Positions 1 to 64,000 of a DNA stretch of 64,000 nucleotides are shown here, piece by piece. The stretch is from positions 1 through 64,000 of the forward strand of contig NZ_JBGCCH010000005.1 in NCBI RefSeq assembly GCF_041261205.1, given 5' to 3'. Each line of letters starts with the position of its first letter. The first letter of the stretch is position 1. A program made the position numbers and the translations under genes. The DNA is from Catenulispora sp. MAP5-51 (lineage in GTDB: Bacteria > Actinomycetota > Actinomycetes > Streptomycetales > Catenulisporaceae). The notes under the pieces are model-generated. The model saw nothing but the letters and a program-made list of their open reading frames with translations. It was not told the DNA's origin and did no database searches.

Positions 1-182
1 GGCTGAGACGGCTGCGAGGAGGCGGCGGGGCCAGGGCCGGAGCCCCACGCGGGGGTCGCGGGCTGCGCGGGCTGAGAGGGCTGAGACGGCTGCGAGGAGG
101 CGGCGGGGCCAGGGCCGGAGCCCCACGCGGGGGTCGCGGGCTGCGCGGGCTGAGAGGGCTGAGACGGCTGCGAAGGCACGCC
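1..182. repeat. 78-bp tandem repeat in the kinase tail
   Basis: The block starting GGCTGAGACGGCTGCGAGG recurs at 1, 79 and 157 with no difference over the compared stretch, giving an exact 78-bp (26-codon) period. It is in frame with the kinase and continues beyond the left edge. Near-identity at DNA level points to recent expansion. Confidence 0.9.
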
Positions 183-1487
183 GCCGCCCGAGCCCCAGGT
201 CGGTGCCGGACCCGGTGCCGGAGCCGGTGCGGCGTTCTGGCCCGAGTTCCAGGCAGGCGTCGCAGGGTTCGGACCGGGTGTCGGTCCGGCGTTCTGGCCG
301 GAGTTCCAAGCAGGCGTCGCAGGAACCGGACCGGCGTTCTGGCCCGAATTCCAGGCAGGCGTCGCAGGATTCGGACCAGCGTTCTGCCCCGAGTTCCAAG
401 CCGGCGTCGCAGGATTCGGACCGGGTATCGGTCCAGCGTTCTGGCCCGAGTTCCAGGCAGGCGTCGCAGGACTCGCCCCGGACACCGGTCCGACATTCTG
501 TCCCGAGTCCCGAACCGTCGCCGCCGCCTGACTCGCCTGCGCCTGCGCTTGTGCCTGCGCGTGAGCCGCGCTCTCACCGCTCGGCCAGACCGGCTCCGCC
601 TGAGCGCCGCCGCCCGCACCCGCGCCCGCGCCGGCCGCCTCGGCCACCGGCGGCTGCACCTCCATCGCCATCGTCGGCTGCACTCCGGCGCCCTCGGACA
701 GCACCTGCAGGATCCGGGCCGGGGTCGGCCGGGCGTTCGGGTCCTTCATCATGCACGCGCTGACCAGCTGCGCCAGGGTGCCGGTCAGGCCGGACAGGTT
801 CGGCTCGCCGTTCATCACGCGCAGCATCGTTTCCATGGTGCCGCCGTCGCCGAAGGGGGAGGTGCCGGTGGCGGCGTAGGCCAGGACCGCGCCCAGGGAC
901 CAGACGTCGGAGGCGGGGCCCACGTGCTGGCCGGAGACCTGCTCGGGGGACATGAAGGCGGGGGTGCCGACCACGGTGCCGGCCTGGGTCAGGCCGGAGG
1001 TCTCGGCGGTGACCGCCAGGCCGAAGTCGATGACGCGGGGGCCGTCGTCGGCCATCAGGACGTTGCCGGGCTTGAGGTCCCGGTGCGTCAGGCCCTCGCG
1101 GTGGATCGCGTTCAGGGCCTCGGCCAGGCCGGCGGCCAGCAGGAGCACGTCCTGGTGCGGCATCGCGCCGGCGTCCTCGACCGCGCTCTCCAGGGAGGGG
1201 CCCGGGACGAAGGCGGTGGCCAGCCAGGCCGGGTCGCCGTCGGGGTCGGCGTCGACCACCGGGGCGGTGAAGAAGCCGGACACCTGGCGCATCGCCGTGA
1301 CCTCGCGGCGGAAGCGCTGGCGGAAGGTGGCGTCGTTGATGAGCTCGGGGCGGATCACCTTCACCGCCACCCGGCGCCCGGACGGCGAGCGTCCGAGGTA
1401 CACCTGCCCCATCCCGCCGGCGCCGAGCCGGTTCAGGATCTCGTAGCTGCTGATCCTTCTCGGATCGCCCGATCGCAGCGGCTCCAT
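1..1487 (-). CDS. Ser/Thr protein kinase with Pro/Ala/Gln-rich tandem-repeat tail (C-terminus cut by window edge)
   Basis: Partial gene; 495 codons are visible and no stop is reached. The N-terminal 270 residues form a Hanks-type kinase: glycine loop LGAGGMGQVYLG, VAVKVI lysine, catalytic HRDLKPGN and metal-binding IDFGLA. After residue 280 the chain is low-complexity: first about five NSGQNAGP...PATPAW units (12 to 18 residues each), then a perfect 26-residue unit (78 bp) containing QPSQPSQPAQPATPAWGSG, repeated into the window edge. No membrane segment is visible, although actinobacterial receptor kinases usually have one. The ATG start has a GGGGAC stretch about 10 nt upstream. It is transcribed away from rpsT, behind the rpsT terminator. 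Its substrate is unknown. Confidence 0.9.
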   Translation of the reverse strand, partial: MEPLRSGDPRRISSYEILNRLGAGGMGQVYLGRSPSGRRVAVKVIRPELINDATFRQRFRREVTAMRQVSGFFTAPVVDADPDGDPAWLATAFVPGPSLESAVEDAGAMPHQDVLLLAAGLAEALNAIHREGLTHRDLKPGNVLMADDGPRVIDFGLAVTAETSGLTQAGTVVGTPAFMSPEQVSGQHVGPASDVWSLGAVLAYAATGTSPFGDGGTMETMLRVMNGEPNLSGLTGTLAQLVSACMMKDPNARPTPARILQVLSEGAGVQPTMAMEVQPPVAEAAGAGAGAGGGAQAEPVWPSGESAAHAQAQAQAQASQAAATVRDSGQNVGPVSGASPATPAWNSGQNAGPIPGPNPATPAWNSGQNAGPNPATPAWNSGQNAGPVPATPAWNSGQNAGPTPGPNPATPAWNSGQNAAPAPAPGPAPTWGSGGGVPSQPSQPSQPAQPATPAWGSGPGPAASSQPSQPSQPAQPATPAWGSGPGPAASSQPSQ

Positions 1488-1597
1488 GAAGTCGTCCCCA
1501 CCCCCAGTGATTCCCGTGTGGTGCCTGCGGCGCCCGTGCTCAGCGTAGCGCGGCGGCCCGACGCCTCACGTCGCGGTAAGGGTGCGGCCAACGCGAA

Positions 1598-1636
1598 CGA
1601 TCGGCGCGGCCCCTGGGGAAGGGGCCGCGCCGATCG
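1598..1636 (-). terminator. Strong hairpin downstream of rpsT
   Basis: A perfect 17-bp stem (1598-1614 with 1620-1636) closes a 5-nt loop. It lies 52 bp after the rpsT stop and before the kinase start, so it most likely ends the rpsT transcript. The following T-tract is weak, as is usual in high-GC actinobacteria. Confidence 0.8.
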
Positions 1637-1688
1637 GGAGTTCGTTTTCTCTACCGCGGCGAGAGGGACCGCATGGCAGGGAAGAGGG

Positions 1689-1955
1689 TCAGCCCTGCAG
1701 GGCGTTCACGCTCTTGGCCAGCGCCGACTTCTTGTTCGCGGCCTGGTTGGCGTGGATGACGCCCTTCGAGGCGGCCTTGTCCAGCTCGCGGGAGGCGGCC
1801 TGGGCCAGCTCCTGCGCCTTCGCGGTGTCGCCGGACTCGACGGCCTCGCGGGTCTTGCGGATCGCGGTCTTCAGCGAGGACTTGACGGCCTTGTTCCGCT
1901 GGCGCGCCTTCTCGTTGGTCTTGATCCGCTTGATCTGGGACTTGATGTTCGCCAC
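1689..1955 (-). CDS. rpsT: 30S ribosomal protein S20
   Basis: An 88-residue basic helical protein that binds 16S rRNA in the small subunit. The N-terminus [20 protein letters not shown] and the C-terminal [14 protein letters not shown] stretch are diagnostic of S20, and the length is normal. The start is GTG, with GAGG about 10 nt upstream. It is a monocistronic minus-strand gene diverging from lepA across a 237-bp gap, the usual rpsT/lepA head-to-head arrangement of actinobacteria. A strong hairpin follows the stop. Confidence 0.97.
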
Positions 1956-2192
1956 TGAAAGATGCCTCTACTTTGGTGAGTGAGATGGTGGTGGGCGCGA
2001 GGCAACGCACGCGCCACGCAAGGGACCAGACTAACAGGCGGCCGTGCGCGGACCCAAACCGGGCACGTGGCCGGTGACGTCCCCATATACCCGTTCCCGG
2101 TAACCCCGTGGGTCGTGGGACGATAGGTGGCAGTGCAATAACCCACGATCGCATCCCCATCACGTCGTACCCCGGACAGACTGGACCGTCGA

Positions 2193-4046
<1,854 letters not shown>

Positions 4047-4071
4047 GGGCCGCGCGGCCGGGTGCGGGCTG

Positions 4072-4077
4072 TAGCCT
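4072..4077 (+). promoter_or_regulatory. Putative -10 box (leaderless start of the PhzF-like gene)
   Basis: TAGCCT lies exactly 6 nt before the ATG at 4084 and no Shine-Dalgarno fits. This predicts a transcript starting at or next to the start codon. Confidence 0.55.
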
Positions 4078-4083
4078 GCTCGA

Positions 4084-4791
4084 ATGAGCGTGATGGCCGA
4101 CGTCCACATAGTCCGCGTGTTCACCGATGCGCACGGGTTGTTCGGCAACAACCTGGGTGTCGTCCTGGACGCCGCGCACCTCGACGCCGCGGCGGGGCAG
4201 AAGCTGGCCTCGGACTTGCGGTTCAGCGAGGTGGTGTTCGTCGACGACGTCGAGAACGCCCGGCTGCGCATCTTCACCCCGGCCGCCGAGCTCCCGCTGG
4301 CCGGCCACCCCCTGGTCGGCACGGCCTGGCTCCTGACCCGCCTGTCCGGCCGCGGGGTGCCCACCCTGCGCCCGCAGAAGGCCGCCGAGGTCCCGACCTG
4401 GGCCGAGGGCGGCCGCACCTGGATCCGCGGCCGCATCGCCGACGCCCCGGACTGGGGCCTGGTCCAGGTCGCGGACGAGGCCGCGGTGGAGACCCTGGCG
4501 GTCCCGCCGGGCCCGGAGTACCGGCGCCACCAGTTCTGGGCCTGGACGGACGAGCCGAACGGGATCATGCGCGCCCGGGTGTTCGCCGCGGACAGTGGCG
4601 TCGACGAGGACGAGGCCACCGGCTCGGCGGCGATGCGGCAGGTCGGGGCGCTGCGCCGGCCGCTGGTCATCCGGCAGGGCTGGGGCTCGGAGATCTTGGC
4701 GCGGCCGGCGAAGGCGGAGGGCTGGGCCGAGATCGGCGGCCGGGTCGCGGGGGATGGGATGCGAACGGTGACGGTCGGCGGAGAGGCTTAG
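4084..4791 (+). CDS. PhzF family isomerase/epimerase-like protein
   Basis: The 235-residue protein carries the PhzF hallmarks: N-terminal FxxNxxGVVLDA-type strand (FGNNLGVV), the RIFTPAAELPLAGHPLVGTA block around residue 70, and a C-terminal DEDEATGSAA motif. Members are diaminopimelate-epimerase-fold enzymes acting on small metabolites; the substrate here cannot be told. It is shorter than typical members (about 260-300 residues), and the strand between the two half-barrels looks reduced. No Shine-Dalgarno is visible; a -10 box 6 nt upstream suggests a leaderless message. It follows lepA by 37 nt. Confidence 0.8.
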   Translation: MSVMADVHIVRVFTDAHGLFGNNLGVVLDAAHLDAAAGQKLASDLRFSEVVFVDDVENARLRIFTPAAELPLAGHPLVGTAWLLTRLSGRGVPTLRPQKAAEVPTWAEGGRTWIRGRIADAPDWGLVQVADEAAVETLAVPPGPEYRRHQFWAWTDEPNGIMRARVFAADSGVDEDEATGSAAMRQVGALRRPLVIRQGWGSEILARPAKAEGWAEIGGRVAGDGMRTVTVGGEA

Positions 4792-4859
4792 GCCGCGGCC
4801 TCCTTGGGGCGGGCGCCACTTCGTCCCCAGACGGCTGTGCGCGGCATTATCCTGGGCCG

Positions 4860-5450
4860 ATGGCACGCCGCAAAGCCCACCGCACCTCGCAGCCGGTTTC
4901 CAGCGACCGGCTCTTCCCGCCGCGCAGCCGCGAAGAGAGCCTCGCCATCGCGAAGGCGCTACGCGGCGACGGCGACGAGGATCCCCGATCGCGGGCCCAG
5001 AACTACACCGAGGCCGCCGAGTACTACGCGATGGCTGGGGAGGACGCCACCGCCGAGGAGCTGTACCGGGCGGCGATCGACGACGGCGGCTTCGTCGCAG
5101 GGGGCGTGCACGGCTTCTTCGCTGAATTCCTCTTCGGGCGGGACCGTGACGAGGAGGCGCTGGCGGTCATCGAGGCGGCACGCAAGCTGCGCCTGGAGGA
5201 TCCTGACATGGTCGTCTTCGTTACTGAGACCCTCCAACTGCACGGCCACCACCGGGAAGCCGCAGCGTGGGCGACCCGCGGCCTGGTCGCGCTGTACGGC
5301 GGCCTGGCCGAGATCACCGTTGACGACCTCGACGAGGAACCGGACGGTCGACTGCTCGCCGTCGAACGGATGCGAGCCCGTCGGGCCATGGGGCTGACCG
5401 CCGACCACATCGACGAACTCATCGGCGCAGCTGTCAGCCAGGACGGCTGA
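4860..5450 (+). CDS. TPR-like helical protein of unknown function
   Basis: A 196-residue soluble protein. The N-terminus is basic (MARRKAHRTSQP); residues 45 to 160 contain helical pairs such as EAAEYYAMAGEDATAEELYRAA and a second A-rich helix pair, resembling tetratricopeptide repeats. No catalytic motif is seen. It is encoded 68 nt after the PhzF-like gene and converges on the RNA-processing gene at 5492. A SEC-C-like or plasmid-encoded TPR family role is possible but not shown. Confidence 0.65.
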   Translation: MARRKAHRTSQPVSSDRLFPPRSREESLAIAKALRGDGDEDPRSRAQNYTEAAEYYAMAGEDATAEELYRAAIDDGGFVAGGVHGFFAEFLFGRDRDEEALAVIEAARKLRLEDPDMVVFVTETLQLHGHHREAAAWATRGLVALYGGLAEITVDDLDEEPDGRLLAVERMRARRAMGLTADHIDELIGAAVSQDG

Positions 5451-5491
5451 GCGAACTTCCAACCAGCCTTCCCAACCAGCCTTCCTGCCAC

Positions 5492-8233
5492 CTACACCAG
5501 CGTCGGCACATCCCCGTTCGCCGCCAGCTCCACCGTCACTCCGCCCAACCCGCGCAGCCACGGTTTGGCGATCGCGCTCAGCTCCTCGCGCGTGGGTGGC
5601 GTGCGGCCCAGGCCGATGGCGGTGCGGAGTTCGGTCGCTGTGGTGTGGAAGGGGCGGGGCCAGGCGTGGGTGGCGGTGGTGCCGGCTTCGTCGAGGGCTG
5701 ACAGGAGGCTGCGCAGGCGGCCTCGGACGCGTCCTTCGAGGACGTCGCGCTGCTCGATGTCGGGGGCGGTGAGGCTGATCACGGCCCAGCGGCGGTGGCG
5801 GCGGTGCATCGGGGGCGGTGCCAGCAGTGCGGGGAGCGGGTCGGGGTTCGCCGTCGCCGTCTCCCAGGCGTCGTAGAGCTCCTCGGTGATCAGGTCGCGC
5901 ATCGCGGGTGTCAGGTGCAGGGTCAGGTCGCGGATCGGGGCGGTGGGGGTCGGGATCGGGGTGCGCCAGGTGTGGGCGGCCCAGGTCTCGAAGAAGTCGG
6001 TGAGGTCGTGGCAGCGTGCCGCCATCAGCGCCCACGCCAGGCCGGGGAGTCCGCCGAGCGGGGCGGCGTCGAGGCCGCGGGCGTGCGCCCAGGCTTTGAC
6101 CTGCCGCACGTGCGGGCCCGGTCGCAGGGCGAGGAGCGCCTCGGCGTCGGAGACCGCGGACAGGGAGCTGGCGATCGTCTCGCCGAGCTCCATGCGCCGC
6201 GCCACAGCCTCGGCAGGCGGGATGTCGCCGGTCGGTGCCAGGACCAGGTCCGCGCTGAGGCCGGGGGCGACGATGCGCAGGCCGGGCACCCGCGCGGCGA
6301 CCAGCTGCCGCACCCGGTGCCCGTCGCCGAGTGCCTTGGCGACACGCCGTTCGAGCACGTCCACATCCGGCGTGCCCGGGACGGCCGCGACGAGATCGAC
6401 GTCCGCGCCGGCGAGGTGCGTGCCGGTGCGGCGGGAACCGGTCAGGTGGACGACCGCCTCGGGCAGGGCCTCGGTGATGCGGCTGGTCAGGGTCGCGGCC
6501 GGCCGGTCGAGATCGGGAGATCGCCGACCTGCCGAAGTACCCGGTGCGGCCGGATCGCCGGACTCGGCGTCCATCCAGCGAATCGCCCCGCTGCCCAGCT
6601 CGATGACCGCGCGCACCTCCATCGGCCCGTCACCGCGCCGCGAGAGCACCGCCAGCTCTCTGACCTCGGTTGCGATCGGCGCGATCTTCACCGGCGTCCG
6701 GCTCGGATCCGCGACCTTGCCGATCGTCAGGTGGGGCGTGAACGTCTCGCGGCTGCGGCAGGCCGGGAACGCTTCGACCAGCGCGGCATACAGCTTCTGC
6801 CACGCATCGCCGGTGGGATGCAGCCACAGGGTGCTGTCGCTGCGATGCGTGAAGTGCCGGACGTCGGCGAGCTCGGTCGCGAACGCGCCGACGGTGGCGG
6901 CGGCCTTGCCGAGCAAGGGGATCGCGGCATCGAACTCCGACTCGGAGACGAAGCCGAACAGCAGATTGACATGCGGGGGCCAACGCAGCACCTGGGGATC
7001 GAGCCGCTGCCGGACCTCCTGGATCCCGTCCCAGGATGAGACCGGCGGAATCCAGGCGACGGCGGTGCGAGCGGTCGGTGTCGTGTCCATCGCCGGCGTG
7101 TCAGCCGGGGCCGCGCCCGACATGCTCGTGGTCGCGACAGTGGGAGCAACCACCGCGGTGATCCCGTAGTGGTCCGAGACGAACAGCCCGTCGCCGCTCG
7201 GCACCTCGCCGACCAGCCGCGCGTCCGAAGCCGCGGCGCCCAGCAGCAGCACCCGGTCCAACCGCTTCGCCTGCCCGGTCAGCGACGACACCGCAGCCAG
7301 CGGATTCGCCACCGGATCGAACGTCGCGGTCTCGTCCGCCACCCCATGGACCTGCGTCCACGCGTCGGTCATGCCCAGGCGCGTGGCCGGAGCCTCGCTG
7401 TCGTCGTTGAAATCGCCGACCAGGACCACCGGCACCGCGTCGAGGTCCCGCAGCCCGTCGGCCAGCTGCCCGAGCTGCTGAGTGCGCAGCCCCGCGCCAT
7501 CGGTGGAGTGATCGCTGCTCAGATGCGTGTTCGCGACCACGACCGGGCCGGCGGCCGTCTCCACGACCACCGCCGTGACCGCCTTGTACCGGGCCAGCGC
7601 GTGCCACCCGGCCTCGATCACCGGCAGCCGGCTGAGTACCAGCACCCCGCTGTCCGCGACATCCGCCGAGCGCGGATCGCCGCCGAGCGTCCACTCCGCG
7701 CGCACCCAGTCCTCGGCCAGCAGCATCTTCACCAGCGCCGGCTCGGCCTCCTGCAACGCGATCACGTCCACATCGGCGTCGCGCAAGGCCGCGAGCAGCA
7801 TCGGACGGCGCTCGGCCGTGCGGATCAGGGCCCCGTCATAGCGGTCCCACAGCGTGTTCCATGTCAGGACACGCAGTTCGGCGCCGACTGTGGCGCCGGA
7901 TGAAGGGCCGGTCGCCGGCTGCCAGCGACCGTCCACGAATGCGTGCGGCGTCCGCGGCTCGAAGAACGGGGCCGCCAGCAGCCGCGTCCGTTGCGCCAGC
8001 CCTGCCCCGGAGGCGTCCAGGGCATCGACCCCCGAAGCCCGGTCCCACACCAGCTGGCCGTCGGCCTCGAAGAACACCACCCGATGCCACGGGATGTCCC
8101 CCTGCGGATCGAACGAGGGCAGCGGCACCCGCTTCGGCTCCCGCCCGCGCTGCTCCAGCCCCATCACGAACCGCGACGCGTCGAACCGCGCGTCCCACCG
8201 CACGCGGTGATAGATCTCCTGACTGGTACGCAT
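5492..8233 (-). CDS. Four-domain RNA-end-processing protein (MJ1316/DUF504, EEP phosphoesterase, 2H phosphoesterase, poly(A)/CCA-type nucleotidyltransferase)
   Basis: This 913-residue protein joins four domains. Residues 1-70 match the MJ1316 (DUF504) RNA cyclic-end-recognition domain (YHRVRWDARF, IPWHRV, VWDR). Residues 118-365 are an endonuclease/exonuclease/phosphatase domain: TWNT, ALQEAE, NTHLSSD, GDFNDD and SDHYG. Residues 395-545 look like a 2H (LigT-like) phosphoesterase with H421-V-N and H501-L-T. Residues 580-900 form a poly(A)-polymerase/CCA-type nucleotidyltransferase with GS at 599-600, D611-x-D613 and a third Asp near 662. Known biochemistry of these folds implies opening of 2',3'-cyclic phosphate, phosphate removal and nucleotide addition. 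It starts 6 nt after the ligase-kinase gene, so the two are translationally coupled. Confidence 0.85.
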   Translation of the reverse strand: MRTSQEIYHRVRWDARFDASRFVMGLEQRGREPKRVPLPSFDPQGDIPWHRVVFFEADGQLVWDRASGVDALDASGAGLAQRTRLLAAPFFEPRTPHAFVDGRWQPATGPSSGATVGAELRVLTWNTLWDRYDGALIRTAERRPMLLAALRDADVDVIALQEAEPALVKMLLAEDWVRAEWTLGGDPRSADVADSGVLVLSRLPVIEAGWHALARYKAVTAVVVETAAGPVVVANTHLSSDHSTDGAGLRTQQLGQLADGLRDLDAVPVVLVGDFNDDSEAPATRLGMTDAWTQVHGVADETATFDPVANPLAAVSSLTGQAKRLDRVLLLGAAASDARLVGEVPSGDGLFVSDHYGITAVVAPTVATTSMSGAAPADTPAMDTTPTARTAVAWIPPVSSWDGIQEVRQRLDPQVLRWPPHVNLLFGFVSESEFDAAIPLLGKAAATVGAFATELADVRHFTHRSDSTLWLHPTGDAWQKLYAALVEAFPACRSRETFTPHLTIGKVADPSRTPVKIAPIATEVRELAVLSRRGDGPMEVRAVIELGSGAIRWMDAESGDPAAPGTSAGRRSPDLDRPAATLTSRITEALPEAVVHLTGSRRTGTHLAGADVDLVAAVPGTPDVDVLERRVAKALGDGHRVRQLVAARVPGLRIVAPGLSADLVLAPTGDIPPAEAVARRMELGETIASSLSAVSDAEALLALRPGPHVRQVKAWAHARGLDAAPLGGLPGLAWALMAARCHDLTDFFETWAAHTWRTPIPTPTAPIRDLTLHLTPAMRDLITEELYDAWETATANPDPLPALLAPPPMHRRHRRWAVISLTAPDIEQRDVLEGRVRGRLRSLLSALDEAGTTATHAWPRPFHTTATELRTAIGLGRTPPTREELSAIAKPWLRGLGGVTVELAANGDVPTLV

Positions 8234-8239
8234 CGCCGT

Positions 8240-9967
8240 TCAGCCCTCCCAGATGGAGTACGCGAGAACGTCGTGGGCCGCATCGTCCCCGACCGTGTCG
8301 GCGTAGACCGTGCGATGCGCCTCGCCCGGATACGGCGGGTCGAAGCGGCGCAGCTGGGCCGCCAGCACCTTCGCGGGCACCGGATGCGCACGTTCCGCGT
8401 TCCGCTCCTGCACCACCGGCTCCGGAGCCAGATGCACCAGATGCTCGACCAGCGCATTGCGGCGCCGTGCGACGGCATCGACCAAGCCCCGTTGCTGCCG
8501 GGTCAGGGAGGTCGCGTCCCAGACCACGTCCGTTCCCCGCGCCAAAGCCTCGTCGAGCAGCCGGAAACCCTCGCTCAGCACTTCCTGGTTCGCCGACTGA
8601 TCCGTTCGTGATCCGCGCGCCGTGCGCAGGTCGTCGAGGCTGACCAGCTCTGTGCCGGCCGCTGTGTCGGCGCGTCCCGCGAGTGCTTTCGCCGTCGAGC
8701 TCTTACCGCTCCCGGACACGCCGACCATGTGCAGCAGCTTCGGGAACGCCCCGTCCCGCCAGCGCCACGTCGCCGCCGTCGCCTCCTCGGACGAGGCGAT
8801 GCGCCCCTCGGCGAACAGCTGACGCGCTTCGCCCCAGCAGCGGTCGGCCGCTCGCGGGGGAAGCTCGGCGAAGGCCTCGCGGCAGGCCAGCCGGAGCGTT
8901 CCGGGAAGCACCGCGAGATCATCGGCGAACAACACAGACCACGCGACGTTCTCCGCGGCAGCGGCATCCGGAGCGGTGGCGGCGGCGACGGCGTGGAGCA
9001 CCGCCAAGTCCGTGCCGAACGCCATGCGGACGAGCCCCGCGCGCCTGTACTCGTCGTCGATAGCCGTCTGCACACGAGGAGCGAGTCCGACGACGTCCGC
9101 GATCCGCCGCACGGTCGGCATCTCCAACGACGCCGCGAGGTCTGCCATAAGCGCGGCGCGCGGCCGGTGATGCAGAAGCGCGGCGACGGAGCCGACCAGG
9201 CGCGCGTTGCCGTAGCAGCCGGCGGCGTCAAGACGCACATAGGCGTCGGCCAAGAGATCGTCGTGCTTAGGCGGCTCTGTAGAGAGCGCAGTGGCCAGTT
9301 CCTCGGCGCCGACGTCCATACCGCTGCGCACGGTCCAGAACGGAGCCTTGGCCCCGAGCTTGTTGGGCACCACCTCGGCGTGCATCCAGTGCGTGTCGGT
9401 CTGCACATGAGACGGTCGGACCCACTTGGCGACTCGCTCCGCGAACTCCGTATAAGCGAATCCCTCTGCGGGACGCACTACGTAGCCCTCTTGGCGGGTC
9501 AGATCCAGTTTCAGCTGCTGCTGGATCAGCTTCTCGTCGAAGTCGCCGGCCCACAGGACGCGCGGCGTCGGAATCCCCAGTCCCTGAAGGAACGCCACCG
9601 TCGACATCCAGTCGAGACACTGGTCGCCGTCCCATACAGAGAACCCATAGAAGAACCCGTCCAGGTCCTCATAAGGGATCGAATGCTTGGCGAACAGGTT
9701 CTCGCCGGAGATCCGCCACCCTTCGGGGATCCGTGCGGCGATCCGGCTGTGCAGCGCCTTCACCCAGGCGCGCGACGGATGATGCGCGGAGTCCAAGGAA
9801 CGTGCGTGCAGTCCGTCCGCGTAGAGGGTGGTGTTCTCCCCGTCCATCTTCTCGGTGACGACGACGCGGCGGCCTGCGAGCCCTGACAGATCCCGGGCAC
9901 GCACGTCGTCTGCGGTGGCGCCGGGCGACCAGGGCAGATGAGGGGTGCGGGGATAGTGGACTCGCAT
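8240..9967 (-). CDS. RNA ligase-polynucleotide kinase fusion (RNA repair)
   Basis: A 575-residue protein. Residues 30-190 are a nucleotidyltransferase-type RNA ligase: motif I K40-M-D-G (adenylated lysine), FFYGFSV near 105, motif IV EGYVVR at 160 and motif V KWVR at 181. Residues 200-400 are an uncharacterised helical region. Residues 408-575 form a P-loop kinase with Walker A GVSGSGKSS (K422) and a following LDDLR motif, as in T4-type 5'-OH polynucleotide kinases. Together they could phosphorylate 5'-OH ends and seal RNA. The ATG at 9967 is chosen because it begins directly at the ligase fold; a longer reading to 10150 overlaps the acetyltransferase gene. It lies 32 nt after the GNAT gene and 6 nt before the end-processing gene. 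Confidence 0.85.
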   Translation of the reverse strand: MRVHYPRTPHLPWSPGATADDVRARDLSGLAGRRVVVTEKMDGENTTLYADGLHARSLDSAHHPSRAWVKALHSRIAARIPEGWRISGENLFAKHSIPYEDLDGFFYGFSVWDGDQCLDWMSTVAFLQGLGIPTPRVLWAGDFDEKLIQQQLKLDLTRQEGYVVRPAEGFAYTEFAERVAKWVRPSHVQTDTHWMHAEVVPNKLGAKAPFWTVRSGMDVGAEELATALSTEPPKHDDLLADAYVRLDAAGCYGNARLVGSVAALLHHRPRAALMADLAASLEMPTVRRIADVVGLAPRVQTAIDDEYRRAGLVRMAFGTDLAVLHAVAAATAPDAAAAENVAWSVLFADDLAVLPGTLRLACREAFAELPPRAADRCWGEARQLFAEGRIASSEEATAATWRWRDGAFPKLLHMVGVSGSGKSSTAKALAGRADTAAGTELVSLDDLRTARGSRTDQSANQEVLSEGFRLLDEALARGTDVVWDATSLTRQQRGLVDAVARRRNALVEHLVHLAPEPVVQERNAERAHPVPAKVLAAQLRRFDPPYPGEAHRTVYADTVGDDAAHDVLAYSIWEG

Positions 9968-9999
9968 TCCGCCACTGTAGGGACCGATCCCGTACGGCT

Positions 10000-10494
10000 C
10001 TACGGAATAACGACCCACACGTCCGTCGCCGTCCCGCCGGCCATCGGCGGTCGCACCTCCTCGTGCCAGGCGTCGCCGGCGACCTCCGAGGCCACGCGTC
10101 GCCAGAACTGCGCGCCCTCGACGTTGCGCTCCTGGAACGCGATCTCCCACGGGCCCGGATGCGCGGCCAGCACCTGCTTGACGAACTGCGTCCCGTATCC
10201 GCTACGTCGGGCGCCCCGCACGATGAAGAAGCTGTTGAGCACGCGCGCGGGCTGCTCCAAGGCTCGGACGAAGGCGAAACCCGCGGGACGGTCTCCGACG
10301 AGTGCCAGGTACGCGGCCCAGTTCTCGTCCTCCAACGCCGAATGCAGCCTCTCGGTCCGGAACGAGCCGTCGGGGTTGGGCAGCTGCTCGGCGAACTCCG
10401 ACATGTCGTGGCGGAACATCAGCCACATGCGCTCCAGCGCCGCGCGGTCGACGGGATCGGCGGAGTCGGCGCGGCGTACCAGCAGTTCAGGCAT
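10000..10494 (-). CDS. GNAT family N-acetyltransferase, first gene of the RNA-repair operon
   Basis: A 164-residue single-domain GNAT. The acetyl-CoA loop appears as RGARRSGYGTQFVKQV around residue 95, preceded by the beta strand VLNSFFIV and followed by WEIAFQERNVEGAQFW. The substrate is unknown; GNATs that modify aminoacyl-tRNA exist, and the RNA-repair neighbours make an RNA-linked role conceivable, but nothing in the sequence proves it. The start has GGGAG 6 nt upstream of ATG. A terminator-like hairpin lies 38 nt upstream of the start codon in the leader, so the whole operon is probably under attenuation control. Confidence 0.8.
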   Translation of the reverse strand: MPELLVRRADSADPVDRAALERMWLMFRHDMSEFAEQLPNPDGSFRTERLHSALEDENWAAYLALVGDRPAGFAFVRALEQPARVLNSFFIVRGARRSGYGTQFVKQVLAAHPGPWEIAFQERNVEGAQFWRRVASEVAGDAWHEEVRPPMAGGTATDVWVVIP

Positions 10495-10500
10495 GGGAAT

Positions 10501-10553
10501 CTCCCGGAAAGGGTGTCAGGGAACAGAAAAAGCCTCCCGGAGAACCGGGAGGC
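10501..10553 (-). promoter_or_regulatory. Candidate attenuator in the leader of the GNAT/RNA-repair operon
   Basis: On the minus strand a 9-bp stem (10545-10553 with 10532-10540, loop 4 nt) is followed at once by TTTTT, an intrinsic terminator, yet no minus-strand gene ends here. A second copy of the 3' arm, CCGGGAG at 10501-10507, overlaps the Shine-Dalgarno. The 5' arm could therefore pair either with the terminator arm or with the ribosome-binding site. Confidence 0.65.
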
Positions 10554-10691
10554 CCGCAGATGCGAGGACAGTCTATCGTCCTGCGGCGGTAATGGTCTTT
10601 CCGGGGCGTGGGGCATGACGGTACGGTCTGGCTGTCAAGGCGTTGGCGAGATTGCGGCTGGGAAGATACCTTCGCCGCTGGGGAGGGTGTT

Positions 10692-11948
10692 TTGAGTTTG
10701 CTGCCACAGAACCGGGTTCAACGGACCATGGCCGTCGCCACGTTCGTCAACACGATCGGCAACGGCATGTACATGACCGTCATGGTCATGTACTTCACGC
10801 GGTCGGTGGGCCTGCCGGCCTCGCAGGTGGGCCTGGGCTTCACCATCGCCGGCCTGATCGGGCTGGCCGCCGGGGTTCCGGTCGGCCACCTCGCGGACCG
10901 GCGCGGGCCGCGGGAGGTGAGCGTGGTGCTCGGTCTGCTGGCCGGTGTGGTGATGGTGGGGTTCACCATGGTGCACAGCTTCTGGCAGTTTCTCGGGGTC
11001 GCGATCGTCGAGAACCTGGTCGCCTCCAGCAACCGGGCCGCGCGCGGGGCGATGATCGCGCGGTTCGGGGGCGAGGACAAGGCGGTGTTCCGGGCGTATC
11101 TGCGCTCGGTGACGAATGTCGGAATCGCGTTGGGCGGGGTGGCCGGCGGGCTCGGCCTGGTCTTCGACACGCGCGCCTGGTACGTCGGGCTGATCGGGTT
11201 CAATGCCCTGTCGTTCGTCGTGTCCTCGCTGATCGCGCTGCGCGTGCCGCGCATGGATCCGCTGCCGGTGCCGCCGGGGGCCAACCGGTGGATCGCGATG
11301 GGGGACCGGCGGTTCCTCGCCTCCGCGGGGCTGATCGGCTTGATGAGTATGCAGTTCGAGGTGCTGCTGTTCGCCGCTCCGCTGTGGATCGCCAAGCTGG
11401 GGCACGCTCCGCGCTGGACCGTCGGCGCGGTGCTGGTGATCAACACGGTCCTGGTGGCGACGCTGCAGGTGCGGATGAGCCGGGGCGTGGACACGGTCGC
11501 CAAGGGGGTGAAGGCCACCGTGCGATCGGGGTGGATCTTCGCCGGGGCCGCGGTGCTGTTCGGGTCGATCGGGTGGGTGCCGGCGTGGGCGGCGGTGGTG
11601 CTGCTGCTGGTCGCCGCCGCGGTGCACTCGCTCGGCGAGATCGTGCAGCAGGCCGGGGTGTTCGAGCTCGGGTACGAGCTGGCCGCCGAGCACGCGCAGG
11701 GGCAGTACCAGGGGCTGCTCTCGATGATGACCGGGGCCGCCATGTCGCTGGCACCGGGGGTCTTCGCGCTGGCGTGTGTGGACTGGGCTCCGGCCGGCTG
11801 GTTCGTGATCGGGGCGGTGTTCGCGGCCGCCGGGTGCGCGATGCCGCTGGCGGTGCGGATCCGGCCCCCGGCGCTGTTGGCCGCGACGGAGGCGGCCGTG
11901 GCGATGGAGGCGGGACCGGTCGCGGTCGCCGAGGTGCAGGCGGTCTGA
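10692..11948 (+). CDS. MFS transporter
   Basis: A 418-residue membrane protein with about 12 hydrophobic segments. The loop 2-3 signature appears as GHLADRRGPREV around residue 65, typical of major facilitator antiporters. The substrate is not predictable; the family includes drug and metabolite exporters. I place the start at TTG 10692, because GGGAGG lies about 6 nt upstream and the protein then begins directly with SLLPQNRVQRTMAVATFV before the first membrane helix. An upstream ATG at 10608 would add a non-membrane extension without a ribosome site. It is divergent from the GNAT/RNA-repair operon. Confidence 0.85.
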   Translation: MSLLPQNRVQRTMAVATFVNTIGNGMYMTVMVMYFTRSVGLPASQVGLGFTIAGLIGLAAGVPVGHLADRRGPREVSVVLGLLAGVVMVGFTMVHSFWQFLGVAIVENLVASSNRAARGAMIARFGGEDKAVFRAYLRSVTNVGIALGGVAGGLGLVFDTRAWYVGLIGFNALSFVVSSLIALRVPRMDPLPVPPGANRWIAMGDRRFLASAGLIGLMSMQFEVLLFAAPLWIAKLGHAPRWTVGAVLVINTVLVATLQVRMSRGVDTVAKGVKATVRSGWIFAGAAVLFGSIGWVPAWAAVVLLLVAAAVHSLGEIVQQAGVFELGYELAAEHAQGQYQGLLSMMTGAAMSLAPGVFALACVDWAPAGWFVIGAVFAAAGCAMPLAVRIRPPALLAATEAAVAMEAGPVAVAEVQAV

Positions 11949-11983
11949 GTCGGAAGGCGGGCCGGTCGACCGGGCTGACTGAT

Positions 11984-12061
11984 CGGCCTGACAGATTGGG
12001 CTGGACAGCTCGGCCTGATGGCCTCGGCCTGACAGATTGGGCTGGACAGCTCGGCCTGATG
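11984..12061. repeat. 40-bp direct repeat downstream of the MFS gene
   Basis: Two copies of a unit beginning CGGCCTGACAGATTGGGCTG start at 11984 and 12024 (40-bp period); shorter related pieces flank them. They fill the 209-bp gap between the MFS and SDR genes. No coding potential or hairpin with a T-tract is evident. Confidence 0.8.
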
Positions 12062-12157
12062 AGCTCGGGCAGATAGATCGGGCGGGTGCCGTCTGCTTGC
12101 GGACACCGCCGCGGTCCGGTGCGATGATGCCGACAACGCCTCGGATGTGGAGTCCGC

Positions 12158-13009
12158 ATGACCGCCTCGAAGACCGTTCTGATCACCGGCACCTCCTCGG
12201 GCATCGGCCTGGCCGCGGCCGTCGCCGCCGCGCGCGCCGGCTGGGAGGTCGTGGCCACCATGCGCGATCCGGGCAAGGCCGGCCACCTGCTGGCCCAGGC
12301 CGGTGCGGTCGGGGCCGCGGGCCGGATCCACGTCGAGCGCCTCGACGTCACTGACGCGGCGAGCATCGAGTCGGCTGTGGCGCGTGTGACGGCTGCGCAC
12401 GGCGGGCTCGACGCGGTGGTCAACAACGCCGGGGCCGGTGTGGTCGGGACGATCGAGATCGCCGGGATGGATCCGGTCCGGGCGGCCATGGAGGTCAACT
12501 ACTTCGGCGTCGTGGAGGTCACCCGGGCGGCGATGCCGCACCTGCGGGCGTCGAAGGGCCGGCTGGTCACGGTCACGAGCGTCGGCGGCGTGGTCGGGCA
12601 GCCGTTCAACGAGGCGTACTGCGCCGCGAAGTTCGCCGTCGAGGGCTTCATGGAGGCGCTGACCTCGGTCGCGGCGACGGTCGGGGTGCGGGTGACGGTG
12701 GTCGAGCCCGGCGCGGTGGCCAGCGAGTTCGTCGCCAGCCAGCGGCTGGACGTGCCGGCGCTGGTGGCCGGCGCCGGTCCCTACGGCCCGGCACTGCAGA
12801 GCTACATCGACCGTGCGCGCCAGTCCTTCAGCAACGCGCAGACCGCCGCGGAGGCCGCCACGACGGTCGTGGACGTGCTGGAGTCCGAGGACCCGCCGTT
12901 CCGGGTTCAGACCTCCGAGTGGGCCCGCGGGTTCGTCGGGACCAAACTGGCTGACGTCGACGGGTCCGCGGTGCAGGCGATGGTGGCGCAGTGGGTCGGA
13001 GCGCGGTGA
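12158..13009 (+). CDS. Short-chain dehydrogenase/reductase
   Basis: A 283-residue classical SDR. The Rossmann motif TGTSSGIG is at residues 10-17, NNAG at 88-91, and the catalytic triad residues are S140, Y153 and K157 (YCAAK). It reduces or oxidises a hydroxy/keto substrate with NAD(P)H; the substrate is unknown. It is slightly longer than the 250-residue norm because of a C-terminal extension with helix-forming stretches. It ends 21 nt before hemW and is read in the same direction, so the two may be cotranscribed. Confidence 0.88.
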   Translation: MTASKTVLITGTSSGIGLAAAVAAARAGWEVVATMRDPGKAGHLLAQAGAVGAAGRIHVERLDVTDAASIESAVARVTAAHGGLDAVVNNAGAGVVGTIEIAGMDPVRAAMEVNYFGVVEVTRAAMPHLRASKGRLVTVTSVGGVVGQPFNEAYCAAKFAVEGFMEALTSVAATVGVRVTVVEPGAVASEFVASQRLDVPALVAGAGPYGPALQSYIDRARQSFSNAQTAAEAATTVVDVLESEDPPFRVQTSEWARGFVGTKLADVDGSAVQAMVAQWVGAR

Positions 13010-13030
13010 TCCGTAAGGGACAATAAAGGC

Positions 13031-14257
13031 ATGCCAGGTGTCCTTCCCGACGGTGAACCCGTCCCCGCAGACGGATCGCTGCCGCCGCAGGCCCTCGCCG
13101 AGCCCGACCTGTCCGGCACCCCGCTCGCGTTCTACATCCACGTCCCGTACTGCGCGACCCGCTGCGGCTACTGCGACTTCAACACCTACACCGCCTCCGA
13201 ACTCGGCGGCGGCGCCTCGCAGGCCACCTACGGCGCCACCGCGATCGAGGAGATCCGGTTGGCGCGCGAGGTGCTCGGCGGTGCGGACCTGCCGGTGCGG
13301 ACCGTGTTCTTCGGCGGCGGTACGCCGACCATGCTCCCGGCCGCCGATCTCGTCGCGCTGCTCGGCGCGGTCCGGGACGAGTTCGGGCTGGCGCCGGACG
13401 CCGAGGTCACGACGGAGGCCAACCCCGAGTCGGTGAACCCCGCGTATCTGGCCGAGCTGCGGGCCGGCGGGTTCACCCGGATCTCCTTCGGGATGCAGAG
13501 CGCGCGCGAGCACGTGCTGCGGATCCTGGACCGCCGGCACACCCCGGGGCGGCCCGAGGCCTGTGTGCGCGAGGCGCGCGAGGCTGGGTTCGAGCACGTC
13601 AACCTCGACCTGATCTACGGCACGCCCGGCGAGAGCGACGACGACTGGCGCGCTTCCCTGGACGCCGCGATCGGCGCGGCCCCCGACCACGTCTCGGCGT
13701 ACTCGCTGATCGTCGAGGACGGCACCCGCCTGGCGGCCCGGGTCAAGCGCGGCGAGCTGCCGATGATCGACGACGACGTCCACGCCGACCGTTACCTGAT
13801 CGCCGAGGAGGCGCTGAGCGCCGCCGGCTACTCCTGGTACGAGGTTTCCAACTGGGCCGCCTCGCCGCAGGGCCGCTCGCAGCACAACCTGCTCTACTGG
13901 ACCGGCGCCAACTGGTGGGGCGTCGGCCCCGGCGCGCACAGCCACGTCGGCGGCACGCGCTGGTGGAACGTCAAGCATCCCAGCGCCTACTCGCAGCGCA
14001 TCGCGGCCGGCCAGTCCCCGGCGCACGCCCGCGAGGTGCTGGACGCCGAGGACCGGCGCGTCGAGCGGATCCTGTTGGAACTGCGGCTGGACTCCGGCTG
14101 TGACATCAGCATCCTCAAACCGGCCGGCCGCAAGGCCGCGATCGGCGCCGCGGCCGCCGGACTGCTTGATCCGCGGTCACTGGCCGAGGGGTTTGCAGTC
14201 CTTACGCTGAAGGGAAGACTGCTGGCAGACGCGGTTGTCCGGGATCTCGTGGACTGA
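13031..14257 (+). CDS. hemW: Radical SAM heme chaperone HemW
   Basis: A 408-residue radical SAM protein. The iron-sulphur cluster motif is C41-x3-C45-x2-C48 in PYCATRCGYCDF, followed by the GGGTPT motif around residue 97 and the HemW-type VNLDLIYGTPGE block. HemW (formerly annotated as oxygen-independent coproporphyrinogen oxidase) binds heme and hands it to haemoproteins. It sits just upstream of the MOSC gene and in the usual actinobacterial order ahead of hrcA-dnaJ. An imperfect -10 (GACAAT) lies 6 nt before the ATG, overlapping AAAGG. Confidence 0.93.
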   Translation: MPGVLPDGEPVPADGSLPPQALAEPDLSGTPLAFYIHVPYCATRCGYCDFNTYTASELGGGASQATYGATAIEEIRLAREVLGGADLPVRTVFFGGGTPTMLPAADLVALLGAVRDEFGLAPDAEVTTEANPESVNPAYLAELRAGGFTRISFGMQSAREHVLRILDRRHTPGRPEACVREAREAGFEHVNLDLIYGTPGESDDDWRASLDAAIGAAPDHVSAYSLIVEDGTRLAARVKRGELPMIDDDVHADRYLIAEEALSAAGYSWYEVSNWAASPQGRSQHNLLYWTGANWWGVGPGAHSHVGGTRWWNVKHPSAYSQRIAAGQSPAHAREVLDAEDRRVERILLELRLDSGCDISILKPAGRKAAIGAAAAGLLDPRSLAEGFAVLTLKGRLLADAVVRDLVD

Positions 14258-14270
14258 GAGGATGGGCGCC

Positions 14271-14966
14271 ATGACCACTGTGCGCCCGCAAGCCCGCGAC
14301 GGCCTGCTGATCAGTGTGAACGTGGGCCTGCCCCGCGATGTCGAGCTGAACGGCGAGGTCCGGCAGACCGCGATCTTCAAGGATCCGGTGCCCGGACGGG
14401 TGAAGATCGTCGACCACCACGTCGACGGCGACCGTCAGGCCGACCAGGTGAACCACGCCGGCGTGCACAAGGCGGTGTACGCCTACTCCCGCGAGGATCT
14501 GGACTTCTGGGCCGCCGAACTCGGCCGTGAGATCGAGGACGGATTCGTCGGCGAGAACCTCACCGTCACCGGCTACGACGTCAGCCACGCCGTGGTCGGC
14601 GAGCGCTGGCGGGTCGGCGGCGTGGAGCTCGAGGTCGCGCAGCCGCGGATCCCGTGCTGGAAGCTCGGGGTGCGGGCCGGCGACCAGAGCATGACCCGCC
14701 GCTTCGAGCTCGCGCTGCGGCCCGGCGCCTATCTGCGGGTGGTCGCCGAGGGCGACGTCGGCGCCGGCGACCGGCTCGAGGTTCTGTCCCGGCCGGCGCA
14801 CGGCTTCACCGTCGCCGACGGTTCCCGCATCTTCCACCGCGACCGAGCCGAGGCGGCGCGGCTGCTGGAGGTCGCCGAGCTCGCGCCGCCGCTGAAGCAG
14901 TGGGCGCGCAAGCGGCTCGGGATCCCCGAGGACGGCGCCGGGGGCGGAAGCGAATCCGAGGCCTGA
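14271..14966 (+). CDS. MOSC domain protein (YiiM-like)
   Basis: A 231-residue protein with the MOSC beta-barrel features: NHAGVHKAVYAYSREDLDFW near residue 65, GFVGENLTV near 95, and QPRIPCWKLGVRAG with the conserved cysteine near 130. The C-terminal 50 residues resemble the 3-alpha extension of YiiM proteins (WARKRLGIP). MOSC proteins bind molybdopterin or sulphur and detoxify N-hydroxylated compounds. I choose the ATG at 14271, with GAGAGG about 9 nt upstream; an ATG at 14262 is also possible. It begins 13 nt after hemW and is probably cotranscribed with it. Confidence 0.85.
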   Translation: MTTVRPQARDGLLISVNVGLPRDVELNGEVRQTAIFKDPVPGRVKIVDHHVDGDRQADQVNHAGVHKAVYAYSREDLDFWAAELGREIEDGFVGENLTVTGYDVSHAVVGERWRVGGVELEVAQPRIPCWKLGVRAGDQSMTRRFELALRPGAYLRVVAEGDVGAGDRLEVLSRPAHGFTVADGSRIFHRDRAEAARLLEVAELAPPLKQWARKRLGIPEDGAGGGSESEA

Positions 14967-15032
14967 TTCAGGCAACGCGACCCGAAGATCACACGTCACG
15001 GTGCAAAGGGGGATCTCTTTCAGGAGGAACTA

Positions 15033-15725
15033 ATGCATCGGTTCTCTCGGTCCACGGGGGCGTTGGCGGCGGTCGCGGCCGTCAGCGCACTGACGATGGC
15101 CGGCTGCGGCTCCAGCACCAACACCAAAAGCGCGGGCGGCTCCGGCACCACGGTGACGACCGCCGCCACCAGCAGTGCTTCCAGTCCGACCGCTGTTTCA
15201 AGCCCGACCACTGCTTCGAACCCGACCAGCGCTTCCAGCCCGACCAGTGCCGGCGATCCGACCGGTATCTCCGCGGCGCCTTCCACGGCGCCTTCCACGA
15301 CCGCCGGCTCTGCGGCCGGATCCGCGGATCCGGCGCACTGCGGCGGACTGGCCGAGAAGCTGGTGCCGCTGTCCGGTGCCGCGTCCGGGAACACGTTCAC
15401 CGACCTCGTCGCCACCAACAACGGCACCACCGCCTGCACGCTGTCGGCGCAGCCCGACCTGAAGTATCTCGACGCGCACGATCAGCCGCTGGCGGTCTCC
15501 TTCAGCTCGGATCCGCAGCTGAAGCCGTACACCCTGGCCCCGGGCGCCTCGGCCGCGATGGTCATCGGTTACGGCAGCGACGGCAACGGCGTTTGCGTGG
15601 CGATCGCCGCCGTGCGCGTCACGCCGCCGGGTGACGACCTTCCGTTCGCCGGCCGGACTCACTGCGCGCACGACACCGCCTACGAAGAAGGCTGGGTCGC
15701 CGGGACGTACTCCGCCCCGCACTGA
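15033..15725 (+). CDS. DUF4232 lipoprotein
   Basis: A 230-residue secreted protein. The signal peptide (residues 1-27) ends in a lipobox-like LTMAGC, so it is probably lipid-anchored outside the membrane. Residues 30-100 are a Ser/Thr/Pro-rich linker with degenerate SPTxxS units. Residues 103-230 match DUF4232, with cysteines at HCGGL, TACTLS, GVCVAI and THCAH that may form disulphides. The function of this actinobacterial domain is unknown. AGGAGG lies about 6 nt before the ATG. It converges on the DUF3097 gene. Confidence 0.83.
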   Translation: MHRFSRSTGALAAVAAVSALTMAGCGSSTNTKSAGGSGTTVTTAATSSASSPTAVSSPTTASNPTSASSPTSAGDPTGISAAPSTAPSTTAGSAAGSADPAHCGGLAEKLVPLSGAASGNTFTDLVATNNGTTACTLSAQPDLKYLDAHDQPLAVSFSSDPQLKPYTLAPGASAAMVIGYGSDGNGVCVAIAAVRVTPPGDDLPFAGRTHCAHDTAYEEGWVAGTYSAPH

Positions 15726-15749
15726 GACCGGGCACGCCGCCTGGAGGAA

Positions 15750-16604
15750 TCAGACTCCTGTCACAAAGTCGATCAGTTCCTCGACCCGGCCCAGCAGCTG
15801 CGGCTCCAGGTCCCGGAAATCGCGCACCGAGCGCAGGATCCGCTTCCAGGCCGCCGGGGTGTTCACCGGCCAGCCCAGGGCTTCGCAGACCCCTTCCTTC
15901 CAGGGGCGGCCGTGCGGGACCCGGGGCCAGGCCTGGATGCCCACGGCGGCGGGTTTGACCGCCTCCCAGACGTCGATGTACGGGTGCCCGACCACCAGCA
16001 GGTACTCGGCGTACGGGGAGCGCATGGCCGACTCCACGATGCGCGCCTCCTTCGTGCCCGGCACCAGATGGTCCACGAGCACACCCAGGCGCGCGTCAGG
16101 GCCGGGGCGGAAGGCGTCGACGATCGCCGCCAGATCGTCGGCGCCTTCCAGGTATTCCACGACCACGCCCTCCACCCGGAGGTCGTCGCCCCAGACCTTC
16201 TCGACGAGTTCGGCGTCGTGCCGGCCCTCGACGTAGATGCGGCCGGCCCGGGCCACGCGGGCCCGCGCGCCGGGCACCGCGATGGAGCCCGAGGCGGTCC
16301 GCCGCGGCGTCGCAGGGCCCTGGGACGCCTGCGGGGCGACCAGGGTGACCGGGCGGCCGTCGATCCAGAACCCGGGGCCCAGCGGGAAGACCCGGTGCTT
16401 GCCGAGGCGGTCCTCGAGCGTGACCGTGGGGCCGCCGGGCGTCTTCTCGATCTGGATCACCGCGCCGCAGAAGCCGGTCTCGACGTCCTCCACGACGAGG
16501 TCGCGGACCGCCTCCACCTCCGTGGAGACCGGCCGGCGCCGGGCCGGGGCGAGGCCGGACAGGTCGCCTGAGTACTGCTTGCTGCGGATGTCGGGCTCTG
16601 GCAC
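15750..16604 (-). CDS. DUF3097 family protein, possible TOPRIM-like core
   Basis: A 284-residue protein typical of the actinobacterial DUF3097 family. The centre (about residues 120-200) reads [20 protein letters not shown] followed by a [11 protein letters not shown] strand and [12 protein letters not shown]; the EGxxD and DxxxPG spacing resembles a TOPRIM nuclease/primase core, which is my inference. The start is GTG; a TAGTCT -10 lies 7 nt upstream, suggesting leaderless expression. It is transcribed away from the MBL-fold gene's end, 10 nt after it. Its exact role is unknown. Confidence 0.8.
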
Positions 16605-16614
16605 GCCCGCCAGA

Positions 16615-17466
16615 CTACGGGAGCTCGCCGGACAGCTGGGCGTAGCCGCGCTTGACCGCCTGGGCGAAGTGCGCGGCGTCCTCGATCGGCCAGCTTCCGG
16701 CCTCCACCGCGCGCTCGACCGGGACGCCGTCGGCGTGCAGGGCCTTGATCTGCTCGGCCACCGCGGTGACGAATTCCTGTTGCCCCTGAAGGAATCCGCG
16801 GTCCGAGGGGTCGCCGTGGCCCGGGACGTAGGTGGCGTCCTGCCCGGTGAGCCCGCTCAGGGCGGCCAGCGTGAACGGCCAGTCCAGCGGGAAGGAGTCG
16901 CTGCCGTAGGCCACCGGGCCGGACTGCTCGATGAGGTCGCCGCTGATCGCGACTGCTGTGTCCGGCAGCCAGACCACCAGGTCGTTGTCGGTGTGGCCGC
17001 GGCCGATGTGGCGCAGTTCGGCGATTCGGCCGCCGAGATCGAGCGTGTGCTCGCGGGCGACGAGGTGGTCGGGTTTGCGGACCACCAGCTCGTCCAACTT
17101 CGCCTGCCACTCCGGGCCGCCCTCGCGCAGCAGGTACTCGCTGAACGTCGCGAACTCCGGGTCGGCGCGGTCGAAGTCCGGCAGGTTCTCGTGGCCCCAG
17201 AAGTCCGCCGGCGGCACCTGGTGCGGCACGTCGAAGGCGGCGTTGCCCCACATGTGGTCGAAATGCGTGTGCGTGTTGACGACCCAGCGCACCGGCAGCG
17301 GTGTGAGCTCGGCCAACTCCTCGCGCAGTTCCCGGCCCTCCTGGACGCTGCACCGGGTGTCGGCGACCAGGACGCCGTCCCCGCCCAGAACGGCGGTCAC
17401 GGTGACGTTCACGGGGTCGAAGCGGCGGATGAAGACGCGGTCGGCGGTCTCGGTCCAGGTGGTCAT
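16615..17466 (-). CDS. Metallo-beta-lactamase-fold hydrolase
   Basis: A 283-residue MBL-fold enzyme. The zinc motif is H66-T-H68-F-D70-H71, with further ligands plausible at GRGHTDND (around 175) and PGHGDPS (around 240). The spacing fits the class of small-molecule hydrolases similar to SoxH/quinol-related MBL proteins. No signal peptide is present, so it acts in the cytoplasm. It is divergent from hrcA and precedes the DUF3097 gene on the minus strand with a 10-nt gap; an operon is likely. The substrate is unknown. Confidence 0.85.
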
Positions 17467-17627
17467 GGCTTGATCTTGCCAGCGCTGGGCACATCAACGA
17501 AGGGCCGATGTCCGCCCGGGCGCGCGCCGAGCTTTCTGACCGGCGGGTTCGACCTGGGCCGCAGCCGAAAGCGCACGGGGGGAAGGAGCATTCGGAGGCT
17601 ACACGCCGTTACACTGAAAGGAATGCC

Positions 17628-17654
17628 TTGGCACTCCACCTCGGTGAGTGCCAG
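17628..17654 (+). promoter_or_regulatory. CIRCE operator of hrcA-dnaJ
   Basis: TTGGCACTC, 9 nt, GAGTGCCAG: one substitution per arm from the CIRCE consensus (TTAGCACTC-N9-GAGTGCTAA), and arms that are still fully complementary. It lies 40 nt before the hrcA start, downstream of a possible -10 TACACT at 17610-17615. HrcA binds CIRCE and represses until heat shock. Confidence 0.9.
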
Positions 17655-17694
17655 GGACGGCGGCCGGCCGGGCCGAGAAGATGCGGAGGCGGGT

Positions 17695-18726
17695 GTGACG
17701 ACCGAGAGCAGGCTCGACGAGCGCAAGCTCGACGTGCTCCGCGCCATCGTGCAGGACTACGTCGCCACCAGGGAGCCGGTGGGCTCCAAGGCCCTGGTCG
17801 AGCGGCACAACATCGGCGTGTCGCCGGCGACGATACGCAACGAGATGGCCGCCCTGGAGGACGAGGGCTACATCCACCAGCCGCACACCAGCGCCGGCCG
17901 GGTCCCCACCGACAAGGGCTACCGACTGTTCGTGGACCGGCTCTCGCAGGTCAAGCCGCTGTCCGGGGCCGAGAAGCGGGCCATCCACTCCTTCCTGGAC
18001 GGCGCGGTCGACCTCGACGACGTGGTGGCGCGCACCGTGCGGCTGCTGGCCCAGATAACGCAGCAGGTCGCGGTGGTCCAGTACCCCTCGCTGAGCCGCT
18101 CGGCGGTGCGGCACGTGGAGCTGGTGCCGCTGACCCCGGCCCGGATCATGCTGGTGCTGATCACCGACACCGGCCGGGTGGAGCAGCGGATCGTGGACTG
18201 CGGCGCCCCGGTTCCGGAGTCCACCGTGGCCGACGTGCGGGCCCGGCTGAACGCCGAGGTCGGCGCCCGGCGCCTGAACGACGTGCCGACGCTGCTGGCC
18301 GACTTCGCCGAGCGCTTCGGCGAGGAGGACCGCGACTGGGTCGGAGTGGTGATCGCCACGCTGCTGGACGCGGTGGTCGAGCAGCGCGAGGAGCGGATAG
18401 TGATGTCCGGCACCGCCAACCTGGCGCGCTTCCGCCATGATTTCCCCGACACGGTTTACCCGGTGCTGGAGGCCTTGGAGGAACAAGTCGTGCTCCTGCG
18501 CTTGTTCGGAGAGGCACAGTCCGGTCTCACCGTGCGGATCGGACACGAGAACGCGCACGAGGGCCTGATCGGCACGTCAGTGGTGAGCACCGGGTATGGA
18601 CGGGGCGAGCGGGACGTGGTCGCCCACCTGGGCGTGCTCGGGCCCACACGGATGGATTACCCCGGCACGATGGGCGCGGTCACCGCCGTGGCCGCGTATG
18701 TGGGGCGCATACTGGCTGAGACCTAA
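17695..18726 (+). CDS. hrcA: Heat-inducible transcription repressor HrcA
   Basis: A 343-residue repressor. The winged helix covers residues 1-75 ([52 protein letters not shown]); the rest is the HrcA dimerisation/GAF-like region ending in the typical [19 protein letters not shown]. It represses chaperone genes by binding CIRCE, and a CIRCE element overlaps its own leader. The start is GTG 17695 with GGAGG 5 nt upstream; an ATG at 17623 would put the operator inside the coding region and has no ribosome site. dnaJ follows after 117 nt, the conserved hrcA-dnaJ pair. Confidence 0.96.
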
Positions 18727-18843
18727 GCTTGAAAAGAGTCCTGCGGCGCGTGGCGCCTCTATGTGGGGCGGAGGTCGGGCGACGGGCGGGCACCACGTAG
18801 CGTGTAGTCGAGCAGTTTTTTCTGGGCGGAGTCTAGCGAGGGC

Positions 18844-19971
18844 ATGTCGGTGTCGACGGATTACTACAGCGTTCTGGGTGTGCGGCGTGACGCCACGCAG
18901 GACGAGATCAAGAAGGCGTACCGGCGCCTGGCCCGTGAACTGCACCCGGACGTCAACCCGGATCCGGGGACGCAAGAGCGGTTCAAAGAGATAGGCATGG
19001 CGTACGAGGTCCTGTCGGACCCGCAGAAGCGCCAGATGTACGACCTCGGCGGCGACCCGCGGAGCGCCGGGGCCGGCGCGGGCGGCTTCGCCGGCTTCGG
19101 GTTCACCGACATCATGGACGCCTTCTTCGGCGGCCAGACCTCGCGCGGGCCGCGTTCGCGGGTCCGCAAGGGCAACGACGCGCTGATCCGGATCGAGATC
19201 GAGCTGGCCGACGCCGCCTTCGGCTCGGCGCGCGAGATCAGCGTGGACACCGCGGTGATCTGCGTGGCCTGCTCCGGCGAGGGCTCGGCCCCGGGCACCC
19301 ACCCGGTCACCTGCGACATGTGCAACGGCCGCGGCGAGGTCTCCCAGGTCACCCGCTCGTTCCTGGGCCAGGTCATGACCTCCCGGCCGTGCCCGCAGTG
19401 CCAGGGCTTCGGCACGGTGGTCCCCTCGCCGTGCCCGGAGTGCAGCGGCGAGGGCCGGGTGCGCACCCGGCGCAAGCTGACCGTGAAGATCCCGCCGGGC
19501 GTCGACAACGGCACCCGGATCCAGCTCGCCGGCGAGGGCGAGGTCGGCCCCGGCGGCGGTCCGGCCGGCGACCTGTTCATCGAGATCGTCGAGCTGCCGC
19601 ACCAGATCTTCCAGCGCCGCGGGGACGACCTGCACTGCACGATGACGCTGCCGATGACCGCCGCCTCGCTGGGCACGAAGCTGCCTCTGGAGACCCTGGA
19701 CGGCCCCGCCGAGATCGACGTGCGCCCCGGCACCCAGTCCGGCCACGCGATCACCCTGCGCGGCCGCGGCATCCAGCACCTGCGCGGGACCGGTCGCGGC
19801 GACCTGGTCGTGCACGTCGAGGTGAAGACCCCGTCGAAGCTGGACCCGGAGCAGGAGGAACTGCTGCGCCGGCTGGCCAAGCTGCGCGGCGAGGAGCGCC
19901 CCTCCGGGGAGTTCGCGCCCGGGCAGCAGAAGCTGTTCTCGCGGCTGCGGGACGCCTTCAACGCCCGCTGA
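18844..19971 (+). CDS. dnaJ: Chaperone DnaJ (DnaJ2 type)
   Basis: A 375-residue J-protein. The J domain carries H34-P35-D36; a short Gly/Phe-containing linker follows. The zinc region has four CxxC pairs: C140/C143, C157/C160, C183/C186 and C197/C200. The C-terminal substrate-binding domains follow, with [16 protein letters not shown] near 300. It stimulates the DnaK ATPase. It lies in the CIRCE-controlled hrcA transcript, the second dnaJ copy typical of actinobacteria; the grpE-dnaK locus is not in this window. Confidence 0.96.
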
Positions 19972-20047
19972 CGCCGCCCCACGGCGAGCAGCGGGCAGCG
20001 GGCAAGCGCGGCGAAGAAGAAAAGAAGAACAGGGACAAAGGAATCAC

Positions 20048-20791
20048 GTGAGCACCGCACCGGTCTTCTTCTGGCAGGACACTGAGACGGCCGGCCGCGG
20101 TGCTCGTGTGCGTCTGGACGGTCCGGAGGGCCGCCACGCGGCCCTGGTGCGCCGGCTCGCCGCCGGGGAGCGCGTGGACCTGGCGAGCGGCCAGGGCGTG
20201 GTCGCCGAGTGCGTGGTGGCGGTGGCGCACAAGGACTGGCTGGAGCTGGACGTCCGGGACGTGGTGCGCACCCCGGCCCCGGAGCCCCGGATCACCGTGG
20301 TCCAGGCGCTGCCCAAGGGCGACCGCGGCGAGACCGCGGTCGAGACCATGACCGAGATCGGCGTCGACGCCGTGGTCCCGTGGGCGGCCAGCCGGTCGAT
20401 CGTGCAGTGGAAGGGCGAGCGCGGCGAGAAGGCGCTGAACAAGTGGCGGGCGACCGCCCGGGAGGCCGCGAAGCAGTCCCGCCGCGCCTGGTGGCCGGAG
20501 GTGACGGCGCTGCACTCGACCGCCGAGGTCGCCAAGCTGCTCGCGGACGCTGACCAGGCCCTGGTGCTGCATGAGGACGCTGAGACGCCGCTGGCGGGCC
20601 TGGACGTGGCCCGCACCGGCTCGGTGGTCCTGGTGATCGGCCCGGAGGGCTCCATCTCGCGCCAGGAGCTGGCGGCCTTCGAGGCGGCCGGCGCGCAGGT
20701 CTACAAGATGGGCCCGACGGTGCTGCGGACCTCGACGGCCGGGACCGCCGCGGCCACGGTGGTGCTGGCGAAGTCGGGGCGGTGGGGTTAG
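20048..20791 (+). CDS. rsmE: 16S rRNA (uracil-1498-N3)-methyltransferase RsmE
   Basis: A 247-residue SPOUT methyltransferase. The N-terminal PUA-like domain covers residues 1-75; the C-terminal knot contains LVIGPEGSISRQEL near residue 200 and KMGPTVLRTSTAGTAA near 225, both diagnostic for RsmE. It methylates U1498 in the decoding centre. The start is GTG, with AAAGGA about 6 nt upstream. It follows dnaJ by 76 nt, the usual actinobacterial order. Confidence 0.95.
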   Translation: MSTAPVFFWQDTETAGRGARVRLDGPEGRHAALVRRLAAGERVDLASGQGVVAECVVAVAHKDWLELDVRDVVRTPAPEPRITVVQALPKGDRGETAVETMTEIGVDAVVPWAASRSIVQWKGERGEKALNKWRATAREAAKQSRRAWWPEVTALHSTAEVAKLLADADQALVLHEDAETPLAGLDVARTGSVVLVIGPEGSISRQELAAFEAAGAQVYKMGPTVLRTSTAGTAAATVVLAKSGRWG

Positions 20792-20797
20792 CCGGGA

Positions 20798-21496
20798 TCA
20801 GCCCCTGTCCGACGCCGACGCCGATGCCGATGCCGATGCCGACATCGGTGCCGACGTTGATGCCGATACCGATGCCGGCGGGCGCATCCGGCGGGGATCA
20901 ACCAAGGTCGTGGCGACCATGGAGACCGCGAGCAGGGCCGCACCGCCGGCCGCGAACAGCGCGAAGCCCGTCGCGTCCGGCGTGTAGCGCAGGTGCAGGC
21001 GGGTGGCGGCGACCGCGACGATGCTGATCGGCAGGGTCGTGGCCAGCAGGCCGGACTTGGTGAAACCGAACCGGACGAACAGCGGGAACTGGATCGAGAC
21101 GGTCAGCGCGAACGCCGCCCAGGACAGCGTCACGACGGTCGCGACGGTGTGCCCGCTGAACGCGTCGTGCTGTTGCCGGGCCAGGATCAGCGCCACGGGT
21201 GTGCCGAGCCCAACGGTGACGGCGAAGACCGCCGTCGCCCACAGGTAGTGGCCGAGCAGGAGCGAGCGCCGGGTCAGGGGCAGGACGGCGTAGAGAGTCT
21301 CCAGGTCCGAACGGTCGGAGACCATGAACGGGAAGCCGGCGGTCGTCGCGGCGCACAGCAGGACCAGCCCCGGCACGATGACCTCCGGACGGTTGATCAT
21401 GATCGCCACCACCAGCAGCGGCGTGAAGATGACCTGGCGGCGGTAGGGCGCGATGGTGCGCAGATCCAGCAGGGCGGCGCGGGTGAGGGCTGTCAT
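20798..21496 (-). CDS. ABC-2 type transporter permease
   Basis: A 232-residue integral membrane protein with about six hydrophobic segments between residues 20 and 205, and the cytosolic segment DRSDLETLYAVLPLTRRSLLLG typical of the ABC2_membrane_5 family. The last 25 residues are a low-complexity Ser/Ala/Met tail produced by a 6-nt DNA repeat (GATGCC-like, 20815-20875), which is probably not functional. Its ATG overlaps the ATPase stop by 4 nt (ATGA), showing translational coupling. It is the last gene of a GntR-ATPase-permease cassette. Confidence 0.85.
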   Translation of the reverse strand: MTALTRAALLDLRTIAPYRRQVIFTPLLVVAIMINRPEVIVPGLVLLCAATTAGFPFMVSDRSDLETLYAVLPLTRRSLLLGHYLWATAVFAVTVGLGTPVALILARQQHDAFSGHTVATVVTLSWAAFALTVSIQFPLFVRFGFTKSGLLATTLPISIVAVAATRLHLRYTPDATGFALFAAGGAALLAVSMVATTLVDPRRMRPPASVSASTSAPMSASASASASASDRG

Positions 21497-22377
21497 GAGT
21501 ACTCCTCGGCGGGGACGCGGGTGTTCTCGCGCGATCCGATGTGGACGGCGATCTCCTCCAGGCTGGGCGGATCGATCACGACCCGGTCGCCGAGCAGCCC
21601 GGCGTCCTCGGTGGCGACCATCGCCTCCACGCCGACGCCGGTGCGCCGGAGCCCGATGAGCGGGACGCCGACGACGTCCGCGAGGTCGTCCGGGCCGCCG
21701 CGCACGATGCGGAAGCCGTCCAGGATCTCGTCCTTGGTCCCGGTGGCGACGATCCGGCCGTCGTGGATGAGCGTCAGGTAGTCGCCGATGCGCTCCAGGT
21801 CGGAGGTGATGTGCGTGGAGAACAGGATGCTGTGCCGCTCGTCGGTGAGGAAGTCGCCGAGGATCTGGGACAGCTCGTCGCGGGCCACCGGGTCCAGCCC
21901 GCTGGTCGGCTCGTCGAAGACGAGCAGCCGGGCGCGGTGCGACAGCGCGATCGCGATCATGAGCTTCACGGCCATGCCGCGCGACAGGTCCTTGACCCGG
22001 GCCCGGGCGTCCAGGCCGAACCCGTCGAGCAGGTCGTGGTACCGCGCGGTGTCCCAGCGGTCGTAGAACGGCCCGACGGCCCGTTCCACCTCGCTCAGCC
22101 GCCATTCCCCGACCAGGTAGGTGTGGTCCAGCACCACCCCCACGTCCTGCCGGAGCGCGACCGGGGCCGGGACCCGGTGCCCGAGCACCTCGATCTCGCC
22201 CCGCTCGATCCGCTGCATCCCCAGCAGGCACCGGATCGAGGTGGTCTTGCCGGCGCCGTTGGCCCCGACGAACCCCATGACATAACCCTGCGGAAGCGCG
22301 AAGCTGACGTCCCGCAGCCGGAATCGGCCCACTGTGGTCTGCACTCCGCGGAAGGCGAAGGCGAACTCTGGTTCCAC
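21493..22377 (-). CDS. ABC transporter ATP-binding protein
   Basis: A 294-residue ATPase: Walker A GANGAGKTTS, signature LSRGMAVKL (variant of LSGGQ), Walker B RLLVFDEPTSGLD and the H-loop STHITSD. The signature loop reads DLSRGM, as in several YtrB/EcsA-like exporters. The GTG at 22377 is chosen, with GGGGGAA about 8 nt upstream; longer readings start inside an 11-bp tandem repeat whose period is not a multiple of three. It forms an exporter with the overlapping permease; the substrate is unknown but the GntR partner suggests response to an envelope or antibiotic signal. Confidence 0.88.
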   Translation of the reverse strand: MEPEFAFAFRGVQTTVGRFRLRDVSFALPQGYVMGFVGANGAGKTTSIRCLLGMQRIERGEIEVLGHRVPAPVALRQDVGVVLDHTYLVGEWRLSEVERAVGPFYDRWDTARYHDLLDGFGLDARARVKDLSRGMAVKLMIAIALSHRARLLVFDEPTSGLDPVARDELSQILGDFLTDERHSILFSTHITSDLERIGDYLTLIHDGRIVATGTKDEILDGFRIVRGGPDDLADVVGVPLIGLRRTGVGVEAMVATEDAGLLGDRVVIDPPSLEEIAVHIGSRENTRVPAEEYS

Positions 22378-22400
22378 CGGCGGTTCCCCCTGTGTCGTGT

Positions 22401-22466
22401 CGGTGTCGTATCGGCGTCGCATTGGCGTTGTATCGGTGCCGCATCGGTGTCGCATCGGTGTCGCAT
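22401..22466. repeat. Six tandem 11-bp units between GntR and ABC genes
   Basis: Consensus CGGTGTCGCAT is repeated head to tail six times (units at 22401, 22412, 22423, 22434, 22445 and 22456). The 11-bp period is about one helical turn and is incompatible with a conserved protein extension. Confidence 0.85.
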
Positions 22467-22482
22467 CGGCCGGCAAGCGATG

Positions 22483-22875
22483 TCAGGAAGCGGGTTCCTG
22501 CTGCTCGGCCCGGATCAGCGTGTCGAGGATCTCCACGAGGTCGTCGCGGCTCAGCCCGGCCGGGCCGGCGGCGTCGAGCGCCGCCTGGAGCCCGGCCTCC
22601 ACCTGCCGGACCCGCTGCTCGCGGATCAGCCCGCGGTCCAGCGGCTGGACGAAGGCGCCCTTGCCGGGCACGGTCGCGATGAACCCCTCGGCGGCCAGCT
22701 CGGTGTAGGCGCGCGTGGTGGTGATGACGCTGATCCGCAGGTCGCGTGCCAGCGCCCGGACCGACGGCAGGGCCGCGCCCTCCTCGAGGCCGCCGCCCAG
22801 GATCGCCGCCCCGATCTGTTCCTTGATCTGCTCGTAGAGCGGCACTTGGGAGCTGTTCGACAAGACGACTCGCAT
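22483..22875 (-). CDS. GntR family (YtrA-type) transcriptional regulator
   Basis: A 130-residue repressor-like protein. The winged helix (residues 1-75) includes PLYEQIKEQIGAAIL, LPSVRALARDLRIS and the wing GKGAFV; only a short helical dimerisation tail follows, as in the YtrA subfamily. Such regulators are encoded next to, and control, ABC exporters. The ATG at 22875 is chosen, with GAGGAAGGG just upstream; an ORF reaching to 23193 is not supported. It leads the cassette with the ATPase and permease, and a palindromic site lies 30 nt upstream of its start. Confidence 0.87.
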   Translation of the reverse strand: MRVVLSNSSQVPLYEQIKEQIGAAILGGGLEEGAALPSVRALARDLRISVITTTRAYTELAAEGFIATVPGKGAFVQPLDRGLIREQRVRQVEAGLQAALDAAGPAGLSRDDLVEILDTLIRAEQQEPAS

Positions 22876-22904
22876 GGCACCCTTCCTCGGCCCCGCGGGT
22901 TTAT

Positions 22905-22927
22905 CTGTACATGCACAATATATACAG
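22905..22927 (-). promoter_or_regulatory. Putative GntR/YtrA operator and promoter
   Basis: Inverted repeat CTGTA-N13-TACAG in an AT-rich patch that stands out from the 70% GC background. On the minus strand TATATT lies inside it and could be part of the promoter. Position just upstream of the GntR gene suggests autoregulation. Confidence 0.5.
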
Positions 22928-23074
22928 TCAGCACAGTAGGGGCGCAAGGCGCGCGTCCTAGTCTGGATGGCGCAGTGGGCGGCGCGACCTGATAGTTCGG
23001 CTGTTCGACTGGAGGGGATCACACACTCAGCCGTGCCCCGGCGACCGTGGGCACGCGGCGAGAGGAAGCCCCCC

Positions 23075-23398
23075 ATGTCCGTGATTCTGACGCTGAAGTT
23101 CTCCGGGAATCCGCAGGCGATGGAGCAGTACGCGAAGGACAACGCGGAGAAGCTCCACGGCGTCGTCGAGGCGGCGAAGCGCCACGGCCTCATCGCGCAC
23201 CGGTTCTACGGCTCCGAAGACGGAAACAGCATCGTGGCACTCGACGAGTGGCCGGACAGGCAGAGCTTCGAGGCGTTCTTCGCCGAGCAGCAGTCCCAGA
23301 TCGCGCCGATCATGGAGGGCGCGCAGGTCACCGGACAGCCCGAGCCGATCTTCTGGGAGGAACTGAAGACCGGCGACGCTTACGGGTGGGGATCCTGA
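23075..23398 (+). CDS. Small dimeric alpha/beta-barrel (ABM-like) protein
   Basis: A 107-residue protein: MSVILTLKFSGNPQAMEQYA, a central helix and a beta strand VALDEWPDRQSFEAFF, the pattern of antibiotic-biosynthesis-monooxygenase-like ferredoxin folds. No catalytic residue can be assigned. AGAGGAAG lies about 8 nt before the ATG; an in-frame start at 22967 has no ribosome site. It is divergent from the GntR gene and converges on a GNAT gene 1 nt away. Confidence 0.7.
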   Translation: MSVILTLKFSGNPQAMEQYAKDNAEKLHGVVEAAKRHGLIAHRFYGSEDGNSIVALDEWPDRQSFEAFFAEQQSQIAPIMEGAQVTGQPEPIFWEELKTGDAYGWGS

Positions 23399-23399
23399 A

Positions 23400-23900
23400 C
23401 TACAGCCCCAGCCGCATGTGGCGGTTGGTCACCGCGTAACCGAGGCTCTTGTAGAGCCGGTAGGCCCGATCATTCGCGCCGTGCACGTTCAGCGCGACGG
23501 TCTGGGCGCCGAGGGCGCGCGCCGCGGCTGCCGCGGCCTGCATGACGGCCCGGCCGTAGCCCTCGCCCTGTACGTCGGGGCTGACGTGGATGTCGTAGAT
23601 GAAGGCCTCGGTCGCGGGGCCTTCATCCACGGCGGTCCGCAGGGCTATCCACAGCGCGCCGATCTCACGCCCGGTCCGGGCGTCGCGGGCGATCCACAGA
23701 TGGTTCGCGTGGCTGTCGACGCCGGCCGGGAGCAGGCCCCGGGTCACGTTCAGCGCCTGCCGCTCGGCGGTCTCGGGGGCCCAGTGCCCTTCGCCGACCT
23801 GGGCCGCCGCATAACCGGTCACCATCTTCGCTTCCCAGGCTGGGTATTCGTCGGCTGTCATCGGGTCCAGGCGTACGTTCCTGGTCGGCTTCGTCGTCAT
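23400..23900 (-). CDS. GNAT family N-acetyltransferase
   Basis: A 166-residue GNAT with motif A VSPDVQGEGYGRAVMQ around residue 108 and the C-terminal NDRAYRLYKSLGYAVTNRHM. The substrate is unknown. The next gene upstream, the dimethylformamidase-like gene, also reads on the minus strand but ends 24 nt past this start, so the two are close neighbours and may share a transcript. TACATT lies 8 nt before the ATG. Confidence 0.82.
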   Translation of the reverse strand: MTTKPTRNVRLDPMTADEYPAWEAKMVTGYAAAQVGEGHWAPETAERQALNVTRGLLPAGVDSHANHLWIARDARTGREIGALWIALRTAVDEGPATEAFIYDIHVSPDVQGEGYGRAVMQAAAAAARALGAQTVALNVHGANDRAYRLYKSLGYAVTNRHMRLGL

Positions 23901-23924
23901 GGCGCCCGAATGTACCGCTGCCGG

Positions 23925-25430
23925 CTACGGCCGCTTCAGAGTGCGCTTCACCTTGCGGCCCACCCGCTTCACCACCGGCTTGGCCTTCGCGGACACCGCC
24001 GAGGGGCTGGCCTCGCGCTTCACGGCCGCGGTCAGGGCGGCGCGCCGGCGGGCCGAGCGGGAGGCCAGGCCGTCCCCGGCGGCGATGCGCGCCAGCAGCG
24101 CGGCGGTCGCGGCCTCGATGCGCGGGTCGGCGAAGCCCTCCCGGCCCAGGGCCATCGGCCAGAAGAAGGTCCCGGCGTCGAAGACCCACGCGCCGCTGGG
24201 CTTGCGGTGCAGCACGGTCTGCTGCTCGCGGGTGCCGTCGGCGCCGTCGGTGTAGGGCGAGCGGGCCAGGACGGCGAACTCGGTGCCGTCAGCCTTCTGG
24301 TACTTGTCGTGGACCGCGTCGGCCTCTCCGCCGACCAGGCCGGGGAAGGTGTCGCCCTCGCTCACGCCGGCCGCCTGCCAGAACCAGTGGTCGGCGTTCG
24401 TGACCACCAGCGGGGCGTCGCCCTTGACCAGGCTGACGTACTGCGCGCCCAGCAGTTCCTGCTCGGGCAGCCGCAGATCGCGCCACATCACCGTCTGCCC
24501 GGGGCGCTTGGTCTTGACCGGGTCCCGGCGGGACTTGAAGCAGGTGATCGTGGTGCCCTCGTAGCGGATGTGCCAGTAGACGTTGTTCGCCTGCAGGAAC
24601 ACCGTCGAGACGCCCGAGTCCTGGGCCTTCACCAGGGACTTGCGCATGCTCGCCGACCAGTACTCGTCGTGGCCGGGGAAGATCAGGCCCTTGTGGTTCA
24701 GCGGGTCGACGCGGCCCCGGTCCAGGTCCTCGCTCGTCGCGTACTCCATGTCGTAGCCCTGACGCTCGGCCCAGACCACGAAGTCGTGGACCCGCTCGGC
24801 CTCGCGCGGCATCCCGGTCAGCTCGTAGGGGCGCTGGAAGGAGACCGAGGACGCGCGCAGTTTGCTGGCCTGCTCGCCGCTCTCGTCGAAGCCGTAGTAG
24901 AGGTTCTTTCCGCGCGCGTTGTCGAACGGGTACATGTTGTAGGCCTGGTAGCAGGCGAAGGGCACGACCACCAGCCAGCTCGCGCGGCGGTGCAGATCGC
25001 GCACGGTGAAGGGCACGTAGTTGGCGCCCGCTGCGCCCTCTGCGTCCCTTGCGGTCCGCAGGACCGCGAGGTAGGCCCCGGACTTCCAGTCGGCCGGGAC
25101 GTTGAGCCGCCACGTCGGCTCCCACAGACAGGTGATCATCCCGGTCTCCGGGTCCGTCACCGGCTCGGGCTGCGGTACCGCGGCGACCGGCGTGCTGCTG
25201 CCGAGCAGGCCCGCGCGGTGGTCCCCGTAGGCGCCGACCCGGTAGATCTCGACCGTGACGTCCTGCGGCTCGGCCACGGAGATGTGGAAGTCGAGCGACT
25301 CCCCGGGGGCCACGGCGGTGGCCGAAGCGAAACCCTTGACCGCGGCCCGGGCGTCGTCGCCCAGGTCCGGGACGTCGGGCGTGGTGCCGATCGCGGCGGC
25401 GGTCGGGGCGAAACCGTCCAGGAGGCGCAT
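23925..25430 (-). CDS. N,N-dimethylformamidase large-subunit-like protein with basic C-terminal tail
   Basis: A 501-residue protein. The bulk (residues 30-430) matches the C-terminal domain of N,N-dimethylformamidase beta chains: an immunoglobulin-like first part, then ACYQAYNMYPFDN near residue 160, PGHDEYWSASMR near 255 and NADHWFWQAAG near 345. The family includes secreted or cytosolic hydrolases of unknown substrate; no signal peptide is visible here. The last 50 residues are strongly basic (KPVVKRVGRKVKRTLKRP), as if to bind nucleic acid or the membrane. It diverges from the HIT gene. Confidence 0.75.
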   Translation of the reverse strand: MRLLDGFAPTAAAIGTTPDVPDLGDDARAAVKGFASATAVAPGESLDFHISVAEPQDVTVEIYRVGAYGDHRAGLLGSSTPVAAVPQPEPVTDPETGMITCLWEPTWRLNVPADWKSGAYLAVLRTARDAEGAAGANYVPFTVRDLHRRASWLVVVPFACYQAYNMYPFDNARGKNLYYGFDESGEQASKLRASSVSFQRPYELTGMPREAERVHDFVVWAERQGYDMEYATSEDLDRGRVDPLNHKGLIFPGHDEYWSASMRKSLVKAQDSGVSTVFLQANNVYWHIRYEGTTITCFKSRRDPVKTKRPGQTVMWRDLRLPEQELLGAQYVSLVKGDAPLVVTNADHWFWQAAGVSEGDTFPGLVGGEADAVHDKYQKADGTEFAVLARSPYTDGADGTREQQTVLHRKPSGAWVFDAGTFFWPMALGREGFADPRIEAATAALLARIAAGDGLASRSARRRAALTAAVKREASPSAVSAKAKPVVKRVGRKVKRTLKRP

Positions 25431-25510
25431 GGTGCCGTAGCCTATCGCCGGAAAACCACCCGATCAGCAGAGCACCAAGTACAGCCCAACGGGCGCCCCA
25501 GGAGGACACG

Positions 25511-25873
25511 ATGGCCGACGGCCGACCGCAACCCGACTGTCTCTTCTGCAAGATCGTGGCCGGCGAGATCCCGGCGACGGTGGTCCGCGAGACGGAGCTC
25601 ACCGTCGCGTTCAAGGACATAAACCCGCAGGCGCCGGTCCACGACCTCATCGTGCCGCGGGCGCACTACGCCAACGCCGCCGAACTCGCCGCCGAGGCGC
25701 CCGACCTGGCCGCCGCGCTGTTGGTCGAGGCGCGCGAGGTGGCGAAGGCGGAGGGGATCGCGGCGGACGGCTACCGGACCGTGTTCAACACCGACGCCCA
25801 CGCCGGGCAGACGGTGTTCCACGTCCACGCGCACGTGCTCGGCGGCGATTTCCTCGCGCACTTCGGGACCTGA
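25511..25873 (+). CDS. HIT family nucleotide-binding protein (HINT-like)
   Basis: A 120-residue HIT protein: N-terminal DCLFCKIVAGEIPATVV and the histidine triad HVHAHVLGG near residue 107. The middle position is Ala where Leu is common (HVHLH). HINT proteins hydrolyse nucleoside phosphoramidates. In many actinobacteria this gene stands between rsmE and phoH; here accessory genes separate them. A long hairpin 8 nt after the stop probably ends its transcript. Confidence 0.92.
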   Translation: MADGRPQPDCLFCKIVAGEIPATVVRETELTVAFKDINPQAPVHDLIVPRAHYANAAELAAEAPDLAAALLVEAREVAKAEGIAADGYRTVFNTDAHAGQTVFHVHAHVLGGDFLAHFGT

Positions 25874-25880
25874 GCGGGCG

Positions 25881-25976
25881 CCAGAGCTGCCCCGTCGCTA
25901 AACGGGGTAGCTCTGGATGGGGCAGCTCTGGACGGGGCAGCTTTGATCGGGACAGCGCCGGCCGGGACGGCTAGAC
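25881..25976 (+). terminator. Terminator hairpin merged with 15-bp tandem repeats after the HIT gene
   Basis: A 15-bp stem with one wobble pair (25881-25895 with 25902-25916, loop 6 nt) forms the hairpin. Its right arm, ACGGGGTAGCTCTGG, is the first of about five degenerate 15-bp units reaching 25976. Repeat growth has apparently copied the terminator arm. Confidence 0.75.
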
Positions 25977-26324
25977 CTTGCCGCCGCCCTCACAGGTCAG
26001 CTTGGTCGTGCCCGAGTGCGTCCCCGCGGAGTCGGTCCAGCTGACGGTGATGTAGTACGGCAGCGAACCGTCGACGCAGGTGCCCCAGAGCTCGCCGGTT
26101 CCCTGGCCGCGGGTGATGGGCGCCCCGCTCCAGGTGAGGTACGGGTTGCCGGGGACGTAGTACTCGCAGTTGTAGTACGAGATGTTCTTCTGCGTGGTCT
26201 GCCCGGCCTGCTCGCAGGACGGCGGGGCGGCGGTGTCCGCCGTCGCGCTGCTCGGAGCGAAAGCCACGAAGCCGGCCGCCGCCGTCACGGCGATCCCCGT
26301 CGCGAAGATCCTTCTTGCACGCAT
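25971..26324 (-). CDS. Small secreted protein with four cysteines
   Basis: A 117-residue protein with a Sec signal peptide (residues 1-30, AxA-like SATADTA cleavage region). The mature part of about 87 residues is Tyr/Trp/Gly-rich and contains C38, C53, C82 and C109 or so (SCEQAGQ, YYNCEYY, WGTCVDG, LTCEGG), likely two disulphides. No family is recognised. It lies 130 bp downstream of the adenylosuccinate-synthetase-like gene on the same strand but probably has its own promoter. Confidence 0.65.
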   Translation of the reverse strand: MRARRIFATGIAVTAAAGFVAFAPSSATADTAAPPSCEQAGQTTQKNISYYNCEYYVPGNPYLTWSGAPITRGQGTGELWGTCVDGSLPYYITVSWTDSAGTHSGTTKLTCEGGGKV

Positions 26325-26454
26325 ACGAGCCTCCTGACAGAGGTGGGATGGTGCCGAGTCGGTCCTGTTCGACCTCGGTTCATCGTAGTGACCCGCCGAT
26401 GAACGTCAATGTTCTGATTCGCTCCCGTTCCGGGGCGCCCTGCCGTGCGCCGCA

Positions 26455-27843
26455 CTATTTCGCGCAGGGCAGGCGCGCGGCCTTCTCCCGCCACGTCGGG
26501 CCCGAGGAGACCACGCCGACCGGCGTCCCCAGCGCCTGTCCGATGACGTCCGGCCAGTCCCGCTCGTCCTGCGGGCCGTCCTCGTACACCGGCGTGCACG
26601 ACGACACGGTCTTGGTGAGCAGCCGCTGATAGTCCAGGTCCGGCATCAGGCTGCGCGGGAGCTTCTCCATGGCCGGCACGTCCGCCGAGGCCTGGTAGGC
26701 CCGGCACAGGCGCCGGCCCTTCGCCCGAACGTCCGCGTGCGTGACCACCAACGCGTCGGCCCCGCCGCACACGTCGAGCGCGTAGCGATGCGCCACCGCG
26801 TCGAAGTGCCCGATCCGGAACGCCCCCTGCCACGTTCCGGCCTCGTTGTGCGGTTCCGGCAGCGTCGGGGCCAGGGCCGCGTCCTCGGAGACGAACGGTC
26901 CGGCGCCGTGCCGGGTGCTGTAGGTGCGGACCACGCCGAGGCGCGCGGCGCTCTCGACTTCTTGGCCGGACTCCTTCAGCAACGCCTCGGCGTTGGCGAA
27001 GGTGGTCGTCGACCACGTCGTGTGCGGGTGGAAGCCGTACCACTCGTCGAGCAGGACGCCCTGTGCGCCCTCGAAGACGCAGGGCCCGGATTCCAGGAGC
27101 GCGGCGAGATACCCTCCGCACTCCTCGTCCACGATCCGCACCCGCTGTGCGAACGCCTGGTAGACGTCCGCGCAGAACTCCGGGCTCGGCAGATCGGCGG
27201 GCAGACGCAATCCGGACAGCTCCAGATCGGCCGCGATGCGGGCGCGCAGCGCTGTCAGCTTCCTGACCAGCGTGGCGCGGTCCCGGCAGTCCCCCACGCG
27301 CGGTGGCATATCGGGCGAGACGGCCAGGGAGAAAGAGACCGTCTCGCCGATCCCCATGCCGCAGGTGCCGTGGCGGGTCGACCCGGGGGTGCGGTCTCGG
27401 GCGGATTCGCGTACACGGTTCGCGGCACGGTGGTACGGGGTGGTGATGAGCGCGCGGGAGTCTGCCGACAGCAGGGCGAACGGGTTGGGGATGCCGAGTT
27501 CGGCCAGGTGCGCGGCCTCGGCGGCCAGCGCGAAGGGTTCGACGAGCACGAAGCGGGACAGGTGCGTCGGCACGCCGTGGAAGGTGCCGGCGCCGAACTG
27601 CGCGAAGGTGTGGTGGCGGCCGTCGGGGGTGACCACGTTGTGGCCGGCCTGCGCGCCGCCGTTGAAGCGGACGACGGCGCGGATCCGTGACGCGGTGCGG
27701 GAATCAGTGCGGGAATCAGTGCGGTATTCGGTGCGGGAATCGGTGTGTCCGGGGGAGCAGAGCCAGTCCACGGTCGAGCCCTTGCCGGCGTCGCCGTAGC
27801 CCAGGTCCACGACGATCGCGTGCTTCCTGCCGATCAGGTCCAT
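26455..27843 (-). CDS. Divergent adenylosuccinate synthetase-like protein
   Basis: A 462-residue PurA-fold protein. The P-loop-like GYGDAGKGS (residues 15-23, catalytic Asp D18) replaces canonical GDEGKGK; FNGGAQAGHN follows with the catalytic His H68; HGTCGMGIGET, FEGAQGVLLD, TYSTRHGAGPF and GHFDAVAHRY match later PurA motifs in order. It therefore probably ligates aspartate to a GTP-activated nucleotide-like substrate, but IMP cannot be assumed. An insertion at residues 33-53 is a TDSR repeat made by four 12-bp DNA units. It begins 13 nt after the VWA gene, so the two form an operon. The housekeeping purA is expected elsewhere. Confidence 0.8.
   Translation of the reverse strand: MDLIGRKHAIVVDLGYGDAGKGSTVDWLCSPGHTDSRTEYRTDSRTDSRTASRIRAVVRFNGGAQAGHNVVTPDGRHHTFAQFGAGTFHGVPTHLSRFVLVEPFALAAEAAHLAELGIPNPFALLSADSRALITTPYHRAANRVRESARDRTPGSTRHGTCGMGIGETVSFSLAVSPDMPPRVGDCRDRATLVRKLTALRARIAADLELSGLRLPADLPSPEFCADVYQAFAQRVRIVDEECGGYLAALLESGPCVFEGAQGVLLDEWYGFHPHTTWSTTTFANAEALLKESGQEVESAARLGVVRTYSTRHGAGPFVSEDAALAPTLPEPHNEAGTWQGAFRIGHFDAVAHRYALDVCGGADALVVTHADVRAKGRRLCRAYQASADVPAMEKLPRSLMPDLDYQRLLTKTVSSCTPVYEDGPQDERDWPDVIGQALGTPVGVVSSGPTWREKAARLPCAK
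27695..27742. repeat. Four 12-bp units inside the PurA-like gene
   Basis: GTGCGGGAATCA-type units at 27695, 27707, 27719 and 27731 are in frame and encode the Arg/Ser/Thr-Asp insertion near the nucleotide-binding loop. Confidence 0.85.
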
Positions 27844-27856
27844 GGTCAGGGCTCTC

Positions 27857-29059
27857 TTACCAGCGGCTTTCGGGCCGGTTGTCGTACTCGGAGGTGCCGT
27901 ATCCGGAGTCGTCGTATGCGGTGGTGTCATGTCCGGCGTCGTACGTGTAGCCGACTCCCTGGGAGCGCAGGTAGCGCACCGCGGAGTCCGTCGAGACGCC
28001 GTCCCGGTCGCGGCGGTGGTTGCCGCGCCGGGCGTCCAGGTCGCCCAGCGCGCGCTCCACGGAGCGGCCGGCGCGGGAGCCGACGTTGCGCAGGTCGTCC
28101 AGGCCGGCGTCCAGGTCGATGCGGTCCTCGGCCAGGCCGATGGTCAGCGCGATGGTCTCGCAGACCGCGTCCAGGTCGTCGAGCTGGATGACGTTCTGGC
28201 CGAGCAGGGCGCGCCAGGCGCCGAGGACTTCGTCGTTGCCGGCGTAGGAGGAGCCCTCCGGGAGGATGTAGTAGACGTCGAACTTGCGCTTCAGGTCGCG
28301 GAGCACGTCCTCGATCGGGATGGCCCGGGCCCCGCCGCGGCCGGGGCGCTCGCCCTGGCGGCCTGGACGGCCCGGGTGGCCTGGACGACCTGGGCGGCCT
28401 GAGCGGTCGGGGTAGCCGGCGGTCTGCCCCAGGACGCAGGCCAGCTGCGTCGGGTTGACGTTCGGGTAGGGCATCTCGTCGCCGATGATGAACAGGTAGC
28501 CGCGCTTGCCGCGCTTCTCGTGGCAGTCCAGCGAGGTGTGGTGGGCCATGAAGTACATCGCCAGCTCGTACGACTCGCGCATCTGGCCCCCGCCGCCGCC
28601 CTCCAGGACGATCTCGCCGAGCTGGTCGTCCATGCGGTTGTCGGACTCGAACTGCCCGACCTGCAGGGGCACCCGGTCGGAGTAGGCGTCGCCGATCGCG
28701 CCGAACATGATCTGCGGGTGGTCGACGTAGCGCTTGCGCAGCAGCAGGCCGTGAAGGTCGGCGAGCTTGGTCTGCAGCACCCGGGGGACGCCGCCCATGG
28801 AGCCGGTGACGTCGAACAGCACGGAGACGGCCAAGGAGGTCGGGTGCTCGGCGCTGTCGCGGCTCTCGCGGACGCCGACGCCGTAGGGCTCAAGATCGGG
28901 GTGGGCCCGCCACTGGTTCCGCGGGGTGGTGCTGAGCACCCGGTCGTTGTAGTCGAAGGCGCTGCGGCCGTTCGCCTTCCGGTAGGCCTCCGCTGCCTCG
29001 TATGCGTTGTAGTCCCAGCGTCCGCTGCCCATCCCCATCGCCTTCTCAAGGTCGTCCAT
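27857..29059 (-). CDS. VWA-domain protein with collagen-like insert, partner of the PurA-like gene
   Basis: A 400-residue protein. A von Willebrand A fold starts near residue 75; the metal site reads D83-V-T-G-S87 (DxTxS rather than DxSxS), and GAIGDAYSD and GYLFIIGDEMPYPN give later strands. Residues 213-243 form a Gly-Arg-Pro-rich, collagen-like stretch (GRPGRPGHPGRPGRQG). The C-terminal 60 residues are Asp/Tyr/Gly-rich and disordered. No signal peptide is seen, so it is likely cytosolic. The ATG at 29059 has no Shine-Dalgarno; internal ATGs at M8 and M10 follow GAGAAGG and may be used. A perfect palindrome sits 3 nt before the first ATG. Confidence 0.72.
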   Translation of the reverse strand: MDDLEKAMGMGSGRWDYNAYEAAEAYRKANGRSAFDYNDRVLSTTPRNQWRAHPDLEPYGVGVRESRDSAEHPTSLAVSVLFDVTGSMGGVPRVLQTKLADLHGLLLRKRYVDHPQIMFGAIGDAYSDRVPLQVGQFESDNRMDDQLGEIVLEGGGGGQMRESYELAMYFMAHHTSLDCHEKRGKRGYLFIIGDEMPYPNVNPTQLACVLGQTAGYPDRSGRPGRPGHPGRPGRQGERPGRGGARAIPIEDVLRDLKRKFDVYYILPEGSSYAGNDEVLGAWRALLGQNVIQLDDLDAVCETIALTIGLAEDRIDLDAGLDDLRNVGSRAGRSVERALGDLDARRGNHRRDRDGVSTDSAVRYLRSQGVGYTYDAGHDTTAYDDSGYGTSEYDNRPESRW

Positions 29060-29061
29060 CG

Positions 29062-29082
29062 TTATCGTCTAATTGACGATAA
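29062..29082. promoter_or_regulatory. Perfect palindrome at the start of the VWA/PurA-like operon
   Basis: TTATCGTC-TAATT-GACGATAA: two exact 8-bp arms with a 5-nt spacer, AT-rich against the local base composition. Lies 3 nt upstream of the VWA ATG and 111 nt before phoH, so it could control either. The cognate regulator is not known. Confidence 0.65.
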
Positions 29083-29192
29083 TAGGCCGGGCAGCGCATA
29101 GCGTCAAGGTGACGAAAAGGGGTGGCGCGCAAAATCTCCCGCCCTGGTCGCGGGGGTGCGGGCTAGCATGGAGGCGACACGGAGACAGGAGA

Positions 29193-30443
29193 GTGATCAA
29201 AGGCCGTACGGCCGTTCCTATGGCAGACAACACCGCACCGCGCTCGGGCAAGGGCCGCCAGTCCTCCGCCGCGGACCGCAACGGGAGGGCGGCCGGAACC
29301 GGCCGCGCGGGGGCGAACGGGGCAGGGGCGTCCTCCGGGTCCTCCGGGACCTCCAAGCCCGCCTCCGGGCCCGCTTCAGGGGCCGCACGCGCCGTCCGGG
29401 CCGACGAGGTCGCGCCGGGCGTCGTCCAGGCCAAGATCGAGATACCGTCCGGGCACCCCCTGGTCTCCGTCTTCGGAGCCGGCGACGGCCTGCTGCGGGT
29501 GATCGAGAAGGCGTTCCCGGGCGTGGACATCCACGCCCGCGGCAACCAGGTGACCGCCGCGGGCAGCCGCGGCGAGGTGGCCCTGGTCCAGCGCCTGTTC
29601 GAGGAGATGCTCCTGATGCTCCGCACCGGCGCCCCGCTCACCGAGGACGGCGTCGAGCGCTCGATCCAGATGCTCCGCAGCGGCGAGGCCGACGTCGACG
29701 GCCAGCGCCCGGCCGAGGTGCTCACGCAGAACATCCTGAGCAACCGCGGCCGCACCATCCGCCCCAAGACGCTGAACCAGAAGAACTACGTCGACGCGAT
29801 CGACGTCAACACGATCGTGTTCGGCATCGGCCCGGCCGGCTCCGGCAAGACCTACCTGGCGATGGCCAAGGCCGTGCAGGCGCTGCAGAGCAAGCAGGTC
29901 AACCGCATCATCCTGACCCGCCCCGCGGTCGAGGCCGGGGAGAAGCTCGGCTTCCTGCCCGGGACGCTGTACGAGAAGATCGACCCGTACCTGCGGCCGC
30001 TGTACGACGCGCTGCACGACATGATCGATCCGGACAGTATTCCCCGGTTGATGGCGGCCGGGGTCATTGAAGTGGCCCCGCTGGCATATATGCGTGGCCG
30101 CACGCTCAATGACGCATTCATCATCCTCGACGAGGCCCAGAACACCTCCCCCGAGCAGATGAAGATGTTCCTCACCCGCCTCGGCTTCGGCTCCAAGATC
30201 GTGGTCACCGGCGACGTGACGCAGGTCGACCTGCCCGGGGGCACTGAGTCCGGACTGCGGGTCGTGCGCAATATCCTGTCCGGCGTGGAGGACATCCATT
30301 TCGCCGAGCTGACCAGTGCCGACGTCGTGCGCCACCGGCTGGTGGGGGACATCGTCGACGCCTATGGGCGCTTCGACGCTGTGCGCGACCGGGAGCGCGG
30401 TGACCACAGCCCTGGTGGGGACGCCAAGAGGAAGAGGCACTGA
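29193..30443 (+). CDS. phoH: PhoH-like ATPase (phosphate-starvation protein family)
   Basis: A 416-residue protein (407 from the inner ATG at 29220). The first 60 residues are Gly/Ala/Ser-rich and disordered; a KH-like segment follows, then the ATPase with Walker A GPAGSGKT near residue 213 and Walker [10 protein letters not shown]. It is an RNA-linked ATPase/helicase-like protein encoded next to ybeY. The GTG at 29193 is preferred because GGAG lies 8 nt upstream and a TAGCAT -10 box fits further up. ybeY follows after 5 nt. Confidence 0.93.
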
Positions 30444-30448
30444 ACCCC

Positions 30449-30928
30449 ATGTCGATCGACATCGCCAACGAGACCGACTACGGCACCGAGCAGGGTGTGG
30501 ATGCCGAGGAGCTGGTCGGGGTCGCCCGGTACGTGCTGGGCGAGATGGGCATCCACCCGATGGCCGAGCTGTCCATCCTGCTGGTCGACACCGCCGCGAT
30601 GGAGCAGCTGCACATCCAGTGGATGGACGAGCCGGGCCCGACCGACGTGCTCTCCTTCCCGATGGACGAGCTGCGCCCGGCACGCGCCGAGGACGACAAC
30701 GAGCCGGTGCCCGGCCTGCTCGGGGACGTCGTGCTGTGTCCGGAGGTGGCCGAGAAGCAGGCCAAGGACGCCTGCCACTCCACGGCCGAGGAGCTGCGGC
30801 TGCTCACCACGCACGGGATCTTGCACCTGCTGGGCTACGACCACGCCGAGCCGGAGGAGGAGGCCGAGATGTTCGGCCTGCAAAAACAGCTGCTACGAGG
30901 ATGGAAGGCCAGGTCAGGCGCTCGATGA
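30449..30928 (+). CDS. ybeY: Endoribonuclease YbeY (rRNA maturation factor)
   Basis: A 159-residue metalloenzyme. The zinc motif is H122-x3-H126-x5-H132 in [11 protein letters not shown], preceded by [10 protein letters not shown] near residue 66. It trims the 3' end of 16S rRNA and takes part in ribosome quality control. It lies 5 nt after phoH and 49 nt before the CorC-like gene; all three belong to one transcript with good reason. Confidence 0.95.
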
Positions 30929-30977
30929 GCGGTCATAGACATCGGCAGGGCACTGGAGCGGCCGCCGGGGGCGGCGC

Positions 30978-32255
30978 ATGAGTGCCCTGCTGTTCTGGGA
31001 GATCGTCGCGGTCGTGGTGCTGGTCGCGGTCGCGGGGTTCTCCGCCTGTGCGGACACCGCGCTGTCCCGCGTCTCGCGGGTGCGGGCCGCCGAGCTGGTC
31101 GAGCAGGGCGTGCCGCGCGCGGCCCGGCTCAAGCAGCTGGCCGACGACCCGGCCCCGGTCCTGAACCTGGTCCTCTTACTGCGCGTGGCCTGCGAGATCG
31201 CCGCGACGGTGCTGGTCACGGTGCTGTTCATGCGCCGGATCGACAGCACCTGGGGCGCCGGGTTCGCCGCGATCGGGGTCATGATCGCGGTGTCCTACAT
31301 CTTCATCGGCGTGATGCCGCGCACCATCGGCCGCCAGCACTCGGTGCGGGTGGCCCTGGCCGTCGCCGGCCCCATGGCGCTGCTCACCCGGATCCTGGGG
31401 CCGCTGGCGCAGCTGCTGATCCTGATCGGCAACGCGGTGACGCCGGGCCGGGGCTTCCGCGAGGGCCCGTTCGCCTCCGAGGCCGAGCTGCGCGCGCTGG
31501 TGGACCTGGCCGAGGCGAACAGCGTCATCGAGGACCAGGAGCGCCGCATGGTGCACTCGGTCTTCGAGCTCGGCGACACGCTGGTGCGCGAGGTGATGGT
31601 CCCGCGCACCGACATGGTCTTCATCGAGCGGCACAAGACCCTGCGCCAGGCGCTGTCGCTGGCGCTGCGCAGCGGCTTCTCCCGCATCCCGGTGGTCGGC
31701 GAGAACGCCGACGACGTGGTGGGCATCGTGTATCTCAAGGACCTGGTCCGGCGCATCCACGAGCACCCGAGCGGGGAGACCACCGAGCTGGTGGAGTCCG
31801 CGATGCGCGACCCGGTCTGCATCCCGGACAGCAAGCCCGCCGACGAGCTGCTGCGCGACATGCAGGCCGGGCACATCCACCTGGCGGTGGTGATCGACGA
31901 GTACGGCGGCACCGCCGGCCTGGTCACCATCGAGGACATCCTGGAGGAGATCGTCGGGGAGATCGCCGACGAGTACGACGTCGAGCGGCCCTCGGTGGAG
32001 CGCCTGTCGCCGGACGCCGCGCGGGTCACCGCGCGCCTGGGCGTGGACGAGCTCGGCGACCTGTTCGGGGTTGACCTGGAGGACGACGACGTGGAGACCG
32101 TCGGCGGCCTGATGGCCAAGCGCCTGGGCCGCGTGCCGATCCCCGGCGCGCAGATCGAGGTGGAGGGGCTGCGGCTGACCGCGGAGTCCCCGGAGGGGCG
32201 CCGGCGGCGGATAGGGACGGTGTTGGTGAAGCGGGTCCCCCAGGACGACGCCTGA
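30978..32255 (+). CDS. CNNM/CorC-like membrane protein with CBS pair
   Basis: A 425-residue protein: an N-terminal DUF21 membrane domain (residues 1-145, about four hydrophobic segments), two CBS motifs (about 200-320; VMVPRTDM, FSRIPVVGEN, HLAVVIDEYGGTAGLVTIED) and a C-terminal CorC_HlyC domain. Such proteins handle Mg2+ or Co2+ export; the old name is hemolysin C family. It is encoded immediately downstream of ybeY, the standard order. The following 154-bp gap contains degenerate GACGCCTGAC repeats before the tRNA gene. Confidence 0.92.
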   Translation: MSALLFWEIVAVVVLVAVAGFSACADTALSRVSRVRAAELVEQGVPRAARLKQLADDPAPVLNLVLLLRVACEIAATVLVTVLFMRRIDSTWGAGFAAIGVMIAVSYIFIGVMPRTIGRQHSVRVALAVAGPMALLTRILGPLAQLLILIGNAVTPGRGFREGPFASEAELRALVDLAEANSVIEDQERRMVHSVFELGDTLVREVMVPRTDMVFIERHKTLRQALSLALRSGFSRIPVVGENADDVVGIVYLKDLVRRIHEHPSGETTELVESAMRDPVCIPDSKPADELLRDMQAGHIHLAVVIDEYGGTAGLVTIEDILEEIVGEIADEYDVERPSVERLSPDAARVTARLGVDELGDLFGVDLEDDDVETVGGLMAKRLGRVPIPGAQIEVEGLRLTAESPEGRRRRIGTVLVKRVPQDDA

Positions 32256-32409
32256 CGCACCGCGGGGCGCGACACCGGCACGACGCCTGACGCCACGCCT
32301 GACGCCACGACAGGTGCGACGCCCGACGCGTCCCGGTAACCAGGTGGCGAACCCACCCCGGACATGGGCTATAGTTTTCCACGTCGCCAGGGAAACCCGG
32401 CAGGCGAAT

Positions 32410-32482
32410 GCGGATGTGGCTCAGCTGGTAGAGCATCACCTTGCCAAGGTGAGGGTCGCGAGTTCGAATCTCGTCATCCGCT
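32410..32482 (+). tRNA. tRNA-Gly (GCC anticodon)
   Basis: The 73-nt sequence folds as a full cloverleaf: acceptor GCGGATG/CATCCGC, D arm GCTC-AGCTGGTA-GAGC, anticodon stem TCACC/GGTGA with loop TTGCCAA, variable region 5 nt, T arm GCGAG-TTCGAAT-CTCGT. CCA is not encoded. It lies between the CorC-like gene and the cytidine-deaminase-like gene and is read with them. Confidence 0.97.
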
Positions 32483-32533
32483 CAGCGAGAAGGCCCCGAA
32501 GGTTCCAGACCTCCGGGGTCTTCGGCGTTTCGA

Positions 32534-32539
32534 TAGCGT
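32534..32539 (+). promoter_or_regulatory. Putative -10 box (leaderless start of the CDA-like gene)
   Basis: TAGCGT is exactly 6 nt before the ATG at 32546; no Shine-Dalgarno fits. Confidence 0.5.
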
Positions 32540-32545
32540 TGGCCC

Positions 32546-32875
32546 ATGACCGACAACCAGCTCGACCCCGAGAACGCCAAGCTCCACACCCTCGCCAAGG
32601 CCCAGCGGGCCCGCAACGGCGCGGCCGAGGGCGCGGCGCTGCGCGACGAGACCGGCCGTACCTATGTCGCCACCACCGTCGACCTGCCCGCGCTGAAGCT
32701 CTCGGCGCTGCAGACCGCGGTCGCGATGGCCGTCGTCAGCGGGGCCCGGGCGCTGGAGGCCGCGGTGCTGGTCACCGAGGACAAGCAGTTCCGGCAGGAG
32801 GACCTGGACGTGGTCGCCGATCTGAAGGGCTCCGGCACGCCGCCGCGCCTGTTCCTGGCCGACCCGAAGAACTGA
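32546..32875 (+). CDS. Zinc-less cytidine deaminase-like protein
   Basis: A 109-residue protein with the start of a cytidine deaminase fold (AKAQRARNGAAEGAALRDETGRTYVATTV, then KLSALQTAVAMAVVSGA). The family's (H/C)AE and PCxxC zinc motifs are absent, so it cannot deaminate by the usual mechanism. In actinobacteria this short gene regularly precedes era, which suggests a structural or regulatory role. It ends 70 nt before era. A leaderless start with a -10 box 6 nt upstream is likely. Confidence 0.8.
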   Translation: MTDNQLDPENAKLHTLAKAQRARNGAAEGAALRDETGRTYVATTVDLPALKLSALQTAVAMAVVSGARALEAAVLVTEDKQFRQEDLDVVADLKGSGTPPRLFLADPKN

Positions 32876-32945
32876 GGCATTCGAAGCCCTGAGGCGTCCG
32901 AAGCCCTGAGCGGCACACCCTCCCGAGTAAGGGACAATGGTTCCC

Positions 32946-34064
32946 ATGACGAGCAGCGCGAGTGGACGATCCCGGTCCCGCCAGGCGGCCAACGCCGAGG
33001 CGGCCAAGAAGAAGGCCGAGCGCGTCAAGCGCAGCCAGAAGCTCGCCGAGAAGCGCGTCACCTCCGACCGGGTCCGGGACGCCGAGCCGGCGCCGACGGC
33101 GTACGGCCGCGGCGTCCGGGACGACTCCCCGCCGCGCTATGAGTTCCCCGACGACTTCCGGGCCGGGTTCGCCTGCTTCGTGGGCCGTCCCAACGCCGGC
33201 AAGTCCACGCTGACCAACTCGGTGGTCGGGGCGAAGGTGGCGATCACCTCCGGGCGCCCGCAGACCACGCGGCACACCGTGCGCGGCATCGTGCACCGCG
33301 ACGACGCGCAGCTGGTCCTGGTCGACACCCCCGGCCTGCACAAGCCGCGCACGCTGCTCGGCGCGCGCCTGAACGACGAGGTGCGCGCCACCTGGGCCGA
33401 GGTGGACGTCATCGGGTTCTGCGTGCCGGCCGACGAGAAGATCGGTCCCGGCGACCGCTTCATCGCCGCCGAGCTGGCCCAGGTCCGGCGCACCCCGAAG
33501 ATCGCCATCCTGACCAAGACCGACAAGGCCGCCAAGGAGCAGATCGCCGAGCAGCTGCTGGCCCTGGTCGAGCTCGGCCGCGAGGTCGGCATCGAGTGGG
33601 CCGAGGTGATCCCGGTCTCGGCCGTGCGCGACGAGCAGATCCAGCTCCTGGAGGACCTGCTGGTCAAGCAGCTCCCGGAGTCCCCGCCGCTATACCCGGG
33701 CGGGGAGCTGACCGACGAGCCGGAGGAGGTCATGGTCGGCGAGCTGGTCCGCGAGGCCGCCCTGGAGGGCGTCCGGGACGAGCTGCCGCACTCGCTGGCC
33801 GTGACCGTCGAGGAGATGACGCTGCGCGAGGGCCGCCCGGCCGACCGGCCGCTGCTGGACGTGCACGCGACCCTGTACGTGGAGCGCCCGAGCCAGAAGG
33901 CGATCGTCATCGGCCACGGCGGCGAGCGGCTGCGCGAGGTCGGCTCGCGGGCCCGGCAGCAGATCGAGGCGCTGCTCGGGACACCGGTCTTCCTGGACCT
34001 GCACGTGAAGGTCGCCAAGGATTGGCAACGCGATCCCAAGCAGCTGGCGAAGCTCGGCTTCTGA
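32946..34064 (+). CDS. era: GTPase Era
   Basis: A 372-residue protein. A basic, Ala/Lys-rich extension of about 70 residues precedes the GTPase domain: G1 GRPNAGKST at 80-88, G3 DTPGLHKP, G4 TKTD. The C-terminal KH domain contains VIGHGGERLREVG and binds the 3' end of 16S rRNA during 30S assembly. The N-terminal extension is longer than in E. coli Era. An imperfect -10 (GACAAT) lies 7 nt before the chosen ATG; an ATG at 32937 is the alternative. Confidence 0.95.
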   Translation: MTSSASGRSRSRQAANAEAAKKKAERVKRSQKLAEKRVTSDRVRDAEPAPTAYGRGVRDDSPPRYEFPDDFRAGFACFVGRPNAGKSTLTNSVVGAKVAITSGRPQTTRHTVRGIVHRDDAQLVLVDTPGLHKPRTLLGARLNDEVRATWAEVDVIGFCVPADEKIGPGDRFIAAELAQVRRTPKIAILTKTDKAAKEQIAEQLLALVELGREVGIEWAEVIPVSAVRDEQIQLLEDLLVKQLPESPPLYPGGELTDEPEEVMVGELVREAALEGVRDELPHSLAVTVEEMTLREGRPADRPLLDVHATLYVERPSQKAIVIGHGGERLREVGSRARQQIEALLGTPVFLDLHVKVAKDWQRDPKQLAKLGF

Positions 34065-34164
34065 GTCAGGGCTCTGAAAAACCCGTCCGCCCCGGCGGGC
34101 AACCATGCCGCCTCCCGGTGAGTCTCAGATAAGGATTCACCTGCAAACAAGGGGAGGACGCATC

Positions 34165-36186
34165 ATGAAATCGGTGAAGCACAAGGGGCTCGCGCTGGTC
34201 GCGGTGTCCAGTTCGGTGGTGGGCCTGGGCGTCGGGATGGCGGGGACCGCCTCGGCGCTGGCCTGGTCCAAGGCGGTCCCGGCGCCGACCGCGGCGCTGG
34301 ACGTCACCGGGACGGTGTCCCAGGGCGCTCCGGGTGTGCTCACGGTGGAGACGAACAGCTCGGGCTCGGCCGGAGCGTCCTCGGTCACCACCGATTTCGG
34401 TGACGGCACCACCACCACCGCGCCGACCAACACGCACGACTACCCCGCCGGCGCGCTCAAGCAGACGTTGACCGTGACGTCGGTGAACAGCGACGCGCAG
34501 CTCACGGCCACCAGCCAGGTCGGCGTGGACGCGACCGACTCCTCGCACATCGTCTGGACGCACTCGGTCCCGCTGGCCCTCAACGCCCCCGGCGCCGTGG
34601 TGACCAGCCAGGGCACCAGCTCCTTCGACCTGACCAAGATCCTGCCGGCCGGCGCCGATCTGACCGGGCTGGCGGGCACCTGCGACCACGGCCGGGGCGC
34701 GCTGCCGCTGACCATCGACGCCAAGGCCAAGCTCGCGACCTGTGACTGGACCGGCGCCAAGGCGCCCGGCCAGCACATCGTGACCCTGACGTACAGCGAC
34801 AACACCACCGGTCTGAAGTCCACCTCGCAGGAGGCCGTCGGGGTCGCGACCCAGCCGGTCTCCGTCTTCAAGACCGCGGTGCTGTCCCCGGGCCTGGTGC
34901 AGGCCGACCTCACGGGCTCGGGCGTCGACCCGGCTTCGGGGGCCGGCACCGGGACGATCAGCTGGGGCGACGGTTCGACCTCGGCCGTGGCGCTGCCGCT
35001 GGGCACCGATGCCCTGCAGAACCACACCTACACCACGAGCGGCACGAAGACGATCACCCTGTCGGTCACCGACAAGTTCGGGCAGCAGGCCTCCTCCACC
35101 GCGCAGGTGGACGTGTCGAAGCCGACCGTGGGCTACGCGCAGCTGACGCGCTTCGCCGGCTCCACCCGCTACGGCACCGGTGTCGCCGTCTCGCAGGAGG
35201 CCTTCCCGTTCGCGCACAGCGCCGGCGCGGTCGTCCTGGCCCGCGGCGACGTGTACGCCGACGCGCTCGGCGGCATCCCGCTGGCCAAGGCGAAGAACGG
35301 GCCGCTGCTGCTGACCCCCGGCGGGGTCGGTGCCAAGAGCCTGGACCCGAACGTCGCGGCCGAGATCCAGCGCGTCCTGCCGGCGGACAAGAAGCACACC
35401 GTCTACATCCTCGGCGGTGTCGAGGCGATTCCGCAGTCGATCCAGGACTACATCAGCAACACGCTCGGGTACAACGTCGAGCGCTTCGGCGGCGCGACGC
35501 GCTATGAGACGTCCCTGTCCATCGCGCAGAACCCGCAGGCGTTGAACAACCCGAAGCACGTCGTGGTCGCCCGCGGCGACGACTTCGCCGACGCGCTGGC
35601 CTCCGGCCCGCTGGCCTCGGACAAGTTCACCGACGCCTCCGGCGCCCCGGCGGCCATCCTGCTGAGCACCGGCAACGGCATCACCGAGCCGGTCTCGCTG
35701 AACCCGGTGATCGCGGCCTACGTGAGCGCCAAGGAGAACGCGCCGCACCCCGCCGGGCAGACGAACGTCGCCGCGATCGGCGGCGGCGCGGTGAAGGCGG
35801 TGGCGGCGATATCGCCGAACCCCGCGCTCTACACCCCGATATCCGGCGTCGACCGCTTCGACACCGCGGCGAAGGTCGCCGCCTTCGGCTGGGGCACCAG
35901 GCCCGCGGCGGTCGGCGTGGCCAGCGGCATGAACTTCCCCGACTCGCTGACCGGCGGCGCGCTGATGGCCCTGCAGGGCAGCCCGCTGCTGCTGAGCGAC
36001 CCGGGGGCGGTCAGCCCGGCGCTCTCCTCCGCGACGTCCGCGGCGATCACCGCGGACAAGGCGTCTGTGAAGAACACGTACCTGTTCGGCGGCACGCAGG
36101 TCTTCACCGACAACGTGGCGCAGAGCCTCATCAAGCTGGAGGGGCTCAGCGCCGCGCACTACCGCATAGTGCAGCTGCCGTTCTAG
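34165..36186 (+). CDS. Secreted cell-wall-binding (CWB2) protein with PKD-like domains
   Basis: A 673-residue exported protein. The signal peptide (residues 1-32) ends in an AxA-type site (GTASALA). Residues 45-325 hold two or three PKD/Ig-like beta domains (TDFGDGTTTTAPTNTHDY, ISWGDGSTSAV, HTYTTSGTKTITLSV). Residues 330-673 are three CWB2 repeats with FAGSTRYGTG, RFGGATRYETS and GVDRFDTAAKV and the typical ILGG/FGGT strands; these bind the cell wall. The role is probably adhesion or envelope organisation. GGGGAGG lies about 8 nt before the ATG. A strong hairpin follows. Confidence 0.88.
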   Translation: MKSVKHKGLALVAVSSSVVGLGVGMAGTASALAWSKAVPAPTAALDVTGTVSQGAPGVLTVETNSSGSAGASSVTTDFGDGTTTTAPTNTHDYPAGALKQTLTVTSVNSDAQLTATSQVGVDATDSSHIVWTHSVPLALNAPGAVVTSQGTSSFDLTKILPAGADLTGLAGTCDHGRGALPLTIDAKAKLATCDWTGAKAPGQHIVTLTYSDNTTGLKSTSQEAVGVATQPVSVFKTAVLSPGLVQADLTGSGVDPASGAGTGTISWGDGSTSAVALPLGTDALQNHTYTTSGTKTITLSVTDKFGQQASSTAQVDVSKPTVGYAQLTRFAGSTRYGTGVAVSQEAFPFAHSAGAVVLARGDVYADALGGIPLAKAKNGPLLLTPGGVGAKSLDPNVAAEIQRVLPADKKHTVYILGGVEAIPQSIQDYISNTLGYNVERFGGATRYETSLSIAQNPQALNNPKHVVVARGDDFADALASGPLASDKFTDASGAPAAILLSTGNGITEPVSLNPVIAAYVSAKENAPHPAGQTNVAAIGGGAVKAVAAISPNPALYTPISGVDRFDTAAKVAAFGWGTRPAAVGVASGMNFPDSLTGGALMALQGSPLLLSDPGAVSPALSSATSAAITADKASVKNTYLFGGTQVFTDNVAQSLIKLEGLSAAHYRIVQLPF

Positions 36187-36210
36187 GTCCGGCGGCAGGG
36201 ACCTGACATG

Positions 36211-36245
36211 ACGGTCCCGGCACCTGCTTCGGGTGCCGGGACCGT
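36211..36245 (+). terminator. Terminator hairpin after the CWB2 gene
   Basis: A 14-bp perfect stem (36211-36224 with 36232-36245) and 7-nt loop, 24 bp after the stop and between convergent genes. The 3' T-tract is short (TTCG). Confidence 0.85.
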
Positions 36246-36296
36246 TCGCGTGTCGGGATCGTTCGCGTGCCGGGCAGCCGGATCAGCGTTCAGCGA

Positions 36297-37718
36297 TCAG
36301 CGCTTCTCGTTGGCGCCGAAGGACTTCGCCCCCTCGATCACCTCGCCGCGGAACTTCATCTCCACGATCAGCACGTTCTCCCGGATCCGCATCAGCTCCC
36401 CGGTCGAGATCTTGTGCATCTCGAAGTAGTTCACCAGGTGGTCGAACAGCGCCTTGCGCAGACGCTGCAGGATGTCGCGAGCGTCCGCCTCCTCCTGGTA
36501 CTGGATCTTCGCCGCGTCCATGGTCCAGCGGCGCAGGGAGGTGCGGGCGCCGCGGTCGGGCATGCGGCCGGAGCGGATGCCGCGCAGGATGTCCATGCGG
36601 GCGCGCTGTCGCAGGCGGCGGCTGACGGAGCGGATCAGCGGGCCGGTCCAGGCCTCGGTGAGGGCGGCGGGGAGTTCCATCAGGGCGTACCAGCGCGCGT
36701 GGGCCCGCAGGCCGCCGAGGGAGCGCGGCAGAGCCCCTCCGACCGAGGTGTACTTGCCCGACAGCGGAGCGGCTATCGCGGAGGCTATCTCCAGGGATAT
36801 GCGGTCGTGCTGTTCGCGGATGCGGACGTGCATGGAGATCACGAGGTTGCCGCCGTGGCGGACGGTCTGCAGGGTCAGGTATGTCTGCGCGCGGTCGCCG
36901 GGGTCGTTGATGCCGGCGGAGTAGATCAGGGCGTGGGCCTGGCGCGAGGGGCGGGCCTCCTTGCCGCCGGGCCACAGCCCGGCCACGCCGTTGGCCGCGT
37001 CGCCGCGGACGAACAGGTTGCTGACGATCGCCAGGTCCCGGACCCCGCTGTCGCGCCCCAGCTCGTTGCGCAGGTAGAGGTGCATGTCGGTGGCGTCGAC
37101 GCGGTGCGTCTCCTTGGTGCCGGCGCCCTCGACGTAGGCCGGGACCAGGACCAGCGGGAGGTGGACCATGACCTTGTCGTCGACCAGCTCGCCGAAGCCG
37201 GCGAAGGGCGTCGGCGAGGCGGCCGCGTAGCAGATCACGTTCGTGCCCTGGTCGGCGACGATCTCCCCGTGCACGTCCGGGGGCAGCGGCGGCGCCGAGA
37301 CCAGCGGCGAGGCCGAGGTGCGCAGCAGGGCGAAGGCGGAGTGCACCCGGATCCAGCGCGCGGTGGTGGCCAGCGTCCAGGCCAGGGCCGCCACCGAGCC
37401 CAGGCCGCAGGCCACGCCGAACAGCGTCGGGGTGAAGTCCTTGGTGCCGCGGGTGACCAGCAGCGGCCCGGCGACGCAGAACGCGGCCATCAGCCAGCAC
37501 ACCAGCAGTGCGTGGTCCCTACGCCGTCGGATCCGCAGCGAGTGCGCGGCGTGCTGCAAGATCGTGGGCAGGTTCAGCCCGACCGGCGGCCCGATGGCCG
37601 AGAAGCCGTCGCCGGTGAGCAGTTCCTCGGCCTCGCGGGCGAAGCCGAGGTCCCAGTACGTCTGCGCGCACAGCGTGCGGGTGGTCGCGTCCAGCGAGGC
37701 CACGGGCAGGTCGGCCAC
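36297..37718 (-). CDS. Membrane protein of unknown function
   Basis: A 473-residue protein. The N-terminal 65 residues are soluble with an LGFAREAEELL helix; two strong hydrophobic segments follow at about residues 70-92 and 97-117; the remaining 350 residues are cytosolic or exported, with basic stretches (SVSRRLRQRARMDILRGIRSGR) and a C-terminal EMKFRGEVIEGAKSFGAN. No family is recognised. The start is GTG 37718 with GGGAGGGCC just upstream; the longer reading to 38627 overlaps the GNAT gene. Confidence 0.7.
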   Translation of the reverse strand: MADLPVASLDATTRTLCAQTYWDLGFAREAEELLTGDGFSAIGPPVGLNLPTILQHAAHSLRIRRRRDHALLVCWLMAAFCVAGPLLVTRGTKDFTPTLFGVACGLGSVAALAWTLATTARWIRVHSAFALLRTSASPLVSAPPLPPDVHGEIVADQGTNVICYAAASPTPFAGFGELVDDKVMVHLPLVLVPAYVEGAGTKETHRVDATDMHLYLRNELGRDSGVRDLAIVSNLFVRGDAANGVAGLWPGGKEARPSRQAHALIYSAGINDPGDRAQTYLTLQTVRHGGNLVISMHVRIREQHDRISLEIASAIAAPLSGKYTSVGGALPRSLGGLRAHARWYALMELPAALTEAWTGPLIRSVSRRLRQRARMDILRGIRSGRMPDRGARTSLRRWTMDAAKIQYQEEADARDILQRLRKALFDHLVNYFEMHKISTGELMRIRENVLIVEMKFRGEVIEGAKSFGANEKR

Positions 37719-37774
37719 GCTGCGGCCCTCCCTCTCAGAGTTCTGCGTACCGCGGTGATTACAGAATTCTGATA

Positions 37775-38755
37775 TTAGAGGTCGAACTGCCAGTTGCTCC
37801 AGGCTTCGGTCCTGGCGTAGCCCAGGGCCTGGTTCACCCGGAGCATGGGGGCGTTGTCCGAGTCGTTCCAGGTGCTGACCACCTCGACCCTCGGCTCCCG
37901 TGTGAGCAGCGTCTGCGTCATGACCGCCTTGAGCCGCAGACCCAGGCCGTGACCGCGGAACCTCGCCGGAACGGCCGTGTGCCCGACGTCGGCCATCGGG
38001 AAGTCCCCGAACACCAGCGTCTCGTGCATCCCGGCGATCTCGCCGTCCGCGGTGAGGGCGGCGGCCACGTACGTCCGCGCGCCGCCGCGAAGGTTGTCCG
38101 CCTCGCTGGCACGGCGCCGCTCGGGCCGGGGCGGCGGTGGCTGGAAGCCCAGGTCCCCGGTCGGGGCGTCGCGCATCGCGTCCAGAGCGGTGACCAGCGG
38201 TACCAGCAGTTCCTCGGGTGTCGGGGTCTGCCACAGCTCGATCCGGTAGTGCGCGTTCTTCTCCGATGGCGCGGCCCAGGCGGCGTACTGCTCGTGGTCG
38301 ATCGCCTTGAGGTCCAGCTGCGAGCGGAAATCCGCGGACACCGGCCGGCCGCCCTCGGCGGCGAAGATCGCCGCGTAGTCCTCGGCGTGCTCGCTGATGG
38401 CCAGGACCACGCGGGAGCAGCCGCGCTGCCGTCCATGCTCCCGGTACGCGTCGAGCAGCGGAACCGTGGCCCGCGCGCGGTCCTCGGGCCGGATCCAGAT
38501 GTCGGTGTGGATCATGTCGCGGTTGCTGTCGTTGTCGTGCTGCATCAGGCCGTAGCCGACCGCCCGCTCGCCGTCGTAGGCGACCGCGCAGACCCGGTGG
38601 CGCACCGAGCGCGGGGTGACGACCCACCTCGTGAAGTCCTCGGTGGGCGTCGGATGCAGCGGAGCGTCGGCGGCGTTGCCGGCCTGGAACAGGGGGAGCA
38701 CGACGGACAGGGTGTCGGGGTGCTCGACGCTGAGTTCGCGGATCGAGAGAGTCAT
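37775..38755 (-). CDS. Double-domain GNAT acetyltransferase, paralogue 1
   Basis: A 326-residue protein built of two GNAT halves, in the manner of mycothiol-synthase-like enzymes. The C-terminal half keeps the acetyl-CoA loop FRGHGLGLRLKAVM near residue 270 and the downstream NQALGY element; the N-terminal half is degenerate. It shares long stretches (PSEKNAHYRIELW, AVPARFRGHGLGLRLK) with the next gene. The gap to that gene is 8 nt, so the two are an operon of tandem duplicates. The substrate is unknown. Confidence 0.83.
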   Translation of the reverse strand: MTLSIRELSVEHPDTLSVVLPLFQAGNAADAPLHPTPTEDFTRWVVTPRSVRHRVCAVAYDGERAVGYGLMQHDNDSNRDMIHTDIWIRPEDRARATVPLLDAYREHGRQRGCSRVVLAISEHAEDYAAIFAAEGGRPVSADFRSQLDLKAIDHEQYAAWAAPSEKNAHYRIELWQTPTPEELLVPLVTALDAMRDAPTGDLGFQPPPPRPERRRASEADNLRGGARTYVAAALTADGEIAGMHETLVFGDFPMADVGHTAVPARFRGHGLGLRLKAVMTQTLLTREPRVEVVSTWNDSDNAPMLRVNQALGYARTEAWSNWQFDL

Positions 38756-38763
38756 CGAGGTCC

Positions 38764-39747
38764 TCAGAGCTCGAACTGCCAGGCGTTCCAGGTCTCGGAG
38801 ATCTCGAAGCCCATGGCGTCGTTCACCCGGACCATCGGCACGTTGTCCGTGTTGTTCCAGGTCGAGATCACCTCGACGTGGGGTTCGTGTTCCAGCAGAT
38901 GAAGCGTCATCGCCGCCTTCAGCCGCAGGCCCAGGCCGTGCCCGCGGAACTTCGCGGGGACGCCGGTGTTGCCTATGTTGGCCATCCGGAGGTCCGGGAA
39001 GACGACCATCTCGTGGAAGCCGGCCATCTCGCCGTCCTCGGTGAGGGCCGCGACGATGTACATCGGCGCGCCGGTTCCCAGCGAGGCGGTCTCGAACCGG
39101 CGCCGCCGCTCCACGTCCGGCGGCGGGTGCTCGAACTCGAGCTCGCCGTGCGGGGCGTCGCGCATGGCCTCGTTCGCCTCGACCATCGGGGCCAGCAGGT
39201 GCTCCGGTGTCGGCACCTTCCACAGCTCGATCCGGTACTGCGCGTTCTTCTCCGACGGTTCGGCCCACTTCGCGTACTGCGCGCGGTCGATCGTGGCCAG
39301 GTCCAGCTGGCGGCGGCGGTCGGAGTCCAGCAACCGGCCGCCGGCCGCGGTGAAGCGCGGTTCGTGGCCGGAGTGTTCGCTGGCGTCCAGCACCAGCCGC
39401 GTGGCGCCCCGGTTCCGGGCGTGCTCCCGGTAGGCGTCCAACAGCGCCGCGGCGACCTCGTCCCGCTCCGGCACGGCGATCCAGATGTCGCCGAAGATCA
39501 GGTCCGGATTGACGAGGACGTCGTGGCTCAGGTGGCCGCAGCCGACCGGGCGGTCCCCGTCGTAGGCGACCAGACAGGAGATGTGCCAGTCGATCCGCGG
39601 GGTGATGAGCCAGCGCACCATGGTCGCGCTGGGCTCGGGATGCCGTGGCGCGTCGGCGGCCATGCCGGCGCGGATCAGCGGAAGCAGGGTGGCGGCGGTG
39701 TCCTCGCCAGTGGGGTCGATGTCCCGGATCGTGATACTCATCGCCAT
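38764..39747 (-). CDS. Double-domain GNAT acetyltransferase, paralogue 2
   Basis: A 327-residue protein, co-linear with the downstream paralogue over its whole length (PSEKNAQYRIELWKVPTPEH, VPAKFRGHGLGLRLKAAM, STWNNTDN). The coenzyme A loop is intact in the C-terminal half. The first Met aligns with the paralogue's start and is kept; a second ATG lies two codons in. TAGCAT lies just upstream on the minus strand and may be its -10. It is the first gene of the pair. Confidence 0.83.
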   Translation of the reverse strand: MAMSITIRDIDPTGEDTAATLLPLIRAGMAADAPRHPEPSATMVRWLITPRIDWHISCLVAYDGDRPVGCGHLSHDVLVNPDLIFGDIWIAVPERDEVAAALLDAYREHARNRGATRLVLDASEHSGHEPRFTAAGGRLLDSDRRRQLDLATIDRAQYAKWAEPSEKNAQYRIELWKVPTPEHLLAPMVEANEAMRDAPHGELEFEHPPPDVERRRRFETASLGTGAPMYIVAALTEDGEMAGFHEMVVFPDLRMANIGNTGVPAKFRGHGLGLRLKAAMTLHLLEHEPHVEVISTWNNTDNVPMVRVNDAMGFEISETWNAWQFEL

Positions 39748-39793
39748 CGATGCTAGGAAGCGGCCCGGCCGGTGGCGATTGGTTTTCCGCGCC

Positions 39794-40858
39794 CTACATG
39801 TGCACCGACACGCCGACCTCCCGCCACGCGGCGGCCACCGCGGACGCCTGCCGCGACCCGCGCCCGAACCGCGATTCGGCGGCGTGCACGGTCGCGGTCC
39901 CGAAGGTCGCGAACGTCGCGGCGGCCGGCAGCGCGGGGGAGGTGATCACGTCGTACCAGACCGCGCCGGCCCCCTCCCAGGACGTGCCGCCGATGCCGGT
40001 GGCCGCCAGGTAGAACGCGCGGTTGGGGATGCCGGAGTTGATGTGCACGCCGCCGTCGTCGTCGGTGGTGTCGACGTACCCTGCCATGGCGGCCGGTTGC
40101 GGGTCCTTGCCCAGGTGCGGGTCGTCGTAGGCGGTGCCGGGGTCCTTCATCGAGCGCAGCGCGACGCCCCGGACCGAGGGCAGGAACAGTCCCGCGCCGA
40201 TCAGCCAGTCGGCGTCGGCGGCGTCCTGGCCGAGCTGGTACTGCTTGACCATCGAGCCGAAGCAGTCGGACACCGACTCGTTCAGCGCGCCGGACTGGCC
40301 GCGGTAGACGAGGTTCGCCGTGTACTGCGTCACGCCGTGGGTGAGTTCGTGCCCGATGACGTCGACCGCGCCGGTGAAGCGGCCGAACACGGCCCCGTCG
40401 CCGTCGCCGAACACCATCTGCGAGCCGTTCCAGAAGGCGTTGTCGTACTGCACGCCGTAGTGGACCGTGCCCTTCAACGGCAGGCCCTGGCCGTCCACGG
40501 ACCAGCGGTTGTAGACCCGCAGATAGAAGTCGAAGGTCGCGCCGAGGCCCTCGTAGGCCTCGTCCGCGCTGGGGTCGCCGGTCGCCGGCTCGCCCTCTTC
40601 GCGCACCTGCGAGCCCGGCAGGTGCTCGGTGCTGTGGTCGTCGTAGATCCCGCGGTCGTCGCGGCGCTCCAGGAACGCCGGCGGTGCCAGGTGCCGCTCG
40701 CCGACCCAGGGGACGGCGCCGCGGGTGAGGCGGTGCCGGGCGTCGGCGGTCAGCGTCCGGCGCGCGGCGTCCGCGACGCGCAGGCCGGAGCCGGCCAGCC
40801 GGGACAGCAGGTGCGGGGGGACGATGCCGCAGAACGCAGGGGGCGTGGCGCTGGTCAT
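39794..40858 (-). CDS. Protealysin-like M4 metalloprotease without signal peptide
   Basis: A 354-residue thermolysin-family enzyme. Zinc ligands are H170-E-L-T-H174 and E194 (ALNESVSD); the later VHINSGIPNRAFY gives the catalytic His. There is no signal peptide: the N-terminus has CGIVPPHLLSRLAG, the short PPL-type propeptide of protealysin-like intracellular M4 proteases. The ATG at 40858 is chosen because that motif then starts at residue 10. TAGTTA lies 5 nt upstream, suggesting a leaderless message, and a 16-bp palindrome lies over the -35 region. No emfourin-like inhibitor gene is adjacent. Confidence 0.88.
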   Translation of the reverse strand: MTSATPPAFCGIVPPHLLSRLAGSGLRVADAARRTLTADARHRLTRGAVPWVGERHLAPPAFLERRDDRGIYDDHSTEHLPGSQVREEGEPATGDPSADEAYEGLGATFDFYLRVYNRWSVDGQGLPLKGTVHYGVQYDNAFWNGSQMVFGDGDGAVFGRFTGAVDVIGHELTHGVTQYTANLVYRGQSGALNESVSDCFGSMVKQYQLGQDAADADWLIGAGLFLPSVRGVALRSMKDPGTAYDDPHLGKDPQPAAMAGYVDTTDDDGGVHINSGIPNRAFYLAATGIGGTSWEGAGAVWYDVITSPALPAAATFATFGTATVHAAESRFGRGSRQASAVAAAWREVGVSVHM

Positions 40859-40863
40859 GGCGG

Positions 40864-40895
40864 TAACTATGGCCGGATTCGTGACCTTGGTCACG
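40864..40895 (-). promoter_or_regulatory. M4 protease promoter with palindromic operator
   Basis: CGTGACC-TT-GGTCACG (40880-40895) is a palindrome with 7-bp arms; TAGTTA (complement of 40864-40869) follows toward the gene and stands 5 nt from the ATG. The palindrome would cover the -35 region, so a repressor is plausible. Confidence 0.55.
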
Positions 40896-41007
40896 ATTGC
40901 GCGGCGGGGGCGAGCCGGGATTACGCTGAACGGGTGAGGCCGGCGGGCAACTTCGCAGCTGAGGGCCCCGCGTGTCTCGGATCACGGACGCGTAGTGCGA
41001 TTGGTGA

Positions 41008-42921
<1,914 letters not shown>

Positions 42922-42943
42922 CCGGGACGTCTGTGAAAGGATT

Positions 42944-42974
42944 CCCTCCGTTCCGCAACGAGCGGGACGGAGGG
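42944..42974 (+). promoter_or_regulatory. Hairpin covering the ribosome site of the zinc-ribbon gene
   Basis: A 12-bp stem with one G-T pair (42944-42955 with 42963-42974, loop 7 nt). The 3' arm includes the GGAGGG Shine-Dalgarno 9 nt before the ATG at 42983. It may end the leuA transcript partly and hide the ribosome site. Confidence 0.55.
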
Positions 42975-42982
42975 GACTACCA

Positions 42983-44359
42983 ATGATCATCTGGGGCTGG
43001 AAAACCGTCTTCCGGGTCATCGGCAGCGGGGTGTTCTCCTGCCCGACCTGCGGTACGGACCGGAACTACGAACGGCGCAAGGCACAGCGGTTCTTCACGC
43101 TGTTCTTCATCCCCCTGATCCCGCTGAAGACCGTCGGCGAGTTCGTCCGCTGCACGTACTGCAAGAACGACTTCCGCGACTCGGTCCTGGCCCGGCCCAC
43201 CGCGTCGCAGTTCACCGACCTGCTGCAGAACACAGTGCGCGGGGTGATGGTCAACGTACTGCGACGCGGCGGCTGGGAGCACCCCGGCGCGCGCGCGATC
43301 GCGGTCCAGGAGATCGTCACGGCCGGCGCGGTCGGCTACGGCGAGCAGAACCTGGCCCAGGACATGCAGGTGGTCCCCGCGGACCTGACGCAGATGCTCG
43401 CGAGCCTGGCCGGCCAACTCCCCGACGCCGGCCGCGAGGCCCTGGTCGCCGGCGCCACCCGCGTCGCCGCCGCCGACGGCCCGGTGCAGCCGGCCGAGCG
43501 CGCGGTGATCGACTCGGTCGGCGCGGCACTCGGGATGAGCCAGGCTTATGTGGCCGGGATCGTGGCGGCGGTGCCGGCGGCGGTTGCTCCGGCGCAGGCT
43601 CCGGCTCCCGCTTGGGGTACCGGCGCACAGGTTCCGCCGCAGGCCCAGGCCCAGGCCCCGGCCCAGGCCCCGGCTTGGGGTACCGCAGCGCAGGTTCCGC
43701 CGCAGGGTACGGCCGGTGCGGGCATGGAGACCATGATGATCCAGGCTCCGCAGCCGCCTTCGGCCACGGGCGCCCAGGACGCGGTGCCGCCGCAGGCTCC
43801 CGCCTCCGGCATGGAGACCATGTTGATCCAGGCTCCGCAGCCGGCTCCGGGGACCGGCGCCCACGGCGCTGTTCCGCCGCAGACTCCGCCTCCGGCCGGC
43901 GGCTCCGGCATGGAGACCATGATGATCCAGGCTCCGCAGCCGGCTCCGGCGACCGGCGCCCACGGCGCTGTTCCGCCGCAGACTCCGCCTCCGGCCGGCG
44001 GCTCCGGCATGGAGACCATGCTCATCCCGGCGCCCCAGCCCGCCCCGGCGACCGGCAGCTACGGCGCGGTCCCGGTCCCGGTTCCGGTTCCGCCGCAGCA
44101 GGACACCGTTCCCGAGCCGCCGCCCACGCGGGTCGAGCCGCCGGCCAACGCGATGGAGACCATGGTCATCCCGGTCCCGCCGCAGCAGCCGACCATCCCG
44201 GCTCCGCCGCCGACCATGGTCGACAACTCGTCGTCGATGGAGACGATGGTGGTTCCGCTGCCGCGTCCCGTGGACCCGGTCGACGAGCCCACGCACGTCA
44301 CCCGCGCCGACGACCCGGGACCGGCCGGGGGTTGGCCGCCGCCGCGTCAGGAGCAGTGA
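42983..44359 (+). CDS. Zinc-ribbon/TerB-like protein with METM phospho-motif-like repeats
   Basis: A 458-residue protein. Residues 1-65 form a zinc ribbon (FSCPTCGTD and VRCTYCKND) around a short hydrophobic stretch (FFTLFFIPLIPL). Residues 120-190 are TerB-like helices (LVAGATRVAAADGPVQPAERAVIDSV). After residue 200 it is Pro/Ala/Gln-rich, with six METM-type motifs (GMETMMIQAPQP and variants, plus NAMETMVIP and SSMETMVVP) spaced about 33 residues apart. E-T-x-x-hydrophobic resembles Ser/Thr-kinase and FHA sites, which is inference. The DNA repeats are nearly identical for the middle units. Confidence 0.75.
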   Translation: MIIWGWKTVFRVIGSGVFSCPTCGTDRNYERRKAQRFFTLFFIPLIPLKTVGEFVRCTYCKNDFRDSVLARPTASQFTDLLQNTVRGVMVNVLRRGGWEHPGARAIAVQEIVTAGAVGYGEQNLAQDMQVVPADLTQMLASLAGQLPDAGREALVAGATRVAAADGPVQPAERAVIDSVGAALGMSQAYVAGIVAAVPAAVAPAQAPAPAWGTGAQVPPQAQAQAPAQAPAWGTAAQVPPQGTAGAGMETMMIQAPQPPSATGAQDAVPPQAPASGMETMLIQAPQPAPGTGAHGAVPPQTPPPAGGSGMETMMIQAPQPAPATGAHGAVPPQTPPPAGGSGMETMLIPAPQPAPATGSYGAVPVPVPVPPQQDTVPEPPPTRVEPPANAMETMVIPVPPQQPTIPAPPPTMVDNSSSMETMVVPLPRPVDPVDEPTHVTRADDPGPAGGWPPPRQEQ

Positions 44360-44461
44360 TCTCGCTCACTTTCGCGGCCGCGGCGAGCTGACGGTGCCCG
44401 AGGGCCCGTGCCGGACGGACTTCCGTCCCGCGCGGGCCCTCCGCCGTCCCCGGCCGCCGCC

Positions 44462-44467
44462 TACACT
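44462..44467 (+). promoter_or_regulatory. Putative -10 box (leaderless recO)
   Basis: TACACT stands exactly 6 nt before the recO ATG at 44474, and no Shine-Dalgarno is present. Confidence 0.55.
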
Positions 44468-44473
44468 GGGTCA

Positions 44474-45205
44474 ATGCCCCTGCACCGCGATGAAGGCGTC
44501 GTCCTGCGTACCCGGAACCTCGGGGAGGCCGACCGGATCATCACCTTCCTCACCCGTGACCGCGGGCGGGTGCGGGCCGTGGCCAAGGGGGTGCGCCGCA
44601 CGTCGTCGAAGTTCGGGTCGCGGCTGGAGCCCTTCACGTTCGTCGACGTCCAGATCTTCGAGAAGCAGGGCCGCGACCTGCACCTGGTCACCCAGGCCGA
44701 GACGCTGGCGGCGTACGGCGGGACGCTGGTCTCCGACTACCCGGCCTACACCGCCGGGCAGGCGATGCTGGAGACCGCCGAGCGGTTGAGTGAAGATGAT
44801 GTGCCCGCCGTGCAGCAGTACCTCCTGCTGGTCGGCGGGTTGCGTACGCTGGCCTCAGGTGAGCACGCCGCCGGACTGGTCCTGGACGCGTTCCTGCTGC
44901 GCTCCCTGGCCATCGCCGGCTACGCGCCGTCCTTCGAGGACTGCGCGCGCTGCGGGGACCCGGGAGTGCACCGGTTCTTCAACCTTCCGGCCGGCGGGGC
45001 GGTGTGCCCGGACTGCAAGCCGGCGGGGTCGGTGGCCCCGGCCCGTGAGACACTCGCCCTGTTGGGGGCGCTGCTCGCGGGAGACTGGGGGACCGCCGAC
45101 GCCAGTGCCGACAAGCACCGGCGGGAGGGCAGCGGCCTGGTCGCCGCCTACCTGCAGTGGCATCTGGAGCGCGGCCTGCGGTCCCTGCGCCTGGTCGAGC
45201 GCTGA
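44474..45205 (+). CDS. recO: DNA repair protein RecO
   Basis: A 243-residue protein: N-terminal OB fold ([21 protein letters not shown]), helical middle, and a C-terminal zinc site with CARCGD and CPDC as in actinobacterial RecO. It loads RecA with RecR in the RecFOR pathway. The ATG at 44474 is preferred over an upstream in-frame ATG because the fold begins directly after it and a -10 box 6 nt upstream implies a leaderless mRNA. uppS follows after 51 nt. Confidence 0.94.
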
Positions 45206-45256
45206 GGCGGCGGTGGCGGGCGTGAGAGCACGACGTAGTACGAGATAGGTGGAGCG

Positions 45257-46159
45257 GTGAGACTGACCCGTCGGATCCTGGAAGAACGCCTCGCCAAGCG
45301 GCAGCCGGGCGTCAACCGGGACCCCTTCCCGCACAAGCGCGGCGCCCTGCCGCCGGACATCCCCCTGGACCTGGTGCCCCGGCACGTGGCCCTGGTGATG
45401 GACGGCAACGGCCGCTGGGCCAAGGAGCGCGGCCTGTCGCGCATAGAGGGCCACAAGATCGGCGAGGCCTCGCTGTTCGACGTGGTCGAGGGCGCGGTGC
45501 AGCTCGGCGGCATCACGCACATCTCCGCCTACGCCTTCTCCACCGAGAACTGGAAGCGCTCCCCGGAGGAGGTCCGCTTCCTCATGGGCTTCAACCGCGA
45601 CACCATCCGCCGCCGCATCGGCGAGATGGACGAGCTCGGCGTCCGCATCCGCTGGGCCGGCCGCCGCCCCCGCCTGTGGAAGTCGGTCATCGACGAGCTG
45701 GAGTGGGCCGAGGAGCGCACCAAGGACAACAAGCTCCTGACCCTCACCATGTGCGTCAACTACGGCGGCCGCTGGGAGATCGCCGACGCCATGGCCGCCA
45801 TGGGCCGCGACATCAAGGCCGGCCGCCTGGACCCGTCGAAGATCAACGAGAAGACGGTCACCCGCTACCTCTACGAGCCGGACATGCCGGACGTGGACCT
45901 GTTCATCCGCTCCTCCGGCGAGCACCGCACCTCGAACTTCCTGATGTGGGAGTCGGCCTACGCGGAGTTCGTCTTCGACGACACCCTCTGGCCGGACTTC
46001 GACCGCACCAACCTGTGGCGCGCCTGCGAGTCCTTCGCCAGCCGGGACCGCCGCTACGGCGGAGCGATCACGAACGAGGCGCAGTTCGCGGCCGAGGCGG
46101 ACGAGCAGGAGTACGAGTACAACGAGAGCGAGTACGCGGACCCTGATGAGGTCGCGTGA
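45257..46159 (+). CDS. uppS: Isoprenyl transferase (undecaprenyl/decaprenyl diphosphate synthase, cis type)
   Basis: A 300-residue cis-prenyltransferase. Signature [13 protein letters not shown] has catalytic D49; [13 protein letters not shown] and the C-terminal [14 protein letters not shown] follow. It makes the lipid carrier for cell-wall synthesis. The GTG at 45257 has GGTGGAG about 6 nt upstream. The acidic last 20 residues ([17 protein letters not shown]) extend beyond the usual end. recO-uppS order is conserved in actinobacteria. Confidence 0.95.
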
Positions 46160-46187
46160 CGCATAGCGGTTCGCGGGCATAGCGAAC

Positions 46188-46224
46188 GGACCCCCTCGCA
46201 CTCCTATTGAGTGAGAGGGGGTCC
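46188..46224 (+). terminator. Hairpin after uppS whose 3' arm holds the next gene's ribosome site
   Basis: Stem GGACCCCCTC/GAGGGGGTCC with an inner CACTC/GAGTG pair; it ends 5 nt before the sigma factor ATG. GAGGGGG of the 3' arm is the only Shine-Dalgarno candidate. It can act as uppS terminator and also block translation of the sigma factor. Confidence 0.7.
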
Positions 46225-46229
46225 ATTCT

Positions 46230-46763
46230 ATGAGAGCTGCTGATGAGGCCGAGTTCCGCGAGTACATGGCGGCACGTTGGCCGGCGCTGGTGCGCACGGC
46301 TTATCTGCTGACCGGTGATCGGCACAGTGCGGAAGACCTGGCGCAGACCGCTTTGGAGAAGGCGGCTGTGGCGTGGGGCAAAGTGCGGCGTGCGGACAAC
46401 GCAGACGCGTACGTGCGCCGGATCCTGGTGAACACGCACCTGGCGCGGTTCCGACGCAAACGAGTCGTGGAGATCCTGGACACGGAGACCCCTGAGGTTC
46501 CCTCCACGGATTCCGCGCAACAGATCGCTTTGCGCGATGAACTGTTGAAGGCGCTGGCCACCCTTCCTAAGAGGCAGTGCGCAGTAGTGGTGCTGCGCTA
46601 TTGGGAAGACCTCACCGAGGCGCAGACCGCTGCCATCCTCGGGTGCTCTGTGGGAACCGTCCGGAGCCAGGCTTTCAAGGCCCTCGCCAAGCTGCGGGTC
46701 AGTCCTTTGCTGAGGGAGTCGGACCCTCTCTCTTTCGATATGAGTGAGGAGGGAAGGGCATGA
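46230..46763 (+). CDS. SigE-family ECF sigma factor
   Basis: A 177-residue sigma factor: region 2 (YLLTGDRHSAEDLAQTALEKA) and region 4 (LPKRQCAVVVLRYWEDLTEA, GTVRSQAFKALAKLR). It matches the actinobacterial SigE-like family (TIGR02983 type). The stop overlaps the start of the next gene by 4 nt (ATGA). A hairpin directly upstream embeds the ribosome site. Target promoters are unknown. Confidence 0.9.
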   Translation: MRAADEAEFREYMAARWPALVRTAYLLTGDRHSAEDLAQTALEKAAVAWGKVRRADNADAYVRRILVNTHLARFRRKRVVEILDTETPEVPSTDSAQQIALRDELLKALATLPKRQCAVVVLRYWEDLTEAQTAAILGCSVGTVRSQAFKALAKLRVSPLLRESDPLSFDMSEEGRA

Positions 46764-47563
46764 ACGACATCACACAGTCCGCATTGGAAGGCGTGCTCAC
46801 AGCGCGGGCCGAGAGCCTGACCATGGGGTCGGCGCCGGTCGACGCGGTGCTCGCCGGGGCGCGGCGTCGCGGCGCGCGGCGGCGGGCGACGGTGGCCGCG
46901 GCCGGGGTGCTGGCGGTCGCGGGGGTGGGAGCCGAAGTCGCGGGTCTCGGCGGGTCGGGGTCGGTTTCGGCGGGCGCCGGCGTGCGGCGCTGGGTTCCGG
47001 TGGTGACCCAGCAGGTCGGGCTCGCCGCCGGGCAGCGGCCGATGTCCGGCGAGCAGGTGATCGCCAGCGGAACGGTGGACGGGGCGCCGTGGCAGGCGGT
47101 GATGACGGAGAAGACCGATCCGGCCGCGACCGACCCGATGTTCGCCGCGGCCCTGCTGAACCAGAAGGTGGTCGGGGCTGCCAAGATGACCTGCGTCCAC
47201 GTCGCCCTGTGGGTGGCCGGGGCCCTGTCCGGAGACGGGGCCGGCTGCGGCCAGGAGGCCAGTCCGACCGTCGGTGAGATCCTGCCCGGCTTCTACGTCG
47301 AGGGCACCAAGACACAGGCCACGTTCATGGCCATGGTCTCCGGGGACGTCACGAAGGTCGTGTGGTCGGGGAAGGACGGCTTCCGGCAGGAGGTGGTTCC
47401 GTTGGCGACACCCTTCCCGGGGGTGAGACTGGCGGTCTTCCCGGACCGGGTGCAGATGCTTCCCGGCGACGATTTCGCCGAGTACAACGGTGCCGGCGCG
47501 GTGGTCTCCCGCTTCGATGTGCCGGCCCGCGGTGTGCCGCTGCCGGACAGGCTGCCGTCCTGA
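46760..47563 (+). CDS. Membrane-anchored partner of the SigE-like factor
   Basis: A 267-residue protein. The first 40 residues are cytosolic and Arg-rich at the end (GARRRGARRRATV); one membrane segment (VAAAGVLAVAGVGAEVAGL) follows; about 200 residues lie outside. This anti-sigma-like layout and the 4-nt overlap with the sigma factor gene suggest it regulates that factor, though no anti-sigma domain is recognised. Cysteines at MTCVHV and GCGQEA may form a disulphide. A strong hairpin lies after the stop. Confidence 0.7.
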   Translation: MNDITQSALEGVLTARAESLTMGSAPVDAVLAGARRRGARRRATVAAAGVLAVAGVGAEVAGLGGSGSVSAGAGVRRWVPVVTQQVGLAAGQRPMSGEQVIASGTVDGAPWQAVMTEKTDPAATDPMFAAALLNQKVVGAAKMTCVHVALWVAGALSGDGAGCGQEASPTVGEILPGFYVEGTKTQATFMAMVSGDVTKVVWSGKDGFRQEVVPLATPFPGVRLAVFPDRVQMLPGDDFAEYNGAGAVVSRFDVPARGVPLPDRLPS

Positions 47564-47583
47564 GAGCTGCGGTCCTGCGACAA

Positions 47584-47632
47584 GTCCGAGGGCGCTCCGC
47601 GGTCATGCGACGACCGCGGGACGCCCTCGGAC
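47584..47632 (+). terminator. Terminator between convergent SigE-partner and zur genes
   Basis: An outer 11-bp stem (47584-47594 with 47622-47632) and an inner CCGCGGTC/GACCGCGG stem (47597-47604 with 47612-47619). It stands between two convergent genes and can serve the plus-strand gene. Confidence 0.75.
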
Positions 47633-47703
47633 CGTCCCAAGCTACCGTGCCGGGCCGGGGCCGTGCCCCGCGCGGTGGCGGGCTCGGCGTGTCTCAGATC
47701 CAG

Positions 47704-47767
47704 CGTGTTCCAGGCCTGGCAAGTACCAGGCCCGCCGTGTTCCAGACCCGGCAAGTACCAGGCCTGC
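47704..47767. repeat. 32-bp tandem repeat next to zur
   Basis: Two copies of a unit starting CGTGTTCCAG at 47704 and 47736, with partial copies on both sides (47688 and 47768). It fills the gap between the terminator and the zur stop; no hairpin with T-tract. Confidence 0.8.
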
Positions 47768-47773
47768 CGTGCC

Positions 47774-48214
47774 TCAGTGGTCCCCGCAGGTCCCGAAGAT
47801 CTCCAGCGTGTGCGACACGTCCGAGTACCCGTGCTCGGCGGCGACCCGGGCCGCCCAGCTCTCCACCACCGCCGGGCCCTCGACCTCGACGGTCTTGCCG
47901 CACTCGCGGCACACCAGGTGGTGGTGGTGCCGGGGGGTGGAGCAGCGGCGGTAGATCACCTCGCGGTCGCCGGTGCGCAGCACGTCCACCTCGCCGGCGT
48001 CGGCCAGGGACTGCAGGGCGCGGTAGACGGTGGTCAGGCCGACCGACTCGCCGCGCTGCTTGAGCAGGTCGTGCAGGTCCTGGGCGCTGCGGAAGTCGTC
48101 GACCTCGTCCAGCAGCGCCGCGACCGCCGACCGCTGGCGGGTGGAGCGGCCCTGGGCCGGCAGGCCCCGGCCGCTGTCGCCGTGGTGGTCGCCGGAGGTG
48201 TCTGCGGTACTCAC
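47774..48214 (-). CDS. zur: Zinc uptake regulator Zur (Fur family)
   Basis: A 146-residue Fur-family repressor. The winged helix spans residues 25-85 (TRQRSAVAALLDEVDDFRSA, LTTVYRALQSLADAG). Metal-site residues include HHHH at 96-99, C102-x2-C105 and C143. The usual final CxxC is C143-G-D-H146 here, so one structural zinc ligand is His. The start is GTG with AGGAGAAGG upstream. It is the last gene of znuA-znuC-znuB-zur, and a Zur box precedes znuA, so the operon is autoregulated. Confidence 0.92.
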   Translation of the reverse strand: MSTADTSGDHHGDSGRGLPAQGRSTRQRSAVAALLDEVDDFRSAQDLHDLLKQRGESVGLTTVYRALQSLADAGEVDVLRTGDREVIYRRCSTPRHHHHLVCRECGKTVEVEGPAVVESWAARVAAEHGYSDVSHTLEIFGTCGDH

Positions 48215-48293
48215 TGTCCTTCTCCTAGCGCTTGGCGTGCGGATCGGTGCGCGGTGCCGGGGGGTCGGCCGGCCGGCCGGGGGCGGCCCGATG

Positions 48294-49214
48294 TCATTGT
48301 GGCAGGGTCATTGTGGCAGGCTCTGGGTGGTTGCGAGCGGCTTGTTCGGCCGCGGGATCGGGTTCGTGCGCGGGCGGCCGCACCCGGGACCCGCTCCGGC
48401 CCCGCCCCCGGCGCACCAGGCCGGCGCAGATGCTGGCGATCATGAACACCGCGATCGCGATGAGCACGATCGACGCGCCGGGCGGGGTGTCCGCGTAGTA
48501 CGACATGGTGACGCCGGAGAACGCCGCGCCGACCCCGACCACCATCGCCGCCCCCATCGTCGCGGCGAAGGCCCGGGTCAGCTGCTGCGCGGCGGCCACC
48601 GGCACCACCATCAGGGCGCTGACCATGAGCACCCCGACCACGCGCATGCCCACGGTCACCGTCACCGCGGTGGTCACCGCCATCAGCAGGTTCAGTGACC
48701 GCACCGGCAGCCCGGCGACCCGCGCGAACTCCTCGTCCTGGCACACCGCGAACAAAGCCCGCCGCAGCCCCAGCGTGACCAGCAGCACCCCGACCGCCAG
48801 CGCCGCGATCGCCCACAGGTCCCCGTCGGAGGTGGACAGGATCGAGCCGAACAGATACGAGTTCAGGTTCGCGTTGCCGCCCGACAGCGAGATCAGCATC
48901 GACCCGCCGGCCAGCCCGCCGTAGAAGAGCATGGCCAGCGCCACGTCCCCGCTGGCCTTGGCCCGCTCCCGGATCAGCTCCACCGCCGCCGCCCCCGCCA
49001 CCGCCACCAGCACCGCCCCCCACACCGGCGAGGTCTTGGTCAGCAGGCCCAGTCCCACACCGGTGAGCGCGACATGCCCCAGCCCGTCACCCATGAGCGC
49101 CAGCCGGCGCTGCACCAGGTAGGTGCCGATGGCCGGCGCGGCCAGGCCGATGGCCAGCGCCGCGAGGAACGCGCGCTGCATGAAGGGCAGGCTGAAGATG
49201 GTGTCGTTCAGCAT
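48294..49214 (-). CDS. znuB: Zinc ABC transporter permease ZnuB
   Basis: A 306-residue ABC-3 family membrane protein with about eight hydrophobic segments; GLAAPAIGTYLVQRRLALMGDGLGHVAL near residue 20 is family-typical. It imports Zn2+ with ZnuA and ZnuC. A 13-bp repeat (ATTGTGGCAGGGT type) covers its last codons. A 244-bp gap separates it from znuC; zur follows after 79 nt. Confidence 0.93.
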   Translation of the reverse strand: MLNDTIFSLPFMQRAFLAALAIGLAAPAIGTYLVQRRLALMGDGLGHVALTGVGLGLLTKTSPVWGAVLVAVAGAAAVELIRERAKASGDVALAMLFYGGLAGGSMLISLSGGNANLNSYLFGSILSTSDGDLWAIAALAVGVLLVTLGLRRALFAVCQDEEFARVAGLPVRSLNLLMAVTTAVTVTVGMRVVGVLMVSALMVVPVAAAQQLTRAFAATMGAAMVVGVGAAFSGVTMSYYADTPPGASIVLIAIAVFMIASICAGLVRRGRGRSGSRVRPPAHEPDPAAEQAARNHPEPATMTLPQ

Positions 49215-49458
49215 GCGGGGCCTGCTTTCGGGGTGGGGGAGGGGGCGGCCGGGGGTGAGGGCGCGAGCGCCGAGGCCGACTGCGACTGCGGCGAGGCCGG
49301 CAGCGTCGAGCTATTCGCGACGGTTGCCGCACTCAGCCGACCGGTGCCGGCGTGTGTGGCCGTCGCACTCGGCCGACCGCAGCCGGCGTGCGTGGCCGTT
49401 GCCCCCGGCTGCCCGGTGCCGCGGCCGGCGCGCGGGACCGGCGGCCGGGCGGCGCGCC
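49215..49458. repeat. znuC-znuB gap with 36-bp repeats
   Basis: Two copies of a 36-bp unit start at 49329 and 49365 (GCACTCxGCCGACCG type), with a third decayed copy. An ORF across them on the minus strand reads TATHAGxGRPSA periodically but lacks a ribosome site; I take it as a repeat artefact. Confidence 0.7.
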
Positions 49459-50355
49459 TCATCCCCGTCCGTCCTTGCTCGTCAGTGCCTCCACCGGCGC
49501 GTGTCCCGGCGGGCACTCCGGCGTTCCCGGCGCGTCGGCCGGGCCGCCGTGCGGGTGCACGTGGTCGTGGACGTCGTCGTCATGGTCGTGGCCGGGGGCC
49601 TTGTGGCCGTGGCCGGCGTCGGGTTCGCCGTGCTCGACCGGGGCGCCGTCGTAGCGGACCACGCCGGCGCGCAGGACCACCGTGCGGTCGATGAGCGGGG
49701 CCAGCGGGCCCAGTTCGTGCAGGACCAGCAGGATGGTCGTGCCGTGCGCGGACAGGTCGGCCAGGGTGTCGGCGAAGGCCTGCTGGCTGACCAGGTCCAC
49801 GCCGGCCATCGGCTCGTCCATGATCAGCAGGTCCGGGCGCCGGGCCAGGGCCCGGGCGATCAGCACGCGCTGCTGCTGGCCGCCGGACAGCGATGCCACC
49901 GGGTCGCCGAAGCGCTCCAGCATGCCCACGGTGGCCAGGGCCTCGCGGACCGCGCCGCGGTCGCCGCGGGTGCGGCGCCGGATCCAGCTCCGCGGGCTGA
50001 GCAGGCCGGAGGCCACGACCTCGCCGACCGTGGCCGGGACGCCGGCCGCGGCCGTGGTGCGCTGCGGTACGTACCCGACCCGCTGCCAGGCCTTGAACGC
50101 CGGCAGCGGCGTGCCGAACAGGTCGATGCGCCCGCTGTCCACCGGGTAGAGGCCGACGACGGTCTTGACCAGCGTGGACTTGCCCGAGCCGTTGGCCCCC
50201 AGCAGCGCCACGGTCTGGCCGCCGGGCACCCGCAGGTCCACGCCGTGCAGGATCCGCCGGCCGCCGAGCGAGACGGTCACGCCGTGCGCGGCCACCACCG
50301 GCGGGGGCGCCTCGCCGGGCGCGGTCACGGCCACGGCCGGGGTCCGCCGGGCCAT
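49459..50355 (-). CDS. znuC: Zinc ABC transporter ATPase ZnuC with His-rich tail
   Basis: A 298-residue ATPase: Walker A GANGSGKST, signature LSGGQQQR, Walker B LLIMDEPMAGVD, H-loop LHELG. After residue 245 a His/Asp-rich tail follows (GHGHKAPGHDHDDDVHDHV), which probably buffers Zn2+ near the transporter; ZnuC of E. coli has a shorter His tail. Its ATG overlaps the znuA stop by one base (TGATG). Confidence 0.93.
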   Translation of the reverse strand: MARRTPAVAVTAPGEAPPPVVAAHGVTVSLGGRRILHGVDLRVPGGQTVALLGANGSGKSTLVKTVVGLYPVDSGRIDLFGTPLPAFKAWQRVGYVPQRTTAAAGVPATVGEVVASGLLSPRSWIRRRTRGDRGAVREALATVGMLERFGDPVASLSGGQQQRVLIARALARRPDLLIMDEPMAGVDLVSQQAFADTLADLSAHGTTILLVLHELGPLAPLIDRTVVLRAGVVRYDGAPVEHGEPDAGHGHKAPGHDHDDDVHDHVHPHGGPADAPGTPECPPGHAPVEALTSKDGRG

Positions 50356-51293
50356 CACGAGCACCCCAGCGCGAGGCGCAGCGCGGCCAGGTTGTCGCGC
50401 ATGATCGAGAGGTAGTCCTGGGCCGAGGGATCCTTGACGCCCTCGATCGGGTCGAGCACCGCGGCCTTGGTCCCGGTGTCCGCCGCCAGCGTCCGGGCGG
50501 TCTTGGGGCTGGCCAGGGTCTCGAAGAAGACCGTGGTCACGCCCTCAGTCTTGATCAGGTGCTGGATCTTCGCGAGGTGGGCGGCGCTGGGCTCGTCGTC
50601 CGGCGACAGCCCGGCCAGCGGCACCTGCACCAGGCCGTAGCGCTCGGCGAGGTAGCCGAAGGCGGCGTGGCTGGTGACGATGTCCTTGCGCGTGCAGTGC
50701 GCGAGCCCGGCCCGGTAGTCGGCGTCCAGGGCCTTGAGCTGGGCGTCCAGCGTGGCCTGGTTCGCCTGGTAGTCGGCGGCGTGCGCGGGGTCGATCCGCT
50801 GCAGCTCGGCCGACACCGCGTCGGCGATCCTGCCGAAGTCGACCGGATCGAGCCAGACGTGCGGATCGGCGCTGTGCGCGTCGCCCTCGCCGAGGTCGCC
50901 GTGGTCCTCCAGGTGCACCACGGTCGCGGTGTCCAGGGCGGCTCTGGGCTTGTTCTCGGCCACGGCGGCGTCCACGGCGGGCTGCAGCCCCTTCTCGTAG
51001 ATGGCCAGGTCGGCCTGGCTCACGGCCCCGACCTGCGACGGCGTCAGCTCCAGGTCGTGCGGCTCGGCGCCGGGCTTGGTGAGGTTGCGCACGGCCACGT
51101 GCTCGCCGCCGATCCGCTCGGCGAGGTAGGCGAAGGGGTAGAAGCCGGCCACGACGTCGAGCTGCCCGGCGGCGGCCTGGCTGCCGGACTGCTTCAGGCA
51201 GCCGCTCAGGGCCAGCACCACCACCAGGACGGCGGCCACGCCGGCCGCTCGGAGGCGGCGGGTGCGGCGGGTGCCGGTGGTGCGGGAGAGCAT
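50355..51293 (-). CDS. znuA: Zinc-binding lipoprotein ZnuA
   Basis: A 312-residue cluster A-I binding protein. Signal peptide with lipobox LALSGC (residues 25-31), then AGFYPFAYLAERIGG. Metal ligands are likely His in EPHDLELT, DPHVWLDP and TSHAAFGYLAERYG, plus Asp in LDPIEG. The short acidic/His loop between helices (LEDHGDLGEGDAHSADPH) is the zinc-type loop. It is the first gene of the operon, with a Zur box upstream. Confidence 0.94.
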   Translation of the reverse strand: MLSRTTGTRRTRRLRAAGVAAVLVVVLALSGCLKQSGSQAAAGQLDVVAGFYPFAYLAERIGGEHVAVRNLTKPGAEPHDLELTPSQVGAVSQADLAIYEKGLQPAVDAAVAENKPRAALDTATVVHLEDHGDLGEGDAHSADPHVWLDPVDFGRIADAVSAELQRIDPAHAADYQANQATLDAQLKALDADYRAGLAHCTRKDIVTSHAAFGYLAERYGLVQVPLAGLSPDDEPSAAHLAKIQHLIKTEGVTTVFFETLASPKTARTLAADTGTKAAVLDPIEGVKDPSAQDYLSIMRDNLAALRLALGCS

Positions 51294-51313
51294 GTGTCCA
51301 TGGTCTCTGGAAA

Positions 51314-51328
51314 TGAAAATGATTGTCA
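51314..51328 (-). promoter_or_regulatory. Zur box
   Basis: TGAAAATGATTGTCA matches the actinobacterial Zur consensus (TGaaAATGATTnTCA) and lies 20 nt upstream of the znuA ATG. Zur with zinc would block transcription of znuA-znuC-znuB-zur. Confidence 0.88.
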
Positions 51329-51543
51329 ATTTTCCCGATTGGCACACGATGGGGCGCGATGGGGCGCGCCGGCGCGCGGTGCCGCCGGAGCCCGCAGCCC
51401 GCGGCTGGCCCCGGTGCTGACCTGCGCCGGAAACCGTTCCTAAACCCCGCCGCGATCACGCTAAGCTGGGCCATCATCCGAAACCCGGCATCCGGCCGGG
51501 CTTCGCCACCGTGGATGCGGTGGCAACAAGAAAGAGAGCGACT

Positions 51544-52926
<1,383 letters not shown>

Positions 52927-52962
52927 GGCTCCGGCACGCAGGCCTGAGGCCGCGACCTATAT

Positions 52963-53000
52963 AAGGGTGGGCCGCCGGAGGTTTCCGGTGGCCCACCCTT
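52963..53000 (+). terminator. Terminator after glyS
   Basis: A stem of AAGGGTGGGCC and CCGG against CCGG and GGCCCACCCTT (16 bp, one mismatch), loop of 6 nt. It lies between convergent genes and may act in both directions. Confidence 0.85.
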
Positions 53001-53001
53001 G

Positions 53002-53304
53002 TCAGTGCGAGCGGCGCCGCACGAAGGGGCGCGCGAGGAAGAACGCCGCCACCAGCATCGCCAGTCCGGCGGCGCCGTGCACGGCCCACACCCCGGCGTA
53101 GGTCGGGCCGCCCCAGGAATCGCGGGTGTAGCCGGGCAGGCCCAGCTCAGGGCGCAGCGGGTAGCAGATGTTGGTGAAGGCCAGCCAGACGTGGTAGCCG
53201 GCGAGTGCGAACGCGGGCACTGCGAGCAGGGCACGAACAGGGCCGGGCAGAGTGCTTAGAGTGCCCAGAGTGCGGCGGTCGGACTTCACTGTCGTCGAGG
53301 TCAT
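53002..53304 (-). CDS. Small membrane protein
   Basis: A 100-residue protein with two hydrophobic segments (PVRALLAVPAFALAGYHVWL and AGVWAVHGAAGLAMLVAAFF). No conserved family is recognised. The ATG at 53304 gives a cytosolic start of about 18 residues; a longer reading to 53403 is not supported. It converges on glyS across the terminator. Confidence 0.6.
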   Translation of the reverse strand: MTSTTVKSDRRTLGTLSTLPGPVRALLAVPAFALAGYHVWLAFTNICYPLRPELGLPGYTRDSWGGPTYAGVWAVHGAAGLAMLVAAFFLARPFVRRRSH

Positions 53305-53431
53305 GCCTCCAGCCTGGCGTTTCGCCCCCGCCGAAACGATCGTGCGAGCACGAGTCTTCCGGGGTGGGGTTAACCGAACCCCGCTGGGCCGACCGAACCC
53401 CACCCCGCCCGGCGCGTCGGTGCGCCAGTGC

Positions 53432-53471
53432 CTCAGTACCTCAGTGCCTCAGTGCCTCAGTGCCTCAGTGT
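53432..53471. repeat. Five 8-bp units at the 3' end of the lipoprotein gene
   Basis: CTCAGTGC-like units start at 53432, 53440, 53448, 53456 and 53464. The stop codon of the adjacent minus-strand gene lies in the last unit, so length changes could move the C-terminus. Confidence 0.85.
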
Positions 53472-54253
53472 CCGTGGTGGTGCTTGTCCGAGGGCGGCGG
53501 GCACAGCGCCGACGCCTTCACGACCGACTCCCCGTTGACCTGCCACTGCCCCTTCACGCCGGTCGGCACCATGCTGTACTCGATCCGGTCGCCGAGGGAG
53601 TCCTTCGGCTGGAGTGCTTTGCCCGGGGTGTGGGTCTGGACGTTGCCGCGCACCACACCGGACAGGTCTTCGCAGAAGCCGACGGTCGCCTGCTCCGGCG
53701 TGAGGTTCTCCACCACCACGTTCGACAGCACCGAGAAGCCCACCGGCTGCTGCTTGGCGCTGATCCACGCCTGCGCCCAGCTGTGTGCCTGCTGGTAGCC
53801 GGTGCCGGTCCAGTAGCGCTTCAGGTCCGCCGTGCCGGCCTCGGCCGGCTGGTACGCCGCGGCGTACATCGCCTTGTACGCCTGCGTCGCGTTCCACAGC
53901 ACGATGTGATGTGTCAGATCCTGGAAGGCCGGGGTGGTGGCGTAGAACACCTGAATGGTGTTCGGCAGCTGTATCCCCGGCTTCGGCGCGTTGTGGTGCG
54001 AGCTCGACTCGGTGTCCGGGCTCTGCCCGTTCGCCGCGGGCTGCTGCTCCACCGTCGAGGGCGGCGGGACGTCCGCGGCGTGCGGATTCGTGTTGCACGC
54101 CGAGATCCCGGCCGCGATGAAGACCCCCAGTGCGCCGGCCAGCATGCCCTGCGCCAGTTTGTCGCGCCCTCGCTCCGGCCCCCGCCCCCGCGGGCCGTTC
54201 GCGTCCGCACCGCTGCCACCGGTGCGGTTCCCTCTCACCACTTCTCTACTCAC
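53465..54253 (-). CDS. Exported lipoprotein-like protein of unknown function
   Basis: A 262-residue protein. An Arg/Gly-rich cytosolic head (residues 1-32) precedes a hydrophobic segment (AQGMLAGALGVFIAAGISAC) ending in a lipobox-like cysteine. The outside part has a disordered Pro/Ser linker, then a compact domain (YQQAHSWAQAWISAKQQPVG, VVVENLTPEQATVGFCED) and a His-rich end (SDKHHHGH). No family is recognised; an NTF2-like or Mce-associated fold is possible. It diverges from dusB. Confidence 0.62.
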   Translation of the reverse strand: MSREVVRGNRTGGSGADANGPRGRGPERGRDKLAQGMLAGALGVFIAAGISACNTNPHAADVPPPSTVEQQPAANGQSPDTESSSHHNAPKPGIQLPNTIQVFYATTPAFQDLTHHIVLWNATQAYKAMYAAAYQPAEAGTADLKRYWTGTGYQQAHSWAQAWISAKQQPVGFSVLSNVVVENLTPEQATVGFCEDLSGVVRGNVQTHTPGKALQPKDSLGDRIEYSMVPTGVKGQWQVNGESVVKASALCPPPSDKHHHGH

Positions 54254-54405
54254 TCTCGCCCACCCGCTGTTCTGCTGTTCCAGCGGTGTCCCCCCGCCGG
54301 TTTCTTAACTCTTTCCTTATGACGTTCAGACTAACGGGCCGGTTGTCACAAGGCCGACTGGAATATCCGAACGGGTGCTCCGCCGCGCTATGGGATCCTG
54401 GAAGG

Positions 54406-55545
54406 GTGACTTCCCCAGACAAACAGACTCTGACTCTGGGCTCCCTGCCCGTTGCGCCGCCCGTGGTGCTGGCCCCGATGGCCGGCATCACCAATGTGGC
54501 GTTCCGCCAGCTGTGCCGCGAGCACGGCGCCGGGATCTACGTCTGCGAGATGGTCATGACCCGCGCCCTGGTGGAGCGGAACGAGAAGACCCTGCGCATG
54601 GTGACCTTCGCCGGCGACGAGAAGCCGCGCAGCCTTCAGTTGTACGGAGTGGATCCGGTCACAGTCCGCAAGGCGGTGGAGATGATCGCCGCCGAGGACC
54701 TGGCCGACCACGTGGACATGAACTTCGGATGCCCCGTTCCGCGCGTTACACGCAAGGGAGGGGGCGCGGCTTTGCCGTACAAGCGCCGCCTGTTCGGCCA
54801 GATCGTCGAGTCCGCGGTCCAGGCCGCCGCCCCGGCCGGCATCCCGGTCACGGTCAAGATGCGCATCGGCATCGACGACGAGCACCACACCTTCCTGGAG
54901 GCCGGCCGCATCGCCCAGGACGCCGGCGCGGCCTGGGTCGCCCTGCACGGCCGCACCGCGGCCCAGCGCTACAGCGGCGAGGCCGACTGGACCGCGATCA
55001 AGGCCTTGAAGGACGAGCTGGAGGTCCCGGTCCTGGGCAACGGCGACATCTGGGAGGCCGACGACGCGCTGCGCATGATGAACCAGACCGGCGCCGACGG
55101 CGTGGTGGTCGGGCGCGGCTGCCTGGGGCGGCCCTGGCTGTTCGCCGACCTGGCTGCCGCGTTCGAAGGACGCACCGAGCGCAAGCTCCCCGCCCTCGGC
55201 GAGGTCATGGCCACCATGCGCCGCCACGCCGAACTGCTCGCCTCCTGGCTCGGCACCGAGCGCGAGGGCGTCGTGGACTTCCGCAAGCACGTGGCCTGGT
55301 ACCTCAAGGGCTTCCCGGTCGGCGGCGACGTGCGCCGGGGCCTGGCGATGTCCTCCTCGCTGGCCGAGCTCGACGGCTGCTTCGCGCACCTGGACCCCGA
55401 CACGCCGTTCCCGACCGACACCCTCGGCAAGCCGCGCGGGCGCACCAACTCCCCGGGCAAGGTCACGCTGCCGCACGGCTGGCTCGACGACCGGGACGAC
55501 GACACGGTGCCGGCCGGGGCCGAGATGGAGGACTCCGGCGGCTGA
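54406..55545 (+). CDS. dusB: tRNA dihydrouridine synthase DusB
   Basis: A 379-residue FMN enzyme. LAPMAGITNVAFRQLC opens the barrel; catalytic C109 lies in NFGCPVPRVT; MRIGIDDEH and GRTAAQRYSGEADW are typical; VLGNGDIW and GADGVVVGRGCLGRPW bind FMN. It reduces uridines in the tRNA D loop. The GTG at 54406 is chosen, as upstream in-frame codons read through a region with no protein features. Confidence 0.94.
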   Translation: MTSPDKQTLTLGSLPVAPPVVLAPMAGITNVAFRQLCREHGAGIYVCEMVMTRALVERNEKTLRMVTFAGDEKPRSLQLYGVDPVTVRKAVEMIAAEDLADHVDMNFGCPVPRVTRKGGGAALPYKRRLFGQIVESAVQAAAPAGIPVTVKMRIGIDDEHHTFLEAGRIAQDAGAAWVALHGRTAAQRYSGEADWTAIKALKDELEVPVLGNGDIWEADDALRMMNQTGADGVVVGRGCLGRPWLFADLAAAFEGRTERKLPALGEVMATMRRHAELLASWLGTEREGVVDFRKHVAWYLKGFPVGGDVRRGLAMSSSLAELDGCFAHLDPDTPFPTDTLGKPRGRTNSPGKVTLPHGWLDDRDDDTVPAGAEMEDSGG

Positions 55546-55573
55546 GGGCCCCCGAACCGCCTCCGGGCAGCGA

Positions 55574-55609
55574 AGAGCGCCGGAACCCTCCAGGCGGTCC
55601 CGGCGCTCT
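55574..55609. terminator. Hairpin between dusB and yceI
   Basis: A 10-bp stem AGAGCGCCGG/CCGGCGCTCT with a 16-nt loop, between convergent genes. No clear T-tract. Confidence 0.55.
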
Positions 55610-55626
55610 CCTCGGAGATCCCCGGC

Positions 55627-56178
55627 TCAGCTCTTCTTGATCGCCGAGATCTCCAGCTCCAGCTGGATCTTGTCGCTGACCAGCACGCCGCCGGTCTCCA
55701 GCGCCGCGTTCCAGGTCATGCCGAAGTCCTTGCGGCTGACGCTGGTCTTGGCCTCGAACCCGATGCGGGTGTTGCCGTAGGGGTCGACGGTGGTGCCGAG
55801 GAACTCCACGTCGAACTCGACCGGCTTGGTGACGTCCTTGACGGTCAGGTCGCCCCGCAGGACGAACTGGTCCTCGCCCTTGGCGGCCACGCCGGTGGAC
55901 TTGAAGGTCATGTCCGGGAACTTGTCCTGCTCGAAGAAGTCGCCGGAGAGCAGGTGGCCGTTGCGCTGCTCGTTGCGGGTGTCGACGCTGGCGACCTTCA
56001 CCGAGGCCTCGGCGCTGCTCTTCTCGGGGTTCGCGCCGTCGATGTGGATCTCGCCCTCGAACTCGTTGAAGCCTCCGCGGACCTTGGTCACCATGGCGTG
56101 CCGGGCGATGAACCCGACCGTGCTGTGCGCCACGTCGAAGGTGTAATCGCCGGTCAGGGACGCGTAGTCGGTGCTCAT
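55627..56178 (-). CDS. YceI family lipocalin-like protein
   Basis: A 183-residue protein of the YceI fold (isoprenoid-binding beta barrel): YTFDVAHSTVGFIARHAMVTKVRGGFNEF, then LLSGDFFEQDKFPDMTFKST and GNTRIGFEAKTSVSRKDFG. It lacks a signal peptide, so unlike E. coli YceI it is cytosolic. GGAGGAAG lies about 7 nt before the ATG. A palindromic site upstream suggests control by a MarR-like regulator. Confidence 0.92.
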   Translation of the reverse strand: MSTDYASLTGDYTFDVAHSTVGFIARHAMVTKVRGGFNEFEGEIHIDGANPEKSSAEASVKVASVDTRNEQRNGHLLSGDFFEQDKFPDMTFKSTGVAAKGEDQFVLRGDLTVKDVTKPVEFDVEFLGTTVDPYGNTRIGFEAKTSVSRKDFGMTWNAALETGGVLVSDKIQLELEISAIKKS

Positions 56179-56229
56179 TTGGTGCTTCCTCCTGGTGGGC
56201 TCGGTGCGGGACCGCGCCGAGCGATCTTG

Positions 56230-56243
56230 GTTGAGGCTTCAAC
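56230..56243 (-). promoter_or_regulatory. Inverted repeat at the yceI promoter
   Basis: GTTGA-GGCT-TCAAC, next to TAGGTT (possible -10 on the minus strand, 56246-56251). MarR-type repressors often bind such sites before yceI genes; no such gene is in the window. Confidence 0.45.
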
Positions 56244-56251
56244 TAACCTAT

Positions 56252-56505
56252 CGTCCCGCACAGCACACCTTGCGGCACATTCATTCCCGGCGGTTCCCCG
56301 GGAGGTCCGCATGGGTGACGCTCCCCACGCCCTGGGTGAGGCGGCTCACAGGAACGAAACGCTTGAATCGGGGTATAGCCCTGGCGAACACGCCGGGTCG
56401 ACGCGCTACGCTCCGCAGCGTCAGGGCAATGCGGCGGGACACCCCCTCAGTCCGTCCCGTCGCCGCCGCGGTGTGTGCCACACAGATCAGTCAGGGAGTA
56501 TCTGC
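56252..56505. other. Upstream region of ppdK
   Basis: The 327-bp gap between yceI and ppdK holds the yceI promoter and then about 250 bp with no gene that I accept. GGAAC near 56351 followed 17 nt later by GTATAG is a weak ECF-type promoter match. GGGAG at 56494-56498 serves the ppdK start. Confidence 0.4.
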
Positions 56506-59223
<2,718 letters not shown>

Positions 59224-59249
59224 GCGATTCGTGCTGAGCGGGTGAGTTC

Positions 59250-59305
59250 GAGCGCTGAGGGTTGAGCACTAAGAGTTGAGCGCTGAGGGTTGAGCACTGA
59301 GCTCC
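59250..59305. repeat. Four 14-bp units after ppdK
   Basis: GAGCGCTGAGGGTT and GAGCACTAAGAGTT types alternate at 59250, 59264, 59278 and 59292, immediately before the terminator hairpin. Confidence 0.85.
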
Positions 59306-59306
59306 G

Positions 59307-59340
59307 ACAGGCCGGGTGTCCGCGAGGGCGCCCGGCCTGT
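59307..59340 (+). terminator. Terminator after ppdK
   Basis: A 10-bp stem ACAGGCCGGG/CCCGGCCTGT with a 14-nt loop, followed by TCCGTTTGT. Convergent genes flank it. Confidence 0.8.
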
Positions 59341-59366
59341 TCCGTTTGTCTACCGCTTCCGTTTAT

Positions 59367-59834
59367 CTACCGCCCCACCGATCCGTCGATCATCTCCCGC
59401 ATGATGTCCAGGTGCCCGGCATGCCGCGCCAGCTCCTCGACCGTGTGGACCAGAATCCATCGCAGGGTCCGGTCTTCGCGTGCTGATACCGCGTCGAGGT
59501 CGTCGAGCGTGGCCCAGATCGCGTCGGCCCGGGTCGCCGTCGCGCGGTAAGCCGCTACGCATCCTGCGACGGTGTCCGTCTCGGACACCTCCATTCCCAG
59601 TTCGGGGAACGGATCGCGGCCCAGGAACGCCCACTCCACCCACACGAGTTCCGCGCCGGTCAGGTGCTTCAGGATGCCCAGCGGGCTGGTGCCGGAGGGG
59701 ACGGCGGGCTTGCGGGCGATGTCGTCGGGCAGGCCTTCGACCTTGCGGATGATGGCTTCGCGCAGGTAGCGCATGAAGGCCAGGAGGGTTTCCTTCTCTC
59801 CGGCGACGACGGCGGGCGGTCCCTGATCGCTCAT
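59367..59834 (-). CDS. DinB/DUF664 family protein
   Basis: A 155-residue four-helix protein. Likely metal-binding histidines are in LGILKHLTGAELVWVEWAF and EELARHAGHLDIMREMI, the DinB pattern. Related enzymes are thiol-dependent transferases (for example mycothiol-dependent), but the substrate here is unknown. TACCGT lies 7 nt before the ATG, a leaderless-type start. It is divergent from the ECF sigma gene. Confidence 0.85.
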   Translation of the reverse strand: MSDQGPPAVVAGEKETLLAFMRYLREAIIRKVEGLPDDIARKPAVPSGTSPLGILKHLTGAELVWVEWAFLGRDPFPELGMEVSETDTVAGCVAAYRATATRADAIWATLDDLDAVSAREDRTLRWILVHTVEELARHAGHLDIMREMIDGSVGR

Positions 59835-59877
59835 GGCGGCAACGGTAGCGGTCGGCGGCTTTGTCGGAGGTGTCGTT

Positions 59878-59883
59878 TAGCCT
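59878..59883 (+). promoter_or_regulatory. Putative -10 box (leaderless ECF sigma gene)
   Basis: TAGCCT lies exactly 6 nt before the GTG at 59890, with no Shine-Dalgarno. Confidence 0.55.
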
Positions 59884-59889
59884 GGGTCC

Positions 59890-60807
59890 GTGGACGAGCG
59901 CGTTGATCTCGAAGCGCACCGGGCCGAGCTGACGGCGTACTGCTATCGCATGCTCGGGTCCGTCCACGATGCCGAGGACCAGGTGCAGGAGACGTTGCTG
60001 CGTGCCTGGAAGGCCCGCGACCGCTATGACCCGGCCCGGGCCTCCGTGCGGACCTGGCTCTACCGCATCGCCACCAATGTCTGCCTGACCGCGCTCGAAT
60101 CGCGCGGGCGCCGGCCGCTGCCCTCAGGCCTCGGCGCCCCGAGCCGCGATACCGAGGCGCCGCTGCGTCCGGCGCTGGACGTCCCGTGGCTCGAGCCGTT
60201 CCCCGACGCCCGCTTCGACGCCGATGCCCGGGCCGACCTGCGGCTGGCCTGGGTCGCGGCGGTGCAGGAGCTGCCCGCGCGGCAGCGGGCCGCGCTGGTG
60301 CTGCGCGATGTGCTCGACTTCTCCGCCGCCGAGGTCGCCGAACAGCTCGGCTCCACGGTCGCGGCGGTGAACAGCGCGCTGCAACGGGCCCGTGTGACCG
60401 TCGACGGTCTCGGCGGGGCCGCCGAGGTGCGCGAGGCGCCCGATCCCGATCGGCACGCCGTCATCGAGCGCTACATCCACGCCTTCGAGGCCGCGGACGT
60501 GCCGGCGCTGGTGAAGCTGCTCGCCGACGACGTCGTCATGGAGATGCCGCCGGTCCCGCTCTGGTACCGCGGGCGCGAGCACTACGGCTTGTTCATGGAG
60601 CGTGTCTTCCGGCTGAACGGCACCGGCTGGCGCGCCGTCCCCACCTCGGCCAACGGCCAGCCCGCGCTGGCCGCCTACGCCCCGAGCCCGGGCGGCGGCC
60701 ACCACCCGCACACGCTCCAGGTCTTCACCGTCGTCGGCGGCCTGGTCACGGCCAACGTGGTGTTCGCCGATCCGGCCGTGTTCGACGTTTTCGGCCTGCC
60801 GCGATGA
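59890..60807 (+). CDS. ECF sigma factor with SnoaL-like C-terminal domain
   Basis: A 305-residue protein. Region 2 is AYCYRMLGSVHDAEDQVQET and WLYRIATNVCLTALE; region 4 is ELPARQRAALVLRDVLDFSA with AVNSALQRAR. After residue 195 comes an NTF2/SnoaL-like domain (RYIHAFEAADVPALVKLLAD, WYRGREHYGLFM), as in SigG/SigJ-type factors that lack a separate anti-sigma gene. No anti-sigma gene is adjacent, which fits. GTG start, leaderless. Confidence 0.88.
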   Translation: MDERVDLEAHRAELTAYCYRMLGSVHDAEDQVQETLLRAWKARDRYDPARASVRTWLYRIATNVCLTALESRGRRPLPSGLGAPSRDTEAPLRPALDVPWLEPFPDARFDADARADLRLAWVAAVQELPARQRAALVLRDVLDFSAAEVAEQLGSTVAAVNSALQRARVTVDGLGGAAEVREAPDPDRHAVIERYIHAFEAADVPALVKLLADDVVMEMPPVPLWYRGREHYGLFMERVFRLNGTGWRAVPTSANGQPALAAYAPSPGGGHHPHTLQVFTVVGGLVTANVVFADPAVFDVFGLPR

Positions 60808-60863
60808 GTCCGGTCGGTGCCGCCGGTATGTACCGGTGAGACACCGACCGAGAGGAACCCGCC

Positions 60864-61205
60864 ATGACCACCAGCCCCGCCACCCCTGCCACCCCCGCCC
60901 GTTTCCTCGTCTTCTGGGAGCGGCCGACCGACCCCGAGGCCTTCGAGCGCCACTACCGCGAGGTGCACATCCCGCTGGCCCGGCGGATCCCGCTGCTGCG
61001 CTCCTACGCCATCAGCGACAACCCGGTCCCGGTCCGGGGCGAGCCCTACTTCCGGATCGCCGAGCTGCGCTGGGACTCGATGGACGACCTGCGCGCCGGG
61101 ATCGACTCGCCGGAGGGCAAGGCGTGCGCGGACGACGTCGAGATCCTGGCGCGGTACGCCGGGGTCCGCAGCATGGTCCTCGCCCCATTTGAGGAACTGC
61201 TCTAG
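60864..61205 (+). CDS. EthD-domain protein
   Basis: A 113-residue dimeric alpha/beta-barrel protein; FLVFWERPTDPEAFERHYREVHIPLARRI is typical of EthD-like folds. Function unknown. GAGAGGAA lies about 6 nt before the ATG at 60864. It follows the sigma factor gene by 56 nt and could be one of its targets or cotranscribed. Confidence 0.78.
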   Translation: MTTSPATPATPARFLVFWERPTDPEAFERHYREVHIPLARRIPLLRSYAISDNPVPVRGEPYFRIAELRWDSMDDLRAGIDSPEGKACADDVEILARYAGVRSMVLAPFEELL

Positions 61206-61262
61206 AAACAACAAATCCATCGTGGGGTCGCTATAGAGATTCGTGCTGTAAAAGAATGACCA

Positions 61263-61301
61263 GAGCGGCCGTCCCGGGAGCCCGACCCGGGGTGGCCGCT
61301 C
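61263..61301 (+). terminator. Terminator between EthD-like gene and dgt
   Basis: A 16-bp stem with two wobble pairs (61263-61278 with 61286-61301), loop AGCCCGA. The 57 bp before it are AT-rich and hold no other feature. Confidence 0.75.
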
Positions 61302-61361
61302 GTCTGAGCCGCGTGAACCGCGCCGCCGCCGAGTCTTCGGTTTCTGTTGGCCCGCGCGGGT

Positions 61362-61367
61362 TACCGT
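61362..61367 (+). promoter_or_regulatory. Putative -10 box (leaderless dgt)
   Basis: TACCGT stands exactly 6 nt before the GTG at 61374. Confidence 0.5.
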
Positions 61368-61373
61368 GGGGCG

Positions 61374-62678
61374 GTGACTGATCTGAGGACGACGCCCGCC
61401 GATGCGTACAGCGACGCCGACCGGGAGCGTCATCTGCCGGACCATCCCAGCAACGTGCGGCGTACCGCGTTCGAACGGGACCGGGCCCGGGTGCTGCACA
61501 GCGCGGCGCTGCGCCGGCTGGCGGCCAAGACCCAGGTGGTCGCGCCGGGGTCGAGCGACTCGGCCTTCGGTGCCTATCTGGACAGTCCGCGCACCCGCCT
61601 GACCCACAGCCTGGAGTGTGCGCAGATCGGCCGGGAACTGGGCAAGGAGCTCGGTGCCGACCCGGATCTGATGGAGGCCGCCTGCCTGTCCCACGACCTG
61701 GGGCACCCGCCGTTCGGCCACACCGGCGAGGAGGCGCTGGCCCTGGCCTCGGCCGAGTGCGGCGGCTTCGAGGGCAACGCGCAGTCCTTCCGGATCCTGG
61801 TCCGGCTGGAGGCCAAGGCACTCGGCCCGGAAGGCGAGCCCGGCGGGCTGAACCTGACGCGGGCCGCGCTGGACGCCGCGACGAAGTATCCGTGGACCCG
61901 CGCCGAGGGCCAGGCGCGCGGCACCGGGAAGTTCGGCGTCTACGCCGACGACGAGCCGGTCTTCGCCTGGATGCGCACCGGCGCGGTGCCCGGCCGCGGC
62001 TGCTTCGAGGCGCAGGTGATGGACTGGTCCGACGACGTGGCCTACTCCGTCCACGACCTCGAAGACGCCCTGCACGCCGGCTACCTGGTCCCCAAGGCGC
62101 TGCTGTCGCTCACCGAGCAGGCCGAGCTGTTCGAGCTCGCCGAGATCCGCTACGCGCCGGGTGCCGGCGCGCCGGAGCTGTGCGAGGCCCTGAACCGGCT
62201 GATGGCCCTGGACTACTGGCCCGGAGACTACGACGGCTCGTTCGCCGCGCAGGCCGCGCTGAAGAACGCCACCAGCAGCCTGATCGGCCGGTTCTGCCAG
62301 TCCGCGGCCGCCGCCACCCGCGAGGCCGCCGCCGGCGATGCCGACAGGGCCGCGGTCACCGGACCGCTCACCCGCTACGCCGCCGACCTCGTCGTGCCGC
62401 GCGAGATCCGGCTGGAGTGCGCGCTGCTCAAGGCGATCACCGCGCGCTACGTGATGCAGCGCGACGACGCGCGCGAGCGCCGCCGGTTGCAGCGGGAGCT
62501 GGTCACGAGCCTGGTCGAGGGCCTGTCGGCGCTGCCCGATCACCTGGAGCCGGCCTTCCGCGCCTGGTACGCCGCCGCCATCGACGACTGCACCCGGCTG
62601 CGGGTGGTCGTGGATCAAGTAGCGTCACTCACCGATGACGCCGCGTACGCCCTGAGCAGGAGACTCGGTACCGTCTGA
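61374..62678 (+). CDS. dgt: Deoxyguanosine triphosphate triphosphohydrolase-like protein
   Basis: A 434-residue HD-domain enzyme. [18 protein letters not shown] and [22 protein letters not shown] give the metal ligands (H, HD), and [18 protein letters not shown] the later Asp. It hydrolyses dNTPs to nucleosides and triphosphate, setting dNTP pools. The GTG at 61374 is chosen: a -10 box is 6 nt upstream, while an ATG at 61347 lies before that promoter. It is paired with dnaG 21 nt downstream, as usual in actinobacteria. Confidence 0.94.
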
Positions 62679-62687
62679 TGGCACGGC

Positions 62688-62693
62688 TAAACT
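62688..62693 (+). promoter_or_regulatory. Putative -10 box (leaderless dnaG)
   Basis: TAAACT lies exactly 6 nt before the dnaG GTG at 62700. Confidence 0.55.
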
Positions 62694-62699
62694 CTGGAT

Positions 62700-64000
62700 G
62701 TGGCCGGCCAGATCAAAGACGACGACATCGAGCGAGTACGCAGGGCGGCCTCGATCGTCGATGTCGTCGGCGCCGTGGTCCAACTGCGCAACGGCGGCGG
62801 GGGGAACCTGAAGGGCCTGTGCCCGTTCCACGACGAGAAGTCGCCGTCCTTCCAGGTCAGCCCGTCCAAGAACTTCTACCACTGCTTCGGCTGCGGCGTC
62901 GGCGGCGACGTCCTGAAGTTCGTCATGGAGTACGACCACCTCTCCTTCCCCGAGGCGGTCGAGCGGCTGGCCGGCCAGTACAACATCGAGCTGCGCTACA
63001 CCGAGGGCGGCTACACGAACCAGGGTGTGCGCAGCGAGCGCACCCGCCTGATCGAGGCGCACAAGGTCGCCGCGGAGTACTTCGTCGACCAGTTGGCCAC
63101 GCCGGCCGCCGCCAAGGCCCGGGAGATCCTGAGCGCGCGCGGGTTCGACACCTCCGCGATCGAGCATTTCCGCGTCGGCTTCGCCCCGGAGTCCTGGGAG
63201 TCGCTGGTCCGGCACCTGCGCGGCCGCGGCTTCACCGACAAGGAGATCCTGACCGGCGGTCTGGCCTCCGAGGGCCGCCGCGGCGCGATGGACCGCTTCC
63301 GCAACCGCTTGATGTGGCCGATCGCCGACCTGTCCGGCGACGTGATCGGGTTCGGCGGCCGCCGGCTCACCGACGACCCGGACACCCCGAAGTACCTCAA
63401 CAGCCCCGAGACGCCGATCTACAAGAAGTCCTCGGTGCTCTACGGCCTGGAGCTCGCGCGCAAGGAGATCATCAAGCAGGAGCGCGCGGTCGTGGTCGAG
63501 GGCTACACCGACGTGATGGCCTGCCATCTGGCCGGCGTGACGACCGCGGTGGCCACCTGCGGCACCGCCTTCGGCGAGGAGCACATCAAAATCCTGCGAC
63601 GGCTGCTGGCCGACCGGAACCAGTTCCTCGGGGTCGAGGTGGTCTTCACCTTCGACGGTGACTCGGCCGGCCAGAAGGCGGCCATGCGCGCGTATCTGGA
63701 CGAGGACAAGTTCGTCACGCAGACCTTCGTGGCCGTCGAGCCCAGCGGGATGGACCCGTGCGATCTGCGGCTGGCCAAGGGCGACGTGGCCGTGCGCGAA
63801 CTGGTCGCCACCCGGACCCGGCTGTTCGAGTTCGTGATCCGTGCCGAGCTGGCCAAGCAGAACCTCGACGAGTCCGAGGGCCGGGTGCACGCTTTGCGGA
63901 CCACCGCCCCGATCGTGGCCAAGATCCGGGATTCGGCGCTGCGCAACGACTACACCCGCCGGCTGGCCGGCTGGCTCGGGCTGGAGGAGCGGGACGTGCA
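62700..64000 (+). CDS. dnaG: DNA primase DnaG (C-terminus cut by window edge)
   Basis: 433 codons are visible of about 600 expected. The N-terminal CHC2 zinc finger is LCPFHDEKSPSFQV and FYHCFGCG; the TOPRIM core has VVVEGYTDVMAC near residue 265 and VFTFDGDSAGQKA near 320. It makes RNA primers for the replication fork. GTG start at 62700; an overlapping ATG two bases earlier is out of frame. The C-terminal DnaB-binding domain lies beyond the edge. Confidence 0.97.
   Translation, partial: MAGQIKDDDIERVRRAASIVDVVGAVVQLRNGGGGNLKGLCPFHDEKSPSFQVSPSKNFYHCFGCGVGGDVLKFVMEYDHLSFPEAVERLAGQYNIELRYTEGGYTNQGVRSERTRLIEAHKVAAEYFVDQLATPAAAKAREILSARGFDTSAIEHFRVGFAPESWESLVRHLRGRGFTDKEILTGGLASEGRRGAMDRFRNRLMWPIADLSGDVIGFGGRRLTDDPDTPKYLNSPETPIYKKSSVLYGLELARKEIIKQERAVVVEGYTDVMACHLAGVTTAVATCGTAFGEEHIKILRRLLADRNQFLGVEVVFTFDGDSAGQKAAMRAYLDEDKFVTQTFVAVEPSGMDPCDLRLAKGDVAVRELVATRTRLFEFVIRAELAKQNLDESEGRVHALRTTAPIVAKIRDSALRNDYTRRLAGWLGLEERDV

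Follow-up and report, generated by a model that had tools for sequence, protein, structure and literature searches.

A gene pair of Catenulispora, probably serving RNA repair, couples a ligase-kinase with a predicted dead HD domain to a partner with a poly(A)-polymerase-like part

What three neighbouring minus-strand genes, coding for a GNAT acetyltransferase (P0003), an RNA ligase-kinase fusion (P0001) and a four-domain protein (P0002), do together, and whether all three belong to one unit, is the question raised by a locus of Catenulispora sp. MAP5-51. It lies in the window analysed here, a stretch of 64,000 nt comprising positions 1-64,000 of contig NZ_JBGCCH010000005.1. The genes are separated by 32 nt (9999-9968, GNAT and ligase-kinase) and by 6 nt (8239-8234, ligase-kinase and four-domain protein), and a preliminary description had taken them for a three-gene RNA-repair operon. 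The genes, gaps, coordinates and residues that it named proved correct when rechecked on the sequence, and its domain assignments were borne out by a Pfam search with all three proteins (Table 1). The domain and residue matches at the locus are far beyond chance.

Table 1. Features of the locus, with coordinates in the window, strand and basis of assignment
Feature	Coordinates	Strand	Basis
MJ1316-EEP-2H-poly(A)-polymerase-like protein P0002, 913 aa	5492..8233	-	ORF call, Pfam, 22-row alignment
Canonical poly(A)-polymerase-like part (palm, central, RNA-binding domains), residues 575-913	5495..6511	-	profile and fold vs PDB
2H phosphoesterase domain, residues 396-535	6629..7048	-	PF13563 (2_5_RNA_ligase2) E 4.5e-27
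EEP phosphoesterase domain, residues 123-355	7169..7867	-	PF03372 (Exo_endo_phos) E 1.8e-11
MJ1316 (DUF504) domain, residues 1-65	8039..8233	-	PF04457 E 2e-18
RNA ligase / predicted degenerate HD / 5'-OH kinase fusion P0001, 575 aa	8240..9967	-	ORF call and Pfam
P-loop polynucleotide-kinase domain, residues 405-575	8243..8755	-	PF13671 (AAA_33) E 3.5e-27
Predicted degenerate HD domain of P0001, residues about 213-400	8768..9331	-	hhalign vs 51 HD-kinases
ATP-dependent RNA ligase core, residues 1-205, K40 in KxDGEN	9353..9967	-	PF09414 (RNA_ligase) E 6.7e-33
Promoter-like element TTATTCCGTAGA-N19-TACAGT before ligase	9974..10010	-	conserved; overlaps GNAT 3' end
GNAT acetyltransferase P0003, 164 aa	10000..10494	-	Acetyltransf_1 E 3.2e-4, just above cut-off

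The coordinates of P0001, 9967-8240, count from an ATG; a longer GTG frame exists too. The protein has both marks of an ATP-dependent RNA ligase, the PF09414 profile match and the KxDG lysine (motif I reads KMDGEN, with K40), followed at the other end by a kinase with Walker A (GxSGSGKS, K422) and DxxR (D445/R448) motifs. K40, E160 and K181 of the ligase and K422, D445 and R448 of the kinase are invariant in all 24 fused rows aligned, which include the window and exclude L028, whose frame is broken, and L030 and L033, each cut by a contig end; thus both catalytic residues singled out in the preliminary description, K40 and K422, are upheld. The ligase core searched as a single sequence against the PDB gave no match. 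Among the relatives of the ligase, the best 80 of 255 genome loci and 80 of 138 viral ones were read (at L178 the ORFs only, the domain scan being omitted). In other bacteria the same ligase lies beside a separate HD-kinase gene. In a tree of 157 ligases (24 fused, 55 split and 78 viral, the contig-cut L033 being entered as split), the fused ligases together with L033 form one clade (support 100/100), nested in an 81-row group that holds ligases of the split loci (96/77, not starred).

The approximately 200 residues between ligase and kinase had been left unassigned. Judged by profile comparison, this segment is a degenerate HD phosphoesterase domain. Aligned by hhalign with the HD part of 51 HD-kinases, which came from 54 split loci (L059, L062 and L063 yielded none), it gave a probability of 98.5 and, over 207 columns, an E value of 1.9e-15, where ten column shuffles gave 0.12-0.87 and the reversed profile 0.36; the HD core without the kinase-side linker still reached E 1.8e-6, with 0.058-0.43 for its five shuffles. 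Seven H/D residues are invariant in 51/51 HD-kinases (H49, H57, H91, D92, H115, H147 and D182 in L079 numbering), and these we take, from what is known of the HD family, to be the metal ligands. The site is intact in the separate HD-kinases and lost in P0001, where two of the seven residues have no counterpart and one of the other five, H266, is kept; none of the five alignable positions is invariant across the 24 fused rows. Decay has not gone equally far at all positions: the dyad still begins with H in 19/24 rows, its second residue is D in 4/24, and one further His is retained in 6/24, an observation counted against the two-gene repair reading set out below. The AlphaFold model of the segment is wholly helical (pLDDT 84.7) and had no Foldseek match in the PDB at E 0.001 or better. 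In VIA the tRNA processing enzyme 3wfp came first with Z 12.1, a value in the range possible for unrelated helical bundles, followed by scores that are weak alone (CCA-adding enzymes mostly Z 4 to 8.4, the HD protein YpgQ 6.8, RelH 5.8).

P0002 carries the MJ1316, EEP, 2H and nucleotidyltransferase domains in that order. Its MJ1316 domain is the sole PF04457 match in the genome, and the MJ1316 profile had no match in the PDB. The EEP and polymerase domains were checked across 22 aligned rows, the window included; the alignment omits the two fragments of L028, whose frame is broken, as well as the unlinked copy from Actinospica and copies of the Myxococcota type. The EEP residues N126, E162, D274, N276, D354 and H355 are kept in at least 21 of these rows. 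The nearest solved relatives of the EEP profile are TDP2 chains (E 2.3e-6), only these and beta-hemolysin chains reaching E 0.001. A precedent for healing by this fold is ANGEL2, which converts a 2',3'-cyclic phosphate into 2',3'-OH (PMC13247085). An ANGEL2-like EEP finds no support in the sequence; that TDP2 is closer than ANGEL2 counts against the two-gene repair reading, and a 2',3'-cyclic phosphate is only a candidate substrate of the EEP domain.

The 2H domain, with both histidines (H421 and H501), is present in 15/22 rows and missing in seven; one Streptomyces clade has lost it. Its second motif reads HLT/HLS in 14/15 domain-bearing rows. The first reads HVN/HIN in all 15, that is HxN as opposed to the expected HxT/S, which was likewise counted against the two-gene repair reading. 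Compensation of the loss by a second MJ1316-2H gene was considered and rejected: such a gene occurs in 3/10 genomes without an operonic 2H match (including G633, whose frame is broken) as against 2/51 with one, a weak difference (Fisher p 0.028, uncorrected for kinship, with 2H matches listed down to about E 9e-18, so that weaker ones may be missed).

In Pfam the nucleotidyltransferase gave a match to NTP_transf_2 (E 2.6e-4). From profile and model comparisons with the PDB, the last third of P0002 is predicted to fold as an entire eukaryotic poly(A) polymerase (PAP) of the canonical type, with palm, central and RNA-binding domains and the catalytic Asp triad. The profile matches PAP gamma at E 6.9e-33, and the fold superimposes on yeast PAP with Z 27.7 over 335 residues (2.9 A, about 20% identity). 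G599, S600, D611, D613 and D662 are invariant in 22/22 rows.

The pairing of the two proteins is conserved, as had been proposed. Among 391 sampled genomes of the order, each of the 59 with an intact ligase-kinase has an MJ1316 match, adjacent in 58 and unlinked in one. When remnants are included, 64 genomes have the ligase-kinase (the best of 347 matching, at E 4.8e-11 or better, weaker kinase-only matches being omitted), some copies evidently decaying, and the MJ1316 match is adjacent in 61 of them, counting G457, where it is cut by a contig end, and G633, where its frame is interrupted; the spacing of adjacent matches is 10-221 nt. Of the 24 named fused loci (L006-L029), 22 have P0002 itself next to the ligase-kinase; in the other two the contig ends (L008) or P0002 is unlinked (L017). 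The DNA read around the 54 split loci contains no P0002 match, and 3 of the 49 split-locus genomes searched have an MJ1316 match. These three (L048, L057 and L077) carry it together with an HD-kinase locus of intact site, so the HD-kinase locus and MJ1316 are not strictly exclusive.

The ligase gene is preceded by a promoter-like element of its own, retained with or without the GNAT gene. The full element occurs once per genome in 10/10 Catenulispora genomes; its -10-like hexamer precedes the ligase in 28/29 loci and the upstream box, at -31/-32 and with at least 8 of 11 positions matching, in 14/18 Streptomycetaceae loci, scores that are partly due to selection, as the -10 anchor was picked by pattern and the box consensus written after both groups had been seen. 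The fused gene of Actinospica (L017) has neither the element nor linkage to P0002 and counts against a two-gene unit.

On the computational evidence for the domains, their conserved catalytic residues, HD ancestry and site loss, pairing and promoter conservation, the gene pair is probably a kit for trimming, rebuilding and resealing broken RNA. The reading that we favour, and consider likely, is a two-gene end-healing and sealing system; its reactions and their order, as well as its substrate RNA, its regulator and the part now played by the HD domain, are inferred. The MJ1316 domain of P0002 would dock on RNA ends bearing a 2',3'-cyclic or other phosphate, the EEP domain, aided by 2H where present, would convert the docked end into a free 3'-OH, and the PAP-like part would restore lost nucleotides; the kinase of P0001 would then phosphorylate the 5'-OH and its ligase seal. 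The HD domain descends, on this reading, from an active 3' phosphoesterase but has lost its metal site, and may be retained as a linker or RNA-binding module. As the site is lost in the fusion and intact in the separate HD-kinases, 3'-end healing has probably passed from the HD domain to the MJ1316-EEP-(2H)-polymerase protein. The pair would be driven by its own promoter, with the upstream GNAT as a lineage-specific passenger.

A more specific variant, which we put forward tentatively, is a gap-filling machine, in which the dead HD domain would hold the RNA, the partner recognise 3' ends and clean them with its EEP domain, and the eukaryote-type PAP rebuild them under a pathway-specific promoter. 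If true, it would mean that this bacterial repair polymerase and the eukaryotic PAP share a repair-related ancestry.

It is rather unlikely, and still compatible with the two-gene repair reading, which sets no purpose, that the same chemistry serves housekeeping, i.e. RNA maturation or stress (rRNA, tRNA or mRNA ends, e.g. after antibiotics), and not the countering of toxins or phages. The substrate suggested in the preliminary description, tRNA cleaved by a toxin or a phage-triggered nuclease, may be one target of the pair. Core genes, many of them of translation, do lie near the locus: hemW in 7/7 and lepA in 6/7 cases (the seventh being a contig end) in the window and L006-L011, and, at 11/19 Streptomycetaceae loci, EF-Tu/EF-G or S10/L3/L4 genes within the flank retrieved. 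PADLOC found no defence family at E 0.01 for any of the three proteins, on which a known defence-system match was rejected, and a viral search by six peptide patterns gave two stretches fitting a P0002 pattern, neither of them confirmed. Against housekeeping stands the patchy distribution, the ligase-kinase or its remnant being matched in 64/391 sampled genomes of the order and P0002 in 3/396 of the phylum, its own included, together with the decay of some copies. The ligase core is, moreover, common in viral contigs (138 confirmed stretches), as expected of conflict genes; the 80 viral loci read contain no P0002 match, one HD-only match and five HD-kinase matches.

Tail editing, with the EEP domain as a CCR4-like trimming nuclease, the nucleotidyltransferase as a true poly(A) polymerase and the ligase on a side task, would suit the full canonical PAP fold, and deadenylases with the EEP fold exist. 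We find it improbable: the nearest relative of the EEP profile is TDP2, not CCR4, and the MJ1316 and 2H domains, as well as the constant pairing with a ligase and a 5'-OH kinase, would be left unexplained.

Very improbable is a three-gene unit in which GNAT works with the repair enzymes, having e.g. a repair protein, a tRNA or a toxin product as its acetylation target. The GNAT gene does lie upstream of the ligase at near-constant spacing in 7/10 Catenulispora genomes, and the genome's Hen1-Pnkp-ligase cluster contains a GNAT gene as well. Against this, none of the 19 Streptomycetaceae loci read contains a match to GNAT, and the gene is missing from 3/10 Catenulispora genomes, where the ligase and its promoter-like element stay; about 40 nt of its 3' end left in one of them (L008) point to deletion. 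In two genomes of the family it is unlinked, one of these (G455) lacking an intact ligase-kinase. The suggested check of whether GNAT is kept beside the ligase elsewhere thus turned out negative for the Streptomycetaceae loci read, and GNAT was ruled out as a conserved partner. It is a genus-level neighbour, and the conserved unit consists of two genes, ligase-kinase and MJ1316 protein; of the proposed operon the pair stands and GNAT falls away. This correction to two genes with their own promoter guides what to express and what to omit. Finally, the idea that the pair works on DNA or protein-blocked ends, suggested because no solved structure is closer to the EEP profile than TDP2, is hardly credible, since RNA is indicated by the RNA_ligase family and by the 2H, MJ1316 and PAP parts alike.

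The best reading of the gene pair, from its sequence, is a variant of predicted RNA-repair systems for end-healing, rebuilding and sealing. Burroughs and Aravind (2016, NAR) reportedly predicted MJ1316-EEP-2H-nucleotidyltransferase repair proteins with ligase-kinase partners; by the account in the preliminary description, domain set and ligase partnership are alike. To that account the present analysis adds the origin of the ligase-kinase's middle segment from an HD domain and the decay of that domain, the complete PAP fold of canonical type, the loss of 2H from one clade, the dedicated promoter and the exclusion of GNAT. Among the literature matches listed, a comparison outside which Burroughs and Aravind 2016 lies, no title or abstract concerned the dead HD domain or this operon. 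The bacterial Hen1-Pnkp-Rnl cassette also combines an RNA-repair kinase and ligase with a phosphatase; it differs in having another ligase, a calcineurin-like phosphatase and the Hen1 methyltransferase, and one such cassette occurs at a separate locus of the same genome. The palm, central and RNA-binding domains and the GS...DxD...D motif are shared with eukaryotic canonical PAPs (human PAP gamma, yeast Pap1), whereas the P0002 part is bacterial, about 20% identical in structural alignment and fused behind MJ1316-EEP-2H; it offers a concrete and testable bacterial setting for a eukaryote-type PAP fold that may act in RNA repair. The pairs of RNA ligase and HD-Pnk, of which the Runella HD-Pnk is said to be an HD 2',3'-phosphoesterase and 5'-OH kinase (Munir and Shuman 2017), are homologous over the whole ligase core and in the kinase and HD region, while here there is a single fused chain, the HD site is lost and an MJ1316 gene is adjacent. 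This suggests that RNA-repair systems swap parts, with an enzyme domain dead in one protein and its replacement encoded next door.

The genome is 10.9 Mb in size, with the window lying in contig 5, and its nearest named relatives at the locus are Catenulispora species, whose ligase-kinases are 80–82% identical. The coordinates, the gaps (32 and 6 nt) and the residues reported for the three-gene stretch in the preliminary description, which regarded it as one operon, are all correct. Pfam assigns RNA_ligase and AAA_33 to the ligase-kinase, MJ1316, Exo_endo_phos, 2_5_RNA_ligase2, and NTP_transf_2 to its partner P0002, and a weak GNAT match to the third protein, P0003. In Catenulispora, hemW, an SDR gene, and a transporter-like gene flank the ligase-kinase/P0002 pair at one end, a PhzF-like gene and lepA at the other; the neighbours were named by NCBIfam, the PhzF-like match being below the family cut-off, the exception being the transporter, which matched no family at 1e-10 and was judged MFS by eye. 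Of the 19 Streptomycetaceae loci, 11 have EF-Tu/EF-G or S10/L3/L4 genes within the fetched flank. At one locus, L182, a truncated ligase-kinase gene directly follows that of EF-Tu, with the S10, L3, and L4 genes further downstream, and the ribosomal gene cluster interval there seems open to insertions.

Location of the genes and elements discussed (window positions unless a locus or contig is named)
Feature	Position	Strand	Remarks
GNAT (P0003)	10494-10000	minus	
Ligase-kinase (P0001)	9967-8240	minus	
Four-domain protein (P0002)	8233-5492	minus	
Terminator-like hairpin with T-run	10530-10555	minus	follows a TAGACT -10-like box and precedes the GNAT start by 35 nt
tRNA-Gly (GCC)	32410-32483		sole RNA gene found in the window
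Truncated ligase-kinase to ribosomal genes	L182 1926-10357		
Small MJ1316-2H protein, 287 aa	L179 2990-3853		Streptomycetaceae, away from ligase
Small MJ1316-2H protein, 318 aa	L180 2551-3507		Streptomycetaceae, away from ligase
Second RNA-repair cluster of the same genome	G000:C22:28000-44000 (L183 3103-13019)	one strand	Tpt1/KptA, Hen1, Pnkp, DUF899, GNAT, OB-fold RNA ligase, T4 Rnl1-like ligase, kinase-HAD PNKP

The architecture of the two main proteins and their pairing are strongly supported. A ligase-kinase match or remnant was detected in 64 of the 391 sampled genomes of the order, and the proposed conservation of the gene pair holds: in 61 of them an MJ1316 match comes immediately downstream in the same orientation. 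Where the ligase-kinase is intact (59 genomes), the MJ1316 match is adjacent in 58 and on another contig in the remaining one, from Actinospica. The catalytic residues of the ligase-kinase, K40, E160, K181, K422, D445, and R448, are invariant in all 24 rows of fused proteins (ligase, HD, and kinase in one chain), the window's included. In P0002, the EEP residues N126, E162, D274, N276, D354, and H355 and the nucleotidyltransferase residues G599, S600, D611, D613, and D662 are conserved in 21 or more of 22 rows, again with that of the window. The MJ1316 domain is reported to recognise RNA ends of the 2',3'-cyclic kind and, in a range of eukaryotic lineages, to occur in fusion with repair domains (PMC6514570). 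Judging from sequence, the pair would belong to a predicted kind of RNA-repair system, as a variant of it. The P0002 family is rare: it was found in 3 of the 396 genomes sampled from the phylum, one being its own, and viral contigs yielded no confirmed relative. Ligase-kinase remnants in decay occur in G485, G753, G767, G774, and G793, the adjacent MJ1316 match persisting in the first three. MJ1316 matches not adjoining a ligase constitute 32 of the 93 found in the 391 genomes, most of them in short frames.

The segment between ligase and kinase is, by its sequence, a dead HD domain. Outside actinobacteria, in the 54 loci read, the same ligase has a gene of its own, mostly of ca. 210 codons, and in 51 of them it is followed by an HD-kinase frame of ca. 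390–600 codons; Pfam HD was matched in the two HD-kinases scanned (E 2.9e-9 and 3e-5). Profile comparison of the middle segment from actinobacteria with the HD region of the 51 HD-kinases gives a match over 207 columns (probability 98.5, E 1.9e-15; ten column shuffles 0.12–0.87, reversed alignment 0.36), which persists for the core devoid of the kinase-side linker (E 1.8e-6; five shuffles 0.058–0.43). Seven H/D residues invariant in 51/51 HD-kinases were mapped onto the 24 fused rows: two lack a counterpart in P0001, a third is replaced there by K and is H in none of the rows, the HD dyad shows H at its first position in 19 rows and D at its second in 4, another His is kept in 6, and the last is D in none. 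AlphaFold predicts the segment with confidence (pLDDT 84.7) as an all-helical fold; its best structural matches come from enzymes of tRNA processing and CCA addition and from small HD hydrolases, at Z values that can arise by chance among helical bundles. Altogether, the case for HD ancestry and decay is strong.

In a ligase tree of 157 rows, rooted by midpoint only, the fused ligases together with one contig-cut row form a single 100/100 clade on a long branch. This clade is nested in an 81-row group (support 96/77, not starred) with ligases of split loci, so both the fusion and the loss of the HD site look derived; the group holds two viral rows, the others falling outside it (76/78). The ligase core is common in viral contigs (138 stretches), its frames in L091–L170 being mostly of ca. 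200–270 codons, otherwise 324–371. An MJ1316 match of any kind was present in just 3 of the 49 split-locus genomes searched, and in the two that were scanned the following are encoded away from the ligase: MJ1316, EEP, and 2H, along with a poly(A)-polymerase match that is weak in one of them. The MJ1316 protein thus strongly tends to replace HD, yet the two are not strictly exclusive.

The GNAT gene, placed first in the operon by the preliminary description, is an inconstant neighbour: it lies upstream of the ligase in seven of the ten genus genomes, and no GNAT match was found in the DNA read from Streptomycetaceae loci. Two genomes of the family carry it unlinked to the ligase, one of them (G455) having no intact ligase-kinase. 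The GNAT-less locus L008 still has some 40 nt of the 3' end of GNAT, pointing to loss of the gene by deletion. The hairpin upstream of GNAT, a candidate attenuator of this gene, has similar counterparts, identified by eye, in L009, L010, L011, L186, L187, and L188.

Upstream of the ligase lies a box like TTATTCSRTNGA, followed by 19–20 variable bases and TACAGT. The -10-like hexamer occurs in 28 of the 29 loci compared, with or without GNAT (exactly TACAGT in 24 of the 28), and is absent from the Actinospica locus. In 18 Streptomycetaceae loci the box is situated at -31 or -32, where 6–11 of its 11 positions match (8.7 on average, with 14 loci reaching 8 or more). Windows of equal length elsewhere in the same upstream DNA average 4.7 matches, and 3 of 306 reach 8 or more; the box of L021 (6/11) is not distinct from this background. 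The strict pattern is found exactly once in each of the 10 genus genomes, always just before the ligase, and is absent from 4 other genomes of the family; the backward pattern, used as a control, gave one match across the 14. The Catenulispora hexamer is separated from the ligase ATG by 6 nt, a spacing like that of a leaderless message. Genomes with GNAT have the box overlapping the 3' end of that gene, and the three GNAT-less loci retain it. Because box and hexamer are kept irrespective of GNAT, the pair possesses its own promoter-like element, the conservation of which is strongly supported.

The C-terminal part of P0002 shows, on strong evidence, the fold of a eukaryote-type poly(A) polymerase. 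The profile of its last 339 residues matches positions 15–318 of 365 of human PAP gamma (E 6.9e-33), and 335 residues of the model of the last third (pLDDT 88) can be aligned with yeast PAP (2.9 Å, Z 27.7), whereas the top chain other than canonical PAPs reaches Z 15.9. RlaP-type nucleotidyltransferases have been proposed to restore lost bases before ligation in other RNA-repair systems (PMC7824862), and a PAP-type enzyme may do so here.

Both 2H histidines are present in all 15 P0002 rows carrying that domain, which is missing in the seven remaining rows, all from Streptomyces. The seven loci form one 100/100 clade in the ligase tree, so a single loss is the simplest reading. Among the matches listed, the operonic protein has no 2H match in 10 of 61 sampled genomes, the frame being broken in one of the ten. 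ANGEL2, a protein of the EEP fold, is reported to convert 2',3'-cyclic phosphate to 2',3'-OH via a 2'-phosphate (PMC13247085), and so the EEP domain alone could plausibly heal 3' ends, which would explain a dispensable 2H. ANGEL2 and the EEP domain of P0002 share the fold, but the nearest profile relative of the latter is TDP2, which counts against a close tie between them.
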